64,000 nt of DNA from Pseudomonadota bacterium (GTDB taxonomy: Bacteria; Pseudomonadota; Gammaproteobacteria; Steroidobacterales; Woeseiaceae), in the NCBI GenBank assembly GCA_027621915.1, contig JAQCAD010000003.1, positions 1 to 64,000 of the forward strand, written 5' to 3'. The stretch's first letter is position 1. Each line of letters opens with the position of its first letter. The notes beneath the pieces are model-generated. The model was not told the origin of the DNA, did no database searches, and saw only the letters and a list, made by a program, of their open reading frames with translations. Positions 1 to 64,000 of the stretch are shown here, one piece after another. The position numbers were made by a program, and so were the translations under genes.

Positions 1-24
1 CCATCATCGCTGCGACCAACCGCG

Positions 25-633
25 CTAAACAGCATGCCGCCGCATGAAAGTAAACGAACTAATCAAACGGGACACTAGCACTACGAATTTTCGACTACTG
101 CCACCTACGGCCATCACAACGGTTGCCATCAACAAGGCGGTAGTCAGGTTGTCCGCGATCGGTGACATGACAAACGCCAGTGTGCCTGTTACCCAAAACA
201 GTTTGCGCAACGAAAACTGCTGCCTCAGCAACCACGAACGGAGCACGTCGAATACGCCGCGCTCGTCCATCGTATTGATGTATGTCATCGCTGCGAGAAG
301 GAACAGAAACAGCTCTACAAACTCAAGTAATCCGTGTCGAACCATTTCCTCGACGAGGTCCGCCTGACCGAACTGTTCGTAAGTGACGGCGACGAGAATC
401 CAGATAATTCCTGCCGCCACCATCATCGGTTTCGATTTGCGCAGGTGAATCGTTTCTTCACTGATAACGAGCGCGTAGCCGATGAAGAAAACAGCCAGCG
501 CGACGAGTCCGCCCCAGTGTCCGCCGAGCTGTTGCGACAGATCGGTGTCGGCGGCGAACGCAGGCACGCTAAATAGAACCAGTAAGCCGGCGCCAAGCGT
601 GCTGAGTCTCTTTAGTGCGATCAATGTAGTCAT
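25..633 (-). pseudogene. nhaD: Truncated NhaD-type Na+/H+ antiporter
   Basis: N-terminal part of a NhaD-family sodium/proton antiporter, an inner-membrane protein that exports Na+ in exchange for protons. From the ATG at 633 it begins with a signal-like hydrophobic segment ending AFA-AD near residue 27, followed by family-typical stretches (LRKSKP, AGIIW, MTYIN, SPIADNLTTALLM). Similarity stops after about 'GGSSRKF' (near base 85); the next 20 codons do not resemble NhaD in any frame and end in a stop. The product would be about 202 residues against roughly 450-500 for the family. An in-frame ATG at 762 exists but would precede the signal peptide. Probably disrupted by an insertion or rearrangement at the left edge. 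Confidence 0.75.
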
Positions 634-866
634 CGATTGTCCGATCTGAAAAATAAGAATCGCCAAATGCAAAAGAAAGCGAACAACGGTTGTCTCCCGG
701 TCGCTCGGCTTGGTTTCGCCGCCTGGCTGATTGTATGCCGCGATTGTGGCACTCAATAACAAGTTATGAGATGATCTTATCCGGATATTTAATGCCGGAA
801 AAGAAAGTCATATAAAGATAGGCAGTAAATCAACTGATGTCAAGGACGGACGAGGCAACATCGATC

Positions 867-1163
867 ATGTCGGAAACCGCAGGCACTCATCACTCCTGGA
901 CATTCTTCAGCAATTACGCGCATGTACTGGTATGCCTTGCCCAGGATCCTTCGGCCCGCTTAAGGGACATTGCGGCACAGGTCCGTATAACGGAACGTGC
1001 CACGCAGCGCATTGTCGGGCAACTTGAAGCAGCTGGCGTGCTAAAGAAGCTGCCTGAAGGTCGCCGGAATCACTATCAGATCGATCTGAAATTCCCGTTA
1101 CGCCATCCACTCGAATCCCATAAGACGGTTGGCAGCCTGCTGAAAATGGTTCAGGAGCAATAG
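867..1163 (+). CDS. Small winged-helix transcriptional regulator
   Basis: About 98 residues with one winged helix-turn-helix of the MarR/ArsR type: helices around 'RLRDIAAQVRITERATQRIVGQLEAAG' (written here in parts: RLRDIAAQ, ITERATQRIV, LEAAGVLKK) followed by a wing (GRRNHYQID). Likely a cytosolic DNA-binding protein; the ligand and target are unknown. I start at the ATG at 867, because the homologous part begins with the SWTFFSNYAHVL stretch just after it; an in-frame ATG at 837 would add ten residues. It is divergent from the broken nhaD gene and stands 52 bases before the next gene on the same strand, so it could be co-transcribed with it. Confidence 0.75.
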   Translation: MSETAGTHHSWTFFSNYAHVLVCLAQDPSARLRDIAAQVRITERATQRIVGQLEAAGVLKKLPEGRRNHYQIDLKFPLRHPLESHKTVGSLLKMVQEQ

Positions 1164-1215
1164 AGGATTCCGACTGCCGGTACGGTACAATTAGCGGGCG
1201 CGGCTGGAGAGAAAA

Positions 1216-1599
1216 ATGCATAAGAGTCGACTGGCCGGATTCATAATCGATTGCGATACCGACGATTTAGAGCGTGCTGCCGCTTTTTGGGCGGCGGCCC
1301 TGGGTGCGCCTGCAAAATCCAGGACCGACATCGCCGAGAGTAAGTACGTCGGGTTGGACATGCCACCCGATGAGCCTTACGTCGAAGTCCAGAAAGTCAG
1401 CCACGCCAGTCGAGTACACATCGACATCGAATCCGACGACATCCCCGCCGAAGTATCCCGCCTCGAGGGACTGGGGGCGAAACGAATTGATGAAATTCGG
1501 GGATGGGTCGTCATGGAAGCGCCGACCGGACAGCGATTTTGTGTCGTCCCGGTCGTCAGCAGAGAGTTCAAGTCCAGAGCCAATTCCTGGGAGTCATAA
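1216..1599 (+). CDS. VOC / glyoxalase-fold protein
   Basis: 127-residue protein of the vicinal-oxygen-chelate superfamily, Glyoxalase_6-like. It opens with the first beta strand (LAGFIIDCDTDD), then a helix (AAAFWAAALGA), and later shows 'VHIDIESDDIPAEVSRLEGLGA' features in parts (VHIDIE, EVSRLEGLGAKR) and a closing 'WVVMEAPTGQRFCVV' strand pair, which is the usual repeat for this fold. The substrate cannot be read from sequence; relatives include metalloenzymes and binding proteins with no known activity. A GGAGAG ribosome site lies a few bases before the ATG. The neighbouring MAPEG gene downstream is on the same strand, which would fit a small detoxification group, but that is inference. 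Confidence 0.75.
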   Translation: MHKSRLAGFIIDCDTDDLERAAAFWAAALGAPAKSRTDIAESKYVGLDMPPDEPYVEVQKVSHASRVHIDIESDDIPAEVSRLEGLGAKRIDEIRGWVVMEAPTGQRFCVVPVVSREFKSRANSWES

Positions 1600-1642
1600 T
1601 CCAGCCTGAAGAAGCTGGTGCAAACCAACGTGGAGAAAAGAA

Positions 1643-2032
1643 ATGATGACAAGTGAACTAATGAGCCTGACATGGGTGGTCGCGCTGTCAGCAGTCATGT
1701 GGGTGCCTTACATTCTCAACACGATCACAGTACGCGGGCTGATGAACGCTGTCGGTTATCCGGAAAACCCTGCACCGCTGGCAGATTGGGCCGTGCGAAT
1801 GAAGGCAGCACATTACAATGCCGTTGAAAACCTGGTTGTTTTCGCCGCACTGGTGTTAACCGCCAATGCTGCTGGCATCAGCAACGACATGACCGTTCTC
1901 GCCTGTGAGCTTTACTTCTGGGCACGACTCGTACACTTGCTGTCATACACATTCGCTATTCCATGGGTACGCACGCTTGCCTTTGCTGGCGGCTGGGCCT
2001 GTCAGATATTATTGCTGTTGCAGTTGATTTAG
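1643..2032 (+). CDS. MAPEG-family membrane protein
   Basis: 129-residue integral membrane protein of the MAPEG family (membrane-associated proteins in eicosanoid and glutathione metabolism). Four hydrophobic helices are visible, and the family stretch 'RMKAAHYNAVENLVVFAAL' in helix 2 matches the glutathione-binding region of bacterial members (R..A..N..E). Bacterial MAPEG proteins are usually glutathione transferases or of unknown role. Two adjacent ATG codons (1643 and 1646) could each start it. It follows the glyoxalase-fold gene by 43 bases and faces the uup gene tail to tail. Confidence 0.8.
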   Translation: MMTSELMSLTWVVALSAVMWVPYILNTITVRGLMNAVGYPENPAPLADWAVRMKAAHYNAVENLVVFAALVLTANAAGISNDMTVLACELYFWARLVHLLSYTFAIPWVRTLAFAGGWACQILLLLQLI

Positions 2033-2065
2033 TGTCTGGCAGATTGCGGTTTTTACAACAAACCG

Positions 2066-3979
2066 CTATTTGCGCGATTCCCGGTATTTCCTGACCTGGT
2101 CCTCGAGCGCGCTCCAGCGCTCGAGGGCCTGATCCAGCGACGCCTGCGTGGCGGTCAAAGCATCGAGCACCGGTTTTGTGAAATCGTGGCCCTGCGAATA
2201 AAAATCGTTGGACGCTACCTCTATTGCAAGTGATGCCAATTGTTTCTCGAAATCTTCAATGCATTTGGGTAATTCATCGAGTTCTCGTTGTTCTTTGTAG
2301 CTCAGCTTCCTCACCGATTCCGATGTGGCGCGTGGATTGGATTGCTCGCCAGCGAGACTTTCAGCCGCCTGTCGGTCGGCTTCCGCCAGTTCGTGGCCTT
2401 GTCGCAACCAGTCAGAGTAACCGCCAACGTATTCGCGCAACCGGCCACCAGCTTCGAAAACGATCGTGCTGGTCACAACATTATCCAGAAATTGCCTGTC
2501 GTGACTGACGACGATCAGAGTGCCGCTGTATTCGGCCAATCGCGCCTCCAGCACTTCCAGCGTTTCCATGTCCAGGTCGTTGGTCGGCTCATCGAGGACC
2601 AGCAGGTTAGCGGCACGAGTAAACAGTTTTGCGAGAATAATACGGTTTCGCTCTCCGCCTGAGAGCGACTTCACGGGCGTCATCGATCGTTTGGGACTAA
2701 ACAGAAACCCTTTGAGATACCCAATAATGTGGCGGTCTTTGCCATTCATCTTTATAAACGTACGCCCGTCTCCGACGTTGTCTGCTACCGACTTCTCTTC
2801 GTCAAGTGACTCACGCAATTGGTCGAAGTATCCGATCTCCAGATTCGTACCATGCTTGATCGTTCCCGACTTCGGTTCGATGTCGCCGAGCAACAGTCGC
2901 AACAGGGTCGTCTTTCCGACGCCGTTGTTACCGAGAATGCCAATCCGATCACCGCGCGTAATCTTGATGGAAAAATCCTTAATCAGCGGTTCTTCATCGT
3001 TGAAACCGTAGCTGACGTTCCTGGCGCGAACGACGATCCGGCCGGACTGATCGGCCTCTTCGATGTAGATTTTCGCGCTGTTCTCTCGACTGATCCGCTT
3101 TTCACGCTCTTCACGCATCCTGATCAATGCGCGCGCACGACCTTCATTGCGGGTCCGCCGCGCTTTAATGCCCTGGCGAATCCAGATTTCCTCCTCTTCC
3201 AGTTTCTTGTCGAATCTGGCATTTTCCCGCGATTCGGCTTCGAGTGCTTCCTCTTTGCGGCGCAGGAAATTCTGATAGTCGCCTGGCCAGCTCGTAATCT
3301 TGCCGCGATCGATCTCAACAATGCGTGTGGCAAGGCGCTGCAAAAATGCGCGGTCATGAGTGATGAACAGCACGCAGCCCTGGTAAGAGCGAATAATGCT
3401 TTCAAGCCAGGTGATGGTGACGATGTCCAGATGGTTGGTGGGTTCGTCAAGCAGCAAAAGATCCGGTTGCTGTACCAGCGCTTTGGCCAGGGCGACGCGT
3501 CGCCGCCATCCGCCGGACAGCTCGCTCATTTTCTTGTGAGTTGGCAATCCGAGTTCCGAAATGGTCGTTTCGACCCGTTGTTCGAGGTGCCAGCCACCGT
3601 GTGCATCTATCTGACGGTGCAATTCCTCCAACTCCCTGAGACCCTCTTTATCCAGCTCCAGCTGCGACCGCCGCTGGTACTGGTCAAGCAGTGCCTGAAT
3701 GCCGACGAGTCCGGAACGCACGACTTCGTAGACGGGGAGGTCCTCGGCGACAGCAAGTGACTGCTCGAGCTGACTGACGACCATGCCCGACGTCCGGACT
3801 ACTTCACCGTGATCCGGATCGATATCACCCGAGATCAGTTTGAACGTGGTCGACTTGCCCGCTCCGTTCCGTCCGATCAGGCACACGCGCTCACCGGACT
3901 CGAGCGAAAGGTCGGCCTGTGTGAGAATTTTCTGGTCGCCGAAATCGAGCGACAGTTCTTCAAAGCGAATGAGTGACAT
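2066..3979 (-). CDS. uup: ABC-F ATPase Uup
   Basis: 637-residue soluble ABC-F protein with two nucleotide-binding domains and no membrane part. Domain 1 shows Walker A GRNGAGKST near residue 36, signature LSGGWRRRVALAKAL and Walker B LLLLDEPTNHLD. Domain 2 shows GNNGVGKTT, LSGGERNRIILAKLF and LLVLDEPTNDLD. A charged linker (EEEEIWIRQGIKARRTRNEGR) and a C-terminal coiled coil starting near 'KLSYKEQRELDELP' are typical of Uup. The family acts on ribosomes, and Uup also affects precise excision of transposons and branched DNA. Length and domain order are normal. It is transcribed leftward, divergent from slyX. Confidence 0.93.
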   Translation of the reverse strand: MSLIRFEELSLDFGDQKILTQADLSLESGERVCLIGRNGAGKSTTFKLISGDIDPDHGEVVRTSGMVVSQLEQSLAVAEDLPVYEVVRSGLVGIQALLDQYQRRSQLELDKEGLRELEELHRQIDAHGGWHLEQRVETTISELGLPTHKKMSELSGGWRRRVALAKALVQQPDLLLLDEPTNHLDIVTITWLESIIRSYQGCVLFITHDRAFLQRLATRIVEIDRGKITSWPGDYQNFLRRKEEALEAESRENARFDKKLEEEEIWIRQGIKARRTRNEGRARALIRMREEREKRISRENSAKIYIEEADQSGRIVVRARNVSYGFNDEEPLIKDFSIKITRGDRIGILGNNGVGKTTLLRLLLGDIEPKSGTIKHGTNLEIGYFDQLRESLDEEKSVADNVGDGRTFIKMNGKDRHIIGYLKGFLFSPKRSMTPVKSLSGGERNRIILAKLFTRAANLLVLDEPTNDLDMETLEVLEARLAEYSGTLIVVSHDRQFLDNVVTSTIVFEAGGRLREYVGGYSDWLRQGHELAEADRQAAESLAGEQSNPRATSESVRKLSYKEQRELDELPKCIEDFEKQLASLAIEVASNDFYSQGHDFTKPVLDALTATQASLDQALERWSALEDQVRKYRESRK

Positions 3980-4093
3980 TTTTGGCGTGGGCAGGGTCGG
4001 TCAAGTCCGCAAGGATACACGCTCGGGTGCCGCGGGGATTGAAGATTTGCGTCGACAGCCGTAGTGTCTGACTGTTGCGAAGGAGGAGTGCCA

Positions 4094-4300
4094 GTGCCTG
4101 ATGAAAGACTGATCGAGATTGAAACGAGGATAGCCCATCAGGAGCATACAATCGCCGAACTTAACGATGCACTCAGTAGCCAGCAGGCTCAGATTGCGAA
4201 ACTCGAGAGCCTGGTTAACGCGCTCCGGGAGCGGGTCAGAGCTTTGTCAGACTCAGCACCGGGCGCCGGCGCAAGTGATGAAATTCCACCACATTATTAA
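4094..4300 (+). CDS. slyX: SlyX family protein
   Basis: 68-residue coiled-coil protein of the SlyX family, function unknown. The sequence has the family's heptad-like region (ERLIEIETRIAHQEHTI, then LNDALSSQQAQIAKLESLV) and the diagnostic C-terminal 'PPHY'. I place the start at GTG 4094 because AAGGAGG lies 7-8 bases upstream (around 4080-4086); an ATG at 4064 would add ten residues unlike the family and would put the ribosome site inside the gene. It is 12 bases before the next gene and divergent from uup. Confidence 0.85.
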   Translation: MPDERLIEIETRIAHQEHTIAELNDALSSQQAQIAKLESLVNALRERVRALSDSAPGAGASDEIPPHY

Positions 4301-4311
4301 CGGAACTCAAC

Positions 4312-4935
4312 ATGACTGAACAAGGGAATTCGATGCGTTATGCCTGGACTGCGATTTTCGTGGGCGTATTGGCCTGGTCCGCGATCAGCCCGCACGATTA
4401 CCCGACCTGGTGGCTGGAAGTATTGCCGGCGCTGATCGGTGGCGGGGTCCTTTGGTACACGCGCTACACTTTCCCGCTGACGCAACTAACCTACGTCCTG
4501 ATCCTGATCCACAGCATCATTTTGATGGTGGGTGGTCACTACACGTATGCGGAAGTACCACTTTTCGACTGGATCGGCGAGACGCTCAATCACACTCGGA
4601 ATAACTACGACAAGCTCGGTCATTTCGTACAGGGTTTCATTCCTGCGATTATTGCGCGGGAAATCGTTATTCGGAAAAACGTTTTTAACAGAACGGGCTG
4701 GCGTAATTTCTTCATCACCTGTTTCTGTCTCGGCTTCAGCGCGTTCTATGAGCTCATAGAGTGGTGGGTTGCGCTATTATCCGAAGAGGCTGCAGATTCT
4801 TTTCTTGGAACCCAGGGATACATCTGGGACACGCAGTCGGACATGGGCTGGGCGTTTCTAGGCGCCATTCTTAGTCTCACACTGCTTGGTCGATTGCACG
4901 ACCGGCAGCTCAAAGCAGACGGCCATATTGGTTAG
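4312..4935 (+). CDS. DUF2238 (YjdF-type) inner-membrane protein
   Basis: 207-residue membrane protein with about six hydrophobic helices, matching the DUF2238/YjdF family. Recognisable family features are the 'YAEVPLFDWI' loop, 'RNNYDKLGHFVQGF', 'YELIEWW' in a membrane helix, and 'DTQSDMGWAFLGA' before the last helix; the conserved acidic and histidine residues in these motifs suggest a metal or ion role but no function is established. ATG 4312 has a weak ribosome site; an in-frame ATG at 4333 with AAGGGA upstream is a possible alternative that loses seven residues. It stands between slyX and a GNAT gene on the same strand. Confidence 0.85.
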   Translation: MTEQGNSMRYAWTAIFVGVLAWSAISPHDYPTWWLEVLPALIGGGVLWYTRYTFPLTQLTYVLILIHSIILMVGGHYTYAEVPLFDWIGETLNHTRNNYDKLGHFVQGFIPAIIAREIVIRKNVFNRTGWRNFFITCFCLGFSAFYELIEWWVALLSEEAADSFLGTQGYIWDTQSDMGWAFLGAILSLTLLGRLHDRQLKADGHIG

Positions 4936-4949
4936 CAACTGAGAACGCG

Positions 4950-5465
4950 TTGGTATCGATAAGCATAAGGCTCGCTGACCCCGGGCATCTCGCGGCTATA
5001 CCGGGAATCGAAATAGCCGCTGCGGCGATGTTTCCGGAGGCGGACTTGCCGCTTGAATTCCGGCACAAAGTAACGGAGATGCGAGATTTGCGGGCTGCTG
5101 TCGACAGGGGGCAGATGTGGGTTGCCGTCAACGAGCAACAAAAAACGGTGGGCTTTGCGAGCGCCGATGTTGTCGACGGTCAAGCGTATCTCGAGGAGCT
5201 GGATGTGTTGCCGGACTTTGGCAGGCAGGGCATTGGCACTCGCTTGTTGGCAAGAGTGATTAACTGGGCGCGTGACCAGCAGTTTCGCTATCTTGTTTTG
5301 GTGACCTTTCGGCATTTGCCGTGGAATGCACCTTTCTATGAGAAACTGGGTTTCGAAGTGCTCAATTCGTCGGAACACGGACCCGAGATTGCTGGTCTGA
5401 TCAAAGAAGAACGCCTGGCCGGACTCAATGTTGCCAATCGTGTGGTCATGCGTCTGAAACTCTAA
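4950..5465 (+). CDS. GNAT family N-acetyltransferase
   Basis: 171-residue acetyltransferase of the GNAT fold. The acetyl-CoA binding motif A is seen as 'LDVLPDFGRQGIGTRLLARV' (R/Q-x-x-G-x-G/A type), preceded by 'GFASADVVDGQAYLEEL' and followed by 'NAPFYEKLGFEVL', the usual C-terminal beta-hairpin. The substrate amine is unknown. Translation appears to start at TTG 4950, 14 bases after the preceding stop; no ATG lies near. The next gene begins six bases downstream, so this looks like part of one transcript with the slyX-DUF2238 genes and the lipase. Confidence 0.82.
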   Translation: MVSISIRLADPGHLAAIPGIEIAAAAMFPEADLPLEFRHKVTEMRDLRAAVDRGQMWVAVNEQQKTVGFASADVVDGQAYLEELDVLPDFGRQGIGTRLLARVINWARDQQFRYLVLVTFRHLPWNAPFYEKLGFEVLNSSEHGPEIAGLIKEERLAGLNVANRVVMRLKL

Positions 5466-5471
5466 ACCCCT

Positions 5472-6221
5472 ATGAAAAAAATGCCATTCACTGTCCTTGT
5501 CGCAACGGTAGTCCTCTCGCTGGGCGCCTGTTCAGACGCCGTGCCTGTTGTGCAGGTGCATGCCGACGAGTGCGTGGTCCTTTTGCATGGGCTGGCCAGA
5601 ACATCTTCGTCGATGGAACGAATGAAATCGTTTCTGGAAAATAGCGGCTACCAGGTCGCAAATATCGATTATCCGTCGCGCGATTATAAAGTCGAAGAAC
5701 TCGCGCCGATGGCGGTTGAAGAAGGGCTGCGACAATGCAGGGCTAAGATCGGGATCAATCGCGTGCATTTCGTAACGCATTCGCTGGGCGGCATCCTGGT
5801 ACGCTACTATTTTTCGCAAAACGAAGTGGAGACTCTGGGTCGAGTTGTCATGTTGGCGCCGCCGAACCAGGGTAGCGCCGCAGCTGATGAATTGCAGGAA
5901 TGGCCAGGATTTGAGTGGCTTAATGGCCCTGCCGGTTACCAGTTGGGCAAGGGGGAAGACAGCATCCCGCTGCAACTTGGAATTCCCACATTCGAGTTTG
6001 CCGTGATTGCGGGAGATGAATCGATAGACCCGGTTACTTCAGCGGTTCTTGAGAATCCTGACGACGGTCGAGTTTCGGTCGCAGACACTTATCTTGATGG
6101 CATGCGGGATTTTCGACTGGTCAGCACCAGTCATGCATTCATCATGCAAAATAGCGATGTATTCGAGCTCATCGAGAGCTTTCTCGAAACCGGAAAATTT
6201 CTCGAAGAAGATGGCACCTAA
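5472..6221 (+). CDS. Alpha/beta-hydrolase lipoprotein, lipase-like
   Basis: 249-residue secreted or membrane-anchored alpha/beta hydrolase. A signal peptide ends in a lipobox (LSLGAC, Cys near residue 20), which predicts a lipoprotein. The core shows 'VVLLHGLART' (oxyanion region), 'VHFVTHSLGGILVRYY' with the nucleophile serine in HSLGG, 'LAPPNQGSAAADEL', and a likely catalytic aspartate and histidine late in the protein (DGRVSVADT, TSHAFIMQ). This matches small triacylglycerol-lipase/PGAP1-like hydrolases. Its last 11 bases overlap the next gene, so coupled translation is likely. Substrate unknown. Confidence 0.82.
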   Translation: MKKMPFTVLVATVVLSLGACSDAVPVVQVHADECVVLLHGLARTSSSMERMKSFLENSGYQVANIDYPSRDYKVEELAPMAVEEGLRQCRAKIGINRVHFVTHSLGGILVRYYFSQNEVETLGRVVMLAPPNQGSAAADELQEWPGFEWLNGPAGYQLGKGEDSIPLQLGIPTFEFAVIAGDESIDPVTSAVLENPDDGRVSVADTYLDGMRDFRLVSTSHAFIMQNSDVFELIESFLETGKFLEEDGT

Positions 6222-7107
6222 GCGCTGCGCTTATCTGACGATGGAGGATGCCGACGGCTGGTCCATCGACGCTGATCTCGCGTTTCCTTCGATGGAAGCG
6301 CTTGGCTGGGAGATTGCTGCGATGCCATGGCGAAAACCCGGTACCAACTGGGATCAATTCGATGCGGTCTACATCGGTACGCCCTGGGACTATCCGGAAG
6401 ATCCGGGACATTTCATGTCGTTGCTCGAATCGATTGACCGCTCACGCGCGATACTCGTCAATGATCTCAATCTTGTCCGCTGGTCAATGTCGAAGACCTA
6501 CCTTCGAGACCTGGAAGCCAAGGGCGCGGCCATTGTTCCCAGCCTCTGGTATGACGATATGACGCCCGGGGTTATTGATCAGGCTTTCGAGGCGCATCGA
6601 ACCCCAAAGATCATCATCAAACCGGTTGTCAGCACTAATGCGACGGATACGTTCCTGCTGACACGCGTCCAGGCGCGAGAACTTGAACGCGAACTGGCGA
6701 CAACTTTTCGCAATCGACCTTTTGTCGTTCAGCCTTTCATCGAAAACATACAACTCGAAGGCGAGTATTCACTGTTCTATTTCAGCTGTAAATTCAGTCA
6801 CGCGACGCGGAAAGTTCCGAAGCCAGGCGATTTTCGAGTGCAGGAGGAACACGGCGCGGACCTGATGTCGGTCGTGCCGGAGCAGGCACTTCTGGACACC
6901 GGTGAAAGGGTCATGGGCCTGGTAAATCCAATGCCGGTATATGCACGCGCAGATTTCGTACGTGGCCCGGATGGTCGATTCCTCGTGATGGAACTCGAAA
7001 TGATTGAACCATCCATGTATCTTCGAATGGATCCAGAGGCACCGCAGCGATTCGCCAAAGCATTTGACCAATACGTCGCCAACGCAACAACAGGGGGTCA
7101 GCAATGA
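6211..7107 (+). CDS. ATP-grasp domain protein of unknown ligase specificity
   Basis: 298 residues from the ATG at 6211, which overlaps the lipase gene by 11 bases; longer in-frame starts lie inside that gene and are unlikely. The protein resembles the RimK-like/DcsG-type ATP-grasp group: an N-terminal pre-ATP-grasp domain ('WDQFDAVYIGTPWDYPEDP', 'RAILVNDLNLVRWSMSKTYL'), central 'IIIKPVVSTNATDTFLL' with the ATP-binding lysine, 'FVVQPFIENIQLEGEYSLFYF' and the metal-binding 'VMELEMIEPSMYLR' near the end. Such enzymes join a carboxylate to an amine or thiol using ATP. The acceptor is not evident. Its stop overlaps the next start (ATGA). Confidence 0.82.
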   Translation: MAPKRCAYLTMEDADGWSIDADLAFPSMEALGWEIAAMPWRKPGTNWDQFDAVYIGTPWDYPEDPGHFMSLLESIDRSRAILVNDLNLVRWSMSKTYLRDLEAKGAAIVPSLWYDDMTPGVIDQAFEAHRTPKIIIKPVVSTNATDTFLLTRVQARELERELATTFRNRPFVVQPFIENIQLEGEYSLFYFSCKFSHATRKVPKPGDFRVQEEHGADLMSVVPEQALLDTGERVMGLVNPMPVYARADFVRGPDGRFLVMELEMIEPSMYLRMDPEAPQRFAKAFDQYVANATTGGQQ

Positions 7108-7706
7108 TCAGAACAGCAACAACATTCATTCTTGCCATTGTCCTCGGCAGTGTTGCGATAGCGGACAACAATGTCCGAATTGTGATGTCGACCAGTGAGG
7201 GTGATATCGCAGTCGACCTCTATGTTGATCAGGCGCCGATCACAGCCGGAAATTTTCTGAAGCTCGTTGACAGCGGCGTCATGGACGGCAGCTCTTTCTA
7301 TCGCGTTGTTACCTACGACAATGACAAGGGCAGCCCGAAAATCGAAGTCATCCAGGGTGGCCGGGGCGACGCGCTGGAAGGCGAGATCGACGCAATTGAT
7401 CACGAGACAACCGAGCAAACCGGCATTCTTCACACGGATGGTGTGATATCGATGGCTCGCGGCGGTGTCGGCACGGCAACCTCCGAGTTCTTCATCGTTA
7501 TCGGTGATCAACGGGGACTCGATCACGGCCAGGCGCGCAACTCGGACATGCAGGGATTCGCCGCATTTGGCAAAGTTGTGAGCGGCATGGATATTGTTCG
7601 TACGATCCAGGGATTGCCGGCGGATGGGCCTACAGACTCCGATTACACGAAGGGCCAGATCCTGACCGAGCCGGTTGTTATTTCCACGATGCGTCGCACC
7701 AATTGA
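7104..7706 (+). CDS. Periplasmic cyclophilin-type peptidyl-prolyl isomerase
   Basis: 200-residue cyclophilin with a cleavable signal peptide (about 20 residues, ending near AIAD), so the enzyme probably works in the periplasm. Family features: 'MSTSEGDIAVDLYVDQAPITAGNFLKLV' seen in parts, 'FYRVV', 'IQGGRGDAL', 'GVISMARGGVGTATSEFFIVIGD' and 'FGKVVSGMDIVRTIQ'. It assists proline isomerisation in exported proteins. The usual QxGD loop is QGGRGD here, which is a common variant. It overlaps the ATP-grasp gene by four bases (ATGA), giving a coupled lipase / ATP-grasp / cyclophilin group. Confidence 0.88.
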   Translation: MIRTATTFILAIVLGSVAIADNNVRIVMSTSEGDIAVDLYVDQAPITAGNFLKLVDSGVMDGSSFYRVVTYDNDKGSPKIEVIQGGRGDALEGEIDAIDHETTEQTGILHTDGVISMARGGVGTATSEFFIVIGDQRGLDHGQARNSDMQGFAAFGKVVSGMDIVRTIQGLPADGPTDSDYTKGQILTEPVVISTMRRTN

Positions 7707-7743
7707 TCAAATCAGGCTAACGTCCGGGCAGTGCCTCACTGTC

Positions 7744-8325
7744 TCAGCGCGAGATGTACCACTCCAGGTCTCTCAATTGATAGCTGACCCACGCCACCAG
7801 CGTTACCAGTTGATAGCCGGCAATGAGATTCTGCGTACGTTGATTGGTGCTGAACCATCCCAGCACCGCGAGTAAAAGCCAGCTGCCAGTAAGCAGGATA
7901 TAAGGCTGGGAGAATTGGAGGAAATGATTCTTCAGGCCGGTATCCGTCAGTTCGGTCAATACCAGCAAAATGAAAATTCCGAAGAACCAGCGGCGCGTGG
8001 CGATAAAGTGCGCTTGCATATCCCAGGGCTTGGGCAGATCGGGTGGATAGAGGACAACGGCCAGGAGAAACAGGAAAACGCCGTACATGAGGACAAACAG
8101 AAACAGGACGATGTTCCAGGACTGCCATTCCTTGTAGCCGAAAACGACGGTCCACCAGTAGACAACCATGAACAGAAAGACGAAAGCCGTCCAGAGCAAG
8201 TGGGCAATCGACAGGCGGGCATCCGCACTGCTGTGAATCAATCTGCCGATGCCGATGAGCAAGTGAGCTACACCGAGACCTACTACGACAGAAATAAAAA
8301 CTGACAAAAATTCAAATGAACTCAA
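7744..8325 (-). CDS. Unknown membrane protein with about six helices
   Basis: About 193 residues; I know it only as an uncharacterised membrane-protein type. It begins SSFEFLSVFISVVVGLGVAHLL, in which the first helix starts at once, followed by 'GRLIHS' and five more hydrophobic segments with several tryptophans in between (LLWTAFVF, VYWWTVVFG, YKEWQSWN). No catalytic motif is seen. I choose the TTG at 8325, because AGGAG lies eight bases upstream and homologous proteins start at this SSFE point; an ATG at 8346 would add seven residues and place the ribosome site inside. It is convergent with the cyclophilin gene, 37 bases apart. Confidence 0.7.
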   Translation of the reverse strand: MSSFEFLSVFISVVVGLGVAHLLIGIGRLIHSSADARLSIAHLLWTAFVFLFMVVYWWTVVFGYKEWQSWNIVLFLFVLMYGVFLFLLAVVLYPPDLPKPWDMQAHFIATRRWFFGIFILLVLTELTDTGLKNHFLQFSQPYILLTGSWLLLAVLGWFSTNQRTQNLIAGYQLVTLVAWVSYQLRDLEWYISR

Positions 8326-8359
8326 AAGCCTGACTCCTGCAACCACTTAACCATGTATA

Positions 8360-8716
8360 TTATTTCCAGGCCCTGAATTCAACGTAGGCAGGTATGGGCT
8401 TCTGGAGCGACTCCTGTTCTTTGACTCTTTCAGCAAGCCACTGAAGCCATTCCCAGATAGTGTCTCGCCCCATCTCGCGCCGCAATTCCTCAACATAGGA
8501 TTCCATGACGGCCCACGACTGCAAAATAGAGTGACTGAAGAAGTCGCACACAAGTTCCAGGCTTACTTGCCGTCGCTGCACCATAATTCCCAGGCTCTCC
8601 CAGGTAGCAAAGTAGGAATACAGCATCGGTAATTCTGCGCCGATGCGGTCGTCAAACTTTTTGCGAGACAGGCCCGCCGGCAGGCCGAAGGGGTCAGAGT
8701 CCGGCTCTGACTTCAT
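8360..8716 (-). CDS. DUF4760-like protein
   Basis: 118 residues, start two bases after the uvrA stop (TAGGAATG), so probably read by coupling from uvrA. The middle 'YFATWESLGIMVQRRQVSLELVCDFFSHSILQSW' region (given in parts: WESLGIMV, LVCDFF, ILQSWAVM) and 'WEWLQWLAERV' resemble the C-terminal part of DUF4760 proteins; the transmembrane N-terminus those usually have is absent. The first codons contain a perfect inverted repeat (8692-8710), so the true start could also be further in, for example the Met at codon 31. Function unknown; may be a truncated remnant. Confidence 0.5.
   Translation of the reverse strand: MKSEPDSDPFGLPAGLSRKKFDDRIGAELPMLYSYFATWESLGIMVQRRQVSLELVCDFFSHSILQSWAVMESYVEELRREMGRDTIWEWLQWLAERVKEQESLQKPIPAYVEFRAWK
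8692..8710. repeat. Small inverted repeat after uvrA
   Basis: GTCAGAG-TCCGG-CTCTGAC: seven-base perfect arms with a five-base loop, lying nine bases beyond the uvrA stop and within the first codons of the DUF4760-like ORF. It may be a weak terminator for uvrA or a copy of a dispersed short palindrome; there is no run of T after it on the uvrA strand (CCCCTTCGG follows). Confidence 0.5.
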
Positions 8717-8718
8717 TC

Positions 8719-11565
8719 CTAAGCCTGCCTTGCCTGACGGGCACCATTCAGCAAGGGTGCGAGGTATGCACCGGTAAACGAGGCCTTGTTGGCCGCCACA
8801 TCTTCCGGCGTTCCGGTCGCGATTATTTCGCCTCCGCCGTCACCGCCTTCAGGTCCAAGATCGATGACCCAGTCTGCGGTTTTGATGACGTCAAGATTGT
8901 GTTCGATTACGACGACGGTATTTCCCTTGTCGCGCAATCGATGCAAAACAGTCAGCAAATGGTCGATGTCGTGGAAATGCAGTCCGGTAGTCGGCTCGTC
9001 CAATATATAAAGTGTGTTGCCGGTGTCGCGCTTGGATAGCTCCTTCGCCAGCTTGACGCGTTGCGCTTCGCCGCCGGACAGCGTCGTCGCGTTTTGCCCA
9101 AGACAAACGTAAGAAAGCCCGACATCGAGCAATGTTTGCAGTTTCTTCGATAGGACAGGAACGTTCCTGAAGAACTCGGCAGCGTCCTCGACCGTCATCT
9201 CCAGCACTTCAGTGATGTTCCTGCCCTTGTAACGTATCTCCAGCGTCTCGCGGTTGTAGCGTTTACCACGACACACATCGCAAGGCACATAGACGTCGGG
9301 GAGGAAATGCATTTCGACCTTGATGACACCGTCACCCTGGCAGGCCTCACATCGTCCGCCCTTGACGTTAAAACTGAAGCGACCTGGCATATAGCCGCGC
9401 GAGCGTGATTCCTGAGTGCCGGCGAACAACTCCCGGATCGGCGTAAAGAGGCCACTGTATGTTGCCGGGTTCGACCGGGGCGTTCTACCAATCGGGCTCT
9501 GGCTGATATCGATGACGCGATCGACCTGGTCGAGGCCGGTGATTGCCTCGTACGCCGCCGCATTCTTGCTGCTGCGGTTCAGTTCTTCGGCAACTGCTTT
9601 ATAAAGCGTATCGTTAACCAACGTTGATTTCCCTGAGCCGGAGACGCCGGTCACGCAGGTCATCAGGCCCAGCGGAATGGATACGCTGATCGATTTCAGA
9701 TTATTGCCAGAAGCACCCGTGATCGTCAGCTGCCGTTTCTTGTCAGCCTTGACCCGATTGCCCGGCACCGCAATAGAGCGCCGGCCGGAAAGATACTGCC
9801 CGGTCAGGGACCGCGGATTCTGCCGAATCTCATCAGGCGTCCCCTGGGCGACAACCTGTCCGCCGTGCACGCCCGCGCCTGGTCCGAGATCGATGACATG
9901 GTCCGCGGACAGGATTGCTTCCTCGTCGTGTTCGACAACAATCACCGTGTTCCCAATATCACGCAAGTGGAAGAGCGTGCCAAGCAGCCGTTGGTTGTCG
10001 CGCTGATGCAGGCCAATAGACGGCTCATCGAGGATGTACATCACGCCGACAAGACCGGAACCGATCTGACTGGCAAGTCGGATACGCTGTGCTTCGCCGC
10101 CGGACAAAGTCTCAGCGCTGCGATTTAGTGACAGGTAATCGAGGCCAACGTCGCTTAAGAAAGCGAGCCGGTCGCCTATTTCCTTGACAATCTTCTCTGC
10201 GATGGTTGCGCGCCAGCCCTCGAGTGCCATTGTCTGGAAAAACTCCCGTGCATGCCCGACCGACAGGTCACTGATTTCCGGCAACGACTTGTCGGTGACA
10301 AATACATTCCGTGCCGCGAGATTTAATCGTGTTCCGTTGCAGTCCGGGCATGGTTGGCTGTTGAGATAACGCGTCAACTCTTCACGAACGGCATTGGATT
10401 CAGTTTCTTTGTATCGGCGATCGAGATTCGGTATTACGCCCTCAAATCGATGGTGTTGTTTGATCTCCATGCCGCGTGAATTTGCATAGTACAACTCGAT
10501 TTTTTCCTTTCCGCTGCCGAACAGGACAACTTGCTGCATTTTTTCGTCGAGGTCGCAATACGGCGTTTCAATGTCGAACTTGTAGTGCGCGGCCAGGCTC
10601 TTGATCATCTGGAAGTAGTAGGTTGTTTTGCGGTCCCAGCCGCGAATTGCGCCACCAGCCAGTGACAGGTCGGAATTGACGATAACCCGGTCGGGATCGA
10701 AAAACTGTTTTACGCCGAGACCGTCGCAGCCAGAGCAGGCGCCGGTCGGATTATTGAAAGAGAACAGGCGTGGTTCCAGCTCGGTAAGACTGTAGCCGCA
10801 GATCTTGCAGGCGAAACGGTCGGAAAAGACGAGCTCTTCTGCGGCCGGGTCGTCCATTATCGTGATACGCGCGACGCCGTCTGCCAGTTTCAGGGCAGTC
10901 TCGAATGACTCCGCAAGTCTCTGTCGCAATTCCGCATTGACTTTGAAGCGATCAACAATCGCATCGATGCTGTGCTTGCGTCGCAAATCAAGTTTTGGCG
11001 GATCGTCGAGCTCATAGACTTCGCCGTTGATGCGGGCGCGAATGAATCCCTGTGCCATGAGGTCCTGCATTAACTGAACATGCTCGCCCTTACGTTCGAC
11101 GACCACGGGTGCGAGCAGCATCAGGCGACTGTCTTTCGGCAATGCGAGGACCTGGTCGACCATCTGGCTGACAGTCTGCGCTTCGAGCGTGATGCCATGA
11201 TCAGGGCAGCGCGGCGTGCCGGCGCGGGCATACAGGAGGCGCAGGTAATCGTAAATCTCGGTAACGGTTCCGACGGTCGAGCGCGGATTGTGTGAGGTCG
11301 ATTTCTGTTCGATTGAAATTGCCGGAGACAGACCTTCGATATGATCGACATCCGGCTTTTCCATCATCGACAGGAATTGTCGCGCATAAGCGGACAACGA
11401 CTCAACGTAGCGTCGCTGGCCTTCCGCGTAAATTGTGTCAAATGCCAGCGACGATTTGCCCGAACCGGACAACCCGGTGAACACAATCAGCTTGTCCCGG
11501 GGCAAACTCAGATCAAGATTTCTGAGATTGTGGGTACGCGCGCCGCGAATTTCGATGGATTTCAT
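8719..11565 (-). CDS. uvrA: Excinuclease ABC subunit A (UvrA)
   Basis: 948-residue DNA-damage sensor of nucleotide excision repair; UvrA dimers find lesions and load UvrB. Full length for the family. It carries two ABC ATPase modules ([13 protein letters not shown] near residue 31; [13 protein letters not shown] near residue 640, with [12 protein letters not shown] and [15 protein letters not shown] signatures and [11 protein letters not shown] / [11 protein letters not shown] Walker B regions), and two zinc sites of CxxC pairs (CKIC...CSGC; CEAC...CDVC). Transcribed leftward and divergent from the transporter gene. I looked for a LexA-type box in the 175-base upstream gap and saw none of the CTG-N10-CAG kind. 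Confidence 0.97.
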
Positions 11566-11740
11566 AAGAGGATGCAGTGATCGGCGAACAACCTGCTAAT
11601 ATACGCCGCCGCATCAAGGCGAGGCAAAGCCGGGTTGGGTCGAATTCAGGGTGCGGCCGCCGGCGCGATAACATCCGTCACTTAATTTCTGGCCCGATCC
11701 TGTGCGAGATCAGCGTCTTAGGCCGAATCAAGAAACATAA

Positions 11741-12919
11741 ATGAGCAAGCAGTTCAGCCAGATATTCAACGCCATGTTGCCGCGGGAACGCCGCGCGGTT
11801 GGCGTCGTTGCGCTTATCGCGATATTTCGGATGTTCGGTCTGTTCGCATTACTGCCGGTCCTCGCGATCTATGCGGCGGCCCTTGAGGGCGCCACACCGA
11901 CATTGATCGGCATCGCGGTGGGTGGATACGGACTGACACAGGCCGCTCTGCAGATTCCTTTCGGTGCCTTGTCAGATCGTATTGGCCGTGTCCCTGTCAT
12001 CGTTTTTGGCCTGGTCCTGTTCGCGGCAGGTAGCGTGCTTGCGGCGCAAAGCGATACCATCCACGGCGTCATCGCCGGGCGACTTTTGCAGGGAGCCGGA
12101 GCCATTTCGGCAACGCTGACCGCGTTACTGGCGGACGCCACTCGAGAGGAAATTCGCACTCGCTCGATGGCAATCTTTGGCGTCGCTATTGGAAGTTCCT
12201 TTCTCCTGGCACTTATCATTGGTCCGATGATCGCGGCGGCGTCCAGCGTTCGCTCGTTGTTCTGGGTTGCTGCCGGCATGGCCGTGGTGGCAGGTTTGCT
12301 GCTTGGATTGTTACCGAAGGGAATCGAACGGCCTGCACAGTTGCCGGATCGAAGTGTCCGACAGGCGTTGCGGCCTGATCTGCTTCGACTGGACCTCTAT
12401 ATCTTTGTTCTGCATGCACTGCTGACGGCCAGTTTTGTCGCGCTGCCGTTCCTTTTGCGTAATGAATTGCAGCTGCCGCTGGATAGTCACTGGAAAATCT
12501 ACATTGGTGCCCTGCTGGTCTCGCTCGCAGGAACGGTGCCGCTGATTGCGGCCGATGAACGACAGGGGAAGTCCTCGACACTGGCTATGGCGATTCTGCT
12601 GTTGGTAATTGGTCAGCTGGCGCTGGCGGTTGCCGGCTCGTCAGCGATTGTCGTTTTTGCGGCACTCGCTGTTTTTTTTGCAGGATTCAATTTCCTCGAG
12701 GCCGGACTGCCAGCCAGGTTGTCTATCCGGGCTGCAGGGGAAATACGCGGTGCGGCGCTCGGCGTTTTTTCCAGCTCGCAGTTTCTGGGAGCCTTCGCCG
12801 GTGGCCTTATTGGCGGTCGATTTCTTGCCGTGGGCAATCCGGCCGCCGTGTTCATCGTCTGTGCCATGCTTGCCTCGATCTGGCTCGCAGTGCATAGAAT
12901 GAGCCCTGACTACGAATAA
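11741..12919 (+). CDS. Major facilitator superfamily transporter
   Basis: 392-residue inner-membrane transporter with about twelve hydrophobic helices. The MFS motif A between helices 2 and 3 is visible as 'GALSDRIGRVPVIV', and motif-like 'GRLLQGAGAISATLTALLAD' follows in helix 4-5. It resembles YajR-type drug/proton antiporters but lacks their C-terminal soluble domain. Substrate unknown. The order uvrA (divergent) - MFS - ssb recurs in gammaproteobacteria, so the position is not unusual. Confidence 0.85.
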   Translation: MSKQFSQIFNAMLPRERRAVGVVALIAIFRMFGLFALLPVLAIYAAALEGATPTLIGIAVGGYGLTQAALQIPFGALSDRIGRVPVIVFGLVLFAAGSVLAAQSDTIHGVIAGRLLQGAGAISATLTALLADATREEIRTRSMAIFGVAIGSSFLLALIIGPMIAAASSVRSLFWVAAGMAVVAGLLLGLLPKGIERPAQLPDRSVRQALRPDLLRLDLYIFVLHALLTASFVALPFLLRNELQLPLDSHWKIYIGALLVSLAGTVPLIAADERQGKSSTLAMAILLLVIGQLALAVAGSSAIVVFAALAVFFAGFNFLEAGLPARLSIRAAGEIRGAALGVFSSSQFLGAFAGGLIGGRFLAVGNPAAVFIVCAMLASIWLAVHRMSPDYE

Positions 12920-13027
12920 CCCGCCAGAACAGCCTTAAATCGGGCTGGCAATTGGTGTCGCAGGGCCTAAAATACCTACCCCCGCAGGCAAACGCGCGGG
13001 CGGATAACTTAATAACAGGGGACCACT

Positions 13028-13471
13028 ATGGCTCGCGGAGTCAACAAAGTAATTCTTGTCGGGAATCTCGGCAACGATCCGGAAACAAAATATATGCCCA
13101 GCGGTTCAGCTGTCACCAACCTGAGCGTGGCGACCAACGAATCCTGGAAGGACAAGCAAACCGGAGAGCAGAAAGACCGCACCGAATGGCACCGCGTCGC
13201 CATGTTCGGTCGACTCGCCGAGATCGCTGCCGAGTACCTCCGGAAGGGTTCCCAGGTTTACATCGAAGGCAAACTCCGCACCCGGAAGTGGCAGGATCAG
13301 CAAGGAAACGACAAGTACACAACCGAAATCATCGCCGATGAAATGCAGATGTTAGGCGGTCGAAGTGGCGGCGGTGCTCCGGCATCGGGTGGCAGTGGTG
13401 ACAACGGTGGTCCTCCGCCCGGTCCTCCGTCGGGCGGGCCTAATGACTTCGACGACGACATTCCATTCTGA
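13028..13471 (+). CDS. ssb: Single-stranded DNA-binding protein
   Basis: 147-residue SSB. The N-terminal OB fold is complete ([71 protein letters not shown]), followed by a glycine/proline-rich flexible linker from about residue 115 and the acidic tip DFDDDIPF that recruits replication and repair proteins. It acts as a tetramer on single-stranded DNA. A stop-to-start gap of 108 bases separates it from the transporter gene, so it probably has its own promoter. Confidence 0.97.
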
Positions 13472-13639
13472 AAATGCCTCATCTGGCGCGATACGGCGTT
13501 AAAAGCCATCTCGAAATGCTCACGTACTGGTGTGTACGCGCTGCTTTCCCGACGACTTTTGTTTTGTCTCGCACTCACATGAGACGTTTTCCCGATTGAT
13601 AGTGATGTTGCTAACACGTCGTAACTTCGAAGATCCAAT

Positions 13640-14980
13640 ATGACCGCAAAGCTCTACATCAAGACGATGGGCTGCCAGATGAACGAGTACGACTCGCAGA
13701 AGATGGCGGATGTCCTGCGCCTGTCTCACGGCTATGAATTGACGTCGTCTCCCGAAGATGCCGATTTGTTGCTGGTGAATACCTGCTCGATTCGCGAAAA
13801 GGCCCAGGAAAAAGTCTTTTCTGAGCTGGGTCGGTGGCGGGCTCTGAAGGAAAAGAGACCTGCACTGATGATCGGTGTTGGTGGCTGTGTCGCCAGCCAG
13901 GAAGGTGAGGGCATCAGAAAACGTGCGCCGTTTGTCGACATGGTGTTTGGTCCGCAGACGCTGCATCGTCTGCCTGAAATGGTTGACGAAGTACGTAGCA
14001 GCGGACACGGGGTGGTTGACATTTCTTTTCCGGAAATCGAAAAGTTCGATCGCCTGCCGGAACCGCGTGCCGAAGGACCCACTGCCTTCGTGTCGGTGAT
14101 GGAAGGCTGCAGCAAGTACTGCTCGTTCTGTGTGGTGCCCTACACCCGCGGCGAAGAAATCAGCCGGCCACTTGATGATGTCATTGCAGAAGCAGCAAGC
14201 CTGGCCGCGCAGGGTGTGCGCGAAATCAATTTACTGGGGCAGAATGTCAACGCCTACCGCGGGCCCATGCACGATGGTCAGATTGCAGATCTTGCAACAT
14301 TGATTTACTACGTCGCTGCCATCGAAGGTATTGGAAGGATCCGATTTACGACCTCGCACCCGGTTGAGTTCACTGACAGCCTGATTCAGGCATACGCTGA
14401 GGTGCCCAAACTAGCCAATTACCTGCATCTTCCCGTTCAAAACGGATCCGATCGAATCCTTGCCCTGATGAAACGCGGGCACACCACGCTGGAGTACAAG
14501 CAGAAAATCCGCAGGCTTCGCGCGGTTCGACCCGGCATTTCCCTGTCTTCTGATTTCATCGTAGGTTTCCCTGGGGAGACCGACACGGACTTCGCCGCAA
14601 CAATGGATCTAATTGCTGAAATGGGATTTGACCAGTCATTCAGTTTCATTTACAGCGCGAGGCCTGGAACACCGGCCGCAGGGTTGGTTGACCACACACC
14701 GGTAGAGACCAAGAAAGAACGTCTCCAATTATTGCAGGCGCGAATCAATCAGCAGGCGAGGGAAATTAGTCTCTCGATGATCGGCACGACGCAGTCGGTG
14801 CTGGTCGAGCGGCCCGCAAAGAAAAACCCGCGACAATTGTGTGGTCGCACAGAGAATATGCGTTGGGTGAATTTCGACTGTGATCCTTCCTGGATAGGGC
14901 AGTTCGTCGACGTAGTTATCACTGAGGCGATGCCCAATTCTTTACGCGGGCGGCTGGCGAACAATCGCGCAGTTGCCTGA
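13640..14980 (+). CDS. miaB: tRNA-2-methylthio-N6-dimethylallyladenosine synthase MiaB
   Basis: 446-residue radical-SAM methylthiotransferase that converts i6A37 to ms2i6A37 in tRNAs reading U-starting codons. N-terminal UPF0004 domain has the three cluster cysteines ([22 protein letters not shown]). The radical-SAM CxxxCxxC is at residues 157, 161 and 164 ([16 protein letters not shown]), and a C-terminal TRAM domain is present ([13 protein letters not shown]). Length is normal. The gene is followed by a 158-base gap and then the ybeZ-ybeY-corC-lnt genes, the usual order. Confidence 0.96.
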
Positions 14981-15063
14981 TTATTCTTACTAAACATAAC
15001 GTTACAGGCAGGCCACCGATTGGCCACATGCCTTGGCGACAAATGTTTATGTCGTGATTCACC

Positions 15064-15091
15064 TATACAGTCCAGGTACGTTCGATATAAT
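15064..15091 (+). promoter_or_regulatory. Putative sigma-70 promoter before ybeZ
   Basis: A perfect -10 hexamer TATAAT (15086-15091) and a -35-like TATACA (15064-15069, four of six matches) are 16 bases apart, about 48 bases upstream of the ybeZ start. Predicted only from spacing and consensus. Confidence 0.4.
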
Positions 15092-15138
15092 CGTGCCCTA
15101 CGATCGTCTAACGGCACATCAGGTGTAATTACCCGCCA

Positions 15139-16134
15139 TTGAATACAGCACAGATATCTCAGGACTTCGTCCTGGAACCCGCCGACAATAGTCGTCTCGC
15201 GAACCTCTGCGGTCAGTTTGACGAACACCTGCGCCAGATTGAGCGCCGCCTTAACGTTGAAATCGCCAGTCGCGGAAATCAATTTCGCGTGACCGGCAAT
15301 GCGGGCGCAGCACAGACAGGTTCAGACGTCCTCCACGCACTATTCGACATGACGGGTCGTGAAAGGCTCGATCCCGAGCGAGTGCATGTCTGTTTGCAGG
15401 AAACCGTTATGAATGAGGCAGAAGCTCAGCATGAGACAGTGGATATGAAGTCGCAAGAAGATGCTGTTGTCGAAATTCAGACAAAACAGAAGCTGGTTCG
15501 GGCCCGCGGCGCGAACCAGAAAGCCTATCTGAAGAGCATTGACAGTCATGACCTCGCTTTCGGAATCGGCCCGGCCGGTACTGGGAAAACTTACCTCGCG
15601 GTTGCCAGTGCCATCGACGCGCTGGAGAACGATCGCGTTCGGCGTATCGTTCTGGTGCGACCGGCTGTTGAAGCGGGGGAGCGGCTGGGGTTTCTCCCGG
15701 GAGACATGTCACAGAAAGTCGATCCCTACCTCCGCCCTATGTACGATGCGCTCTATGAAATGCTTGGTGCTGATCAGGTCGCGCGCCACATCGAAAAAAA
15801 TGTCATCGAGGTCGCGCCACTTGCTTTCATGCGTGGACGTTCGCTCAACGATTCTTTCATCATTTTGGACGAAGCCCAGAATACCAGCGTCGCGCAGATG
15901 AAAATGTTTCTGACACGCATTGGCTTCGGTTCGCAGGCTGTCGTGACCGGTGACGTTACCCAAATTGATTTGCCCTCGGGCCAATTGTCCGGCCTGAAGA
16001 ATGCGGTGGAGATTCTGAAGGATGTCGAAGGTATCGCGTTCACGTATTTCTCGCCGAAAGACGTTGTGCGGCACCTGCTCGTGCAGCGAATCGTCGAAGC
16101 TTATGAGGCCGACGGCAATGGGCACAGGTCCTGA
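15139..16134 (+). CDS. ybeZ: PhoH-like ATPase YbeZ
   Basis: 331-residue PhoH-family ATPase that partners the endonuclease YbeY in rRNA maturation and ribosome quality control. The P-loop GPAGTGKTYLA lies near residues 143-153, with the family's RPAVEAGERLGFLPGD and the Walker B 'FIILDEAQNTSVAQMKMFLTR' region (seen as FIILDEAQN) further on. Translation seems to start at TTG 15139 (NTAQISQDF), as no ATG lies upstream of the conserved N-terminal part. It is followed after 20 bases by ybeY. Confidence 0.92.
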   Translation: MNTAQISQDFVLEPADNSRLANLCGQFDEHLRQIERRLNVEIASRGNQFRVTGNAGAAQTGSDVLHALFDMTGRERLDPERVHVCLQETVMNEAEAQHETVDMKSQEDAVVEIQTKQKLVRARGANQKAYLKSIDSHDLAFGIGPAGTGKTYLAVASAIDALENDRVRRIVLVRPAVEAGERLGFLPGDMSQKVDPYLRPMYDALYEMLGADQVARHIEKNVIEVAPLAFMRGRSLNDSFIILDEAQNTSVAQMKMFLTRIGFGSQAVVTGDVTQIDLPSGQLSGLKNAVEILKDVEGIAFTYFSPKDVVRHLLVQRIVEAYEADGNGHRS

Positions 16135-16154
16135 AACGTTCACTGAATTCAGGT

Positions 16155-16619
16155 GTGTTTGTGGACGTCCAGATAGCCAGCACTGTATCCAGTATCCCGG
16201 ACACGATTGAAATTCAGTCTTGCGTGAGTGACGTTCTGCGGGAACTTGCTTTCAGCGGTGAGTGCGAAGTATCGGTCCGTATTGTTGATGAAAAGGAGGG
16301 CCGCGACCTCAATCGGCAGCACCGCGACATGGACAAGGCGACGAACGTACTGTCTTTTCCGCCGGACCGCGAAACGGCCGGTCATCTGCCGCCCGATGTG
16401 CCGTGTTCGCTCGGCGACATCGTAATTTGTGGCCCGATAGTGGAGCGTGAAGCAGCTGAACAAGGCAGGGAAATCGCGGCGCACTGGGCACACCTCCTGG
16501 TGCATGGAACGCTACATTTGCTGGGGCACGACCATAAAGATGACGTGGAAGCCGCAGCGATGGAAGCCATTGAAACGCGGATATTGGTACGCCGGGGTTT
16601 TGAAGATCCTTATTCCTAA
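16155..16619 (+). CDS. ybeY: Endoribonuclease YbeY
   Basis: 154-residue zinc endoribonuclease needed for 16S rRNA 3'-end maturation and ribosome quality control. The metal-binding motif HGTLHLLGHDH (three histidines) is intact near residue 118-128, preceded by the conserved 'RDMDKATNVLSFP' and 'LGDIVIC' stretches. The start is GTG 16155 (another GTG two bases earlier is out of frame). It follows ybeZ and precedes corC in the usual order. Confidence 0.94.
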   Translation: MFVDVQIASTVSSIPDTIEIQSCVSDVLRELAFSGECEVSVRIVDEKEGRDLNRQHRDMDKATNVLSFPPDRETAGHLPPDVPCSLGDIVICGPIVEREAAEQGREIAAHWAHLLVHGTLHLLGHDHKDDVEAAAMEAIETRILVRRGFEDPYS

Positions 16620-16735
16620 TAGAATCAAGAGCATAAGAAATACTAGTTGAGAAAATTCAGGCAGCATGGAACTGCTACACTACCGGCCGGCACTTGCCTG
16701 CCGATTACTGAAATGACATTGAACAGACACGGAAA

Positions 16736-17614
16736 ATGAACGAAAAACCGCCAAGTACCAACGGCTCGGGAAGAACCGGCGTATTCAAACGCGTGATACG
16801 TGCCATAAAAGGTGACCCCCTGAGCCGCGACGAGATACAAAATCTTTTGCAGGAAGACGAAAGCGTCTTCGAACCCGAAGAAAAAGAGATGCTGAGCAAC
16901 GTCCTGGAAGTTGCAGAAACCCAGGTTCGTGACGTCATGATTCCCCGTTCCCAGATGGTTGTAATCGAGCTGGGACATTCACTTGACGAGATGTTGAGCG
17001 TGATCCTTAGCTCTGGTCATTCCAGGTTCCCGGTTATTGGCGAGGATCGGGACGAAGTCCTCGGCATTCTGCTCGCGAAGGACTTGCTGAGATTCTTTGG
17101 CGATGCGACCGACACTGAGCTTGACATCGAAGACTATCTTCGCCCGGTTACCGTCATCCCCGAATCGAAACGCCTCAATGCGTTGCTCAAAGAGTTTCGG
17201 GACAGTCGAAGCCACATGGCGATCGTCGTCGACGAATACGGCGGTGTGTCGGGCTTGTTGACGATCGAAGATGTGCTCGAAGAAATTGTCGGCGAGATCG
17301 ATGATGAACATGATCCCGAAGAGGCTGAGTTCATTCAGGCCGATACTGACAGTGAAGGCCGGCCATGTTTTGCAGTTCGTGCGTTGACGCGCATTGAAGA
17401 CTTCAATGAGTATTTCGGATGCGAACTCCCTGAAGAAGAGGATTACGATACGGTTGGAGGACTGGTCATGCATGCGCTCGGACGATTGCCTCGGCTAGGT
17501 GAGAAACTCAAGTACGACGATTTCGAATTTTGCGTGACCAAAGCAGACCGCCGCCGCATCGATGCGCTTCAGGTAAAACGGCTCGTGCAGGACGTTGACG
17601 CATCGAGCGGCTAA
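16736..17614 (+). CDS. corC: CorC/YbeX CBS-pair protein
   Basis: 292-residue cytosolic protein of the HlyC/CorC family (YbeX). After an acidic N-terminus (DEIQNLLQEDESVFEPEE) come two CBS domains (DVMIPRSQMVVIE; RPVTVIPESKRLNALL with 'MAIVVDEYGGVSGLLTIEDVLEEIVGEI') that bind adenosine nucleotides and Mg2+, then the CorC/HlyC C-terminal domain (DYDTVGGLVMHALGRLPRLGE). It is linked to magnesium/cobalt efflux and, with ybeY and ybeZ, to ribosome maturation. Six bases separate it from lnt. Confidence 0.93.
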   Translation: MNEKPPSTNGSGRTGVFKRVIRAIKGDPLSRDEIQNLLQEDESVFEPEEKEMLSNVLEVAETQVRDVMIPRSQMVVIELGHSLDEMLSVILSSGHSRFPVIGEDRDEVLGILLAKDLLRFFGDATDTELDIEDYLRPVTVIPESKRLNALLKEFRDSRSHMAIVVDEYGGVSGLLTIEDVLEEIVGEIDDEHDPEEAEFIQADTDSEGRPCFAVRALTRIEDFNEYFGCELPEEEDYDTVGGLVMHALGRLPRLGEKLKYDDFEFCVTKADRRRIDALQVKRLVQDVDASSG

Positions 17615-17619
17615 CTGAC

Positions 17620-19137
17620 GTGTCGGAAAAGTTTTCTTTCGAGACGTTATCCACAGCTAGACCCTGGTTGACCCGCTTCGCGTTTCTCTTGCTTGGCAGC
17701 CTGGTCATGTTGTCGTTTGCACCTTTTGGATTCTATGTGCTCGCGCCGCTGCTGGTAATGCCGCTCCTGTATGCCTTCACGAGGTCGAAGCCGAGGCAAG
17801 CCTTTCAGCTCGGATTTTGTTTCGGCGCCGGCCTTTTTTTGGCCGGAACCTATTGGCTTTACATTTCGATTCACGTTTTTGGCGAGGCGCCGCTGGTATT
17901 GGCCGTGATTCTCATGCTGGGCCTGGTGATCATCATGGCCCTCTATTACGGTGCCGCTGGCTGGGCGATCTCGCTGTTCTGCAACGGCGGAATGTGGAGC
18001 TTGGTATGGGTCGCGCCGTCGGTGTGGGTACTTCTGGAATGGTTGCGCGGCTGGGTCCTGAGCGGTTTCCCGTGGATGACCCTTGGTTACACCCAGATCG
18101 ATTCTCCGCTGGCGGGCCTGGCGCCGGTAATCGGAGTCTATGGTTTGTCGCTGTTGTTGATGATCAGCGCGAGTGGGCTACTCGCTGTCCTCCAGACGCC
18201 TGGAAAAACCCGACTGTCATTCGCTGCGGTAGCAGTATTGCCGTGGATTATCGGTTACGCAGCGGGCAGTTTTTCGTGGACCGAGCCCTCGGGGCAGACT
18301 GTGCGTACGACGATCGTGCAGGGGGGCGTATCGCAGGATAGAAAATGGTTGCCAGAGCAGTTTGCTGCGACGCTAGAACTGTATCGGAATTCACTACTTG
18401 AAAATGGCGAAAGCGATCTGGTTGTCTGGCCTGAAGTTGCCATTCCGTCCGTAATCGATCAGGTCGAGAGTTATATCGCTCAGCTGGAACTGGACGTCGC
18501 CGCGCACGAACAGACTTTGCTGTTCGGAATTCTCGAAAGGGATTTGCGCAGAGAGCAGGTGTTCAACAGTGTTGTATCCATCGGCGGCGATGGTCGGCAG
18601 ATTTATCGGAAGCGTCACCTGGTTCCATTCGGAGAGTATTTCCCGGTACCGGACTTCGTCCGCGAATGGATGCGACTGATGAACTTGCCGTACAGCGATA
18701 TCGCGCCCGGTGATGATGTTCAACCGCTACTGAAAATCAAAGATGGCAATCAGCTATCAGTAGCAATCTGCTATGAAGATGCGTATGCGACGGAACAGCT
18801 ATATGCGTTGCCTGAGGCAGGCATCCTTGTAAATGTAAGCAATGATGCATGGTTCGGCGATTCAATCGCACCTCATCAACACCTTGAGATTGCACGCATG
18901 CGGGCCCTGGAACTGGGTCGGCCCGTGGTCCGGGCGACCAACAACGGTGTGAGTGCATTTATCGGCTCAGACGGCGCGTTGCTCTCCAGGGGACCACAGT
19001 TCGAGTTTGTTGAATTGACAGGTGACGTTCAGCCGCGTACCGGGCTTACGCCTTATGCGCGCATGGGCAACCGGCCTGTCGTCCTGTTCTCATTGACGAT
19101 CATCCTGTGGACGGTTTGGTACTCGCGAAGACCCTGA
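17620..19137 (+). CDS. lnt: Apolipoprotein N-acyltransferase
   Basis: 505-residue inner-membrane enzyme that adds the third acyl chain to outer-membrane lipoproteins. About six or seven membrane helices fill the first 215 residues, then the periplasmic nitrilase-like domain carries the catalytic triad: Glu272 (VVWPEVAIP), Lys331 (YRKRHLVPFGEY) and Cys384 (VAICYEDAY), numbered from the GTG start at 17620. A last hydrophobic helix closes the protein. Last gene of the ybeZ-ybeY-corC-lnt run; an AT-rich gap follows. Confidence 0.95.
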   Translation: MSEKFSFETLSTARPWLTRFAFLLLGSLVMLSFAPFGFYVLAPLLVMPLLYAFTRSKPRQAFQLGFCFGAGLFLAGTYWLYISIHVFGEAPLVLAVILMLGLVIIMALYYGAAGWAISLFCNGGMWSLVWVAPSVWVLLEWLRGWVLSGFPWMTLGYTQIDSPLAGLAPVIGVYGLSLLLMISASGLLAVLQTPGKTRLSFAAVAVLPWIIGYAAGSFSWTEPSGQTVRTTIVQGGVSQDRKWLPEQFAATLELYRNSLLENGESDLVVWPEVAIPSVIDQVESYIAQLELDVAAHEQTLLFGILERDLRREQVFNSVVSIGGDGRQIYRKRHLVPFGEYFPVPDFVREWMRLMNLPYSDIAPGDDVQPLLKIKDGNQLSVAICYEDAYATEQLYALPEAGILVNVSNDAWFGDSIAPHQHLEIARMRALELGRPVVRATNNGVSAFIGSDGALLSRGPQFEFVELTGDVQPRTGLTPYARMGNRPVVLFSLTIILWTVWYSRRP

Positions 19138-19218
19138 AAAGACAATGATCAATTACTCTATTGATTATGTAACCACTTAATTCACTGTTTTATATAGATA
19201 AAATAGTATATTTGATAA

Positions 19219-19242
19219 TAATTCTATAGATCTATAGAATTA
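19219..19242. promoter_or_regulatory. Perfect 24-bp palindrome, probable TetR operator
   Basis: A 24-base perfect palindrome with the 12-base half TAATTCTATAGA lies 22 bases upstream of the TetR start codon, in a strikingly AT-rich stretch (19140-19245) that contrasts with the genes around it. Size, symmetry and position match an autoregulatory TetR-family operator. Which promoter it covers is not clear. Confidence 0.6.
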
Positions 19243-19264
19243 CGGCCCTGTACGCTCCAAAGCG

Positions 19265-19888
19265 ATGAAACCCGTGGCCCCGTCCCCCGACAACGATCGA
19301 TACCAGCATCAACGCCAACAGGCCATCAGGTCTGCGGCGTCCGTTTTCGCGGCCAAGGGGTTTCACGGCGCCAGCACGAAGGACATTGCGGAGCACATGG
19401 GAATCAAGCAGGGCAGTCTTTACTACTACTTCAAGTCGAAAGAGGAAGCACTGGGTGAAGTCTGTCGATACGGAATAGAAGAGTACGTAGAACATATGAC
19501 GTCGATTGCGGTCAGCGATCAGCCATTCGAATCAAAATTGATGGCCACGATTACGTCGCACCTGACGAGTTATCGAGAGAGAAACGAGGCGCTAAAAGTC
19601 CACAATGACGAACGCTTGTACTTGCCAGAAGAAAAACGGGCGACGCTCAAATTGCTTGGTAGTAAATATCGCCAGCAGCTGGAAGGAATATTTGAAGAAG
19701 GGGTCAAGAGTGGCGCACTGCGTGGCTCGCTGGATTGTCATTTCGCCGCACAAGCAGTAATTGGCATGTGCAATGCCTGGGGCGACATCATTGTTCGAGA
19801 ACCCGATCTCGATCTTTTCGACACAATTCAAAAATGCACGGACTTGATCCTGAACGGTTTTCGAGAACGACGAATAGTGAAACGGTAG
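19265..19888 (+). CDS. TetR family transcriptional regulator
   Basis: 207-residue regulator. The N-terminal DNA-binding domain is canonical: 'RQQAIRSAASVFAAKGFHGASTKDIAEHMGI' (in parts AASVFAAKGFHGAS, TKDIAEHMGI) and the recognition helix KQGSLYYYFKSKEEAL, residues about 15-65. The C-terminal ligand domain resembles the TetR_C_33/AcrR-like group but gives no ligand. A perfect palindrome stands immediately upstream and cysC and sat follow on the same strand (54 bases to the cysC start), so it likely controls itself and perhaps the sulfate-activation genes; that link is inferred from position. Confidence 0.88.
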   Translation: MKPVAPSPDNDRYQHQRQQAIRSAASVFAAKGFHGASTKDIAEHMGIKQGSLYYYFKSKEEALGEVCRYGIEEYVEHMTSIAVSDQPFESKLMATITSHLTSYRERNEALKVHNDERLYLPEEKRATLKLLGSKYRQQLEGIFEEGVKSGALRGSLDCHFAAQAVIGMCNAWGDIIVREPDLDLFDTIQKCTDLILNGFRERRIVKR

Positions 19889-19942
19889 ACGGAATTACCG
19901 ATTGAATTCTGGAATTTGATTAGTGAGCAAAAGGAATTAGTT

Positions 19943-20611
19943 ATGGCAAAGCAAATCGCAACGAATGTCACCTGGCAAAGTGGAGAAATTTCCCGCGAGG
20001 ATCGTTATCAGATTCTCCGGCAGAAAGGAATCACAATTTGGTTCACGGGCTTGTCGGGAAGCGGAAAAAGTACGATTGCAGTTGCAGTGGAAAAAGCACT
20101 GTTTGCAATGGGCAAATTGTCATACCGACTGGATGGTGACAACGTACGCCTGGGCATCAACAAGAATCTTGGCTTCTCAGAGGCAGATCGTAAGGAAAAC
20201 ATTCGCCGCATCGGCGAGATCGCCAAATTGTTCGGCGATGCCGGCGTAATTTCTCTGTCGAGTTTTATCAGCCCGTACAAATCGGATCGCGATGAGGTTC
20301 GTGCACTACACGAAGCCGCGAACCTGCAATTCGTGGAGGTCTATGTAGATTGCGCGCTGAGTGTCGCCGAGGAACGGGACCCTAAAGGCCTGTACAAAAA
20401 AGCGCGAGCTGGCGAAATCAAGAATTTCACCGGTATCGATGATCCGTATGAAGCGCCGGTGAAAGCGGAAATTCACCTCAGGACGGATGAAATGAGTCTT
20501 GAAGAAGAAGTCGCGATCATCATCGATTACCTCGTTGCAAACGAAGTTATCCGACCAGAAAATTATTCCCGAGCCAGCGATAAAGCAGCAGGCTCGGCCA
20601 CAGCAAACTAG
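19943..20611 (+). CDS. cysC: Adenylylsulfate (APS) kinase
   Basis: 222-residue kinase that phosphorylates adenosine 5'-phosphosulfate to PAPS. P-loop GLSGSGKST at about residues 37-45, then 'RLDGDNVRLGINKNLGFSEADRKENIRR' (in parts DGDNVR, GFSEADRKENIRR), the mobile-lid motif 'FISPYKSDRDEVR' and 'DPKGLYKKARAGEIKNFTGIDDPYEAP' (in parts), all typical of CysC. I start at ATG 19943 (AGGA eight or so bases upstream) rather than TTG 19916. An N-terminal tail of about 20 residues and a C-terminal tail of about 25 residues extend beyond the core. Ten bases before sat. Confidence 0.93.
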   Translation: MAKQIATNVTWQSGEISREDRYQILRQKGITIWFTGLSGSGKSTIAVAVEKALFAMGKLSYRLDGDNVRLGINKNLGFSEADRKENIRRIGEIAKLFGDAGVISLSSFISPYKSDRDEVRALHEAANLQFVEVYVDCALSVAEERDPKGLYKKARAGEIKNFTGIDDPYEAPVKAEIHLRTDEMSLEEEVAIIIDYLVANEVIRPENYSRASDKAAGSATAN

Positions 20612-20620
20612 GAGCCAGGG

Positions 20621-21826
20621 ATGATTAGTCCACATGGGGCGGATGCCCTCGATCCACGAATCGTTTCAAAAAATGAAGACAGAAAAGCATTATTGGCAGA
20701 AGCGAACACGCTGCCGTCAATCGTCCTGAATTCAGCGGCGGCCGCCAACGCAGTAATGCTGGGTGCGGGCTACTTCACACCGCTGAAGGGATTCATGAAC
20801 CTCGCGGATGCCATGAGTGTTGCATCGGACATGCGAACAATTGACGGGCTGTTCTGGCCCGTGCCCGTGTTAAATCTTTGCGAAAGCATTGACACCATCG
20901 ATGGCGCGACGCGCATAGCACTGCGTGATCCGAACGTGGACGGAAATCCGGTCCTGGCGGTCATGGATGTTACCAGTATCGAGAAAGTATCTGACGAGCA
21001 ACTGGATGCCATGACAGCGCAGGTCTTCGGTACGATGGATTCATCCCATCCCGGCGTCGCCGTGTTCAGGTCATTGGGTCGTTACTGTATCGCCGGCGAC
21101 ATCCACGTTCTCAACTTCAGCTACTTCGGTGAAGAATTTGCAGGTACTTTCAAAACGGCGGGTGAGATTCGCGACGAGATCAGCGCGCGCGGCTGGGAAA
21201 AGGTCGTGGCGTTTCAGACGCGTAACCCGATGCATCTTGCGCACGAAGAACTTTGCAGGATGGCCAAAGATCGGCTGCACGCCGACGGCATTGTTATTCA
21301 TATGCTGCTTGGCAGACTGAAGGAAGGGGATATTCCAGCTTCAGTTCGTGACGCCTGCATTCGTAAAATGGTCGACGTCTATTTCCCCGAAAATTCCGTC
21401 ATGGTCAACGGTTACGGCTTCGATATGCTATATGCTGGTCCGCGGGAGGCACTGTTGCACGCCGTTTTTCGACAGAATATGGGCGCGACCCACCTCATTG
21501 TCGGACGCGACCACGCTGGCGTTGGCAGTTACTACGGTCCCTTCGATGCCCAGGCCATTTTTGAAAGCCTGCCGGAGGGCGCACTCGAAATTGAGATATT
21601 TGCTGCTGATCACACAGCATGGTCGAAGAAACTCAATCGCGTTGTCATGATGAGCGAAGCAGAGAACCACGCTCCGGAAGACTACGTATTCCTGTCGGGA
21701 ACCAAAGTTCGCGAAATGCTGGGGCAGGGTATTGCTCCGCCGCCGGAATTCTCCCGTCCGGAGGTTGCACAGATCCTGATGGATTATTATCAGCTGGAAG
21801 ATCGAAAGGCTGCCGTAGGCGAGTAA
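20621..21826 (+). CDS. sat: Sulfate adenylyltransferase, homomeric type
   Basis: 401-residue ATP sulfurylase of the single-subunit (Sat/MET3) type, not the heterodimeric CysD/CysN type. It makes APS and pyrophosphate from sulfate and ATP. The active-site motif is QTRNPMHLAHE at residues 199-209 and the second nucleotide motif GRDHAGVGSYYG near residue 295; an N-terminal PUA-like domain precedes (GYFTPLKGFMN). The usual arginine in the first motif (RNPxHRAHE) is leucine here. Paired with cysC it would yield PAPS; no APS reductase, CysH or sulfotransferase is in the window. Confidence 0.93.
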   Translation: MISPHGADALDPRIVSKNEDRKALLAEANTLPSIVLNSAAAANAVMLGAGYFTPLKGFMNLADAMSVASDMRTIDGLFWPVPVLNLCESIDTIDGATRIALRDPNVDGNPVLAVMDVTSIEKVSDEQLDAMTAQVFGTMDSSHPGVAVFRSLGRYCIAGDIHVLNFSYFGEEFAGTFKTAGEIRDEISARGWEKVVAFQTRNPMHLAHEELCRMAKDRLHADGIVIHMLLGRLKEGDIPASVRDACIRKMVDVYFPENSVMVNGYGFDMLYAGPREALLHAVFRQNMGATHLIVGRDHAGVGSYYGPFDAQAIFESLPEGALEIEIFAADHTAWSKKLNRVVMMSEAENHAPEDYVFLSGTKVREMLGQGIAPPPEFSRPEVAQILMDYYQLEDRKAAVGE

Positions 21827-21907
21827 AGCTCAAAGCTGCGCGGGCTGGAAGAACCGGTTATCCTTCCGCCCTTCACTAATGGTCAGGTATGGAAAGTGAC
21901 AGGGCGG

Positions 21908-24358
21908 ATGGACGCAGCATATAACCCCGAGCAGGTTGAGCAGAAAGCTCGAGAGTACTGGGAAGAAAATCGTTGTTTCGAGGTCGACGAGGACCCGGAC
22001 AAAAAGCCGTTCTATTGCCTGACAATGTTTCCGTATCCCAGCGGTCATCTGCACATGGGACACGTCCGGGTTTTCACGCTCTCGGATGTTATCGCGCGTT
22101 ATCAACGCATGCAGGGTAAACATGTGCTGCAGCCGATGGGCTGGGATGCGTTTGGCCTGCCGGCGGAAAATGCAGCGATCAAACGCGGCGTGCCGCCGGC
22201 AAAATGGACCTACCAGAATATCGCGGACATGCGCGGGCAGTTCAAAAGGCTTGGCTATGGTTACGACTGGCGCCGTGAGCTGACCACTTGCAAACCTGAA
22301 TATTACCGGTGGGAGCAATGGCTTTTTACGAAGCTCTTCGAGAAAGGCCTCGTTTATCGCAAGAATTCGATCGTCAACTGGGATCCCGTCGACCAAACCG
22401 TGCTTGCGAACGAGCAGGTAATTGACGGTCGCGGCTGGAGATCGGATGCGCTGGTCGAGCGCCGCGAGATTCCGCAGTGGTTTATGAAGATCACAGCCTA
22501 CGCCGATGAGCTGCTCGAACACCTCGACAAGTTGCCCGGTTGGCCGGATTCCGTCAAATCGATGCAACGCAACTGGATTGGTCGTTCTGAGGGCATCGAG
22601 CTGTCATTTGATGTACAGGATGAAAGCGGTTCGTTGACCGTTTTCACGACCCGACCGGATACGTTAATGGGCGTGACCTACATGGCGGTCGCTGCAGAAC
22701 ATCCGCTGGCTGCAAAGGCAGCCGACTCTGATCCGAAGATCGCCGCCTTTATCGAGGACTGCAAGAAGATGCAGGCGGCGGAAGCCGCGATGGAGACGAT
22801 GGAAAAGAAAGGTATGCCACTCGGCATTTCTGCGATCCATCCGATCACAGGAGACGCCGTACCGCTCTGGGTCGCAAATTTCGTTTTGATGAGTTACGGA
22901 ACCGGTGCCGTCATGGCCGTACCGGGTCATGATTATCGTGACTGGGAATTTGCCAGCAAGCACGGGCTGCCGATCACAAAGGTGGTGGAGCCACTTGACG
23001 GTGCGAGCATCGATATATCTGAAGGACCATATGTCGAATACGGTCGCGTCATCAATTCCGGATTTATCGACGGCATGACTTTCGAACAGGCATTTGATGC
23101 GATTGCCGATAGATTCGCCGCGGACGGTCGCGGCAAGCGCACAGTGAATTACCGGCTGCGTGACTGGGGTGTTTCAAGACAACGATATTGGGGCGCACCG
23201 ATTCCGATTATCTACTGCGAAAAATGCGGTGCACAGCCAGTACCCGAAGATCAGCTGCCTGTCGTGTTGCCGGAAGACGTTCAGATCACGGGCGTGGGCT
23301 CGCCCCTGAAAGACATGCCGGAGTTCTACGAAGCCGATTGCCCGAAGTGCGGCAATCCGGCGAGACGAGAAACGGATACGTTCGACACTTTCGTCGAATC
23401 GTCCTGGTACTTTTCCCGCTACGCGAGTCACGACTGCAACAATGCAATGTTGGACAAGCGCGAGTCGTACTGGATGCCGGTCGATCAATACACCGGTGGT
23501 GTTGAACACGCCATCCTGCATCTGTTGTATTCGCGGTTTTTCCAGAAGGTAATGCGCGACCTCGGATTGTCGGCGGCGGATGAGCCGTTTACCAATTTGC
23601 TGACGCAGGGCATGGTGCTGAAAGACGGTGCGAAGATGTCCAAGAACAAGGGCAATACCGTCGATCCAAAAGAGCTAATCGACAAATTTGGCGCAGATAC
23701 GGTGCGGCTTTTCATGATGTTCGCGGCGCCACCTGAACTGGCGCTCGAGTACTCTGATGATGGCGTTCAGGGTGCCTTCCGATTCCTGAAACGATTCTGG
23801 AGTGCCGTACATACGCATGCCGCGTCCGGGATCGTACCAGCGCTGAATATTGATGAGTTGAACGACGCGGAGCGGAACCTGCGCCGGAAGACACACCAGA
23901 CGATCGCGAAAGTCAGCGATGATATGGGTCGGCGCTATACGTTCAATACTGCGGTTGCTGCCAGTATGGAGCTACTGAATGCAGTCACGCGTTTTAATGA
24001 ACCATCGCCGCAGAGCGGAGCGGTCGTGCGAGAAGCACTGGAGGCTGTCGTGTTGTTCCTGTCGCCAATCGTGCCGCACATCTGTCACGAGCTCTGGGAA
24101 GTTATGGGCCACGAGACGGCAGTGGTAGATGAGCTCTGGCCGGCTTATGATGAATCTGCGATTCTACAGGACATGATCGAGATTGTGGTTCAGGTGAACG
24201 GAAAACTCCGCGCGAGAATTTCAGTGTCTGTCGATGCCAGTCGGGAAGACTTGGCCGCCCTTGCGCTCGCGGACGGTAACGTGCAACGGTTCATCAGCGG
24301 AAAAGAAATTCGCAAGACGATTGTTGTACCGGGTCGGCTGGTGAACGTCGTTGTATAG
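21908..24358 (+). CDS. leuS: Leucyl-tRNA synthetase
   Basis: 816-residue class I aminoacyl-tRNA synthetase. The HIGH motif appears as [13 protein letters not shown] near residue 46, the KMSKS motif as [11 protein letters not shown] near residue 576, and the CP1 editing domain carries '[22 protein letters not shown]' features (in parts: [14 protein letters not shown]). The anticodon-binding and C-terminal domains are complete ([11 protein letters not shown]). I start at ATG 21908 ([10 protein letters not shown] aligns with family N-termini); GTG 21896 in frame would add four residues. The 3' end overlaps lptE by eight bases. Confidence 0.96.
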
Positions 24359-24827
24359 AATCGGCACAGTATTAGTCGCGATATTGCTGACCGGCTGCGG
24401 TTTCCAGATGCGAGGCGTGGCAACGGTACCGCCGGAGATGTCGCGGACCTATATCGAAACAAATGATCGTTATAGCTTGTTCTATCGCGAGCTGCGCGAC
24501 AGCTTCAGGCGCTCCGGGATTGAGGTCGTCGATGCGCCGATTGACGCGACGGCGACATTCACAATTCATGCCGATCAGACAGGACAGCGCGTGTTGTCTG
24601 TTTCTGCGCGAAATGTTCCGCGCGAGTTTGAAGTTTTTTACGTTGTGAGTTACGACGTTGTGGCCTCTGACAAAGTCATCCTTGAACCACGGACCCAGAC
24701 ACTGACACGCGACTACACCTGGGACGAAACGGAAGTGCTCGGGAAAGAAAAGGAAGAGCAGCTACTTCGTACGTCGGTCGTAAATGATCTGATTCGGGTC
24801 ATACTTATTCAGCTGTCGTCACTCTGA
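24351..24827 (+). CDS. lptE: LPS-assembly lipoprotein LptE
   Basis: 158-residue outer-membrane lipoprotein that plugs the LptD barrel and helps place lipopolysaccharide in the outer leaflet. A short signal peptide ends at lipobox LLTGC (Cys16), followed by the family's [14 protein letters not shown] and the '[18 protein letters not shown]' and '[13 protein letters not shown]' strands. Translation begins at TTG 24351, overlapping the end of leuS by eight bases, as in other genomes. Unusually, holA does not follow directly; it lies 7.4 kb further on. Confidence 0.9.
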
Positions 24828-24838
24828 GAGCGATTTCC

Positions 24839-25354
24839 GTGTTCCAGCCGGCAGTACAACGTAAAGTCCTGTGCGTCGGAGACATCGATCCACGGGACGT
24901 TGAAGAATTTCTTGGGCGTTTCCGCCTGGTACCAGGCTGGATCGCAGACGGCAATCCGATACCTGCAAGTTTCTGGGGTGATCCCGAAGCAGGCATCATC
25001 GGCAGGCGGGTTTTCATTCGTGCCGACACGCCGATTCACTCCATGCTGCATGAAGTCTGTCACGTCATCTGCATGTCAAGTGATCGCCGGGATCAACTCG
25101 ATCGAGATGCGGGTAGTGATGACATGGAAGAGTCAGCCGTTTGTTACCTGCAAATCGTGCTGGCCGATTACATTTCCGGTGTCGGGCGAGAACGGCTAAT
25201 GCGGGATATGGACGAGTGGGGTTACAGCTTTCGTCTCGGTCGCACGGAGCGCTGGTTTCAGGATGATGCGAACGATGCCGAGGCCTGGCTCAGGGCAGAG
25301 GGTTTGTTGAGTTCGACCAACGAAGCGATATTCTGCCTGCGAGGGGAGCAATAA
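24839..25354 (+). CDS. Uncharacterised HEVCH-motif putative zinc protein
   Basis: 171 residues from GTG 24839, 11 bases after lptE. Family not recognised by name. It contains a perfect HExxH zinc-hydrolase signature, HEVCH at residues 71-75, inside 'HSMLHEVCHVICMS', then an acidic stretch (DQLDRDAGSDDMEESAVCYLQ) whose EES lies about 30 residues later, where a gluzincin-type third ligand would fall. A tryptophan- and acid-rich C-terminus follows (WFQDDANDAEAWL). No signal peptide or membrane helix, so it is probably cytosolic. Catalysis is inferred only from the motif. Confidence 0.7.
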   Translation: MFQPAVQRKVLCVGDIDPRDVEEFLGRFRLVPGWIADGNPIPASFWGDPEAGIIGRRVFIRADTPIHSMLHEVCHVICMSSDRRDQLDRDAGSDDMEESAVCYLQIVLADYISGVGRERLMRDMDEWGYSFRLGRTERWFQDDANDAEAWLRAEGLLSSTNEAIFCLRGEQ

Positions 25355-25451
25355 AAACAACAACTTACGGAATATAAGCGTTTCTGCTGCTGGCGCTCTG
25401 CCTCTGTACTGTGCACTATGTTTGGCAGGATTTTCAGCGGCTGAGCGATGC

Positions 25452-26150
25452 ATGGCACTAATCCGCTACATGTTCTATCTCCTGGGGATCGCGTTTTTCA
25501 CGTGGATGCTGACTGCGCTCGAAATAGCTTCCCCGGGCAGTTTGAATTTACAGGTCTTTACGGATGCCTCGGATACACTCGGAACGAGTGAGTATTCGCC
25601 GCTCGAGACAATTCAGGTAGGCGTTCTTGCAGTATGCGGGCTGCTTTATGCCTGGGTCGCCAGCAACTGCCCGTCGCAGCGTCCGATCGCCTTCACATTC
25701 GGCGGCATGGCTCTAAGTTTCATCATTCGCGAGCTGGATTATTTTCTCGACTTGTATATCGCGGACAATTTCTGGCAGTTGTTGCTTGGCGTTGTTCTGG
25801 CGTTACTGATTGCCTACCTCTACCGACACCGTCGACGATTTCGTATCGCCTGGCACCGATTGTGGCCATCGCCTGGTATGACGTTGCTGTTCGCGGGCTC
25901 GACAATCATCTTTGCTTTTGTGCCGCTGGTGGGCCACGAGCCGTTGTGGGTAGCAATTCTTGGTGACAACTATCACCGTGTCGTGAAACTGGCCGTCGAA
26001 GAATTCATTGAATTGTCGGGTTACTTTCTTTGGCTCATCGGCACGATTGAGTACACCTACCAGGCGAAAGCGATATCGTCGCAGGAGCCACAGACGGTTG
26101 CCGCCAAAAGGCGGGCGGGCAGGTTGCCGAAATCGAAGGGCAGGTTCTGA
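25452..26150 (+). CDS. Unknown inner-membrane protein
   Basis: About 232 residues from ATG 25452 (a TTG ten codons upstream is possible). Five or six hydrophobic helices are evident (YMFYLLGIAFFTWMLTALEI, IQVGVLAVCGLLYAWVA, FGGMALSFIIRELDYFLDLYI in pieces, FWQLLLGVVLALLIAYLY, MTLLFAGSTIIFAFVPLVG, FIELSGYFLWLIGTIEYTY) and a basic tail (AAKRRAGRLPKSKGRF). Glu/Asp pairs sit inside membrane segments (IIRELDYFLD, EEFIELSG). No family or function recognised. Confidence 0.65.
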   Translation: MALIRYMFYLLGIAFFTWMLTALEIASPGSLNLQVFTDASDTLGTSEYSPLETIQVGVLAVCGLLYAWVASNCPSQRPIAFTFGGMALSFIIRELDYFLDLYIADNFWQLLLGVVLALLIAYLYRHRRRFRIAWHRLWPSPGMTLLFAGSTIIFAFVPLVGHEPLWVAILGDNYHRVVKLAVEEFIELSGYFLWLIGTIEYTYQAKAISSQEPQTVAAKRRAGRLPKSKGRF

Positions 26151-26303
26151 CACGCGGGATAGATTCTGAGCCGACTAATAGTTATGTCGCTGATATTCCC
26201 GTGACCCAACTCTCCAATGGATCGACGCGGTTATCGGGCATAATGGCTCGCGACAGGCACGTGGCCGACACTGAGCGCTACAATACCAGGAGGTTCTGAA
26301 CCG

Positions 26304-27623
26304 ATGTCCGACCAAACGGAAGATGAAGGCCTGATTCGCGCGATCGGCCCAAAGGTACTGGGTCTGAACATCGTCAACATGGTGGTCGGCGGTGGGATTT
26401 TTGTCCTGCCCGGACTGCTTGCCGTACAGCTCGGTTCGGCGGCGATACTCGCGTACCTCGTCGTGTCGGCAGCGGTTGCCCTGATCTTCCTGTGTTTTGC
26501 CGAAGTTGGCAGCCGCATCACTCGCAGTGGCGGTGCTTACGCTTACGTAGAAGAAGCATTTGGTCCTTTCGCCGGATTTATCGCCTCAACATTGTTATGG
26601 TTCGGTTGGTGTGTCATGTCCGATGCAGCGATTACGGTCGCGATGGTCGATACCATCGCGATCGCGTTTCCGGTTCTCGCTGATCCGCTTCCGCGTGCAT
26701 TGTTCATCATCGTGCTGTTCGCTTTTTTGGCAATTGCAAACATCAGGGGCGTGAAGTCTGGCGTACGGCTCTTGGTATTCAACACGATTGCGAAGCTCGT
26801 TCCACTGCTGCTCCTGATAGCAGTTGGCCTTTTCGTGATCAATTTCGACAACCTGGCGATTCCCGAGTGGCCGACCCTTGAGAAAGTTGGCGCGGGCGCT
26901 CTTGTATTGGTCTTTGTATTCTCTGGTGCTGAGTCAGCACTCAGCTGTAGCGGCGAGATTAAAAATCCGTCAAAGACCGTACCGAAGGGACTGCTTCTCG
27001 GTCTTGGCGGCGTACTGATGTTGTATATCGGGCTGCAAACCGTCGCGCAGGGCGTACTCGGCGCAGAACTGGCCGGCAATACAGAAGCGCCTCTCGCGGC
27101 TGCGGCGACCGTAGTCTTCGGCAACTGGGGTGCGAAAATGCTGTTGATTGGCGGAGTCATTTCAATTTATGCAACGGTCAGCGGAGACCTGCTGAACACA
27201 CCGAGGGTCTTATTCGCGTCCGCAAGGGACGGCACATTGCCCGGATTCCTCACCAAAGTTCACCCGAAATACAAGACGCCGTATGTCGCGATTATCGTCT
27301 ACGCAGCTCTGATCGGCGGATTCGCATTGAGTGGGGTATTCAAGCCTCTCGCAGTTTTGGCATCCGGATCGATTCTCGTTGTTTATATCGGCGTTTGCCT
27401 CGCGGTACTTCGAATTCGCCAGCGCGACGGAGAACCGAATGCCGGCGAATTCAGATTACCGGGCGGGCCAGTCATTCCGCTGCTGGCCGTGGTAATCAAC
27501 GGGTGGTTGCTATGGCAGATGACTGCCGAAGAAGCGGTCGGGCTCTTAGCGCTGATCGGTTTCTCGGTCGCCTACTACGGGGCAAATTTCCTGATATTTC
27601 GAAAGCGCATCATGCAGTCGTGA
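26304..27623 (+). CDS. APC family amino acid permease
   Basis: 439-residue transporter with about twelve membrane helices. The APC-fold start is clear: 'GPKVLGLNIVNMVVGGGIFVLPG' in parts (IVNMVVGGGIFVLPG) with the broken first helix, then 'EVGSRITRSGGAYAYVEEAFG' (in parts) and 'FVFSGAESALSCSGEIKNPSKTVPKG' around helix 6 (FSGAES, EIKNPSKTVP). These are typical of amino acid/polyamine/organocation permeases. Substrate cannot be stated. It has a ribosome site (AGGAGG before ATG 26304). Confidence 0.88.
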   Translation: MSDQTEDEGLIRAIGPKVLGLNIVNMVVGGGIFVLPGLLAVQLGSAAILAYLVVSAAVALIFLCFAEVGSRITRSGGAYAYVEEAFGPFAGFIASTLLWFGWCVMSDAAITVAMVDTIAIAFPVLADPLPRALFIIVLFAFLAIANIRGVKSGVRLLVFNTIAKLVPLLLLIAVGLFVINFDNLAIPEWPTLEKVGAGALVLVFVFSGAESALSCSGEIKNPSKTVPKGLLLGLGGVLMLYIGLQTVAQGVLGAELAGNTEAPLAAAATVVFGNWGAKMLLIGGVISIYATVSGDLLNTPRVLFASARDGTLPGFLTKVHPKYKTPYVAIIVYAALIGGFALSGVFKPLAVLASGSILVVYIGVCLAVLRIRQRDGEPNAGEFRLPGGPVIPLLAVVINGWLLWQMTAEEAVGLLALIGFSVAYYGANFLIFRKRIMQS

Positions 27624-27744
27624 CGTAGAGTTGTCACAAGCCCGAGGGAACCGGCCGCACTTGCAGGAATCGTCGCTGGGGCGGGTGCGCAGATTTGCAT
27701 GACTAAACGATTCACTAACAATTCTAACTGATGGGGACTCAGGC

Positions 27745-28074
27745 ATGGCTTACTACTTTATTGCGAACGTAAAATTGAACGATGACAGCTGGATTCCGGA
27801 ATACGCTGCGAATGTGCATGACATCGTACATCGACACGGCGGGAAGTACCTGTCGCGCAGCGCTAATGTAACGACGCTGGAGGGGCCGGAGTCGACGTCG
27901 AATCTGGTCGCGGTGATTGAGTTTCCCTCGCAAGGTGATGCACAGGCGTTTGTCTCGGATCCGGATTACGCGCCGTATGCCGACGCGCGTAAGGCCGGTA
28001 CCGACAGCCAGATCATTGGCATTGATGCGACCGACGCGGCCGGTACGATCGCTTATTTGACACCTGGAGGTTAA
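27745..28074 (+). CDS. DUF1330 domain protein
   Basis: 109-residue protein with the small ferredoxin-like fold of DUF1330: a first strand (YYFIANVKLNDDSW), 'VHDIVHRHGGKYLSRSANVTTLEGPE' in parts (HGGKYLSR, TTLEG), and 'LVAVIEFPSQGDAQAFVSDPDYAPYADARKAG' in parts (VAVIEFPS, FVSDPDYAPY, RKAG). Members are small dimeric alpha-beta barrel proteins of unknown role. Stands alone between the permease and cysS. Confidence 0.8.
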   Translation: MAYYFIANVKLNDDSWIPEYAANVHDIVHRHGGKYLSRSANVTTLEGPESTSNLVAVIEFPSQGDAQAFVSDPDYAPYADARKAGTDSQIIGIDATDAAGTIAYLTPGG

Positions 28075-28275
28075 ACCGGCCGTTAACGGTGCCGCCGGAA
28101 TTTCCTCAGCAGTGTCCCGACAGGCGCGTCGATGAAGCCCGGGCGGTGCGAACAACGCCCTCGTAACCGCGACTCCATGTTCGAGCTGACAGTATTTCTC
28201 TGTGCCACGAATTGTCGTAGCGCTGTTATCATTGCGCCATCGGACACGACGGAAATCTGAACGGCAGAAATACGC

Positions 28276-29655
28276 ATGGCAATTCAACTGCACGACACTT
28301 TGCGGGGAAGGAAGCTCCCGTTTGAGCCGCTCGTCGAGGGCGAGGTCACGATGTACCTTTGTGGCCCGACGGTTTACAACTATGCTCACATCGGCAATGC
28401 GCGTCCTGCCGTCGTATTCGACCTGCTGGCGAGACTTTTACGTCGCTCCTACAAGCTGACCTTTGCGCGAAACATTACGGATGTCGATGACAAGATCAAT
28501 GCTGCGGCTATCGCGACCGGCAAGAGTATTGATGAGATAACCGCCCGCTACATCAAGGCCTACAACGATGACATGGGGGCGCTCGGCGTGCTTCCACCGG
28601 ACATCGAACCGCGCGCGACGCGGCACATCGACGAGATGATCGCGATGATTGGTACGCTCGTTACAAAAGGCTTCGCGTACGAGGCTGAGGGCCACGTGCT
28701 GTTCGACGTCAGCTCAAATTCCGATTACGGCGCCCTGTCCAAGCGCGACCTTCGCGAAATGATCGCCGGTGCGCGGGTCGAGGTTGCGCCATACAAACGC
28801 TCGCCCCAGGATTTCGTCTTATGGAAGCCGTCAACGCCGGAAATGCCGGGCTGGGACTCGCCGTGGGGTCGTGGCAGGCCAGGCTGGCATATTGAGTGTT
28901 CGGCCATGGCGAAGAAACACCTCGGCCAGACTATCGACATCCATTCGGGAGGACTGGATCTGGTTTTTCCGCACCACGAAAACGAACTGGCGCAGAGCAC
29001 ATGCGTGCACGACGGAGCCCCTTTTGCCCGTTACTGGCTGCACAACGGTTTCTTGAGTCTCGATAGTACGAAGATGTCGAAATCGCTTGGTAATGTCTTA
29101 CTCGTGCACGACATGGTGAAAAAGATTCCCGGCGAACTGATTCGACTGGCGCTGCTCAGCGCACATTACCGTCAGCCGCTGGACTGGTCAGATTCGGCGC
29201 TCGAAGGCGCGCGAAACATGCTTGATCGTTTGTACGGTTCAATTCGCGGTATTGAATTGTCCGACGCCGAAAGGTCATCAGCCGACCCGCCGGCTGATGT
29301 CATCGAGGCGCTGGAAGACGATCTCAATTCACCCAGGGCGATGGCCAAGCTGTTCGATCACGCGAGGACACTCAATAAATCCACCGACGATGAAGAACGC
29401 AAAAAGCTGGCCGCAGAAATACTCGCTGCCGGCGATTTGCTGGGCATATTACAAATGGATGCTGAAGCCTGGTTTTCGGGCAGTGAAGACGGTGAACTCT
29501 CAGCTGAGGAAATCGAAGTGTTGCTCGAACAACGCGTTGAAGCGAGGGTTAACCGTGATTTCGCTGCCGCAGACAGTATTCGCGACAAGCTGGCCACCGC
29601 AGGCATTTCAATTGAGGACAGCCCGACGGGTGCTCGTTGGCGACGCAGCGGATGA
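28276..29655 (+). CDS. cysS: Cysteinyl-tRNA synthetase
   Basis: 459-residue class I synthetase, standard length. [16 protein letters not shown] (HIGH region with the first zinc cysteine) is near residue 28-43; the zinc ligands continue at '[13 protein letters not shown]' and '[10 protein letters not shown]', and the KMSKS loop reads [14 protein letters not shown]. The C-terminal DALR anticodon region is present ([19 protein letters not shown]). The 3' end overlaps sufE by four bases (ATGA), which ties cysteine charging with sulfur transfer in one transcript. Confidence 0.95.
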
Positions 29656-30074
29656 ACGAAGTACAACGTGCCCAGTCCGAGTTAATCGAAGAATTTGGTC
29701 TGTTCGATGACTGGATGGATCGTTACCAGTTCATCATCGATCTCGGTCGCCGGTTGCCCGACTTTCCGGAGAATGAGAAAACCGACGCGAACAAAATAAG
29801 AGGGTGCCAGTCGCAGGTCTGGTTTCTTGCCGAGATGAAAGGAGACCGGTTGCACTTCCAGGCGATTAGCGACGCCGCCATTGTATCGGGCCTGATTGCA
29901 GTTTTGCTTCGCATCTACAGCGATCGAAAGCCGGAAGATATTCTTCGAAGTTCGGTGGATTTCGTCGTCGCGCTGAATTTCGAGCAACACCTGAGCCCAA
30001 CACGAAGCAACGGCCTGGCCGCTATGCTTAAGGCAATTCAGACATACGCCGCAGAGGCGGTTCGGGCTGCATGA
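29652..30074 (+). CDS. sufE: SufE-like sulfur acceptor
   Basis: 140-residue cysteine-desulfurase partner that takes sulfur from SufS-type enzymes and passes it to Fe-S scaffolds. The acceptor cysteine is Cys52 in '[12 protein letters not shown]', with preceding '[15 protein letters not shown]' and following '[18 protein letters not shown]' parts, all typical of SufE. I start at ATG 29652, which overlaps the cysS stop (ATGA). No other suf or isc genes are nearby. Confidence 0.88.
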
Positions 30075-30075
30075 T

Positions 30076-30336
30076 ATGGGTCCCCTCGCTAAAGCATTGA
30101 CGTGGCCCCTGTTGGGACTGGTGTGGATTTATCGCACCGCAGTCTCTCCGCTGCTCGGTTCAAATTGTCGCTACGAGCCCACCTGTTCTACCTATGCGGA
30201 GGAGGCGTTGCGATTGCACGGTGCATTCAAAGGTAGCTGGCTGGTGATGAAGCGCATCGCACGCTGCCATCCGTGGGGAGGTTCCGGGTACGACCCGGTG
30301 CCCGGAGCAGACGAGAATCAACGTGAAACCCGCTGA
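30076..30336 (+). CDS. yidD: YidD, membrane protein insertion efficiency factor
   Basis: 86-residue protein of the YidD family: '[31 protein letters not shown]' seen in parts ([21 protein letters not shown]) and '[17 protein letters not shown]', with the three conserved cysteines. It helps YidC/Sec insertion of membrane proteins. It is one base after sufE and its last 14 bases overlap the next gene. yidD normally lies with rpmH-rnpA-yidC, so its place here is unusual but not unique. Confidence 0.88.
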
Positions 30337-31381
30337 GCTCGTGCGTGAGCTGGTTTATCCGGTTACCGACATGGCAATCATCATGGCGGTATTTTTTTTC
30401 TGGGCGATGTTCAGCATTGCTGGACTACTTGCGGCAATGCCCGGTTTCATCGGCGGTATTTTGGCCCTGACCCTGATTTTTTTTCTGACGCCGGCCGCTC
30501 TGCGATATCTCCTCTACCTTCTCGAGGCACGGGCCAATGGCCGGCAAGCACCTGTGCCTACCAGTGAAATGTTTGCGCTGACCGGAAAATTGTGGACTCT
30601 TACACCTTTGGTATTCGTTGCATTGCTCGTTTGGGGTCTCATCTTATTGTCGGACTACAGCAATGGTTGGGCGCTCTTGTATATTGTTCTTTTCCTGATC
30701 GTTGTCCCGGCGTCGCTGGCGATTCTCGCTGTAACTCATTCGCCGTTAGAAAGTCTGAACCCAAAGGCAATTGTGCGGATGTTCAGGATATGTGGGCCTT
30801 CATATTTTTCCGCTCCGATCATTGCAGGTACGTTGTCATTTTTCCTGGTCCTGCTCAATTCAGCTGGTGCGCCCAAGATCCTTGTTGAGTTTGTTGCTGC
30901 CTACATGGCAGTTTTGACGATTACGTTGACTGGTGCGTTGCTGCATCTGAATGACGTCGCACTCAACGTCGATATTGGTCCGCCACTCGAAAAGACTGAA
31001 AAGGAAATCGTTGCGAATCTCGAAAAGGAGCGCCAGAAAGTGGCAAGCCATGCTTATGGATTCATCAGTCGGGGAAATCGCGATGGTGGCTTTGCTCATA
31101 TCATGGACTGGATTCAAAAAGAACCTGACGTGCATGAAGCGGCAGCCTGGTTCTTCAATACGATGATGAAATGGGAATCCAAAGATGCGGCGCTTTTCTA
31201 TGCACAAAAATATATCGCGCATCTTCTTTATCACGGCGAGGACACGAAAGCGCTAAAGCTGGTATCCGTCTGTCTGCATGAGGATCCGCGCTGGAAACCA
31301 GGTTTGGAAGATCGGCAACACGTACTGGAACTTGCCGAAAAACATCAGCGCGATGACCTGGTCCGGTCATTGCGGAATTGA
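30323..31381 (+). CDS. Unknown protein: membrane helices plus soluble C-terminal domain
   Basis: 352 residues from GTG 30323, overlapping yidD by 14 bases. The first 215 residues hold about six membrane helices, in a layout like DUF4013-type integral proteins ([104 protein letters not shown]). Then '[23 protein letters not shown]' starts a soluble part with helical, TPR-like repeats to the end ([43 protein letters not shown]). No family assigned with certainty. Its end overlaps the convergent MerC gene by 15 bases. Confidence 0.68.
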
Positions 31382-31768
31382 CAGCAGGTCTTTTTTCGCG
31401 AGACGGAAATTCTGGTAGTGGGTAAATGCGAGAACGAATGACCCGGCGACGGTCATCGCTCGATCCGCTAGCAATCCGTACAGATCGTGAACGATCAGAG
31501 CGCCAATGATCAAAATTGCGAGGCCAGTTGCCCCGGACAATATGACGCTGATCCTGCCGTGCCTGCGAAAGCCCACAGCCAGTGCAACAACGCTAACCGG
31601 GATGACGAAAATCAGCATTTCCGCGTGCAGGTGGTCGTTATCGAGCTGGCCAATAAATGGCAGGACAGCTACCGCGAACGGCAACAGCAGACAGTGCAGG
31701 AGGCAGAGCCCGGACAGGCCGACCGCGATTTTGTCCAACACGGCTCTTTTTTTGGAACTGTTATCCAT
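31367..31768 (-). CDS. MerC domain protein
   Basis: 133-residue membrane protein of the MerC domain type, known from mercury transport proteins but widespread outside mer operons. Four helices; helix 1 carries the Cys pair in 'GLSGLCLLHCLLLPF' as in MerC, and a His pair follows (NDHLHAEML). No merR, merA or merT nearby, so a role in mercury uptake is not supported; other metals or unknown cargo are possible. Convergent with, and overlapping by 15 bases, the preceding gene. Confidence 0.8.
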   Translation of the reverse strand: MDNSSKKRAVLDKIAVGLSGLCLLHCLLLPFAVAVLPFIGQLDNDHLHAEMLIFVIPVSVVALAVGFRRHGRISVILSGATGLAILIIGALIVHDLYGLLADRAMTVAGSFVLAFTHYQNFRLAKKDLLSIPQ

Positions 31769-31916
31769 TTGCGCTTGCGGCTATGCTCGGGAGGCGGATG
31801 GAGATGCCGTGCCAGGCGGGTTCGCAGCCAAACGGCAACTCCAGGGACCGAAAATGGTATAACATAACAATTGGCTTAACAAGTTATTGTATTTTAAGGA
31901 TTTGCTGGCTCTGCTA

Positions 31917-32177
31917 ATGGACAAGAAATTACTCTCGATACTCTGTTGCCCTGTCACCCACAAGGGATTGTCGCTGGCGCGCGCGGACTTGCTGGCGTCG
32001 GTCAATGCGGCAATAGGCGCGCGCCAACTCAGCAATCGTGACGGCATCGTGCTGGAAAACAGCCTGCAAGAGGCGTTGGTGACCGATGATGGCAAGACGA
32101 TGTACCCAATTGACGACGGCATTCCGGTTCTGCTCGAAGGGGAAGCCATTGCGATCGATCAAGTGGGCTCGCGGTAA
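31917..32177 (+). CDS. Trm112-family zinc-ribbon-like protein
   Basis: 86 residues from ATG 31917 (MDKKLLSIL). Shows the Trm112/YcaR start 'LLSILCCPVTHKGLSL' and end 'DDGKTMYPIDDGIPVLL' that define the family. The usual bacterial members are about 60 residues; here an insertion of about 25 residues (AAIGARQLSNRDGIVLENSLQEALV, in parts) lies between the two halves. Likely a small activator or binding partner of methyltransferases; no function is proven for bacteria. Precedes holA by 64 bases. Confidence 0.8.
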   Translation: MDKKLLSILCCPVTHKGLSLARADLLASVNAAIGARQLSNRDGIVLENSLQEALVTDDGKTMYPIDDGIPVLLEGEAIAIDQVGSR

Positions 32178-32241
32178 TCAACTGTGACGAACGGATTCAG
32201 TGCAGGTATCATCTGATGCCAATTAGAACTCCAGTTCCTGC

Positions 32242-33261
32242 GTGAAAATAGGCGCAAATCAACTAACGTCCCACCTCAAGAAATCCCTGCTGCCCTGCTA
32301 TTTGGTTACCGGTGACGAGCATTTGCTCGTTCAGGAAGCGCTCGATGAAATTCGCGCAAGCGCTCGGGCACTAGGATTCGGGTCGAGGGATCTTTTCGTG
32401 CAAACCACTGGTTTCGACTGGGGGAATCTTGCGCGCGCTGGTGGCAACCTGTCTTTATTCGCCGAAAAGCGAATTATTGAACTGCGTCTGCCAACCGGAA
32501 AACCAGGCGTTGGTGGTAGCGCCGCGATTAGCGATTTTACGGATGACGCCGGCGATGACCTGATGTTCATTGTCAGTGCGCCGAAACTCGATCGCAATTC
32601 GCAGAACGCGAAATGGGTCAAGGCGCTGGATGCGGTGGGCGGCGTGATCCAGATTTGGCCGGTTGGTATTCGTGATCTGCCGTCATGGATTAACGACCGA
32701 ATGAAAAAAATGGGATTGCAACCTGAACGAGATGCCGTGCGACTGATTGCCGACCGTGTGGAAGGAAATCTCATGGCAGCGCAGCAGGAAATCGAGAAGC
32801 TCAGATTGATTCTTGGTGAAGGGCCGGTCACTGTCGATGACGTTGATTCGGCCGTTGCCGATTCAAGTCGATTTGACGTGTACAAACTGGTTGATGCCGC
32901 GGTCGGTGGGGATGCGGCGAGAGCGATTCGTATACTGGGCGGTATCAGAACGGAAGGTGTAGATGCTGTCATTGTCATGTGGGCATTGACCCGCGAACTC
33001 AGAATGCTCGCCGGCCTGTCGGACAACATGCGTGCCGGCCTGGATCTGAGTGGCGGTATGCGTAAAGCCGGCGTCTGGCAAAGCCGAGAGTCACTGATTC
33101 GTGCCTGTATAGGAAGACATCAGGCAACAGGCTTCTATTCATTGCTGCATCTGGTGAGACAGGCGGATGCTGCGGCCAAGGGCCAGGCTTTGGCGGATCC
33201 CTGGCAGCTTGCCGCGGAGATCGTAATGGCGCTCTCTGCCGGCGGAGCTCGTGCAGCATGA
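32242..33261 (+). CDS. holA: DNA polymerase III subunit delta
   Basis: 339-residue delta subunit of the clamp loader. Starts at GTG 32242. The AAA+ like N-terminal domain (SLLPCYLVTGDEHLLVQEAL), 'FSLFAEKRIIELRLPTGKPG' (in parts) and 'GNLMAAQQEIEKLRLIL', 'DVYKLVDAAVGGDAARAIRIL' and 'WALTRELRMLAGL' features define HolA. It opens the beta clamp for loading on primed DNA. Next comes nadD, but the expected lptE neighbour is 7.4 kb upstream. Confidence 0.92.
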   Translation: MKIGANQLTSHLKKSLLPCYLVTGDEHLLVQEALDEIRASARALGFGSRDLFVQTTGFDWGNLARAGGNLSLFAEKRIIELRLPTGKPGVGGSAAISDFTDDAGDDLMFIVSAPKLDRNSQNAKWVKALDAVGGVIQIWPVGIRDLPSWINDRMKKMGLQPERDAVRLIADRVEGNLMAAQQEIEKLRLILGEGPVTVDDVDSAVADSSRFDVYKLVDAAVGGDAARAIRILGGIRTEGVDAVIVMWALTRELRMLAGLSDNMRAGLDLSGGMRKAGVWQSRESLIRACIGRHQATGFYSLLHLVRQADAAAKGQALADPWQLAAEIVMALSAGGARAA

Positions 33262-33276
33262 AGCAGGAGAGTTGAA

Positions 33277-33933
33277 TTGAGTCCGATGGGAGTATTTGGT
33301 GGCACATTCGATCCAATTCACTACGGACACTTGCGTACTGCATTTGAAATGCTGCAAGCATTGCGTTTCGACGAGGTACGCTTCATGCCGTGTGGCAATC
33401 CACCACACAGAGATACACCGGTTGCTGCCACGAATTTGCGTCTCGATATGGTCCGCGTGGCGACCGAAGCGCAACAGGGCTTCATCGTCGATGACAGGGA
33501 ATTACAGCGGGAAGGGCCATCGTATTCGGTGGATACACTGACCGCATTGCGCAACGAATTTCCGTTACGGTCGATCGGACTGATCATCGGCATGGACGCC
33601 TTTCTCGGATTGCCGAAGTGGCACCATTGGCGCGAGATCCTGAAACTCGCACATATCGTGGTCGCCCACCGCCCCGGCTGGCGTGCGCCGGATATGGGAC
33701 CGCTCGGTGCATTGCTCGCTGATCGTGGTACTCACCGCATAGGTGACCTGCACGATGCGCTGGCCGGGCATATTTACATTCATGACGTGACTCAACTTGA
33801 GATCTCGTCGTCAGAGATTCGCGAGCTCGTTTCAATGGGCCGCGATCCGCGCTTCCTGATACCTGATACCGTGCGGGAAATCATCACGAGGAGCGGTTGC
33901 TACTTAAAACCGGCGAATCGCCCTGTTGAGTGA
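33277..33933 (+). CDS. nadD: Nicotinate-nucleotide adenylyltransferase
   Basis: 218-residue NadD, which makes deamido-NAD from nicotinate mononucleotide and ATP. The nucleotidyltransferase signature GGTFDPIHYGHL is near residue 8, and 'ISSSEIRELVSMGRDPRFLIPD' gives the C-terminal ISSTxIR motif. The start is TTG 33277 with AGGAGAG upstream; ATG 33286, three codons later, is an alternative. It lies between holA and rsfS, the usual order. Confidence 0.94.
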   Translation: MSPMGVFGGTFDPIHYGHLRTAFEMLQALRFDEVRFMPCGNPPHRDTPVAATNLRLDMVRVATEAQQGFIVDDRELQREGPSYSVDTLTALRNEFPLRSIGLIIGMDAFLGLPKWHHWREILKLAHIVVAHRPGWRAPDMGPLGALLADRGTHRIGDLHDALAGHIYIHDVTQLEISSSEIRELVSMGRDPRFLIPDTVREIITRSGCYLKPANRPVE

Positions 33934-33963
33934 AAAGAATATAAATATCGAACGGAAGAATTG

Positions 33964-34317
33964 ATGAATAGTGAACAACTCTGTGAACTGGTGGTCGATG
34001 CACTGGAAGATGGAAAAGCTAAAGATGTAGTCCGACTGGATGTCCGCGACCTGACATCGGTAACCGACTATATGGTCGTTGCAAGCGGAACGTCGAACCG
34101 TCATGTCATGGCGCTTGCCCATGCCGTAGCCGAGAAATCAAAAGCGGCAGGTCAGCGGCCGATGGGCATCGAAGGCGAGAGTGGCAGTGAATGGGTTTTG
34201 CTCGACCTTGGAGACGCACTGGTTCACGTAATGCTCCCGCGAGTTCGGGAATTTTACAATCTCGAAAAGCTCTGGTCCTTAAGCCCGATCAAAGGCCGGG
34301 CTGCAACCGAAAACTGA
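33964..34317 (+). CDS. rsfS: Ribosomal silencing factor RsfS
   Basis: 117-residue RsfS/DUF143 protein. It binds ribosomal protein L14 and blocks joining of the subunits during starvation. Recognised by 'DVRDLTSVTDYMVVASGTSNRHVMALA' (in parts: TDYMVVASGTSNRHV) and 'WVLLDLGDALVHVMLPRVREFYNLEKLW' (in parts). ATG 33964 is preceded by an in-frame TTG at 33961. The stop overlaps the region of the following rlmH start by two bases of spacing. Confidence 0.93.
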   Translation: MNSEQLCELVVDALEDGKAKDVVRLDVRDLTSVTDYMVVASGTSNRHVMALAHAVAEKSKAAGQRPMGIEGESGSEWVLLDLGDALVHVMLPRVREFYNLEKLWSLSPIKGRAATEN

Positions 34318-34319
34318 CA

Positions 34320-34790
34320 ATGCACAGTCGCCTGATTGCTGTCGGTGACAGGCAACCGTCATGGGTCGATGCCGCTTTCGGGGACTACGTCGCGCGACTG
34401 CCGCGCCAGTGGCAGTTTCGCCTTGAGGAAATTGCTACGGCCAAGCGGCCGAAAAGCGTGCCCATCGACGTTGCAAAACAGACCGAGGGTGAAAAGATCC
34501 TCGCCAGAATTAAAGCTGCCGAACATGTTGTCGTTATGGATGAGCGCGGCAAACAATTTTCCAGCAAAGCGCTCGCGGAAAAACTCGACGAGTGGCAAAC
34601 GGTTGGCGAGGATCTTGTATTCGTTATCGGTGGCCCCGACGGCGTTTCAGCCGATGTCCTGGCGCGTGCCAATACCTGTTGGTCCCTGTCAAAGCTGACA
34701 TTGCCACATGGCTTGGCTCGAGTACTATTCGTTGAGCAAATTTACCGTGCCTGGTCGTTGACGACAGGTCATCCCTACCACCGGGAGTAA
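34320..34790 (+). CDS. rlmH: 23S rRNA (pseudouridine1915-N3)-methyltransferase RlmH
   Basis: 156-residue SPOUT methyltransferase acting on helix 69 of 23S rRNA in 70S ribosomes. Family features: 'HSRLIAVGDRQPSWVD', 'HVVVMDERGKQFSSKALAEKL', 'DLVFVIGGPDGV' and the knot end 'LSKLTLPHGLARVLFVEQIYRAWSL' (in parts) with 'GHPYHRE'. Starts at ATG 34320, two bases after the rsfS stop. The gene is followed three bases on by maf. Confidence 0.94.
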   Translation: MHSRLIAVGDRQPSWVDAAFGDYVARLPRQWQFRLEEIATAKRPKSVPIDVAKQTEGEKILARIKAAEHVVVMDERGKQFSSKALAEKLDEWQTVGEDLVFVIGGPDGVSADVLARANTCWSLSKLTLPHGLARVLFVEQIYRAWSLTTGHPYHRE

Positions 34791-34792
34791 CT

Positions 34793-35380
34793 GTGGATCT
34801 GCCTGTACTGCACCTGGCCTCATCTTCGCCGCGTCGTCGGGAAATTCTCGCTGCGTTGGGCGTGCCGTTTAGCTATGCGGGCGCCGATATCGATGAATCG
34901 CGATTGCCGGCTGAGTCCGTAGCAAACATGGTGTCACGCCTGGCTCGCGAAAAAGCGCAAGCTTCTTACACAGGATCATTACCAGTGCTTGGCGCAGATA
35001 CGATCGTAGTTCTGGACAATTTCGTTTTCGGTAAGCCGACGTCTCGGGATGAAGGGCTCAGAATGCTTGGCGCGTTGTCCGGCCGAGTGCATCGCGTGCT
35101 CACGGCAGTGGCCCTGGTCTTTGACGGGCGGCTGGAAGTGGCACTTTCCAATACCAAGGTAAAGTTTCGCGACATCGATCCTGACGAAGCTGACGCTTAC
35201 TGGCAAAGTGGCGAGCCGGAGGGAAAAGCGGGCAGCTATGCAATCCAGGGTCTGGGCGGCGTTTTCGTCGAGTCGCTGACGGGGAGCTATTCGGGTGTTG
35301 TCGGGTTGCCGGTTTTCGAAACTGCAAAATTGCTTCGACGCGCCGGGATTGCCGTACTCGCACGGACTAAAGATGACTGA
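34793..35380 (+). CDS. maf: Maf-family nucleotide pyrophosphatase (YhdE type)
   Basis: 195 residues from GTG 34793. Motifs 'ASSSPRRREILAALGVPF', 'LGADTIVVLD', 'SGRVHRVLTAVAL' and 'GSYAIQGLGGVFVESLTGSYSGVVGLP' (in parts) are those of Maf proteins that hydrolyse dTTP/UTP (YhdE) rather than m7GTP (YceF). Likely a housecleaning enzyme that removes modified nucleotides. Overlaps rng by eight bases. Confidence 0.9.
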   Translation: MDLPVLHLASSSPRRREILAALGVPFSYAGADIDESRLPAESVANMVSRLAREKAQASYTGSLPVLGADTIVVLDNFVFGKPTSRDEGLRMLGALSGRVHRVLTAVALVFDGRLEVALSNTKVKFRDIDPDEADAYWQSGEPEGKAGSYAIQGLGGVFVESLTGSYSGVVGLPVFETAKLLRRAGIAVLARTKDD

Positions 35381-36860
35381 AGAGCTACGAAAAGAAGAGA
35401 TCCTGATAAACGTTACACCTCGCGAGGTGCGGGCGGCGCTGCTGGAAAACGGTGTTCTGCAGGAAGTACTTGTGGAGCGTGCTGCTCGACGAGGCCTTAT
35501 CAGTAATATCTACAAGGGCAAAGTGCTACGAGTCCTGCCCGGTATGCAGGCTGCGTTCGTCGATATCGGTCTCGAACGCACGGCCTTCCTGCACGCATCC
35601 GACATCGCGCGTACGAGAGCCTCGAATAACTCCGATACCGACGAGCCGGTACCCGATATCCGAGAGCTCATTCGTGAGCAGCAGGATGTCCTGGTGCAGG
35701 TCGTCAAAGACCCTCTCGGTACCAAAGGCGCCCGCTTGACCACATTTATGACCTTGCCGTCCAGGTTTCTCGTGTTGTTGCCTATGGGCAGCGGGGTTGG
35801 CATCTCCGCGCGAATTGAAAACGAGGACGAACGCGATCGCCTGCGATCCGAACTTACCGACATTCTCAGCGCAGACGAGGGAATCGGCGGCGTTATCGTT
35901 CGGACCGCCGCAGAGGGCGCCAGTCGCGATGCGATGCAAGCCGATTTGACTTTTCTGCGCAAGCTCTGGGGCGCCGTGCAGCTTGAGTGCAGCAATGCCA
36001 GCGTAAAATCGCTCGTGCACGAGGATTTGCCGCTCCCGCTTCGGGTCTTACGGGATATGGTAACCAGCGACGTCGAGCGCATCCGCGTGGATTCCGCGCC
36101 TGCCTTCGAAAGGATGCAGTCTTTCACGGAGCGTTTCCTGCCTGAATTGACGCCGATTCTGGAGCTCTACACAAGCCGCCGGCCGATTTTTGACCTGCAT
36201 GGCACAGAGGATGAGATCAAGAAGGCGCTAGGGCGAAGTATCTCTTTAAAATCAGGTGGGTATGTCATTATTGACCAAACGGAGGCGATGACGACAATTG
36301 ATGTCAATACCGGGGCATATGTCGGTCACAGGAATCTCGAGGAGACGATATACCGGACGAATCTCGAAGCCGCAGTAACTATCGCCCGTCAACTGCGTCT
36401 AAGGAATCTGGGTGGAATCATCATTATCGATTTCATCGACATGGAGGAGCCCGATCATCGGGACCGGGTTATGCAGGTACTGGAGCAATCGATGGCTGGC
36501 GATCACGCGCGGCATCAGATCTCGCCTGTGTCTCCGCTGGGATTGGTTGAGATGTCGCGCAAACGTACGCGCGAGAGCCTGGAGCATGTCTTGTGCGAGC
36601 CCTGCGATCATTGCGAGGGTCGCGGTTTCGTCATGACAGCAGCGACTGTCTGTTTTGAAATTTTTCGCGAAATCATCAGGCAGCACAGGCAGTTTCAATT
36701 TGAAGAAGTCCTGGTGCTTGCGCATCAGGACGTGATTGAGCTTTTACTCGACGAAGAGGCCAACGGCCTTGCCGAGATTGAGGAACAAATTGGCAAGTCG
36801 ATTCGACTGCAACCAGAGTCACTCTACTTGCAGGACCAGTTCGATGTCGTTCTGATCTGA
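35373..36860 (+). CDS. rng: Ribonuclease G
   Basis: 495-residue RNase E/G-family endoribonuclease that matures 16S rRNA 5' ends and degrades some mRNAs. An S1 domain lies in the first 110 residues ('RGLISNIYKGKVLRVLPGMQAAFVDIGLERTAFLH', seen in parts), followed by the catalytic metal site 'IIIIDFIDMEE', and the zinc-link 'CEPCDHCEGRGFV'. It lacks the long C-terminal scaffold of RNase E, which fits RNase G. I start at ATG 35373 overlapping maf by eight bases; an ORF from an earlier start lies within maf. Confidence 0.94.
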   Translation: MTEELRKEEILINVTPREVRAALLENGVLQEVLVERAARRGLISNIYKGKVLRVLPGMQAAFVDIGLERTAFLHASDIARTRASNNSDTDEPVPDIRELIREQQDVLVQVVKDPLGTKGARLTTFMTLPSRFLVLLPMGSGVGISARIENEDERDRLRSELTDILSADEGIGGVIVRTAAEGASRDAMQADLTFLRKLWGAVQLECSNASVKSLVHEDLPLPLRVLRDMVTSDVERIRVDSAPAFERMQSFTERFLPELTPILELYTSRRPIFDLHGTEDEIKKALGRSISLKSGGYVIIDQTEAMTTIDVNTGAYVGHRNLEETIYRTNLEAAVTIARQLRLRNLGGIIIIDFIDMEEPDHRDRVMQVLEQSMAGDHARHQISPVSPLGLVEMSRKRTRESLEHVLCEPCDHCEGRGFVMTAATVCFEIFREIIRQHRQFQFEEVLVLAHQDVIELLLDEEANGLAEIEEQIGKSIRLQPESLYLQDQFDVVLI

Positions 36861-36883
36861 CCGTGAAGTGTTGATATAAATTG

Positions 36884-39800
36884 ATGAAGCGTTTGCTCCA
36901 AAGACTGATCAAGGGACTCGCCTATTTCGGCGCTGCGATGGTTATTTTGCTGGCTATTAGCGTTGGCATCTTTCGCCTTATGTTGCCGCGATTGCCGGAG
37001 TATCAGGATGAGATCAAGGACTGGGCCAGTGCTGCAATTGGAATGAACGTCGAGTTTTCGGGCATGAATGCGCGATGGCGCCTGAGTGGACCGGAGCTTA
37101 GTTTTTTTGATGCGAGACTGAATCAGCAAAGTACCGGTGACAGCATTTTGATGGCTGAGGAAGTCAGCGTTGGCGTTGGACTGATGCGGCTGATTTCTGA
37201 CCGGGAACTGGTCATCGATCGGGTTAGCATTCGAAATTCGTCCATCGATCTGCGTCAGAACGTAGATGGCATCTGGTTACTACAGGGTCTGCCGTTGGAC
37301 CAGATTGTTGGTGCGCGTGATATTTCTGCGCAACAGTCCGGCGATGTCGAGATCATTGCAGTAAATGTAGATGTCTCCTATGAGCACCCGGATTCCGGGC
37401 AGGTTGTTCCATTCCTGATCCGCTCGCTGGTTGCGTCGCGGAGTCAGACGGAGCTCGTACTCGAAGCGGAAATCGATTTGCCGGACGCATTTGGTGACCG
37501 CCTGGAAATATCTGCCAACCGGTTGAATCTGGATTCATCGGCTGGCGTGTGGCGACTGTTTGTCGAGAGCGAAGGACTGGATGTCAGCGGGTGGTCGCGA
37601 TTACGACCAGCCGGTTTTCCTGAAGCGGAATCGGGCATCGCCGACTTGAGTCTTTGGGTTGACTCGTCGAATGGTGAAATCAGGAACGCCAGCGCAAACG
37701 TTGTATTTTCCAATCTGGACATTTCCGGAACCGGTATCGTCGCTCCATTCGGGTTCAGGGGAAGTTTTGAGTTCTCCCGCGAGCTGGACGGCTGGCTACT
37801 GGCGGCCAATCAGTTTCGCATGGCGACAGTTGATGGCGACTGGCCTCAGTCTGACTTGCAGGTACGTGTAATCAATGACGAGAACGGGAAGCTCAACGGA
37901 CTTAGAACAAATGCCTCGTACTTCGATCTTGAAGATCTGAAATATGTCAGCTCCTGGTTGCCCGAAGCACAGCTGGCCATGCTCAACGATTTTTCTCCAA
38001 CAGGCGTCGTACGCGAACTGACGGTAGAACTTGGCTCGCTGCAATCGGATAGCCCCCAATTCGATGTGTCTGCCACACTGGAATCTGCAGGAATCGCCGG
38101 TACAGGCGAACGACCCGGTGTGCGCGAATTCAGTGGCCGTATTCGCGCGGACAGGGATGGCGGGCGTGTCGAAATTGAGTCGAGAGACCTCGTTGTCGAT
38201 CTGGGCCCAAATCTTTCTGGCCCACTGCTGCTCGACGATGCGTTCGGTACCGTCATCTGGCGGCGCAGTCGCGACGGGATGATCGTTCTTTCCGATAGTG
38301 TCAGGATCCGCAATGCGGATCTCGAGAGCCAAATGAGTCTCCAGGTCAGCTTGCCAGCGGGCGGCGATGCGCCATTTGTGGACTTTGAAAGTACCTGGAG
38401 TGTTTACGATGTCAGTTCATTGCACCGTTATCTCCCGGTGCGCGCAATTTCTCCAAATCTTCGAGACTGGTTGAATGGCGCGTTGGTCTCCGGGAGTGTT
38501 ACGCGCGGTAAGACGCGATTCAATGGCGCACTTGACAAATTTCCATTCGACGAGGGCGAGGGCGCGTTTCATATTGAGGCGCGACTCGAAGATGCAACGC
38601 TCCAGTATTCTGATAAGTGGCCAGCGCCGGAATTTCGCCATCTGGATCTCGTCGTCGAAAATGCCCGCCTTTATTCCCACGAGAACTCGGCAGCCAATCT
38701 TGGTAACAATGTTGAAGATGCGCGAGTCGAAATTCCGGATTTGCGTACGCCGGTTCTCAGTATTGACGGGTTTGCAACCGGCTCGCTGGAATCAATCAGG
38801 ACTTTTGCCATGCAGAGTCCCATTAACGGCGTATTGGGAGGACAGCTCGATCGAGTGGAAGTTGGCGGAGACGCGTCATTCGATCTCTCGATTACCTATC
38901 CGATCCAGGATAAGGAAAATTACGATTTCGCCACGAAGATCCGGGTCAGTGACGCCATGGTTCGGGTGCAGGGTTTCTCGGCTCCGGTTACGCAGCTCAA
39001 CGGTGTAGTCAATGTGTCGCGAAGCGGTGCCACATCCGAGTCGCTGTTCGGTCATTTTCTCGGCCAGCCCGTAGATCTGGACCTGAATCGTGTCGGTGAC
39101 GAATCGGCACCTTACAGCGTCGTGCTTGACGCGGTCGGACGGACGACTGCCGAGGCACTGCAGGCCGAGCTCGGAATTCCCTTGCGGGGCGTGCTGATGG
39201 GCGACGCCGATTTCACAGCCAGTGTGCATTTTCCGAACGGCCGTGCGTTGCAGCCGGGACCGCTTCGGGTAGAGGTCAAATCGGATTTGTACGGGTTCGA
39301 GTCTGACCTGCCAGCGCCGCTCGGCAAGTCGGATGACGAGCAGCTGGCGCTGTCGTTGAGTATCGAATTCCCGGCGGCCGACCAGATCGTTACCAAGGGC
39401 AGCCTGGCCGGCGATATCAACTGGACGGCCCTTTTCATCAAGGCGGGCGGTGCCTGGGATTTCGATCGAGGCGTCCTTGCAGTGGGCGGCGATTATCCAG
39501 AAGTCCCGGATGTTCGCGGACTGCGAATTCACGGACAGACGCCAAAGCTCGATCTGCACGCGTGGCTGGCGGAAGGTCGCCGGGGTGACAAAGAAATCGG
39601 TTTGGGTGACAGAATCAGATCTATCGATCTCGATGTAAACCAATTCTATGCGATAGGGCAGCGTTTTACCGACCATCGAATCACGGTCGATCGCAGCAGC
39701 CAGGACTGGCTTATTCAGATCATCGGCGATGACGTCAATGGACTGGTGACCGTTCCATACGATTTCTTGGCGGGGCGATCGATGTCGCTTGAAATGGATC

Positions 39801-40726
39801 GACTGATTCTGACGGGCGGCGACGAAGTTGAACCGGAAACCGCAGTGCCGCTGGATCCGCGCACGTTACCGGGAATATCAATACGAGCTGCCGAATTTGG
39901 TATGGGAGAGCGCTATTTAGGTCAACTCGAGGCTGATTTTGAAAAAACGGATCGCGGGCTCGAAACTATAAATCTCAAGTCAACTGATCATTCGTTCACG
40001 ATCGTTGCCGCCGCCGGCTGGATCGTCGATGCCGAAGAAGAATCAGGTCAACGTACATACTTTGACGCGGAACTCAAAAGCACGAACGTCGAACAGACCG
40101 CCGGGCGCCTGAATTATGAGCCGGGCATAATCTCCGATTCCATGACGGTAGATGTCGATGTAGGTTGGTCGGGCGGACCCCGAAAAGATTATATGGAATG
40201 GTTGAACGGGAATGTTGTCGTCAATCTGGGTGAGGGAAGGCTCGCTGACGTTGAGCCGGGCGCAGGGCGGGTGTTCGGCCTCATGAGTATCGTCGCGTTG
40301 CCGCGACGACTCGCGCTCGATTTTCGGGACGTTTTCGATGCAGGATTCAGCTTTGACAAAATCACCGGAAACTTCAGACTCGTCAGGGGTGAGGCATACA
40401 CGTGTGACCTGACCTTAACTGGGCCGGCAGCGGATGTCGGCATCGTGGGTCGTACTGGCTTGAACGCCCGTGATTACGATCAGGCAGCGATTGTCAGCGC
40501 CAACGTTGGCAATACGCTGCCTGTTGTTGGCGCTCTTTTGGGTGGCCCACAGGTCGCTGCCGCACTGCTGGTATTTTCGCAAATCTTCAAGAACCCGCTG
40601 AAAGACGTTGGTCAGGTTTACTACTCGGTCGAGGGTTCGTGGGACGCGCCGTTGATCGAGAAACTAGATTTGGAACAATTCGCGAATACGAGTAGTCTCG
40701 CGGGCTGCATTGACGCACCACAATAA
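36884..40726 (+). CDS. yhdP: YhdP/AsmA-like phospholipid-transport protein
   Basis: About 1280 residues, a normal length for the YhdP family of AsmA-like proteins that bridge the inner and outer membrane and move phospholipids outward. One N-terminal membrane helix (GLAYFGAAMVILLAISVGIF) is followed by a long periplasmic beta-rich body without cysteine pairs, with an AsmA-like C-terminus (VFGLMSIVALPRRLALDFRDVF, 'GNFRLVRGEAYTCDLTLTGPAADVGIVGRTG' in parts, and 'LPVVGALLGGPQVAAALLVFSQI' in parts). ATG 36884 follows an in-frame TTG. Sits between rng and tldD as in other gammaproteobacteria. Confidence 0.9.
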   Translation: MKRLLQRLIKGLAYFGAAMVILLAISVGIFRLMLPRLPEYQDEIKDWASAAIGMNVEFSGMNARWRLSGPELSFFDARLNQQSTGDSILMAEEVSVGVGLMRLISDRELVIDRVSIRNSSIDLRQNVDGIWLLQGLPLDQIVGARDISAQQSGDVEIIAVNVDVSYEHPDSGQVVPFLIRSLVASRSQTELVLEAEIDLPDAFGDRLEISANRLNLDSSAGVWRLFVESEGLDVSGWSRLRPAGFPEAESGIADLSLWVDSSNGEIRNASANVVFSNLDISGTGIVAPFGFRGSFEFSRELDGWLLAANQFRMATVDGDWPQSDLQVRVINDENGKLNGLRTNASYFDLEDLKYVSSWLPEAQLAMLNDFSPTGVVRELTVELGSLQSDSPQFDVSATLESAGIAGTGERPGVREFSGRIRADRDGGRVEIESRDLVVDLGPNLSGPLLLDDAFGTVIWRRSRDGMIVLSDSVRIRNADLESQMSLQVSLPAGGDAPFVDFESTWSVYDVSSLHRYLPVRAISPNLRDWLNGALVSGSVTRGKTRFNGALDKFPFDEGEGAFHIEARLEDATLQYSDKWPAPEFRHLDLVVENARLYSHENSAANLGNNVEDARVEIPDLRTPVLSIDGFATGSLESIRTFAMQSPINGVLGGQLDRVEVGGDASFDLSITYPIQDKENYDFATKIRVSDAMVRVQGFSAPVTQLNGVVNVSRSGATSESLFGHFLGQPVDLDLNRVGDESAPYSVVLDAVGRTTAEALQAELGIPLRGVLMGDADFTASVHFPNGRALQPGPLRVEVKSDLYGFESDLPAPLGKSDDEQLALSLSIEFPAADQIVTKGSLAGDINWTALFIKAGGAWDFDRGVLAVGGDYPEVPDVRGLRIHGQTPKLDLHAWLAEGRRGDKEIGLGDRIRSIDLDVNQFYAIGQRFTDHRITVDRSSQDWLIQIIGDDVNGLVTVPYDFLAGRSMSLEMDRLILTGGDEVEPETAVPLDPRTLPGISIRAAEFGMGERYLGQLEADFEKTDRGLETINLKSTDHSFTIVAAAGWIVDAEEESGQRTYFDAELKSTNVEQTAGRLNYEPGIISDSMTVDVDVGWSGGPRKDYMEWLNGNVVVNLGEGRLADVEPGAGRVFGLMSIVALPRRLALDFRDVFDAGFSFDKITGNFRLVRGEAYTCDLTLTGPAADVGIVGRTGLNARDYDQAAIVSANVGNTLPVVGALLGGPQVAAALLVFSQIFKNPLKDVGQVYYSVEGSWDAPLIEKLDLEQFANTSSLAGCIDAPQ

Positions 40727-40764
40727 GTTGTCGGTAAGAGCAATTCACTGGCAACCAGGACGAT

Positions 40765-42228
40765 TTGACATTGATCGCTAACAATAATAACGGCTCGGCT
40801 GTTGACACCGTGATGTCTCAGATGCTCTCACCGGCGGGTCTTGACGAGAGACACCTTGCCAAAGCGCTGGGTTCTCTTTACATGCGCGATGTCGATGCTG
40901 CAGACCTGTATTTTCAGGTCAGCCGCAGCGAATCCTGGACGGTCGAGGATGGCATTCTCAAAGAGGGCAGTTTCAGCCATGATCAGGGCGTAGGCGTGCG
41001 TGCGGTCTGTGGTGAGAAAACCGGCTTTGCCTATTCGGAAGAACTCATTCTGCCCGCGCTTCAAGGCGCTGCCGATGCGGCACGAGCGATATCGAGACAA
41101 GGCCAATCGAAATCAATTCAAATTGCATCTATCGGAGAAACTCAACGCCTTTACCCGGTAACAGATCCGACGAGCAGTATCTCCGACGAACAAAAAAAAG
41201 CGCTGGTGAGCAGGATCGATATCGAGACACGCAAACTCGACAGGCGAGTTGAGCAGGTGATCGTGACCCTGATTAGCAATCAGGAACTGGTCCTGATCGT
41301 CGCTGCCGACGGAACGCTGGCCGGAGATATTCGTCCGTTGGTTCGGCTGAACGTCATGGTAATTGTTGCCGAGAATGGCAAACGGGAGCAGGGCTATGCC
41401 GGAGGTGGCGCCAGAGCTGATCTCAACTATTTTCTAGAAAGCGATCGGGCAATGGAATATGCCAGGGAAGCGGTCCGGCAAGGCGTTGTGCTGCTTGACG
41501 CGCAGCCGGCCCCTGCGGGCACAATGCCGGTCGTCCTCGGTGCCGGCTGGCCGGGTATTTTGTTGCACGAAGCTGTTGGTCACGGTCTGGAGGGCGATTT
41601 CAACAGGAAAGGGACATCCGCATTTACAGGTCGCGTCGGTCAAAAGGTCGCTTCCGATTTATGCACCATTGTTGACGATGGCACTCTTCCCAATCGCCGT
41701 GGTTCCCTCGCTGTTGACGACGAAGGAACGCCCGGCCAATACAACGTTTTGGTGGAGAACGGCGTACTGCGGGGATACATGCAGGACAGGATGAATGCCC
41801 GGCTGATGGGTGTTGCACCGACCGGCAATGGCCGTCGCGAGTCATTCGCTCATATTCCGATGCCGCGTATGACAAATACCTACATGCTCGCAGGTCCTCA
41901 TGATCCGGAAGAGATTATTCGCTCCGTCGCAAGGGGGCTTTACTCGCCGAATTTTGGTGGCGGACAGGTTGATATTACGTCCGGCAAGTTCGTGTTTTCC
42001 GCCAATGAGGCTTACCTGATCGAGAATGGCAAATTGACGACTCCGGTAAAGGGCGCGATGCTCATTGGTGACGGCCCGGAAGTATTGACGCGTATTTCGA
42101 TGGTTGGCAAAGACCTCAGGATGGACTCCGGAGTTGGAACCTGCGGAAAAGACGGACAGTCAGTTCCTGTGGGTGTCGGCCAACCAACATTACGCATCGA
42201 CGAACTCACTGTCGGCGGCACAGCCTGA
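40765..42228 (+). CDS. tldD: Metalloprotease TldD
   Basis: 487-residue TldD, which with PmbA/TldE degrades unfolded peptides and modified leader peptides such as microcin precursors. The zinc-binding HExxxH motif is HEAVGH at residues 268-273 ([15 protein letters not shown]), with the third cysteine ligand region '[13 protein letters not shown]' near the end. The start may be TTG 40765 or ATG 40813. Its partner pmbA lies 4.3 kb downstream, separated by the FHA-ATPase, purEK and yjgA. Confidence 0.94.
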
Positions 42229-42391
42229 GGCGACGGCGCTGCATGCTTTGACATAAGACCAATGGTGTGACCCCTCACCGAGTCTCTGATGTGATTTCCT
42301 TCACTGCGGTCAGGTTATGTTCATAGTAAGGTTTGATTGTGCTCGTCGAATGATTCGGCCGGCTGACCAGGTCTTTCAAGGAGTGATAACA

Positions 42392-42562
42392 GTGGGATTC
42401 GAAAACACAATAACAGAATACGACATGGACCCAGCGTCCCAGCAATTTGTGCAAAATCTGCGATCCGGAAGTAAAGACCTGGGGCCGGATCTGGACGTTG
42501 ACGGCCTCTCGGATTCGATCATTGCTCGTCTCAAACTATTCTTTTCATTCGGCCGAAGTTAA
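42392..42562 (+). CDS. Small protein of unknown function (56 residues)
   Basis: Starts at GTG 42392 with AAGGAG eight bases upstream; the longer reading from 42317 lacks such a site. The product begins MGFENTITEYDMDPAS and is acidic, with 'LGPDLDVDGLSDSIIARLKLFF' (in parts) containing DLDVDGLSD, a possible calcium-loop-like acidic stretch that I would not rely on. No family recognised and no close partner except the small membrane protein after it. Confidence 0.45.
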   Translation: MGFENTITEYDMDPASQQFVQNLRSGSKDLGPDLDVDGLSDSIIARLKLFFSFGRS

Positions 42563-42697
42563 TACGTATCTATTTGTTTCCATTAGATATTTTGGTCAAT
42601 CTACCCAGAAATACCGGATTCTGACTGATTCCCGTGTGGACTCGGAGCCAGCCGCGATGGAAAATCGAAACGGCCGGAGTTGAGAGAGGATCCCGAC

Positions 42698-42910
42698 ATG
42701 TGGGTGTCAAAGTCGATCTACGAAAGCCTGCCATATTTTTATCTGGCGGTGGGCGGAATTTCGCTGATTGCATCGATGTATCTGAACCACTGGCACTGGC
42801 CGACAATCTGCTTCGTTGTCGGTATCTCATCGTTGGTTGGTGGCCTGGTGTTGTTACTGAAGCGGCGCGACTTTCGCCACTACGATCATCGCGGTAAACC
42901 GAAAGAATAA
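42698..42910 (+). CDS. Small two-helix membrane protein
   Basis: 70 residues from ATG 42698, preceded by GAGAGG. Two hydrophobic helices (YFYLAVGGISLIASMYL and TICFVVGISSLVGGLVLLL) with 'NHWHW' between them and a basic, histidine-rich tail (KRRDFRHYDHRGKPKE). It is convergent with the FHA-ATPase gene, 13 bases apart. Function unknown. Confidence 0.6.
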   Translation: MWVSKSIYESLPYFYLAVGGISLIASMYLNHWHWPTICFVVGISSLVGGLVLLLKRRDFRHYDHRGKPKE

Positions 42911-42923
42911 TCAAACTCTGTTC

Positions 42924-44138
42924 TTACGCCTGGCTTACGGCAGACGTATCGCTGCGGACCCCATCGGCGCCACGCAAATCATGGTAGATCAATTCGTGCT
43001 CGCCAATTGAAATGACATCGCCGTCCTGCAACTTGTGTTTTTTGATTGATACGTTTCCCAACAGGACTCCGTTAGTACTGTTCAGGTCTTCCAGAATGCA
43101 ACCGGATTCATCGCTGATCAGCTGAGCGTGATGACGACTGATGAACGTGCTGTCAATGTGAATCTCGTTGGTCGGCGATCGGCCGACAATGACGCGGCCT
43201 GCTTCGAAAAAATATTCGGCGACTTGCTGGCCATCGCTCCGCACTTCAATGCGGGTCAGAAAATTCTTCTCAGGTCGCTTCGCCACAAGATGTGGCATGG
43301 CCTTGTGCGTGCCGGTCGTGTCCTTGTGCTCCTTCCAGTCAAGCTCTGCTGCAGTGGCTTCGATGTCTTCGCCACTGATCTGGTCTTTCCCGTCGGCGAG
43401 ACCGACCAGTAATGCTGAATCACATATCGTATTAATGAGGCGAGGGATGCCGCCAGAGTAGCGATAGATAACCGGGAAGCTGTCGTCAAGAAACAACTTT
43501 TTGGCGGTACAGCCCGCGACAGTGATTCGATGTTCGATGTAAGCGCGCATATCGCGCTTATCCAGCGCGCCGAGATGAAACCTCAGGCGGACGCGTTGGG
43601 CCAGCTGCCTGAGCTTGTCAGAGTCCAGCGTATCTTTTAATTCAGGTTGCCCGGCAAGAATGATTCGCAGCACCTTTTCTTTGCTGGTTTCAATACCGGA
43701 TAGCAGGCGAATCTCTTCGAGTACCCTGGCAGTCAGGTTCTGCGCCTCGTCTACGACCAGGATGACTTTTTTGCCCGCTGAGTATTGCTCGATCAGGAAC
43801 ATATTCAGCATGTCCAGCAGCTCGACTTTCTGCTTGTCGTAAGGTTTGAAGCCGAATTCCGTCAAAATTGCCTGCAAAAATTGCGTAGGCGTCAATTGCG
43901 TCTGCGACACGAAGGCGAAAACGACGTCATGGCCGAGATCGGCGAGAAAGGTCTGCAACAAGGTTGTTTTGCCCGATCCAATGTCTCCCGTTATGACGAC
44001 AAAGCCGTCCGCGAGCCAGATCGTGGATTCCATGTAGGCTTTTGCGCGCGCGTGCTGTTTGCTCCAGTACACGAAGTCCGGATCGGGAGTCAGGCTAAAT
44101 GGCGCCGTTTTCAGGTTGAAATGTTCGAGGTACGACAT
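42924..44138 (-). CDS. ExeA/GspA-type AAA ATPase fused to an FHA domain
   Basis: 404-residue protein. Residues 1-270 are an ExeA-like AAA+ ATPase: Walker A GDIGSGKTT near residue 51, Walker B KKVILVVDEAQNL, sensor 'IILAGQPEL', and 'YSGGIPRLINTICDSALL'. These ATPases assist assembly of secretins or pili across peptidoglycan. Residues about 300-390 form an FHA phosphothreonine-binding domain (RVIVGRSPTNEIHID, FISRHHAQLISDE, LEDLNSTNGVLLG). No membrane helix and no peptidoglycan domain are seen, and no secretin or GspB gene is adjacent. The FHA tail suggests control by phosphorylation, which is inference. Confidence 0.88.
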   Translation of the reverse strand: MSYLEHFNLKTAPFSLTPDPDFVYWSKQHARAKAYMESTIWLADGFVVITGDIGSGKTTLLQTFLADLGHDVVFAFVSQTQLTPTQFLQAILTEFGFKPYDKQKVELLDMLNMFLIEQYSAGKKVILVVDEAQNLTARVLEEIRLLSGIETSKEKVLRIILAGQPELKDTLDSDKLRQLAQRVRLRFHLGALDKRDMRAYIEHRITVAGCTAKKLFLDDSFPVIYRYSGGIPRLINTICDSALLVGLADGKDQISGEDIEATAAELDWKEHKDTTGTHKAMPHLVAKRPEKNFLTRIEVRSDGQQVAEYFFEAGRVIVGRSPTNEIHIDSTFISRHHAQLISDESGCILEDLNSTNGVLLGNVSIKKHKLQDGDVISIGEHELIYHDLRGADGVRSDTSAVSQA

Positions 44139-44275
44139 TGATCGTTGTCTTTCTTTTCAGGCCGCTCGGTTGCGAGTTTCTACAAGGTACTAGTGTACCC
44201 AAATTATGCGTCAATCCAGCGATTCAATCTGCGCGTCTCGTCAGGCGCGAAAGTGCGAAGCCGGTCTCATATTGA

Positions 44276-45364
44276 TCAGGTGCTCAGAAGTTCCGACAGA
44301 CGCAGGACTGTTGCATCGCGTTCCTCGGCGGTCGTCGTTACAACGGTCGCGTGACCGAGCTTTCTGCCAGGTCGCGGCACTTTTCCATAATCATGGAGAT
44401 GGCACGGATGGGATTCGAATGGGTTGCGATCAACCGGCAAATTTCCGATCAGGTTCAGCATCCCGGCGTAACCACACATCGCGGTTTCTCCCAGCGGCAT
44501 ATCCAGAATTGCCCGCAGGTGATTCTCGAACTGACTGGTTTTCGCACCCTCTATGGTCCAGTGGCCGGAGTTGTGGACACGCGGGGCAAATTCATTCGCG
44601 AGTAAACGATCACCGGTGACGAACAATTCGAGGGCGAGTACTCCTACGTAATCAAGGTGCTCAAGCAGTGTCGTCACGTACGATTGTGCGGTTTCTTGAA
44701 GTTTGGGGAGAATTGCAGGCGCACGGGAGATGCGCAGAATCCCGCTCTCGTGTTCGTTTCCTGTCAATGGATAGTGGACGATCTGCCCGCTTCGACTTCT
44801 TACACCGATTGCCGAAATTTCCCGGTCAAACCGGACCCACTGCTCAGCAATCAGATCTTTGACGCCAAGCGCGGCGATTGCAGCGTCAATCTCCGACGCG
44901 TTACGTATAACGAACTGGCCCTTGCCGTCATAGCCGAGCCGTCTTGTTTTCAGAACGAGGGGTAGTCCGATCTCTTCAATTGCCTTAAGAAGTTCACTCG
45001 ACGAATTGACGGGCCGAAAACCCGGAACCGGTATGCCGAGAAATTCAAACAATGTTTTTTCAGCCACACGGTCCTGCGCATACAGCAGGGCCTGAGCTGG
45101 CGGATAAACGGATACACCATCGGCAATACGCTCGATCGCAGCAACAGGTACGTTTTCGAATTCATAGGTGATAATTTCTGTCGCCGCGGCCAGCAAAGCC
45201 AGCCCCTCGTCGCCGTCGAACGGATATTTGAGCACTGAACCAACGCGGGCAGCAGGCGGGTCGTCGGCAGGGTCGAGAAAAATGAACTCGAGGCCCATTC
45301 GCTGCCCGGCGATTCCCAGCATCTGGCCCAACTGTCCGGCGCCGATAACGCCAATTCTTGTCAC
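44276..45364 (-). CDS. purK: N5-carboxyaminoimidazole ribonucleotide synthase
   Basis: 362-residue ATP-grasp enzyme that makes N5-CAIR from AIR, bicarbonate and ATP in purine synthesis. Starts at GTG 45364 (TRIGVIGAGQLGQML), one base after the purE stop; earlier in-frame codons belong to purE in another frame. Features: 'PLVLKTRRLGYDGKGQFVI', 'EQWVRFDREISAIGVRS' and 'LFVTGDRLLANEFAPRVHNSGHWTIEG' (in parts). Translated in coupling with purE. Confidence 0.94.
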   Translation of the reverse strand: MTRIGVIGAGQLGQMLGIAGQRMGLEFIFLDPADDPPAARVGSVLKYPFDGDEGLALLAAATEIITYEFENVPVAAIERIADGVSVYPPAQALLYAQDRVAEKTLFEFLGIPVPGFRPVNSSSELLKAIEEIGLPLVLKTRRLGYDGKGQFVIRNASEIDAAIAALGVKDLIAEQWVRFDREISAIGVRSRSGQIVHYPLTGNEHESGILRISRAPAILPKLQETAQSYVTTLLEHLDYVGVLALELFVTGDRLLANEFAPRVHNSGHWTIEGAKTSQFENHLRAILDMPLGETAMCGYAGMLNLIGNLPVDRNPFESHPCHLHDYGKVPRPGRKLGHATVVTTTAEERDATVLRLSELLST

Positions 45365-45365
45365 G

Positions 45366-45854
45366 CTACTGGCTCGGATCAGAATTCGCGAGAACGGCGT
45401 CGGTCTGGTTTTTGCGATAGGTGTCAAGTGCTGTCGCGACATCCGGATTGCCGATCGCGAGAATGGCCGCGGCGAGCAACGCGGCATTGACCGCTCCGGC
45501 TTTGCCTATCGCCATACATCCTACCGGTACGCCGCCGGGCATCTGCGCGATCGACAACAGTGAGTCCATGCCTTTCAGTGATTTCGATTCGATCGGCACT
45601 CCCAGGACAGGCAAGCGTGTTTTTGCTGCGGCCATGCCGGGAAGGTGCGCTGCGCCACCGGCCCCGGCGATGATGACCTTGAGGCCCCGATCGACAGCGG
45701 TTTCTGCGTACTCGTACAGCAGGTCCGGTGTTCGGTGAGCTGAAACGACCTGGACATCGCAGGCAATGCCCAGCTTCGCCAGGGTTTCGCTGGTATGCCT
45801 CATCGTATCCCAATCAGAGCGGGACCCCATGATGATTCCTATCTGTGCATTCAT
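45366..45854 (-). CDS. purE: N5-carboxyaminoimidazole ribonucleotide mutase
   Basis: 162-residue PurE of the class I type that converts N5-CAIR to CAIR. Diagnostic stretches: '[21 protein letters not shown]', '[16 protein letters not shown]', '[26 protein letters not shown]' (in parts) and '[23 protein letters not shown]' (in parts). The start is at 45854 and the stop is separated from purK by a single base, so both are likely one operon. Divergent neighbour on the 3' side is none; yjgA lies upstream on the same strand. Confidence 0.95.
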
Positions 45855-45891
45855 TCGTCTGTTCGTCTGCGTGCGAGGAAAAGGGGCAATT

Positions 45892-46398
45892 CTATATGGA
45901 TAGTGCCGTGCTCTGCATCTTTGATGTCAGATCCTTGTGGATTTCACGGAATATTTTTCGCCGTACGAGCCGCCGGGCGTCGTCACCCGGTGCGGAGAAC
46001 CAGTTCGCGACCAATTCCGCAAGTATCTCGTTGCGATGACCGACGAGTAAGAAATATTCGTCAAGATCGTCTCTGTCGTCACCAGTCAATCGTTCACGCC
46101 ATTCCTCCGCCTGGTGGAAAACCTGCTTGGACTTCCGGTCACTGCTACCCAGCGCCTCAAGTGCTGCCTTGATTGGTTCAGCATCTGCCGCACGCATGAT
46201 TTTACCGATCAGCTGTTTCTGTCGGCGCATTGCGCCATGCGCAGTAATGGCTTTGGCCGCAAGAACCGCGTCGAGCAATGATTCTGGCAAGTCGATTCTA
46301 CGCAGTTGCTCGGCCGTCAAATCGATCAGTTGCTCGCCGAGTACCTGGAGAGCCTGGTACTCACGCTTTAGGGCAGATTTACTGGGCTTTGCAATCAT
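45892..46398 (-). CDS. yjgA: Ribosome-associated protein YjgA/DarP
   Basis: 168-residue YjgA (DUF615), a factor that binds late 50S ribosomal assembly intermediates. It begins '[21 protein letters not shown]' (in parts: [13 protein letters not shown]), has '[11 protein letters not shown]', 'QAEEWRERL' and '[13 protein letters not shown]'. I start at ATG 46398, since the reading frame open before it overlaps the divergent pmbA gene and shows no homology. Its promoter region of about 100 bases is shared with pmbA. Confidence 0.9.
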
Positions 46399-46498
46399 TT
46401 CTGAGTGGGTTACTGTGCTTGCCGACGTTGGAACGCAATAGTACGCAAAAGTCTGCGGTAGATATCGAACAATAAGAAAGTTAGGGAACGATTGCCAC

Positions 46499-47845
46499 AT
46501 GAACGCACTGTCAGGTCGCACATCTTTAGATACCAAGGCGCTTGAAAATATCGTCCAGGAGGTCCTGAATGAGGCCGTTTCGCTCGGCGTTGACCAGGCG
46601 GAGGTCTCAGCGAGCCATGACATCGGTCTCGCGGTGACGGCACGCCTGGGCGAGGTTGAAAGTCTCGAATACACCAATGATCGCGGCATCGGCATCACCG
46701 TTTACAAGGATCAGAAAAAAGGCAGCGCGAGTACGTCGGATTTCAGTGCGAAGGCACTCCGAGAGGCAGTGGGTAAGGCCTGTAGCTTCGCAACTTTTAC
46801 GGCAGCAGATGAACATTCCGGTCTCGCAGATGCGGAGCGGATGGCCTCAAATCCACCCGATCTTGATCTGGCACATGAGTGGAACGTTGATTCAGACGAA
46901 GCGATTCGCATTGCAATCGAGTGCGAAGAAGCCGGCCGCTCGTACGACAAAAGAATTACGAATTCGGAGGGCGCATCGGTTGGCACCAGCAGCGGCGTAC
47001 GCGTGTATGGCAACACGCATGGTTTTCTCTCAAGTTATCCGAAAACGAGCCACAGCCTGAGCTGCGTCGTCGTTGGCGAAGAAAACGGCAGCATGGAGCG
47101 TGATTACTGGTATACAGCAGCACGCGATGCAGCGATGCTCGAATCGGCCCAGGCAGTCGGAGTAGAAGCGGCAAAACGCACTGTGGCTCGCCTCGGCGGG
47201 CGCAAGATCAAAACCGGTACTGCGCATGTTTTATTTACGCCCGAAAATGCGCGCGGATTCATCGGGCACGCAATTGGCGCTATTGCCGGTGGCGCGCAAT
47301 ATCGGCGTTCATCGTTCCTGCTGGATGCTGCCGGCGAGAAAATTTTTCCAACCTTCCTGCAAATGCAGGAGCGCCCCCACATTCCGGGCGCGATGGCAAG
47401 CGCACCCTATGATGCAGAAGGTGTTGCCACCTCAAATCGTGACATTGTCGTCGACGGTGTATTGCAAGGCTATATTCTTGGTTCGTACTCGGCAAGGCGG
47501 CTTGGCCTGGAGTCGACGGGCAATGCTGGCGGCTCGCATAATCTGCTTGTGCCGGGAAGTTCCGGCGACCTTCAGTCCATGATGAAGGAAATGGGTACGG
47601 GCCTGCTCGTTCATGAATTGATCGGGCAGGGCGTCAATGGCGTTACTGGCGACTATTCTCGTGGCGTGGTTGGTTTCTGGGTCGAGAATGGCGAAGTTAC
47701 CTTCCCGGTACACGAAGTGACGATCGCCGGAAATCTGAAAGATCTTTATCAAAGAATTATTTCGATTGGCAGCGATCAGGATCTACGTGGCGGAACACGT
47801 TGTGGGTCGCTGCTGGTTGAATCTATGAAGATCGCGGGAGCGTAA
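46499..47845 (+). CDS. pmbA: Metalloprotease PmbA / TldE
   Basis: 448-residue partner of TldD in the TldD/TldE heterodimer; PmbA itself lacks the zinc site. Typical parts are 'VSLGVDQAEVSASHDIGLAV', 'SLEYTNDRGIGITVYKDQKKGSASTSDFS' (in parts) and 'ELIGQGVNGVTGDYSRGVVGFWVENGEVTFPVHEVTIAGNL' (in parts). Length normal. Divergent from yjgA, as in many gammaproteobacteria, and convergent with the YihY gene five bases away. Confidence 0.93.
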   Translation: MNALSGRTSLDTKALENIVQEVLNEAVSLGVDQAEVSASHDIGLAVTARLGEVESLEYTNDRGIGITVYKDQKKGSASTSDFSAKALREAVGKACSFATFTAADEHSGLADAERMASNPPDLDLAHEWNVDSDEAIRIAIECEEAGRSYDKRITNSEGASVGTSSGVRVYGNTHGFLSSYPKTSHSLSCVVVGEENGSMERDYWYTAARDAAMLESAQAVGVEAAKRTVARLGGRKIKTGTAHVLFTPENARGFIGHAIGAIAGGAQYRRSSFLLDAAGEKIFPTFLQMQERPHIPGAMASAPYDAEGVATSNRDIVVDGVLQGYILGSYSARRLGLESTGNAGGSHNLLVPGSSGDLQSMMKEMGTGLLVHELIGQGVNGVTGDYSRGVVGFWVENGEVTFPVHEVTIAGNLKDLYQRIISIGSDQDLRGGTRCGSLLVESMKIAGA

Positions 47846-47850
47846 CTTGA

Positions 47851-49191
47851 TCAGCCTTTTTCCTGCTCGTCGAGCAAGTCCGACAGCGTTCGATCGGCAA
47901 GGACATTGTTTACCGCAATGTCGAGCGCATTACCCAGTTCGTCAATATGATTTGACCAATTTGGATCCCGATGGGAACCGGTTTCGCCCCTTTCCCTGAC
48001 AACGTTCAGGATATCCGTAAGTTTGATGCGAGACATTTCCCGACCCGGCAGAAGGTTCTCTTTCTCCGTAGGCATGATGAGGCCGGCGTCTTCGAGAACG
48101 TTGATAATAGGGCTGAGTGCAATCGAAGGAATTTTAATGCGGTCGCTGATTTCACCTGCAGTGATCTTTTCGCCAGGATTTCGAAAAGCGGTCCCAATGT
48201 GAGACATAACGCTCAGCGCCAGCCTTTCGCGCATTGAGTTCGATAGTCTGGGTTCCTGTCGGCCCGTTCGCAGGAAGGCGGGACGCTGATGGTAAAAAGC
48301 CAGCTGCGAGCCGATGAGTAAAATAAGCCAGTTCAGGTAGAGCCAGATCAGCGTGGTGATCGCGACAGCGAATCCGGCGTATATCTGCAGCGTCCTGGAC
48401 GCAAATAGTATGAATGTTGTGAAAATCGCCCCGACCGTTGCCCACATGAAGCCACCCGCGATACCGCCAACCAGTGCAGAGACGAAATTGACGTTCGTGT
48501 TGGGGATAAACATGTAGAGAAAAGTGAAAACGCCGGAGATCAATATATATGGCACCAACTTTCCGGCCAGAACCACGATCGGGCCGAGCGCATCATTGTT
48601 CAGAATGTACTGAACCACTGCGCCGCTCTGTATTGAGGTCAGTATGCCTATTGCGGTTACCATCAGCAGAGGGCCGACCAGCAATACGACAAGATATTCG
48701 GTGAATCGGCGGGCGAAGCTTCGGGGTTTTGACACGTACCAGACGAAGTTAAAGCTCTCTTCAACCTTTTGGACGGTGGAAATGGCGGTATAAAGGAATA
48801 CAGCCAGTCCTACGCCACCCAGCACTGAACCTTTGACGTTGTTGACGAGAGCCAGAATCTGCTCAGTAATCTGGGCGCCCTGATCACCGAGTGGTGCCAA
48901 CAGATTGGCCAGGTATGGTTCCAGCTCATTAAAGATGCCGAAGCCTTTCAGAATCGCAAAGCTGAATGCCAGTAACGGCACAACGGACAGCAGCGTCGTG
49001 TAGACCAGGCTCATTGCGCGCATGGTCAGCTGCCCGGAGAAAAAATCCCTCAACATTGCATAGAGATAGCGCAATACGACGACGAGGATCCGGCCAGGCA
49101 AACCGGCTTTGGTCAACCTGTTGCTCCAGATCAGCTTATCGAGTTCGTTATAGAGTCTGGCGATCAAGGTGCGGCCCTTTAAGCCATGCAT
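47851..49191 (-). CDS. YihY/BrkB-type membrane protein with winged-helix C-terminus
   Basis: 446 residues. The first 295 residues form the YihY/virulence factor BrkB domain with six helices: 'MRAMSLVYTTLLSVVPLLAFSFAIL', 'GGVGLAVFLYTAISTVQKVEESFNFVWYV' and 'YAGFAVAITTLIWLYLNWLILLIG' in parts. Family members were once annotated as RNase BN, but that is not correct for YihY. The remaining 120 residues look like a winged-helix domain ('GEKITAGEISDRIKIPSIALSPIINVLEDAGLI' in parts), a common fusion. Transport role unknown. Confidence 0.88.
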   Translation of the reverse strand: MHGLKGRTLIARLYNELDKLIWSNRLTKAGLPGRILVVVLRYLYAMLRDFFSGQLTMRAMSLVYTTLLSVVPLLAFSFAILKGFGIFNELEPYLANLLAPLGDQGAQITEQILALVNNVKGSVLGGVGLAVFLYTAISTVQKVEESFNFVWYVSKPRSFARRFTEYLVVLLVGPLLMVTAIGILTSIQSGAVVQYILNNDALGPIVVLAGKLVPYILISGVFTFLYMFIPNTNVNFVSALVGGIAGGFMWATVGAIFTTFILFASRTLQIYAGFAVAITTLIWLYLNWLILLIGSQLAFYHQRPAFLRTGRQEPRLSNSMRERLALSVMSHIGTAFRNPGEKITAGEISDRIKIPSIALSPIINVLEDAGLIMPTEKENLLPGREMSRIKLTDILNVVRERGETGSHRDPNWSNHIDELGNALDIAVNNVLADRTLSDLLDEQEKG

Positions 49192-49249
49192 TCAGGCATT
49201 GTACATTGGCGATCGTCGGCATAGTTTGAAGTCAGCCACGGTTTGCAGG

Positions 49250-50140
49250 TTAGCCGGTTAGTATTTCCATCGCTTCCCTGTACTTCTCTCCTGTGCGCCT
49301 TAGTACTTCATCCGGGAGTTTTGGCGCCGGTGCCGTCTTGCCCCAGTCCAGTGTCTCGAGATAATCGCGTACGTATTGCTTGTCGAAACTAGGCGGGCTG
49401 GTGCCAACTTCGTATTCGGCTGACGGCCAGAAGCGCGAAGAATCCGGCGTCAAAACCTCATCAATAATATACAGCTTCCCGGCGCTGTCCTGACCGAACT
49501 CAAATTTCGTATCTGCGATGATGATTCCGCGATCCAATGCGTAGCCAGCGGCACGTTCGTAGATTCGAATCGCGATGTCTCGAACCTGTGTTGCGAGCTC
49601 ATTGCCGATCATATTGGCGACGCGCTCGAAGCTTACGTTTTCGTCATGATCACCGGCGTCAGCTTTCGTTGCTGGCGTGAAAATTGTCTCGGGCAGCCGC
49701 GACGCCTGTTTTAGCCCGTCCGGCAGGTCAATGCCGCACACTGCACCCGTGGCCCGGTAATCGTTCCAGCCAGAGCCAATCAGGTATCCACGGACCACTG
49801 CCTCTATCGGCAATGGCTTCAGGCGACGCACCACCATGGATCGACTTTCCAACAGTGCTACAATTTTATCGTCGTCAATAACCGAGGACAGCGACCTGCG
49901 TGTCAGATGGTTGGGAATCAGATCTTCCATCATCACAAACCAGAAATTCGACAGCGTTGTCAGTACTTCGCCTTTACCGGGTACCGGGTCGGGCATTACT
50001 ACATCGTAGGCCGATAATCTGTCTGTCGTAATGATTAACAGATGTTCGTCATCTACAGAATAAATGTCGCGGACTTTTCCACGGGCGATCATTTCCAATC
50101 CGGGTATGGTCGTTTCGAATATGGCTTCAGGGTTTTTCAT
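49250..50140 (-). CDS. purC: SAICAR synthase
   Basis: 296-residue phosphoribosylaminoimidazole-succinocarboxamide synthase, which joins aspartate to CAIR. The family's start 'MIARGKVRDIYSVDDEHLLII' (in parts: GKVRDIY), 'TTDRLSAYDVVMPDPVPGKG', 'RGYLIGSGWNDY', 'IADTKFEFGQDS' and 'DEVLTPDSSRFWP' are present. I start at ATG 50140; an open frame upstream of it to 50212 is not homologous. It is about 300 residues as in the longer PurC form. Divergent from djlA. It is separate from purEK. Confidence 0.94.
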   Translation of the reverse strand: MKNPEAIFETTIPGLEMIARGKVRDIYSVDDEHLLIITTDRLSAYDVVMPDPVPGKGEVLTTLSNFWFVMMEDLIPNHLTRRSLSSVIDDDKIVALLESRSMVVRRLKPLPIEAVVRGYLIGSGWNDYRATGAVCGIDLPDGLKQASRLPETIFTPATKADAGDHDENVSFERVANMIGNELATQVRDIAIRIYERAAGYALDRGIIIADTKFEFGQDSAGKLYIIDEVLTPDSSRFWPSAEYEVGTSPPSFDKQYVRDYLETLDWGKTAPAPKLPDEVLRRTGEKYREAMEILTG

Positions 50141-50290
50141 AAAGGATGCTTGATGGAAAAAGTCACGGTAGGATTCGCGGCAAATAATGGCCGTTCGCGC
50201 TCGCTGTGGCAAGTCAGTGAGTTGGGAAAAGCAGCCGCGACAGTTAGCATTGCCCGATGGGCCGTACGGTTATCAGAAAAGCAGTCGTGA

Positions 50291-51094
50291 ATGAAATACT
50301 GGGGTAAGGTGATTGGTGCAGCTGCGGGCTTGATGACGGGGCGGCCATGGATAGCGATAATTGGTCTGATCCTTGGTCACCAGTTCGACAGGGGATTCGC
50401 GGATCGATTCACAAAATTTGGGCCGGACATTTCCGGCGGCCGATTGGAAAAGCTTTCAGGCCAGTTCATCAAAGCGTTGTTCCAGACAATGGGGCACCTC
50501 GCGAAAGCTGACGGTCGAGTGACGGAAGACGAAATTCGCGCAGTCAGATCACTAATGAATCGGCTCGGGCTCGGGCCAGTCGAGGTTCGCCAGGCTATCG
50601 CCTGGTTTGATGAGGGCAAAGAAGCCACTTTCCCGCTCAGGTCAACGCTTCAGCAGGTTCGAAAAGATAGCGCCCGCAAGGCGGAAAACCGGGCACTTTT
50701 CATTCGGCTCCTGATGGAAGTAGCCTTGTCAAAGCCGACCTTGCATCAGCACGAAAGGTCGCTCCTCTGGACAATTTGCACGGAACTCGAAATCGGCCGG
50801 GTTGAATTTGCACAGCTGGAGGCGATGCTGAGGGCGCAGCGTGGATTCAGGCGATCATCCGCAGGCGATGCTGATGCACGGCGCGTTACAGCAGCATACG
50901 CCGCCCTCGGCGTTGAAAAGTCGTCGACGAATTCCGAAGTCAAGAAAGCCTACCGACGCCTGATGAACAAGAACCACCCGGATAAACTGTCAGGAGGCAA
51001 TCCGGACCCAGCGGCCATCGCTGAAGCGGAACGCCGCACACGCGAGGTTCGCAGCGCTTATGAAATGCTAAAGGCGCGTCGGAGTATTCGATAG
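50291..51094 (+). CDS. djlA: Membrane-anchored DnaJ co-chaperone DjlA
   Basis: 267 residues. A short N-terminal membrane segment (GKVIGAAAGLMTG, PWIAIIGLILGHQFDRG) is followed by a TerB-like helical domain ('QTMGHLAKADGRVTEDEI') and, at the C-terminus, a J-domain with the HPD motif in 'AYRRLMNKNHPDKLSGG' that stimulates DnaK. This is the layout of DjlA. It may act in envelope stress signalling. Divergent from purC and followed by rpe 57 bases later. Confidence 0.92.
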   Translation: MKYWGKVIGAAAGLMTGRPWIAIIGLILGHQFDRGFADRFTKFGPDISGGRLEKLSGQFIKALFQTMGHLAKADGRVTEDEIRAVRSLMNRLGLGPVEVRQAIAWFDEGKEATFPLRSTLQQVRKDSARKAENRALFIRLLMEVALSKPTLHQHERSLLWTICTELEIGRVEFAQLEAMLRAQRGFRRSSAGDADARRVTAAYAALGVEKSSTNSEVKKAYRRLMNKNHPDKLSGGNPDPAAIAEAERRTREVRSAYEMLKARRSIR

Positions 51095-51151
51095 AAAACA
51101 TTACTGGTAGAGTTTGGCCCTTAGCGAAAAAGCATAGTCAGGGACTGTACT

Positions 51152-51820
51152 GTGGAACCTTTGATAGCACCTTCCATCCTCTCAGCGGATTTTGCGCGAC
51201 TCGGCGAAGACGTTTCGGCAGTCCTCGATGCTGGCGCAGACATTATTCACTTTGACGTGATGGACAATCATTTTGTGCCTAACTTGACTATCGGACCGAT
51301 GATCTGTGATGCATTGCGAAACTTTGGGATCCAAGCGCCAATAGACGTGCACCTGATGGTCGAACCGGTCGATCGAATCATTCCGGATTTCGCTAAGGCG
51401 GGCGCCAGTTACATTACGTTTCATCCGGAGGCGAGTACCCACGTGCATCGCACCATCGGACTGATTCACGAACAGGGCTGTAAAGCCGGTATCGTATTCA
51501 ATCCGGCGACTCCACTGACCTGGCTCGAGCATGTAATTGATGAGCTCGACATGGTGTTAATCATGTCAGTGAACCCGGGCTTCGGGGGGCAAAAATTCAT
51601 CGATTCGTCGTTTGAGAAGCTTCGGCAGGCGCGACGGATGATCGACGCCAGCGGCCGCGAAATTCGTCTTGAGATTGATGGTGGGGTCAAAACGAACAAT
51701 ATTGCAGAGATCGCCGCGGCAGGTGCAGATACATTCGTCGCAGGGTCAGCGATCTTTGGCAGCGATAATTACGCCGCCACGATAGCGCAGATGAAAGCAG
51801 AAATTGCGTCAGCAGCCTGA
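51152..51820 (+). CDS. rpe: Ribulose-phosphate 3-epimerase
   Basis: 222-residue TIM-barrel enzyme of the pentose phosphate pathway that interconverts ribulose 5-phosphate and xylulose 5-phosphate. Start GTG 51152. Features: '[17 protein letters not shown]', '[20 protein letters not shown]' (in parts), '[13 protein letters not shown]', '[14 protein letters not shown]' and '[11 protein letters not shown]', containing the metal-binding His/Asp residues. Full length. Confidence 0.95.
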
Positions 51821-51921
51821 CGTCAGCCATAAATGTGTTGGGCCCAAGCTCGTTCGCTGCCGGCTAATTTGTGATATTAAAATTCGCGCCATGTAGGCGC
51901 GAGCCGGCATTCGACTGGTTC

Positions 51922-52575
51922 TTAATGCTTTCGGTTGGGCCGAGCGCCGAAAACAACAATTGTTTTGCCACTGGCCGAAACGAGCCCTTGCTCTTCGAGC
52001 ACTTTTAATACCCGGCCGGCCATCTCGCGTGAGCAGCCCACGAGGCGACTCAGTTCCTGACGACTTACCTTGATTTGCATGCCGTCCGGATGTGTCATCG
52101 CGTCCGGTTCATTGCAAAGGTCCATGATCGCGTGCGCCACGCGCCCTGTAACATCGACAAACGCCAGGTCGCCCAGTTTGCGGTTGGTTCGATCCAGGCG
52201 GGTGGCAAGTTGAGTCGCCAGCTCGAAAACCAGTCCCGGGCTTTCACTGGCAATCTGGCGAAAGCGCGGATAGGTCATTTCCGCGATCTCGCACTCCGTT
52301 CGAGTCCGTACCCATGCGCTTCGTGTCGGCTGTTCGTAAAAAAGCCCCATTTCACCGAAGAATTGTCCTTTGTTGAGGTATGCCAATACCATCTCGTTGC
52401 CATCTTCGTCCTCGATCATGACCTCGACCGAGCCATCGACGATGTAATAGAGAACGTCGGGCAGGTCGCCCGCATGGATCATGACGGTTTTGGAAGGAAC
52501 GGTACGCACTCGGCAATAACTAAGGAACCGATTTATCGCCGGTACATCACTCAAATTCTTCGCTGTTGTCTGCAT
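51922..52575 (-). CDS. CRP/FNR family regulator, cAMP-receptor type
   Basis: 217 residues, full length. The cyclic-nucleotide domain has 'FFGEMGLFYEQPTRSAWVRTRT' (in parts: GEMGLF, RSAWVR), retaining the Glu and Arg-Ser that bind the cAMP phosphate in E. coli CRP/Vfr, so cAMP is the likely effector; the Thr-Ser pair on the central helix is Thr-Asn here. The helix-turn-helix 'SRQELSRLVGCSREMAGRVLKVLEEQGLV' (in parts) keeps the Arg-Glu...Arg recognition residues, so it should bind TGTGA-type half-sites. Target genes not known. Transcribed leftward. Confidence 0.88.
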   Translation of the reverse strand: MQTTAKNLSDVPAINRFLSYCRVRTVPSKTVMIHAGDLPDVLYYIVDGSVEVMIEDEDGNEMVLAYLNKGQFFGEMGLFYEQPTRSAWVRTRTECEIAEMTYPRFRQIASESPGLVFELATQLATRLDRTNRKLGDLAFVDVTGRVAHAIMDLCNEPDAMTHPDGMQIKVSRQELSRLVGCSREMAGRVLKVLEEQGLVSASGKTIVVFGARPNRKH

Positions 52576-52715
52576 ATTGTCGCCCTCGACGAATTACGCC
52601 CAAACATTATTAGTAGACCGCCTGGGAAAAAGCTAAGTCCTTAATTTCCTTGAAAAATCGCTCTAACAAGACCCGCCGGAATTATATTGAATCAGGCATT
52701 GCAGCACCAGCACTA

Positions 52716-53360
52716 TCAGGTGCGATACGAGGTGCTGGTCATTAACCTTGCGACAATGTGCATCAGAATTCGCAGCGGACCCGGCAAAATTGCCGCACCC
52801 GCCTTACTTGCATTCGCGCCATGTTCTTCTTCTTCATCACGCATCTGCGTGACGATGGCGCGGCTTTTGTGATCATTTTCAGGCAAGCGGTCGAGGTGGC
52901 CTGTCAGGTGTGCCGATACCTGACGCTCGGTTTCTTCGATGAATCCGAGCGACCATTTGTCACCAAGTACACCGCTGGCAGCACCCATGGCAAAGGCACC
53001 GCCATACCAGATGGGGCGCAGCACGCTCGGACCGGATCCGAGTTCGGCCAGGCGCTGCTCGCACCAGGCGAGGTGATCCAATTCCTCCTCGGCGGCACGC
53101 GTCATCTGTTCTTCAATGCAAGGATCGCGCGCGACGGCGGCGTGTCCCTGGTAAAGACCTTGTGCGGCAATCTCGCCCGCGTGATTTACTCGCATCAAAC
53201 CTGCGGAATGTGCCTTTTCTTCGGGTGTCAGGCCGCTCTCTTCAATATCGGCTGCCGGGTTAGGCCTTCCGGCCCTGGTCGGCGAAGAATTCACTGTGCG
53301 AAGCGCATAATCTATGCCGGCGAGCAGACGATCGATAGGCGTGAATTGTCGGTCTTCCAT
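52716..53360 (-). CDS. coq7: Demethoxyubiquinone hydroxylase Coq7
   Basis: 214-residue diiron monooxygenase that hydroxylates demethoxyubiquinol in ubiquinone synthesis. The carboxylate/histidine ligands are in 'VNHAGEIAAQGLYQGH', 'EEELDHLAWCE' and 'EEEEHGANASKAG'. I start at ATG 53360 (EDRQFTPIDRLLAGID); a longer reading from 53378 is possible. Type Coq7 is used in place of UbiF in many proteobacteria. Divergent from rplM with a 277-base gap. Confidence 0.93.
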   Translation of the reverse strand: MEDRQFTPIDRLLAGIDYALRTVNSSPTRAGRPNPAADIEESGLTPEEKAHSAGLMRVNHAGEIAAQGLYQGHAAVARDPCIEEQMTRAAEEELDHLAWCEQRLAELGSGPSVLRPIWYGGAFAMGAASGVLGDKWSLGFIEETERQVSAHLTGHLDRLPENDHKSRAIVTQMRDEEEEHGANASKAGAAILPGPLRILMHIVARLMTSTSYRT

Positions 53361-53483
53361 CGGCGCGATTATAACCACGAATGGAAACGCCGGGCCGAAT
53401 TCCGTGCGCGGCTCAATACTGGCACAATGCTGTCACTTTATCTTATTGATAAATAAAGAGTTATTTGACCACAATCGGCGGTT

Positions 53484-53504
53484 AGCCTTTTTCTGAAAAA
53501 GGCT
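53484..53504. repeat. Short hairpin in the coq7-rplM gap
   Basis: AGCCTTTTT-CTG-AAAAAGGCT, nine-base perfect arms and a three-base loop, just upstream of the likely rplM promoter. It lies between divergent genes, so it is not the end of either; it could be a structural or regulatory element. No further evidence. Confidence 0.4.
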
Positions 53505-53512
53505 CTGTTTGT

Positions 53513-53541
53513 TTGCAATGCGCCACCTCGTCAAGTAGAAT
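53513..53541 (+). promoter_or_regulatory. Probable promoter of rplM-rpsI
   Basis: TTGCAA (53513-53518) and TAGAAT (53536-53541) are separated by 17 bases, near consensus for a sigma-70 promoter. The transcript leader, about 90 bases, is GC-rich with a small hairpin CGCTA-TTTGG-TAGCG at 53561-53575, which might serve autogenous control by L13 as known in E. coli; that part is inference. Confidence 0.5.
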
Positions 53542-53637
53542 TTCGCGCCTTTCGCCGGGGCGCTATTTGGTAGCGTTCGCGCGGACAATGGGCCGCTGCT
53601 AACAGGCCTGATTTAGCTTCCAAATGGATAAAAGATC

Positions 53638-54072
53638 ATGAAGACGTTTTCTGCCAAATCGCATGAGGTAAATCGCGATTGGTACGTAGTTGATGCAACT
53701 AACAAGACTTTGGGACGCTTGTCGACCGAAATCGCCAGACGGCTTCGGGGCAAGCACAAGCCTGAGTACACGCCACATGTCGATACGGGTGACTATATCG
53801 TCGTCGTTAACGCTGAGAAGATTCGCGTCACCGGCAACAAGATGAAAGACAAGATGTATCATCGTTATACAGGCTATGTGGGGCACTTGAAGTCAATACC
53901 GCTGGAGAAGTTGATTGAGGAAGCCCCCGAGCGCGCACTGCAATTCGCCGTCAAAGGGATGCTGCCGCGAAATCCGCTTGGGCGACAGATGTTTTCGAAG
54001 CTGCGTGTATTTGCAGGTCCTGAGCACAATCATGAAGCTCAGCAACCGATACCACTTGAAATCAAGACTTAA
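53638..54072 (+). CDS. rplM: 50S ribosomal protein L13
   Basis: 144-residue L13, the standard length. Recognised by '[20 protein letters not shown]', '[35 protein letters not shown]' (in parts), and '[21 protein letters not shown]' (in parts). It is an early assembly protein of the large subunit. First gene of the rplM-rpsI operon with rpsI 32 bases downstream. Confidence 0.98.
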
Positions 54073-54104
54073 GCGCAGATTGCGTCAGGACGAAGGCAAA
54101 TAAG

Positions 54105-54497
54105 ATGAGTGATACCCATTTCTACGGAACCGGACGGCGAAAATCGTCAACCGCAAGAGTATTTATTCGAAGTGGTTCAGGCGATATTCAAGTGAACAAT
54201 CGGTCGCTGGATCGGTTTTTCGGACGGGAAACGGCGCGTATGATCGTTCGCCAGCCGCTTGAGCTGATTGAAATGACCGACAAATTCGATATCAACGTTA
54301 CAGTTACTGGTGGTGGAACCACCGGCCAGGCCGGCGCCATTCGCCACGGTCTGACGCGGGCGTTGATGCAGTATGACGAGGCGCTTCGCCCAAGCCTCCG
54401 TAAAGCCGGTTTCGTAACTCGCGACGCGAGGGAAGTTGAACGCAAGAAAGTGGGGCTCAGAAAAGCTCGCCGCGCAACTCAGTACTCCAAGCGATAG
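54105..54497 (+). CDS. rpsI: 30S ribosomal protein S9
   Basis: 130-residue S9. '[20 protein letters not shown]', '[22 protein letters not shown]' (in parts) and the basic tail '[17 protein letters not shown]', whose last residues reach the P-site tRNA, are all present. Second gene of the rplM-rpsI operon; followed by the repeat cluster and tRNA-Gln. Confidence 0.98.
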
Positions 54498-54539
54498 CAG
54501 GGACTCGGAAAACGGGCCACGCTTTTTTACTGGTACCGT

Positions 54540-54571
54540 TCGATCAGGACCGTCACTTAAGGTAAGTTCGC
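54540..54571 (+). repeat. Direct repeat, copy 1
   Basis: 32 bases starting TCGATCAGGACCGTCACT and ending AAGTTCGC. A second copy with a single difference (C/G at the twelfth base) lies 66 bases on at 54606-54637. The pair sits between rpsI and tRNA-Gln. Confidence 0.85.
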
Positions 54572-54605
54572 ACCCAGTCCGCGACGATTAATTGCAGGCC
54601 CTCGG

Positions 54606-54637
54606 TCGATCAGGACGGTCACTTAAGGTAAGTTCGC
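54606..54637 (+). repeat. Direct repeat, copy 2
   Basis: Second copy of the 32-base repeat, starting TCGATCAGGACGGTCACT. Its last eight bases (AAGTTCGC) pair with GCGAACTT at 54670-54677, so this copy also forms the left outer arm of the nested hairpin that runs up to the tRNA gene. Confidence 0.85.
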
Positions 54638-54650
54638 GCCAGTCAAGTGT

Positions 54651-54671
54651 GCCCGCGATGAAATCGCGGGC
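54651..54671. repeat. Perfect hairpin before tRNA-Gln
   Basis: GCCCGCGAT-GAA-ATCGCGGGC, nine-base arms with a three-base loop, ending a few bases before tRNA-Gln and nested within an outer AAGTTCGC/GCGAACTT pairing (54630-54637 with 54670-54677). Looks like a REP-type palindrome; a role in processing or transcription of the tRNA is possible but not shown. Confidence 0.7.
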
Positions 54672-54676
54672 GAACT

Positions 54677-54750
54677 TGGGGGATCGTCTAGCGGTAGGAC
54701 TGCGGACTCTGACTCCGCCAACCAAGGTTCGAATCCTTGTCCCCCAGCCA
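54677..54750 (+). tRNA. tRNA-Gln (anticodon CTG)
   Basis: 74 bases with encoded CCA. Acceptor stem TGGGGGA pairs with TCCCCCA, discriminator G, T arm CAAGG-TTCGAAT-CCTTG, and anticodon stem GCGGA/TCCGC with loop CTCTGAC, so the anticodon is CTG. It reads CAG codons. Followed at once by a strong terminator. Confidence 0.95.
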
Positions 54751-54752
54751 GC

Positions 54753-54790
54753 AATAAAAAGAGCCATCCGAATGGATGGCTCTTTTTATT
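54753..54790 (+). terminator. Rho-independent terminator after tRNA-Gln
   Basis: A 17-base perfect stem beginning AATAAAAAGAGCC, loop GAAT (54770-54773) and right arm ending TCTTTTTATT. The T-run on the right arm (and A-run on the left) makes it work in either direction, so it may also stop leftward transcripts from rpiA. Confidence 0.9.
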
Positions 54791-54869
54791 GGGCAGGGGG
54801 AGGAGCTCGTTCTTTGATCATCGCACTTAAGATCAATCGGCACTGATCCAATGTACACGATCGACTACT

Positions 54870-55027
54870 GGGGGCCGATTGGGTTCGACCGATTCGCCTG
54901 GAGCGAATCGGAACGGCATAGCCGCCCGAAGGGCGAGGCCCAGGGATGGGCCGAGTTAATCCTTGTCCCCCCAATCGGCAACGTTCAACGACGCTTGGCT
55001 GCCCCGACAGGCCCGATTGGGTCCGAT
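54870..55027. repeat. Structured intergenic region with several hairpins
   Basis: Between the tRNA terminator and the rpiA stop. Contains hairpin CCGATTCGC...GCGAATCGG (54889-54911), hairpin GGCCCA-GGGA-TGGGCC (54937-54952), an inverted pair GCCGATTGGG/CCCAATCGGC (54874-54883 with 54970-54979), a direct pair CCGATTGGGT (54875-54884 and 55013-55022), and a 14-base copy of the tRNA 3' part, AATCCTTGTCCCCC (54958-54971). No ORF is convincing. Possibly a REP-like cluster or degraded tRNA-linked remnant. Confidence 0.6.
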
Positions 55028-55032
55028 AGAAT

Positions 55033-55692
55033 TCATTGACCCAGCGTTCTAATCCCATTGTCACTCGCCACAATCAATACGTCCGCCGGGCGATGGGCGA
55101 AAAGGCCAACCGTGATGACACCAGGAATCTGGTTAATCCGGGTTTCCATCTCCAGCGGGTTGGGAATCTGAAGATTATGAATGTCGAGAATATGATTGCC
55201 ATTGTCCGTCACCAACCCCTCGCGCCAGATAGGTTGACCACGCATCTTGACCATTTTTCGGGCTACGAACGATTGTGCCATCGGTATGACTTCGATAGGC
55301 AGCGGAAATGCGCCTAACCGTCCAACTTGCTTTGAGTCATCGATAATACAAACAAATTTGCGTGATGCTCCGGCAAGAATCTTTTCACGAGTCAGCGCGC
55401 CACCGCCGCCCTTGATGAGCTGCAAATGCTTGTTTGCCTCGTCGGCACCATCTATATAGACATCGAGGTCGCCGACACTATTTAGCATCGAAACCTCAAA
55501 CCCGAGACTCTCCAATCGGGCAGTTGTCGCCGCCGAACTGGATACAACAGCCTGAATCTTTTCTCGTATAGTCGGAAGGAGGTCAATCAGCTCATTGACA
55601 GTTGACCCGGTACCAACGCCGAGAATCGCGCCATCCTGAACATAGTTGAGTGATGCTTTGGCGGCAATCAGCTTTTTGTTTTTCTGATCCAT
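55033..55692 (-). CDS. rpiA: Ribose-5-phosphate isomerase A
   Basis: 219-residue RpiA that interconverts ribose 5-phosphate and ribulose 5-phosphate. '[19 protein letters not shown]', '[31 protein letters not shown]' (in parts: [18 protein letters not shown]) and '[15 protein letters not shown]' hold the phosphate and catalytic residues. Complete. Transcribed leftward, downstream of the histone-like gene, from which a terminator separates it. Confidence 0.95.
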
Positions 55693-55773
55693 AAATCTGT
55701 TCGTTTACAGAGGAGAAGTGGAGCGAGCTTATCCGATCGCCGCACTTATCGCCACGACATTGACCCCAAAAAC

Positions 55774-55803
55774 GAAACATGCCCGCAGGTGCGGGCATGT
55801 TTC
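55774..55803 (-). terminator. Terminator of the histone-like gene
   Basis: Stem of 14 bases, GAAACATGCCCGCA, with a two-base loop and perfect complement; on the minus strand it is followed by GTTTTTGG. It lies 58 bases beyond the stop of the H1-like gene, and upstream of rpiA. Confidence 0.85.
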
Positions 55804-55860
55804 TTGTCTTGGAAGAAGGCCAACTCCTTCCAGCCTGTAAGGCAAAGACTATTTGGAACG

Positions 55861-56097
55861 CTAAGCTTTCTTCGAAGCTTTCTTCTTAGCCTTTTTCTTA
55901 GCCTTTTTCTTAGCCTTTTTCTTTGCCTTTTTCTTTGCCTTTTTCTTAGCTTTCTTCTTTGTTGCCTTCTTCTTTGTCTTTCGTTTCGCTACTTTTTTCT
56001 TAGCAGCTTTTTTCTTTGTCTTACGTTTAGCAGCCTTCCTCTTCGGCGCTGCCTTTTTCTTACTTGCCTTCTTACTTGCCTTTTTCTTGGTAGCCAT
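55861..56097 (-). CDS. Lysine-rich histone-H1-like protein
   Basis: 78 residues, almost only Lys and Ala with a few Ser, Thr, Arg, Pro and Val. Resembles the C-terminal tail of histone H1 and the AlgP-type and Hc1/Hc2-like bacterial proteins, with the tetrapeptide KKKA repeated head to tail in the C-terminal half. Such proteins bind DNA through charge and alter chromosome compaction. ATG 56097 is preceded by GGAG at six or so bases; an ATG directly before it is an alternative. No globular domain. A minus-strand promoter-like pair (TTGCTG ... TATATA) is seen 50-80 bases upstream. Its DNA is a tandem repeat. Confidence 0.85.
   Translation of the reverse strand: MATKKKASKKASKKKAAPKRKAAKRKTKKKAAKKKVAKRKTKKKATKKKAKKKAKKKAKKKAKKKAKKKAKKKASKKA
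55889..55948. repeat. 12-base tandem repeat within the H1-like gene
   Basis: Five consecutive units of GCCTTTTTCTTA (two with T in the last base), encoding the KKKA repeat on the minus strand. Such repeats can change copy number by slipped pairing, always in whole tetrapeptides. Confidence 0.85.
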
Positions 56098-56420
56098 CAT
56101 TTTCTCCGTGTCGGGTACCCGGGGCTGAGTATATACAACAGTTTTAAAAAATCCAGCAAGTAGCGTGACGTAGTTAACACTGTCCGGGCCGGGTCTAACG
56201 GCACGAAATGGCGACGTCGGCAGTCAGAAAATCCTGAGCAATGCTTCTCCGAAAAATATTTCTTCGCCATCGACCATAGTTTTTCTCAGAAAAATGTGCC
56301 GTCGAAGAAAACTTGCAGGCCTCCCGCACATATTTATTCAGACGCTGGCGAGAAACGAAAATTCTATCGCAGGACGTCAATCAAAGATCAGTTGTTCGCC
56401 GAATTTGGTCTTCTGACGGA
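56098..56420. other. Non-coding gap upstream of the H1-like gene
   Basis: 323 bases between ygfA's stop and the H1-like start. Near 56128-56160 a minus-strand promoter-like pair precedes the H1-like gene. The rest is A/T-richer sequence with only a very short hairpin (TTTTTC-TCA-GAAAAA near 56280-56295) that could stop ygfA transcription weakly. Short open frames here do not look coding. Confidence 0.5.
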
Positions 56421-56978
56421 TCAGGAAGCTTCGGTAATTATGCTGAAAACCCGTATATCCCAAGGGTTTGGAGGGATTTTCTCCATTTTTTGACAGGCGA
56501 ATGCAACGCCGATCAACTTCGGGTGCAAAAACGAGTTTCTGCATGAGAGAAAGGAAAACGTGCGATCAAAATAGCCACCGCCCATTCCAATTCGATGATT
56601 GTTTCCATCGAATGCAACCAACGGTGTAATGACGACGTCGAGCGCTCGAGCCTCGATCCAATCACCGTCCCGTGGCTCGAAGAGGCCATGGTGATTTCGG
56701 TGCAACGCCGTTTCGGGCGTAATCTGGCGGAATGACATGCGGCCGTTTTTTTCTACAATTGGCGCAAAAATGCGCTTTTTCATGCGCAAAGCGCGCGCAA
56801 TAATTCTCCACGTGTCAACTTCTCCAGGCACTGGCAGGTAGCAGGCAATCGTCTTGCTTCTCTGGAACCACGAAGAATGAGTAACTTTTTGCGCGATCGT
56901 TTTTGATGCTTTGTCTCGTTCGTCCTGGCTCAAAGACATGCGTGCAGTTCGACCAAGTTTGCGAATTTCGTTTTGCAT
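56421..56978 (-). CDS. ygfA: 5-formyltetrahydrofolate cyclo-ligase
   Basis: 185-residue enzyme that turns 5-formyl-THF into 5,10-methenyl-THF using ATP. Typical stretches are 'IRKLGRTARMSLSQDERDKAS', 'TIACYLPVPGEVDTWRIIARAL' (in parts), and the ATP/substrate site 'PLVAFDGNNHRIGMGGGYFDRTF' (in parts: RIGMGGGYFDR). Complete. It follows the 6S RNA on the same strand, as in E. coli, where it affects persister formation and is co-transcribed with 6S RNA. Confidence 0.92.
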   Translation of the reverse strand: MQNEIRKLGRTARMSLSQDERDKASKTIAQKVTHSSWFQRSKTIACYLPVPGEVDTWRIIARALRMKKRIFAPIVEKNGRMSFRQITPETALHRNHHGLFEPRDGDWIEARALDVVITPLVAFDGNNHRIGMGGGYFDRTFSFLSCRNSFLHPKLIGVAFACQKMEKIPPNPWDIRVFSIITEAS

Positions 56979-57054
56979 TAAATTTGGCGCCTAACGACTT
57001 CGATAACGTTACAGCCGGACACGAACAAGTTGATTGCGAAAAATGGGGAGGCGC

Positions 57055-57233
57055 CTCCCACCTGTGCCGTTACTGTCCGTCGCTCTCGAACCAGAGCAAC
57101 AAGTGGGGTCAGCCGTGACAACAACAGGCTTTCCACCTAAGTGGTCTTGCACAAATGTCGCCTACAGAACACGACCCCGGGGTAAATATTTAGGGCCGAA
57201 AGGTTTCCAGGCCAGCATCGAACACCGCAGGAG
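57055..57233 (-). ncRNA. ssrS: 6S RNA
   Basis: About 179 bases, called from synteny (zapA - ssrS - ygfA, one strand) and structure. The 5' end CTCCTGCGGTGTTCG pairs with the 3' part CACAGGTGGGAG; UGUUCG after the closing stem, GGAAAGCCU near the middle and the CGGACAGUAACGGCAC 3' arm resemble 6S RNA of Gammaproteobacteria. It binds RNA polymerase with sigma-70 in stationary phase. The palindrome GGGAGGCGCCTCCC at its 3' end (57046-57059) with CATTTTT beyond may end it. Exact ends are estimates. Confidence 0.78.
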
Positions 57234-57291
57234 ACGCCAACGTGATCTTACCGCATGTCCGGCAGATTTTCCTGTCAGTGGGAATGAAAAG

Positions 57292-57609
57292 TTAACCGAG
57301 GTCCAGCTGCCGACTGCCGCCGAGCACGCCTTCAACGCGGTCCGACAATAACTTCAGACGGGGACCAAAACTTGTTTCCAACTTTTCGTCTTTGGCCTTC
57401 GAGCGTATGAGCTCATTCGCCATATTTAATGCGGCCATAACGGCAATGCGGTCGAGCCCGACAACTTTGCCGCTGTCCCGAATTTCCCGCATTTTCGAGT
57501 TCAGCATCTCCGCGGAATCCAGTAATTCGGTTCGCTCGCCGGCGGGGCAGGAAACCTGGTATTCCTTTTCAAGGATGCGGACACTTACGTGGGCGTACAT
57601 ATCGGTCAT
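57292..57609 (-). CDS. zapA: Cell division protein ZapA
   Basis: 105-residue ZapA, which bundles FtsZ filaments at midcell. Domain features: 'VSVRILEKEYQVSCPAGERTELLDSAEMLNSKM' (in parts: VRILEKEYQVSCPAGE) and a C-terminal coiled coil from residue 60. Met at codon 4 (57600) is an alternative start. Precedes the 6S RNA, and follows the ZapB-like gene on the same strand, which forms a cell-division group. Confidence 0.92.
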   Translation of the reverse strand: MTDMYAHVSVRILEKEYQVSCPAGERTELLDSAEMLNSKMREIRDSGKVVGLDRIAVMAALNMANELIRSKAKDEKLETSFGPRLKLLSDRVEGVLGGSRQLDLG

Positions 57610-57735
57610 TGCGCGTGCTCCATTACAGACGCTGTCGATCGACGTCAGCGCGTGCGGGATTAACGAAGTTCAATCGGGTGAAAAAAATGACGCTTGCGAT
57701 CATTGGTGGCGCCCGGGTATCCGGATGATACTCGG

Positions 57736-57966
57736 CTAACCCCCCTGTTCCATCGCTTTCAGGCGCCCGATCATCGCTTCGACGCGAGCCCTGACCTGCT
57801 CATTCTTCTGGAGGAGTGTCGCTCGCTCCGAGGTCAATGAATCCTGGCGCTGTTTGAGCGAACGGTTTTCATCCTGAAGCTGGTCACAGACCTGGACGAG
57901 GGCGTCTACGCGCTTCTCCAGTCGTTTAAGTTCATGCTCAAATTTTGCGCTGGTATCGTCGGCCAT
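57736..57966 (-). CDS. ZapB-like coiled-coil protein (TIGR02449 type)
   Basis: 76-residue protein, nearly one coiled coil: 'HELKRLEKRVDALVQVCDQLQDENRSLKQRQDSL' (in parts: ELKRLEKRVD, LQDENRSLKQR) and 'LLQKNEQVRARVEAMIGRLKAME'. It matches the TIGR02449 family found beside zapA in many gammaproteobacteria, with a likely role similar to ZapB. The frame stays open far upstream to 58491 but only from ATG 57966 is it coding; the rest overlaps the divergent ygfB gene. Confidence 0.8.
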   Translation of the reverse strand: MADDTSAKFEHELKRLEKRVDALVQVCDQLQDENRSLKQRQDSLTSERATLLQKNEQVRARVEAMIGRLKAMEQGG

Positions 57967-58073
57967 GCGTGCAATATAGAACCGCTTCGGAGCAGAATCA
58001 ATCGTGATCTTAAGGAAGCTTCCATTTACATGGCCAGGCAACCGATTCCGTGGGATCATTCTGGCCCTAAACG

Positions 58074-58691
58074 ATGCAATACACGCTGACGGAAACAATG
58101 GATCAGGCAATCGACCACGACGCGCTCGATGAAATACTAAAGAGTTGCGGCTCAAACTGGGATGCAGGGCAGGTACACGGGCTGCTGTGCAGCCGCCTTG
58201 CAGTGACAGGAGCGCAGGGTGCATCTCGATGGTTTGCGCAGATCCTTGAGGATACGGACCCAGATCACGATCTGCGGAGTAAATCCGAGGCCGCCCTGGA
58301 TGGGCTGTATGCAGAAACCTGGAGGCAACTGGTGGAGCGACAATCCGAGTTCGGCCTTTTGCTGCCCGACGACGACGACCCGATCCTAGTTCGCACAGCA
58401 GCAATGGTCCGATGGTGCGAAGGCTTTCTTCACGGCCTGGTGTCCGAGAAGCATAGCGAAGATCTAAAGAAACGCCTGTCCGCGGACCCACTGGCGGATA
58501 TCATCAAGGACATGTTACATATCACGCGTGCCAGCATCGGTGATGACGAAGATGACGACGGTAACGAGGGCGCCCTTACCGAGCTGATTGAGTATTTGCG
58601 AGTTGCTGTGCAGTTAATCTTTGAAGAACTCGCAGATTTTCGCGCGCCTCCGGAAAGTGACACCCCAATCGAATCAGAAGTGCTGCACTAG
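58074..58691 (+). CDS. ygfB: UPF0149 / YgfB-YecA family protein
   Basis: 205-residue helical protein of the UPF0149 group. 'AGQVHGLLCSRLAVTG' early and 'MVRWCEGFLHGLVSE' in the middle define the family; an acidic stretch (DDEDDDGNEG) is near residue 160. YgfB is linked to ampC/ampDh3 control in Pseudomonas. It is the first gene of ygfB-pepP-ubiH-ubiI, the usual order, with pepP 24 bases downstream. It is longer than typical YgfB by a small C-terminal tail. Confidence 0.88.
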   Translation: MQYTLTETMDQAIDHDALDEILKSCGSNWDAGQVHGLLCSRLAVTGAQGASRWFAQILEDTDPDHDLRSKSEAALDGLYAETWRQLVERQSEFGLLLPDDDDPILVRTAAMVRWCEGFLHGLVSEKHSEDLKKRLSADPLADIIKDMLHITRASIGDDEDDDGNEGALTELIEYLRVAVQLIFEELADFRAPPESDTPIESEVLH

Positions 58692-58715
58692 CACGGCCTT
58701 TCGGCGCGAGAATCT

Positions 58716-60017
58716 ATGAACGAAAGTGAATTTGCCAAGCGGCGTAAGATACTAATGCAAATGGTGGGCGAAGACGGCATTGCGATACTGCCCAGTGCGC
58801 CCGTCAGGACCCGTAGCCGCGATGTTGAATATCGCTTCCGGCAGGACAGCGATTTCTATTATCTTTCCGGCTTCGCCGAGCCGGATTCTGTCGCTATCAT
58901 TGTGCCCGGTCGTGCCAGCGGCGAATACGTGCTGTTTTGCCGCGAGCGGGACGAACTGAAAGAACAATGGGACGGGTCGCGGGCCGGACCGGAAGGAGCG
59001 ATTGAAAAATTCGGTGCCGACGACGCGTTCCCGATCGACGATATCGACGATATTCTGCCGGGCATCCTGGAAACCCGGAGTCGCGTCTATTACACCATGG
59101 GTGCCTACGCGGAATTCGATCATCGGATTACCGAGTGGGTGAAATCCCTGCGGTACCGCGAGTCGTCAGGAATTCACGCACCGCAGGAATTCATCGCACT
59201 TGACCATGTTCTGCACGACATGCGCCTATATAAGAGTCGGGCAGAGATCACAGCCATGCGCATGGCCGCCAAAATAGCCGTAAAAGCACACCACCGGGCA
59301 ATGGGAAAGATCAGGCCGGGCCTGTTCGAATACGAAATTGAGGCGGAGTATATTCACGAATTCCGCCGCCACAACGCCAATATTTCCTATTCTCCCATCG
59401 TCGGCGGAGGTGCCAACAGCTGTACATTGCACTACGTTGATAACAATGGTCAGCTCAAAGACGGTGATCTGTTATTGATTGACGCCGGATGCGAGTACGA
59501 CTATTACGCGTCGGACGTTACGCGTACGGTGCCCGTAAATGGCCGGTTCACTTCGGAACAAAGAGCCGTATACGAAATTGTACTTGAAGCACAATCTGCG
59601 GCGATTGCCAAAACTGTCAGAGGCAATCACTGGAATGATCCCCACGATGCCGCGGTACGAACGATTACCAAGGGACTTAAGAAATTGGGATTCCTCAATG
59701 GCACATTGGCAAAGCTGATCAAAGATGAGGCTTATCGGGATTTTTTCATGCACCGCACCGGCCACTGGATTGGTATGGACGTCCACGATGTCGGTGATTA
59801 CAAAGTCGGCAACGAGTGGCGCTTTCTTGAGCCGGGCATGGTGATGACCGTCGAACCTGGAATTTACATCCCTGCAGGTAGCAAGACGCCGTCGAGGTGG
59901 CACAACATAGGAATTCGCATAGAGGATGATGTTGCCGTGACGAACAACGGGCCGGACGTATTGAGCAAAGGCCTTGCCAAAGATCCGGACGATATCGAGA
60001 AATTGATGGCGGCCTGA
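58716..60017 (+). CDS. pepP: Xaa-Pro aminopeptidase PepP
   Basis: 433-residue manganese aminopeptidase that removes N-terminal residues next to proline. The N-terminal creatinase-like domain (RSRDVEYRFRQDSDFYYLSGFAEPD in parts) and the pita-bread catalytic domain follow, with metal ligands in 'LLLIDAGCEYDYYASDVTRT', 'HRTGHWIGMDVHDVG', 'MVMTVEPGIYIP' and 'GIRIEDDVAV'. Full length. Second gene of the group, six bases before ubiH. Confidence 0.95.
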   Translation: MNESEFAKRRKILMQMVGEDGIAILPSAPVRTRSRDVEYRFRQDSDFYYLSGFAEPDSVAIIVPGRASGEYVLFCRERDELKEQWDGSRAGPEGAIEKFGADDAFPIDDIDDILPGILETRSRVYYTMGAYAEFDHRITEWVKSLRYRESSGIHAPQEFIALDHVLHDMRLYKSRAEITAMRMAAKIAVKAHHRAMGKIRPGLFEYEIEAEYIHEFRRHNANISYSPIVGGGANSCTLHYVDNNGQLKDGDLLLIDAGCEYDYYASDVTRTVPVNGRFTSEQRAVYEIVLEAQSAAIAKTVRGNHWNDPHDAAVRTITKGLKKLGFLNGTLAKLIKDEAYRDFFMHRTGHWIGMDVHDVGDYKVGNEWRFLEPGMVMTVEPGIYIPAGSKTPSRWHNIGIRIEDDVAVTNNGPDVLSKGLAKDPDDIEKLMAA

Positions 60018-60022
60018 TCATA

Positions 60023-61270
60023 GTGTCCGAGAATAAAAAACAACCTGACTACGACATTGTTATCGCTGGTGGGGGCATGATTGGCACCAGCTTGGGCCTG
60101 GCGCTGGCGCCCCTGAATCTCAAGATCGCTGTCGTTGAAGCTGTCGCGAGAAGTTCCGAGGAGCAACCTAGTTTCGATGATCGATCCACCGCGTTGTCCC
60201 GCAGTAGTCAACGCATGTTCGAAGCAATGGGCCTTTGGCCGGATATCGTAACGGCATCGACGCCAATCAAGAGCATTCATGTATCCGACAAGGGGCATTT
60301 TGGATTTGCCCATATCGATGCCGCAGAACAAAAAGTTGAAGCCCTGGGTTATGTCGTCATCAACCGCGTTTTGGGAAAAGTTTTGCAGGATTCCCTGGCA
60401 GCCCTCGACAATGTCCAGATGATTTGCCCCGGCAAGATCGTTGCAGTCACGCCGGGTGACGATTTCGCCGAAGTGACCGTCGAAAAAGCTTCCGGCCCGA
60501 GAAATCTGACTTGCCGATTACTGGTCGCTGCGGATGGAGCCAATTCCGCGGTCCGCGATATGGTCGGTATCGGCGCCAAACAGGTAAGCTACGATCAGTG
60601 GGCGGTAATAGGCAACCTGCTGACCGAAAAGGCGATGGCGTATCGCGCGTTTGAGCGTTTCACCGAAGCGGGGCCGGTCGCGTTGTTACCGGTTGCCGAT
60701 GGTCGCGCTGCGTTTGTCTGGATCCAGCCGCCTGACGCGGCAAGGGCAGCGTTGAGTCTCGACGACGACGAGTTCGTGAAACAAATCCAGGACGCATTTG
60801 GTTTCCGACTTGGCAGGTTTTCCAGGGTTGGCAAACGCGCCGCGTATCCGCTTTCACTAAGTAAGGCGAACAGCCTGATATCGCGCCGTAGTGTCATCGT
60901 GGGCAACGCTGCTCATGGGTTGCATCCGGTTGCGGCACAGGGATTCAATCTTGGCATGCGTGATGTCGCCGCGCTGTGCGATTGTATCGCCGATGCACGT
61001 GCCGAATCTGGCGCTGCGCTCGACTGTGGTGACGCGACAATTCTGGAAAATTACGCTGAATGGCGAGCGCCCGATCACCGAAAACTGGTGCGATTTACAG
61101 ATGGCATTGTCCGTCTGTTTGGAGATTCCCGTGCGCCGGTAAGGATATTGCGAAATCTTGGCATGTTGGGATTTGACCTTGTTCCCGGCGTCAGGAAGAC
61201 GTTCGCAAGACACACGATGGGACTTGCAGGAAGATTGCCGCGTCTTGCCCGAGGCGTGCCGCTCGAATGA
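60023..61270 (+). CDS. ubiH: 2-octaprenyl-6-methoxyphenyl hydroxylase UbiH
   Basis: 415-residue FAD-dependent hydroxylase of the ubiquinone pathway. FAD motif 'IVIAGGGMIGTSLGLALA' (GxGxxG) near residue 13, 'DDRSTALSRSSQRMFEAMG', the 'RLLVAADGANSAVRDM' DG motif and 'NAAHGLHPVAAQGFNLGMRDV' (GD motif variant GN). Starts at GTG 60023. Its last four bases overlap the next gene (ATGA). UbiH rather than UbiI or UbiF is chosen from position after pepP. Confidence 0.88.
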   Translation: MSENKKQPDYDIVIAGGGMIGTSLGLALAPLNLKIAVVEAVARSSEEQPSFDDRSTALSRSSQRMFEAMGLWPDIVTASTPIKSIHVSDKGHFGFAHIDAAEQKVEALGYVVINRVLGKVLQDSLAALDNVQMICPGKIVAVTPGDDFAEVTVEKASGPRNLTCRLLVAADGANSAVRDMVGIGAKQVSYDQWAVIGNLLTEKAMAYRAFERFTEAGPVALLPVADGRAAFVWIQPPDAARAALSLDDDEFVKQIQDAFGFRLGRFSRVGKRAAYPLSLSKANSLISRRSVIVGNAAHGLHPVAAQGFNLGMRDVAALCDCIADARAESGAALDCGDATILENYAEWRAPDHRKLVRFTDGIVRLFGDSRAPVRILRNLGMLGFDLVPGVRKTFARHTMGLAGRLPRLARGVPLE

Positions 61271-62460
61271 AGCGGAAATACGATGTCGTTATTGTTGGCG
61301 CAGGCATGGTTGGCTTGGCGGCCGCCCGTCTATTATCCCGCGACGACCAGTTGCGAGTGATTGTGATCGATGCCGGCGCAAGGCCTGTCTTCAGGCCGGA
61401 CGAAGAAATGTCCTTGAGGGTCTGCGCTGTATCTCCCGGATCAGTCGGCATACTCTCGGAGATCGGCGCATGGCATCAGATCGTTAGTACGCGCGCGTGC
61501 CCCTATCGCGATATGAAAGTCTGGGACGCGACCGGCAACGTCGAGGGGCCGGAAACGCTTTCTTTCGGCGCGGCAGAATTCGCCGTGGCACAACTCGGAT
61601 TCATTGTTGAAAATGTTCTCATCCAAGACGCATTGTTGCGGCAAGTTGATCAGTCAGATGTCGTTGTTCATTTCGATTCCTCGATCAGGTCGCTCGCCCG
61701 GTCCGGGCATCGATTTGAAATTGAACTGGAGTCGGGTGAAAAAATGACGCCGGATCTCCTCGTTGGCGCGGATGGCGCCAATTCGTTTGTACGCGGTACA
61801 GCCGGTATCGCCATCGAGTCCTGGCCGCATGCGCAAAAAGGGCTTGTTACGTGTCTCAGGCCGGAGCTAAGCCATCGAAACACGGCATGGCAGAGATTCC
61901 TCAAGGACGGCCCGATCGGGTTGCTGCCACTTGATGACGGGCGCGTATCGATTGTCTGGTCGACTACGCCGGCAGAGGCAGATGAAGCTATGCAGATGTC
62001 CGACAGTGCTTTGTCAGCAAAACTTTATGAGGTAACTGATGGCGTGCTGGGCCGGGTGACGGTTGCCGGTCCACGCGGAGCATTTCTGCTCAATTCGCAA
62101 CATGCAAAAGAGTATGTGCAGGATGGTCTCGTTCTCATCGGCGATGCAGCGCACACCGTACATCCACTGGCCGGACAGGGCGTCAATCTGGGATTCGCAG
62201 ATGCCAGTAAATTGGCACAGATCGTTTCGGCAGCGCTGCGAGCTGGCGAAAACCCCGGTGACCTACCGGTACTGAGAAATTACGAGCGGGCGCAAAAGGG
62301 GGCCAACAAGACCATGCTGCATTTTATGGATGGGCTGAATCGTTTGTTCTCGAATCGCTCAGCGTTGCTTGCGCGGCTGCGTGGCGCCGGAATGTTTATG
62401 TTCAACAAGAGCGGCCCGATACGCGCGCATGCCGTGCAGGTCGCGCTTGGAATCAGATAA
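61267..62460 (+). CDS. ubiI: UbiI/VisC-type FAD hydroxylase
   Basis: 397-residue FAD-dependent monooxygenase, probably the C5-hydroxylase UbiI. 'VVIVGAGMVGLAAARLLSRDD' near the start, 'SLRVCAVSPGSVGILSEIGAW', 'LLVGADGANSFVRGTAGI' and 'LIGDAAHTVHPLAGQGVNLGFAD' give the FAD motifs. In a coq7-containing genome the regioselectivity of such paralogs can differ, so the exact step is not certain. Overlaps ubiH by ATGA and is convergent with the iron-sulfur gene. Confidence 0.85.
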   Translation: MKRKYDVVIVGAGMVGLAAARLLSRDDQLRVIVIDAGARPVFRPDEEMSLRVCAVSPGSVGILSEIGAWHQIVSTRACPYRDMKVWDATGNVEGPETLSFGAAEFAVAQLGFIVENVLIQDALLRQVDQSDVVVHFDSSIRSLARSGHRFEIELESGEKMTPDLLVGADGANSFVRGTAGIAIESWPHAQKGLVTCLRPELSHRNTAWQRFLKDGPIGLLPLDDGRVSIVWSTTPAEADEAMQMSDSALSAKLYEVTDGVLGRVTVAGPRGAFLLNSQHAKEYVQDGLVLIGDAAHTVHPLAGQGVNLGFADASKLAQIVSAALRAGENPGDLPVLRNYERAQKGANKTMLHFMDGLNRLFSNRSALLARLRGAGMFMFNKSGPIRAHAVQVALGIR

Positions 62461-62484
62461 CGTGCTGCGGACGAAAAAGGTCTG

Positions 62485-63549
62485 TCACGCCGACTCTTCC
62501 TGTCGTTCCGCCCGTTTTCGGAGTTGCTCAATAATTCTGACGCCTTTGCCTGGAATACTCCACGGACAAATCGAAATGCAAATTGCACAACCCGCCGATT
62601 CGTTAAAGTAGGGAATGCATTTATCAAAGTCGACGTACCATTTGTGGACTCCCCGAACCAAAGTTTTTTCCGGCATGATGGCTTCTGGCGGACATGCGTT
62701 CGCACAGACCTGGCAGCGGACACAAAAGTCGTCGACGTTGTAGGTCTCTTTTTCAGTTGGTATCAACGGGATGTCCGTCAGTACGGCGGCGAGACGAAAT
62801 GACGAGCCGAATTCCTTGTTGATGATTGAGCCGTGTTTCCCCAGTTCTCCGAAACCGCATTCGATCGCCGGTGGAATGAGCAAGACCGGTCCGGCCATCG
62901 GGCCGCCCAGCGGTGTGGCGTCCCAGCCACGCTGCCGAATCCAGGATGCGATGTCCTTCGCCGCTTTGGCGCCGCGGCCATATTGTCGAATTACTTCGGC
63001 GCCGGCGGACGTGGCTGGTGCGGTCCTGATGCGCTCATAGTCGTGCGCGACGCCGATCATGACCATCCACTTCTGAGTAATGGTTATGTCCGTGAATGCC
63101 CATTCAGGCCGAAACGCAACTATTCCAAAAAGCTCCATGTCGAGCGTTTGCACATGCGCCCGTAGTTGAGCTGCCCATGCTTCGGCGGATTGCTGCAGTG
63201 GATTGTCAGCAACGCCTGGTAATTCGATTGCCAGGATTTCGGCGCGGTTGGCACGCGCTTTATTGATCTGCTCGTCGTTCGCGTTCTGAGTGTAAAACCA
63301 TTTTTGCAGCTCGCCGTGTGCCAGCGAATCAGGATCGTGCCAGTAAATCGGTGATGCCTGCCGCCGCGCCGGTTCGCCCACGCCATTAATGGCATTGCCG
63401 GAGACGTTCGGCATCAGTGATACCTGCTCGGATTTCGGCTTGAAGGGACGGTAAGGAGATCTGGCCATCTGCGGCTCCGTGGTTTCCGAGTCTGAATATT
63501 GCCATGAACGGGCCCGCCGTTTGCGAGATACCTGGTGATTTAAATTCAT
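62485..63549 (-). CDS. Cytosolic reductive-dehalogenase-like iron-sulfur protein
   Basis: 354 residues from ATG 63549 (an ATG at 63618 would add 23). The C-terminus carries two 4Fe-4S motifs: CVRCQVCANACP at residues 276-287 and CX9CX2CX3CPW at 311-330, with the reductive-dehalogenase-type spacing and 'KWYVDFDKC' before the second. The middle part (ITITQKWMVMIGVAHDYERI, 'PLGGPMAGPVLLIPPAIECGFGELGKHGSIINKEFGS' in parts) matches the corrinoid-binding core of RdhA-like proteins. No Tat signal peptide and no rdhB anchor gene nearby, so it is cytosolic, not a respiratory dehalogenase. Epoxyqueuosine reductase (QueG) is related but less similar. Confidence 0.8.
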   Translation of the reverse strand: MNLNHQVSRKRRARSWQYSDSETTEPQMARSPYRPFKPKSEQVSLMPNVSGNAINGVGEPARRQASPIYWHDPDSLAHGELQKWFYTQNANDEQINKARANRAEILAIELPGVADNPLQQSAEAWAAQLRAHVQTLDMELFGIVAFRPEWAFTDITITQKWMVMIGVAHDYERIRTAPATSAGAEVIRQYGRGAKAAKDIASWIRQRGWDATPLGGPMAGPVLLIPPAIECGFGELGKHGSIINKEFGSSFRLAAVLTDIPLIPTEKETYNVDDFCVRCQVCANACPPEAIMPEKTLVRGVHKWYVDFDKCIPYFNESAGCAICISICPWSIPGKGVRIIEQLRKRAERQEESA

Positions 63550-63602
63550 GTTTCGGCTTTCACGGATAGCAATGCGGCCCTGTTGCATTGAATATTCGCC
63601 GT

Positions 63603-64000
63603 ATGCGGGACATTGCAATCAATCGAATTATGACGACCGACCCACTTACGGTTGGGCCAAATGTGTCTGTTGCGGTGGCCAGGGAGTTGCTGGAATTAAA
63701 CGGTATTCACCATTTGCCGGTTGTGGAGGATGGTGTGCTGGTCGGAATTCTGTCGTCGTCCGATCTTCTGAAACTGCACGTCTTGCGAAGACGCAAACAG
63801 GCGCTGGAAGCGATTACAGTTTCCCAGGTTATGGAAGCAGACCCGGTGACACTTGATGTTTTCGCCGACCTGATCGATGTGGCTACCAAGCTGTCCGAAG
63901 GCGGCTTTCACGCGCTGCCCGTTGTCGAGGCAGACAATGTGCTGGTCGGGATTGTGACCTCGACCGACCTGATCAATCATCTTCTGAGGCAGGTGCCGCG
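63603..64000 (+). CDS. Two-CBS-domain protein, partial
   Basis: Starts at ATG 63603 and runs open to the window's end (about 132 residues seen). Two CBS domains in tandem: 'INRIMTTDPLTVGPNVSVAVA' with 'HHLPVVEDGVLVGILSSSDLL', then 'VSQVMEADPVTLDVFADLIDVA' (in parts) with 'HALPVVEADNVLVGIVTSTDLI'. CBS pairs sense adenosine nucleotides. It may be a stand-alone CBS protein or continue into another domain. Divergent from the iron-sulfur gene, 53 bases apart. Confidence 0.82.
   Translation, partial: MRDIAINRIMTTDPLTVGPNVSVAVARELLELNGIHHLPVVEDGVLVGILSSSDLLKLHVLRRRKQALEAITVSQVMEADPVTLDVFADLIDVATKLSEGGFHALPVVEADNVLVGIVTSTDLINHLLRQVP

Follow-up and report, generated by a model that had tools for sequence, protein, structure and literature searches.

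A compact RdhA-like gene beside a divergent CBS-domain gene

The window analysed here, a stretch of 64,000 nucleotides, belongs to a Woeseiaceae-like MAG of a marine-sediment bacterium, whose genome is 95% complete. Close to its end lies a compact open reading frame resembling the reductive dehalogenases (RdhA), encoded on the minus strand and facing away from a CBS-domain gene (Table 1). The reading frame, its strand and its two 4Fe-4S motifs are as an earlier note on this DNA had them, while the length of 354 residues given there stands only as the reading from the first ATG, the start that we prefer giving 327. Residue numbers (Y190, R252, the cysteines and others) follow the 354-residue reading.

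Table 1. Features of the compact RdhA-like gene and its surroundings, in window positions
Feature	Positions	Strand	Basis
Compact RdhA-like CDS, preferred start (327 aa)	62485..63468	-	Orthologue starts; GGAG; predicted model (pLDDT 90.6); PDB matches
Same CDS, longer reading (354 aa)	62485..63549	-	First ATG; N-terminal gaps in relatives
Shine-Dalgarno-like GGAG	63475..63478	-	Precedes preferred start; sequence
Extended -10-like element TGGCAATAT	63496..63504	-	Resemblance to consensus; TGGCANNAT upstream of orthologues
First 4Fe-4S motif CVRCQVCANACP, residues 276-287	62689..62724	-	4 Cys in 42/42 family rows
Second 4Fe-4S motif C311...CAICISICP, residues 311-329	62563..62619	-	4 Cys in 42/42 family rows
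Tyr190 codon	62980..62982	-	Equivalent to SmPceA Y246, DhPceA Y337 and NpRdhA Y426 by alignment
Arg252 codon	62794..62796	-	Equivalent to SmPceA R305, DhPceA R396 and NpRdhA K488; Phe in QueG
Divergent CBS-domain gene, 5' part	63603..64000	+	Pfam CBS, 96.3 bits, two stretches; continues to C9:64277

Conservation and consensus signals make codon 28, a methionine, the more likely true start of the protein. In the alignment, 20 of the 23 N-terminal positions of the longer reading are gapped in 36-40 of the 42 family rows, and Met28 is the exact start of the mechanically derived reading frame in 8 of 12 near orthologues, the remaining four extending upstream in frame. The GGAG lies 6 nt upstream of this codon, and the TGGCAATAT element ends 27 nt before it. 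Among 13 orthologues, TGGCANNAT occurs within 80 nt upstream of the start in seven (L039, L041, L042, L044, L047, L069 and L070), ending 26-30 nt before the start in six of them and 6 nt before it in L070, and is absent from the same interval in the other six; base shuffles give a chance expectation of 0.05 loci. The 327-residue reading was thus preferred because of the orthologue starts, the GGAG spacing and the placement of TGGCANNAT and TGGCAATAT. Five of the upstream regions were aligned; TGGCANNAT resembles an extended -10 promoter. A sigma-70 scan of positions 62380-63700 returned no two-box promoter (shuffles give 0.7), and no Rfam RNA was detected at the gene at E values up to 0.1 (61000-64000).

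Examined by eye, the 27 residues that precede Met28 in the long reading contain arginines but no hydrophobic stretch following this basic N-terminus. Together with the eight orthologues that begin at residue 28, this agrees with the lack of a Tat signal noted previously.

The interval 62485-64000 takes in the start of the CBS-domain gene, which extends beyond the window. The 53-base gap formerly given between the two genes becomes 134 nt when measured from the preferred start to the CBS ATG. Their divergent pairing is real, but shared control as a general feature is unsupported: in a tblastn search with all loci fetched, a CBS gene stands beside the compact gene only in the query, L069 and L039, all of one genus, and it was rejected as a partner on account of this limited pairing. 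On its other side, the compact gene converges on a pair of flavin hydroxylase-like genes in tail-to-tail orientation, which are preceded on their own strand by a peptidase-like gene; these names come from reading the translations, not from a family search. No gene for a small RdhB membrane anchor adjoins the compact gene, whose neighbours are the flavin hydroxylase-like pair and the CBS gene, as expected from the missing B anchor first reported for this locus. Judged from their sequences, the query's neighbours look like housekeeping genes, and the local context names no substrate.

Cluster ligands and active-site residues

The two cluster motifs follow the patterns C276xxCxxCxxxCP and C311...C321xxCxxxCP, and all eight cysteines are invariant in the family alignments (42 of 42 rows, and 47 of 47 with five added loci). 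The RdhA-type motifs recognized at the outset are therefore kept throughout the family. Y190 and R252, the proton-transfer Tyr of the reductive dehalogenases and its Arg partner, both linked to catalysis at the corrinoid, are equally invariant, in 42 of 42 rows and in 47 of 47 once five further loci are included. They align with residues 289 and 348 of the 8q4h chain, corresponding after addition of 48 to DhPceA Y337 and R396, which the text available from PMC10624902 equates with SmPceA Y246 and R305. By count on 4ras, NpRdhA Y426 and K488 fall in the same columns; these two and R552 are the key residues of NpRdhA in the portion consulted of PMC10463259. Y190 is common to QueG also, and the R252 column holds Phe in the QueG rows. 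The VDS(A/G)P segment, which holds the catalytic aspartate (Asp134 of B. subtilis QueG), is present in 3 of 3 QueG-like rows and in 0 of 47 family rows.

At the column of NpRdhA R552 (position 315), all 47 family rows have Phe, the PceA and Ros-type rows Trp, and the NpRdhA types Arg, so that the pocket of the compact family differs from those of both groups. Position 70 is Trp in 44 of the 47 family rows and His in three. A GP loop at residues 216-217 occurs in 39 of 42 family rows and is missing from the RdhA references.

Both the Phe at the Arg552 column and the GP loop would suit an RdhA-fold corrinoid/4Fe-4S reductase that, like QueG with epoxyqueuosine, attacks a bond without halogen. 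In the catabolism of aromatics or acyl-CoA compounds this could be a C-O or N-O bond, an epoxide or an activated double bond. QueG provides the precedent, reducing a non-halogenated substrate within the superfamily. The Tyr/Arg pair of the dehalogenases is nevertheless invariant here and the VDS(A/G)P segment of QueG is absent, and we consider such a substrate possible, though rather unlikely.

Sequence and fold comparison

The NCBIfam reductive dehalogenase profile TIGR02486 matches the protein with 95.5 bits (E 5e-27), under its curated cut-off of 160.35; three family relatives score 94-114 bits and the paralogue on contig C34 of the same genome 160.2. No Pfam dehalogenase model was found at E values up to 1, only ferredoxin-type domains. 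A sequence search of the PDB returned DhPceA (8q4h) at E 6e-30, SmPceA at 1.5e-23, NpRdhA at 3e-17 and QueG at 7e-7. With TIGR02486 at E 5e-27 and PceA chains at E values down to 6e-30, the resemblance to RdhA is not due to chance.

An AlphaFold model was built from 21 sequences, namely the query and 20 relatives from named contigs, a subset of the collected family proteins; it reached a pLDDT of 90.6 and a pTM of 0.88. The predicted model shows the dehalogenase fold across the catalytic region (Z 26.7-27.7 over 281-292 residues): Z was 27.7 over 292 residues with an rmsd of 3.1 for DhPceA (8q4h), 26.8 over 288 residues for NpRdhA (4ras; residues 33-321 of the model against 279-591 only of NpRdhA) and 26.7 over 281 residues for SmPceA (4uqu). 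The value fell to 15.3 over 193 residues for QueG and to about 7 for MMACHC, other B12-trafficking proteins and nitroreductases. Foldseek gave the same order, dehalogenases, then QueG, then MMACHC, with E 6e-18 for PceA and about 0.01 for MMACHC, and with TM scores (query) up to 0.73 for NpRdhA and at best 0.47 for QueG. Since the dehalogenase matches begin near model residue 30 and those to QueG near residue 94, the protein has in common with the dehalogenases some 60 additional N-terminal residues.

The core fold common to MMACHC, in a host that appears to import corrinoid, raises the question of a cobalamin-handling protein devoted to reductive trafficking of the MMACHC/CblD kind, with no catalysis on an organic substrate. 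A Z of 7, however, is within the range that the tool calls common, the dehalogenases are by far the closest folds, and both 4Fe-4S motifs are conserved, as is the Tyr/Arg pair; we hold such a role to be improbable.

Phylogeny and distribution of the compact family

The tree included 54 of 57 collected proteins, the fragments L063, L064 and L065 being left out; L028 and L029, from which no reading frame was obtained, are outside it, the 5'-cut member L046 was kept, and the long NpRdhA-type proteins were trimmed to their catalytic part. The compact family forms a group of 42 rows with support 89/82. It is separated from QueG by a 100/100 split with a branch of 3.36, and the NpRdhA types (100/100) and PceA with two Ros-type rows (97/91) also fall outside it. 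The phylogeny that had been proposed against RdhA, QueG and NpRdhA thus sets the family apart from all three, and the protein does not group within QueG. Because long branches were flagged in the 54-protein tree, the branching order among the deep RdhA groups is uncertain.

A divergent epoxyqueuosine reductase would share with the compact protein the core fold, the K238 common to all three QueG-like rows and the H239 common to two of them, and the QueG profile TIGR00276 does give 48.1 bits. Its cut-off, however, is 200 bits, and E. coli QueG scores 510.5. QueG uses B12 and two 4Fe-4S clusters as cofactors. Unlike QueG, the compact protein has Arg252 in place of Phe, lacks VDS(A/G)P and belongs to a separate clade, and the genome has a QueG-like gene of its own on contig C58, which in the tree (as L001) falls together with E. 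coli QueG at a support of 88/77. Tree, fold and residues therefore led us to reject this identity, to which we give almost no credence.

Among 60 near genomes, own included, 25 have a match at 1e-15; in 19 the match reaches E < 1e-50, the level taken as compact family. Of 369 genomes sampled evenly across the class, 6 have a match at 1e-30 and 4, own included, have hits of at least 390 bits. A DNA-pattern scan of genome contigs yielded 27 loci, from MAGs of Woeseiaceae and other Gammaproteobacteria, from Alphaproteobacteria including Limimaricola isolates, from one Gemmatimonadaceae MAG and from two records named only 'Proteobacteria bacterium' or 'bacterium'. The query protein is 69-76% identical to four named Woeseiaceae/Woeseia loci. 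In Limimaricola hongkongensis (L063, 8001-8624), the match ends about two thirds along and the reading frame stops early, at 215 residues; judging from the sequence, this copy looks broken or misassembled. In the Gemmatimonadaceae MAG (L055, 2281-3240), some 1 kb separates the compact gene from a QueG-like one.

Gene neighbourhoods in other branches of the family

Pfam annotation covered a chosen set of 80 neighbour proteins, with no random-locus control. At two loci, L079 (4011-8253, G016:C32) and L081 (6037-9745, G020:C2), genes for a PrnB homologue (PF08933, about 590 bits), a PLP decarboxylase and the compact RdhA are co-directional; L079 also has an aldehyde dehydrogenase, MarR, a GNAT protein and a TonB receptor, and L081 continues with an SNF transporter. 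This arrangement suggests reductive dehalogenation of a halotryptophan-type metabolite. By its Pfam name and by PMC11791213, as far as its accessible text goes, PrnB is a haloTrp-type enzyme, and its presence at two family loci speaks against a non-halogenated substrate. PrnB occurs in 52 of 396 genomes of the order, and among 17 PrnB loci with wider flanks only these two (in G016 and G020) have RdhA beside it; none was found in the fetched flanks of the other 15, some of whose contigs are short. PrnB was accordingly rejected as a general partner of RdhA, the host genome itself having no PrnB.

Elsewhere, a luciferase-like monooxygenase and a TonB receptor lie near RdhA at L065, L078, L141 (G732:C106) and L144 (G637:C190), joined by an ADH-type reductase and a PF04199 cyclase at L141, as identified with Pfam, and at L144, where similarity or inspection by eye was the basis. 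Two RdhA copies in divergent orientation are present at L078 and again at L141, and one of the L078 copies is followed by a Rieske/VanA O-demethylase. Genes of acyl-CoA metabolism (acyl-CoA dehydrogenase, enoyl-CoA hydratase, ligase, thiolase and an old-yellow-enzyme type) occur at L076 and L077, and at L075 by similarity; L083 has P450, CMD, sulfatase, enoyl-CoA hydratase and BKACE neighbours, and a UbiD gene lies about 2 kb from the compact gene of L047. The acyl-CoA, P450, O-demethylase and cyclase neighbours of these branches would equally serve a reductase of non-halogenated bonds, for none of them needs a halogen. Several family loci have no catabolic theme (BrkB, BCCT, FTCD, ribosomal, tRNA-hydrolase and cytochrome oxidase genes), and no Pfam match was obtained among the five L073 neighbours scanned.

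A gene for an SNF (sodium:neurotransmitter) symporter stands directly beside RdhA at L071 (9935-11398), L081 (9962-11347), L067 (7864-9273) and G004:C9:120655-121995. These pairs span two different RdhA types, the SNF gene of L067 adjoining the host's own C34 RdhA tail-to-tail, and each of 8 genomes holds 3-5 SNF genes. The adjacency, a matter of few cases noticed after the fact with no comparison to chance, is suggestive; the symporters could import halogenated amino acids.

Corrinoid supply and further RdhA types in the host

The corrinoid pathway genes that the earlier note had proposed to look for gave a mixed picture: the draft genome yielded no CbiC, CobS or BtuR, an absence that is no proof of auxotrophy, while signs of corrinoid uptake and use are present. 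The sole cobalamin riboswitch match of the genome (G000:C11:10691-10908; L091, L093) lies 100 nt upstream of a gene for a BtuB-like receptor, which scores best with TonB-B12 (283.6 bits, cut-off 599.7). A PduO-type adenosyltransferase (210 bits) and four B12-binding matches were also detected. From the riboswitch before the receptor, the adenosyltransferase and the B12-binding matches, taken with the missing CbiC, CobS and BtuR, the host probably imports corrinoid.

The genome carries two further cytosolic RdhA types. The first, on C34 (G000:C34:223426; L067, 9289-10479), has 396 residues and groups with L030, a protein that carries exactly both motifs printed for Ros_A3X954 in the part of PMC13101508 at hand. 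The second, on C39 (G000:C39:55463; L068, 8288-10459), has 723-736 residues and is of the NpRdhA type, with Lys and Arg in place and no fused reductase. Neither a tryptophan halogenase nor PrnB was found in this genome.

Relation to described reductive dehalogenases

Ros_A3X954, a Tat-less RdhA from Roseobacter, converts 2,6-dibromophenol to 2-bromophenol with a kcat/KM of 1.5 x 10^4 per M per s and is oxygen-sensitive, according to the sections available of PMC13101508. Like this type, the compact protein is Tat-less and stand-alone, with two 4Fe-4S motifs of similar spacing (PMC13101508). The comparison was made through L030 and the C34 paralogue, not the Ros_A3X954 sequence itself; these two have the Y190 and R252 equivalents in common with the compact family but, unlike it, group with PceA, have Trp at position 315 and measure 388 and 396 residues instead of 327.

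NpRdhA, BhbA and JtRdhA are cytosolic, as the compact protein would be, and the latter resembles NpRdhA in fold (Z 26.8 over 288 residues) and in its Tyr426 equivalent. In the excerpts seen of PMC10463259, the NpRdhA types have an N-terminal extension, described as a duplicated cobalamin-binding domain, and JtRdhA, which favours dibrominated substrates, is also fused to a reductase. The compact protein of 327 residues has no N-terminal extension, and Arg252 and Phe315 take the places of Lys488 and Arg552, which rules out membership of the NpRdhA group.

To PceA (4uqu, 8q4h), the protein is similar in fold (Z 26.7-27.7) and in the Y246/R305 (Y337/R396) pair. PceA, however, leaves the cytosol by the Tat route and in D. 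hafniense forms a complex with a membrane subunit, PceB (PMC10624902, in part), neither of which applies here; a respiratory RdhA was rejected because no Tat signal or anchor was seen. T7RdhA/A6RdhA, reported in the available passages of PMC10008544 to bind corrinoid and two 4Fe-4S clusters upon expression in E. coli, is likewise RdhA-like, and its Y213 is the Y246 equivalent; its authors put it on the PceA branch, and it is set beside the compact family by description only.

The earlier description of such relatives as little studied needs qualifying, since there are catabolic RdhAs without a Tat signal that have been produced and assayed (PMC10463259 and PMC13101508, as far as accessible), but those that could be compared belong to other branches. 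In the open-licence literature, subscription papers being outside the scope, we found no paper on the compact branch and no assay of any of its members, and the branch is apparently uncharacterised. Woeseiales are among the dominant putative dehalogenating MAGs of trench-sediment microcosms in the passage available from PMC12750322, which is silent on the type of dehalogenase.

Predicted function and significance

On the strength of the fold, the cluster ligands and the Tyr/Arg pair, the compact protein is probably a cytosolic, stand-alone corrinoid/2x[4Fe-4S] reductive dehalogenase, forming a separate branch of the RdhA superfamily. The view of a cytosolic, non-respiratory RdhA relative, from which the analysis started, is upheld by the RdhA fold, the lack of Tat signal and anchor and the separation from QueG. 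Its role is best read as catabolism or detoxification of a small molecule; we infer corrinoid binding, the electron donor, halide removal and the substrate class. A soluble low-potential donor, ferredoxin or flavodoxin, would reduce the distal and then the proximal cluster, which would bring the corrinoid to Co(I). Co(I) would then take the halogen off an organohalide, small and probably aromatic, positioned above the corrinoid, with Y190 supplying the proton and R252 stabilising the Y190 tyrosinate. The halide would depart, and the dehalogenated product would enter ordinary catabolism or simply be detoxified.

Reductive dehalogenation is favoured by the fold Z-scores, the Tyr/Arg pair and eight cysteines, the separate clade, the signs of corrinoid use in the host, the catabolic neighbours in several other branches and the debromination of 2,6-dibromophenol by a Tat-less RdhA with similar motifs (PMC13101508). 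Weighing against it are the TIGR02486 score under its cut-off, the lack of a Pfam dehalogenase model, the failure to find CbiC, CobS and BtuR, neighbours that name no substrate, Phe at the NpRdhA Arg552 column, moderate clade support (89/82), non-catabolic neighbours at several loci and a host genome devoid of tryptophan halogenase and PrnB.

We tentatively propose, as an idea that may well prove wrong, that the compact proteins, which occur in many Woeseiaceae and here and there in Alphaproteobacteria, make up a third class of cytosolic reductive dehalogenase. They would dehalogenate marine natural products (such as halogenated tryptophan or tyrosine derivatives and halogenated methoxy-aromatics) to give heterotrophs access to their carbon. 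One Woeseiaceae genome can hold three cytosolic RdhA types, and might thereby add to halogen cycling in sediments without organohalide respiration. For marine sediments, dehalogenation is mostly treated as a respiratory process of specialised anaerobes; soluble compact RdhAs in Woeseiaceae, if confirmed, would point to heterotrophs that handle natural organohalides by catabolism. With 327 residues, unfused and without an anchor, the family would also offer a near-minimal RdhA for mechanistic work.
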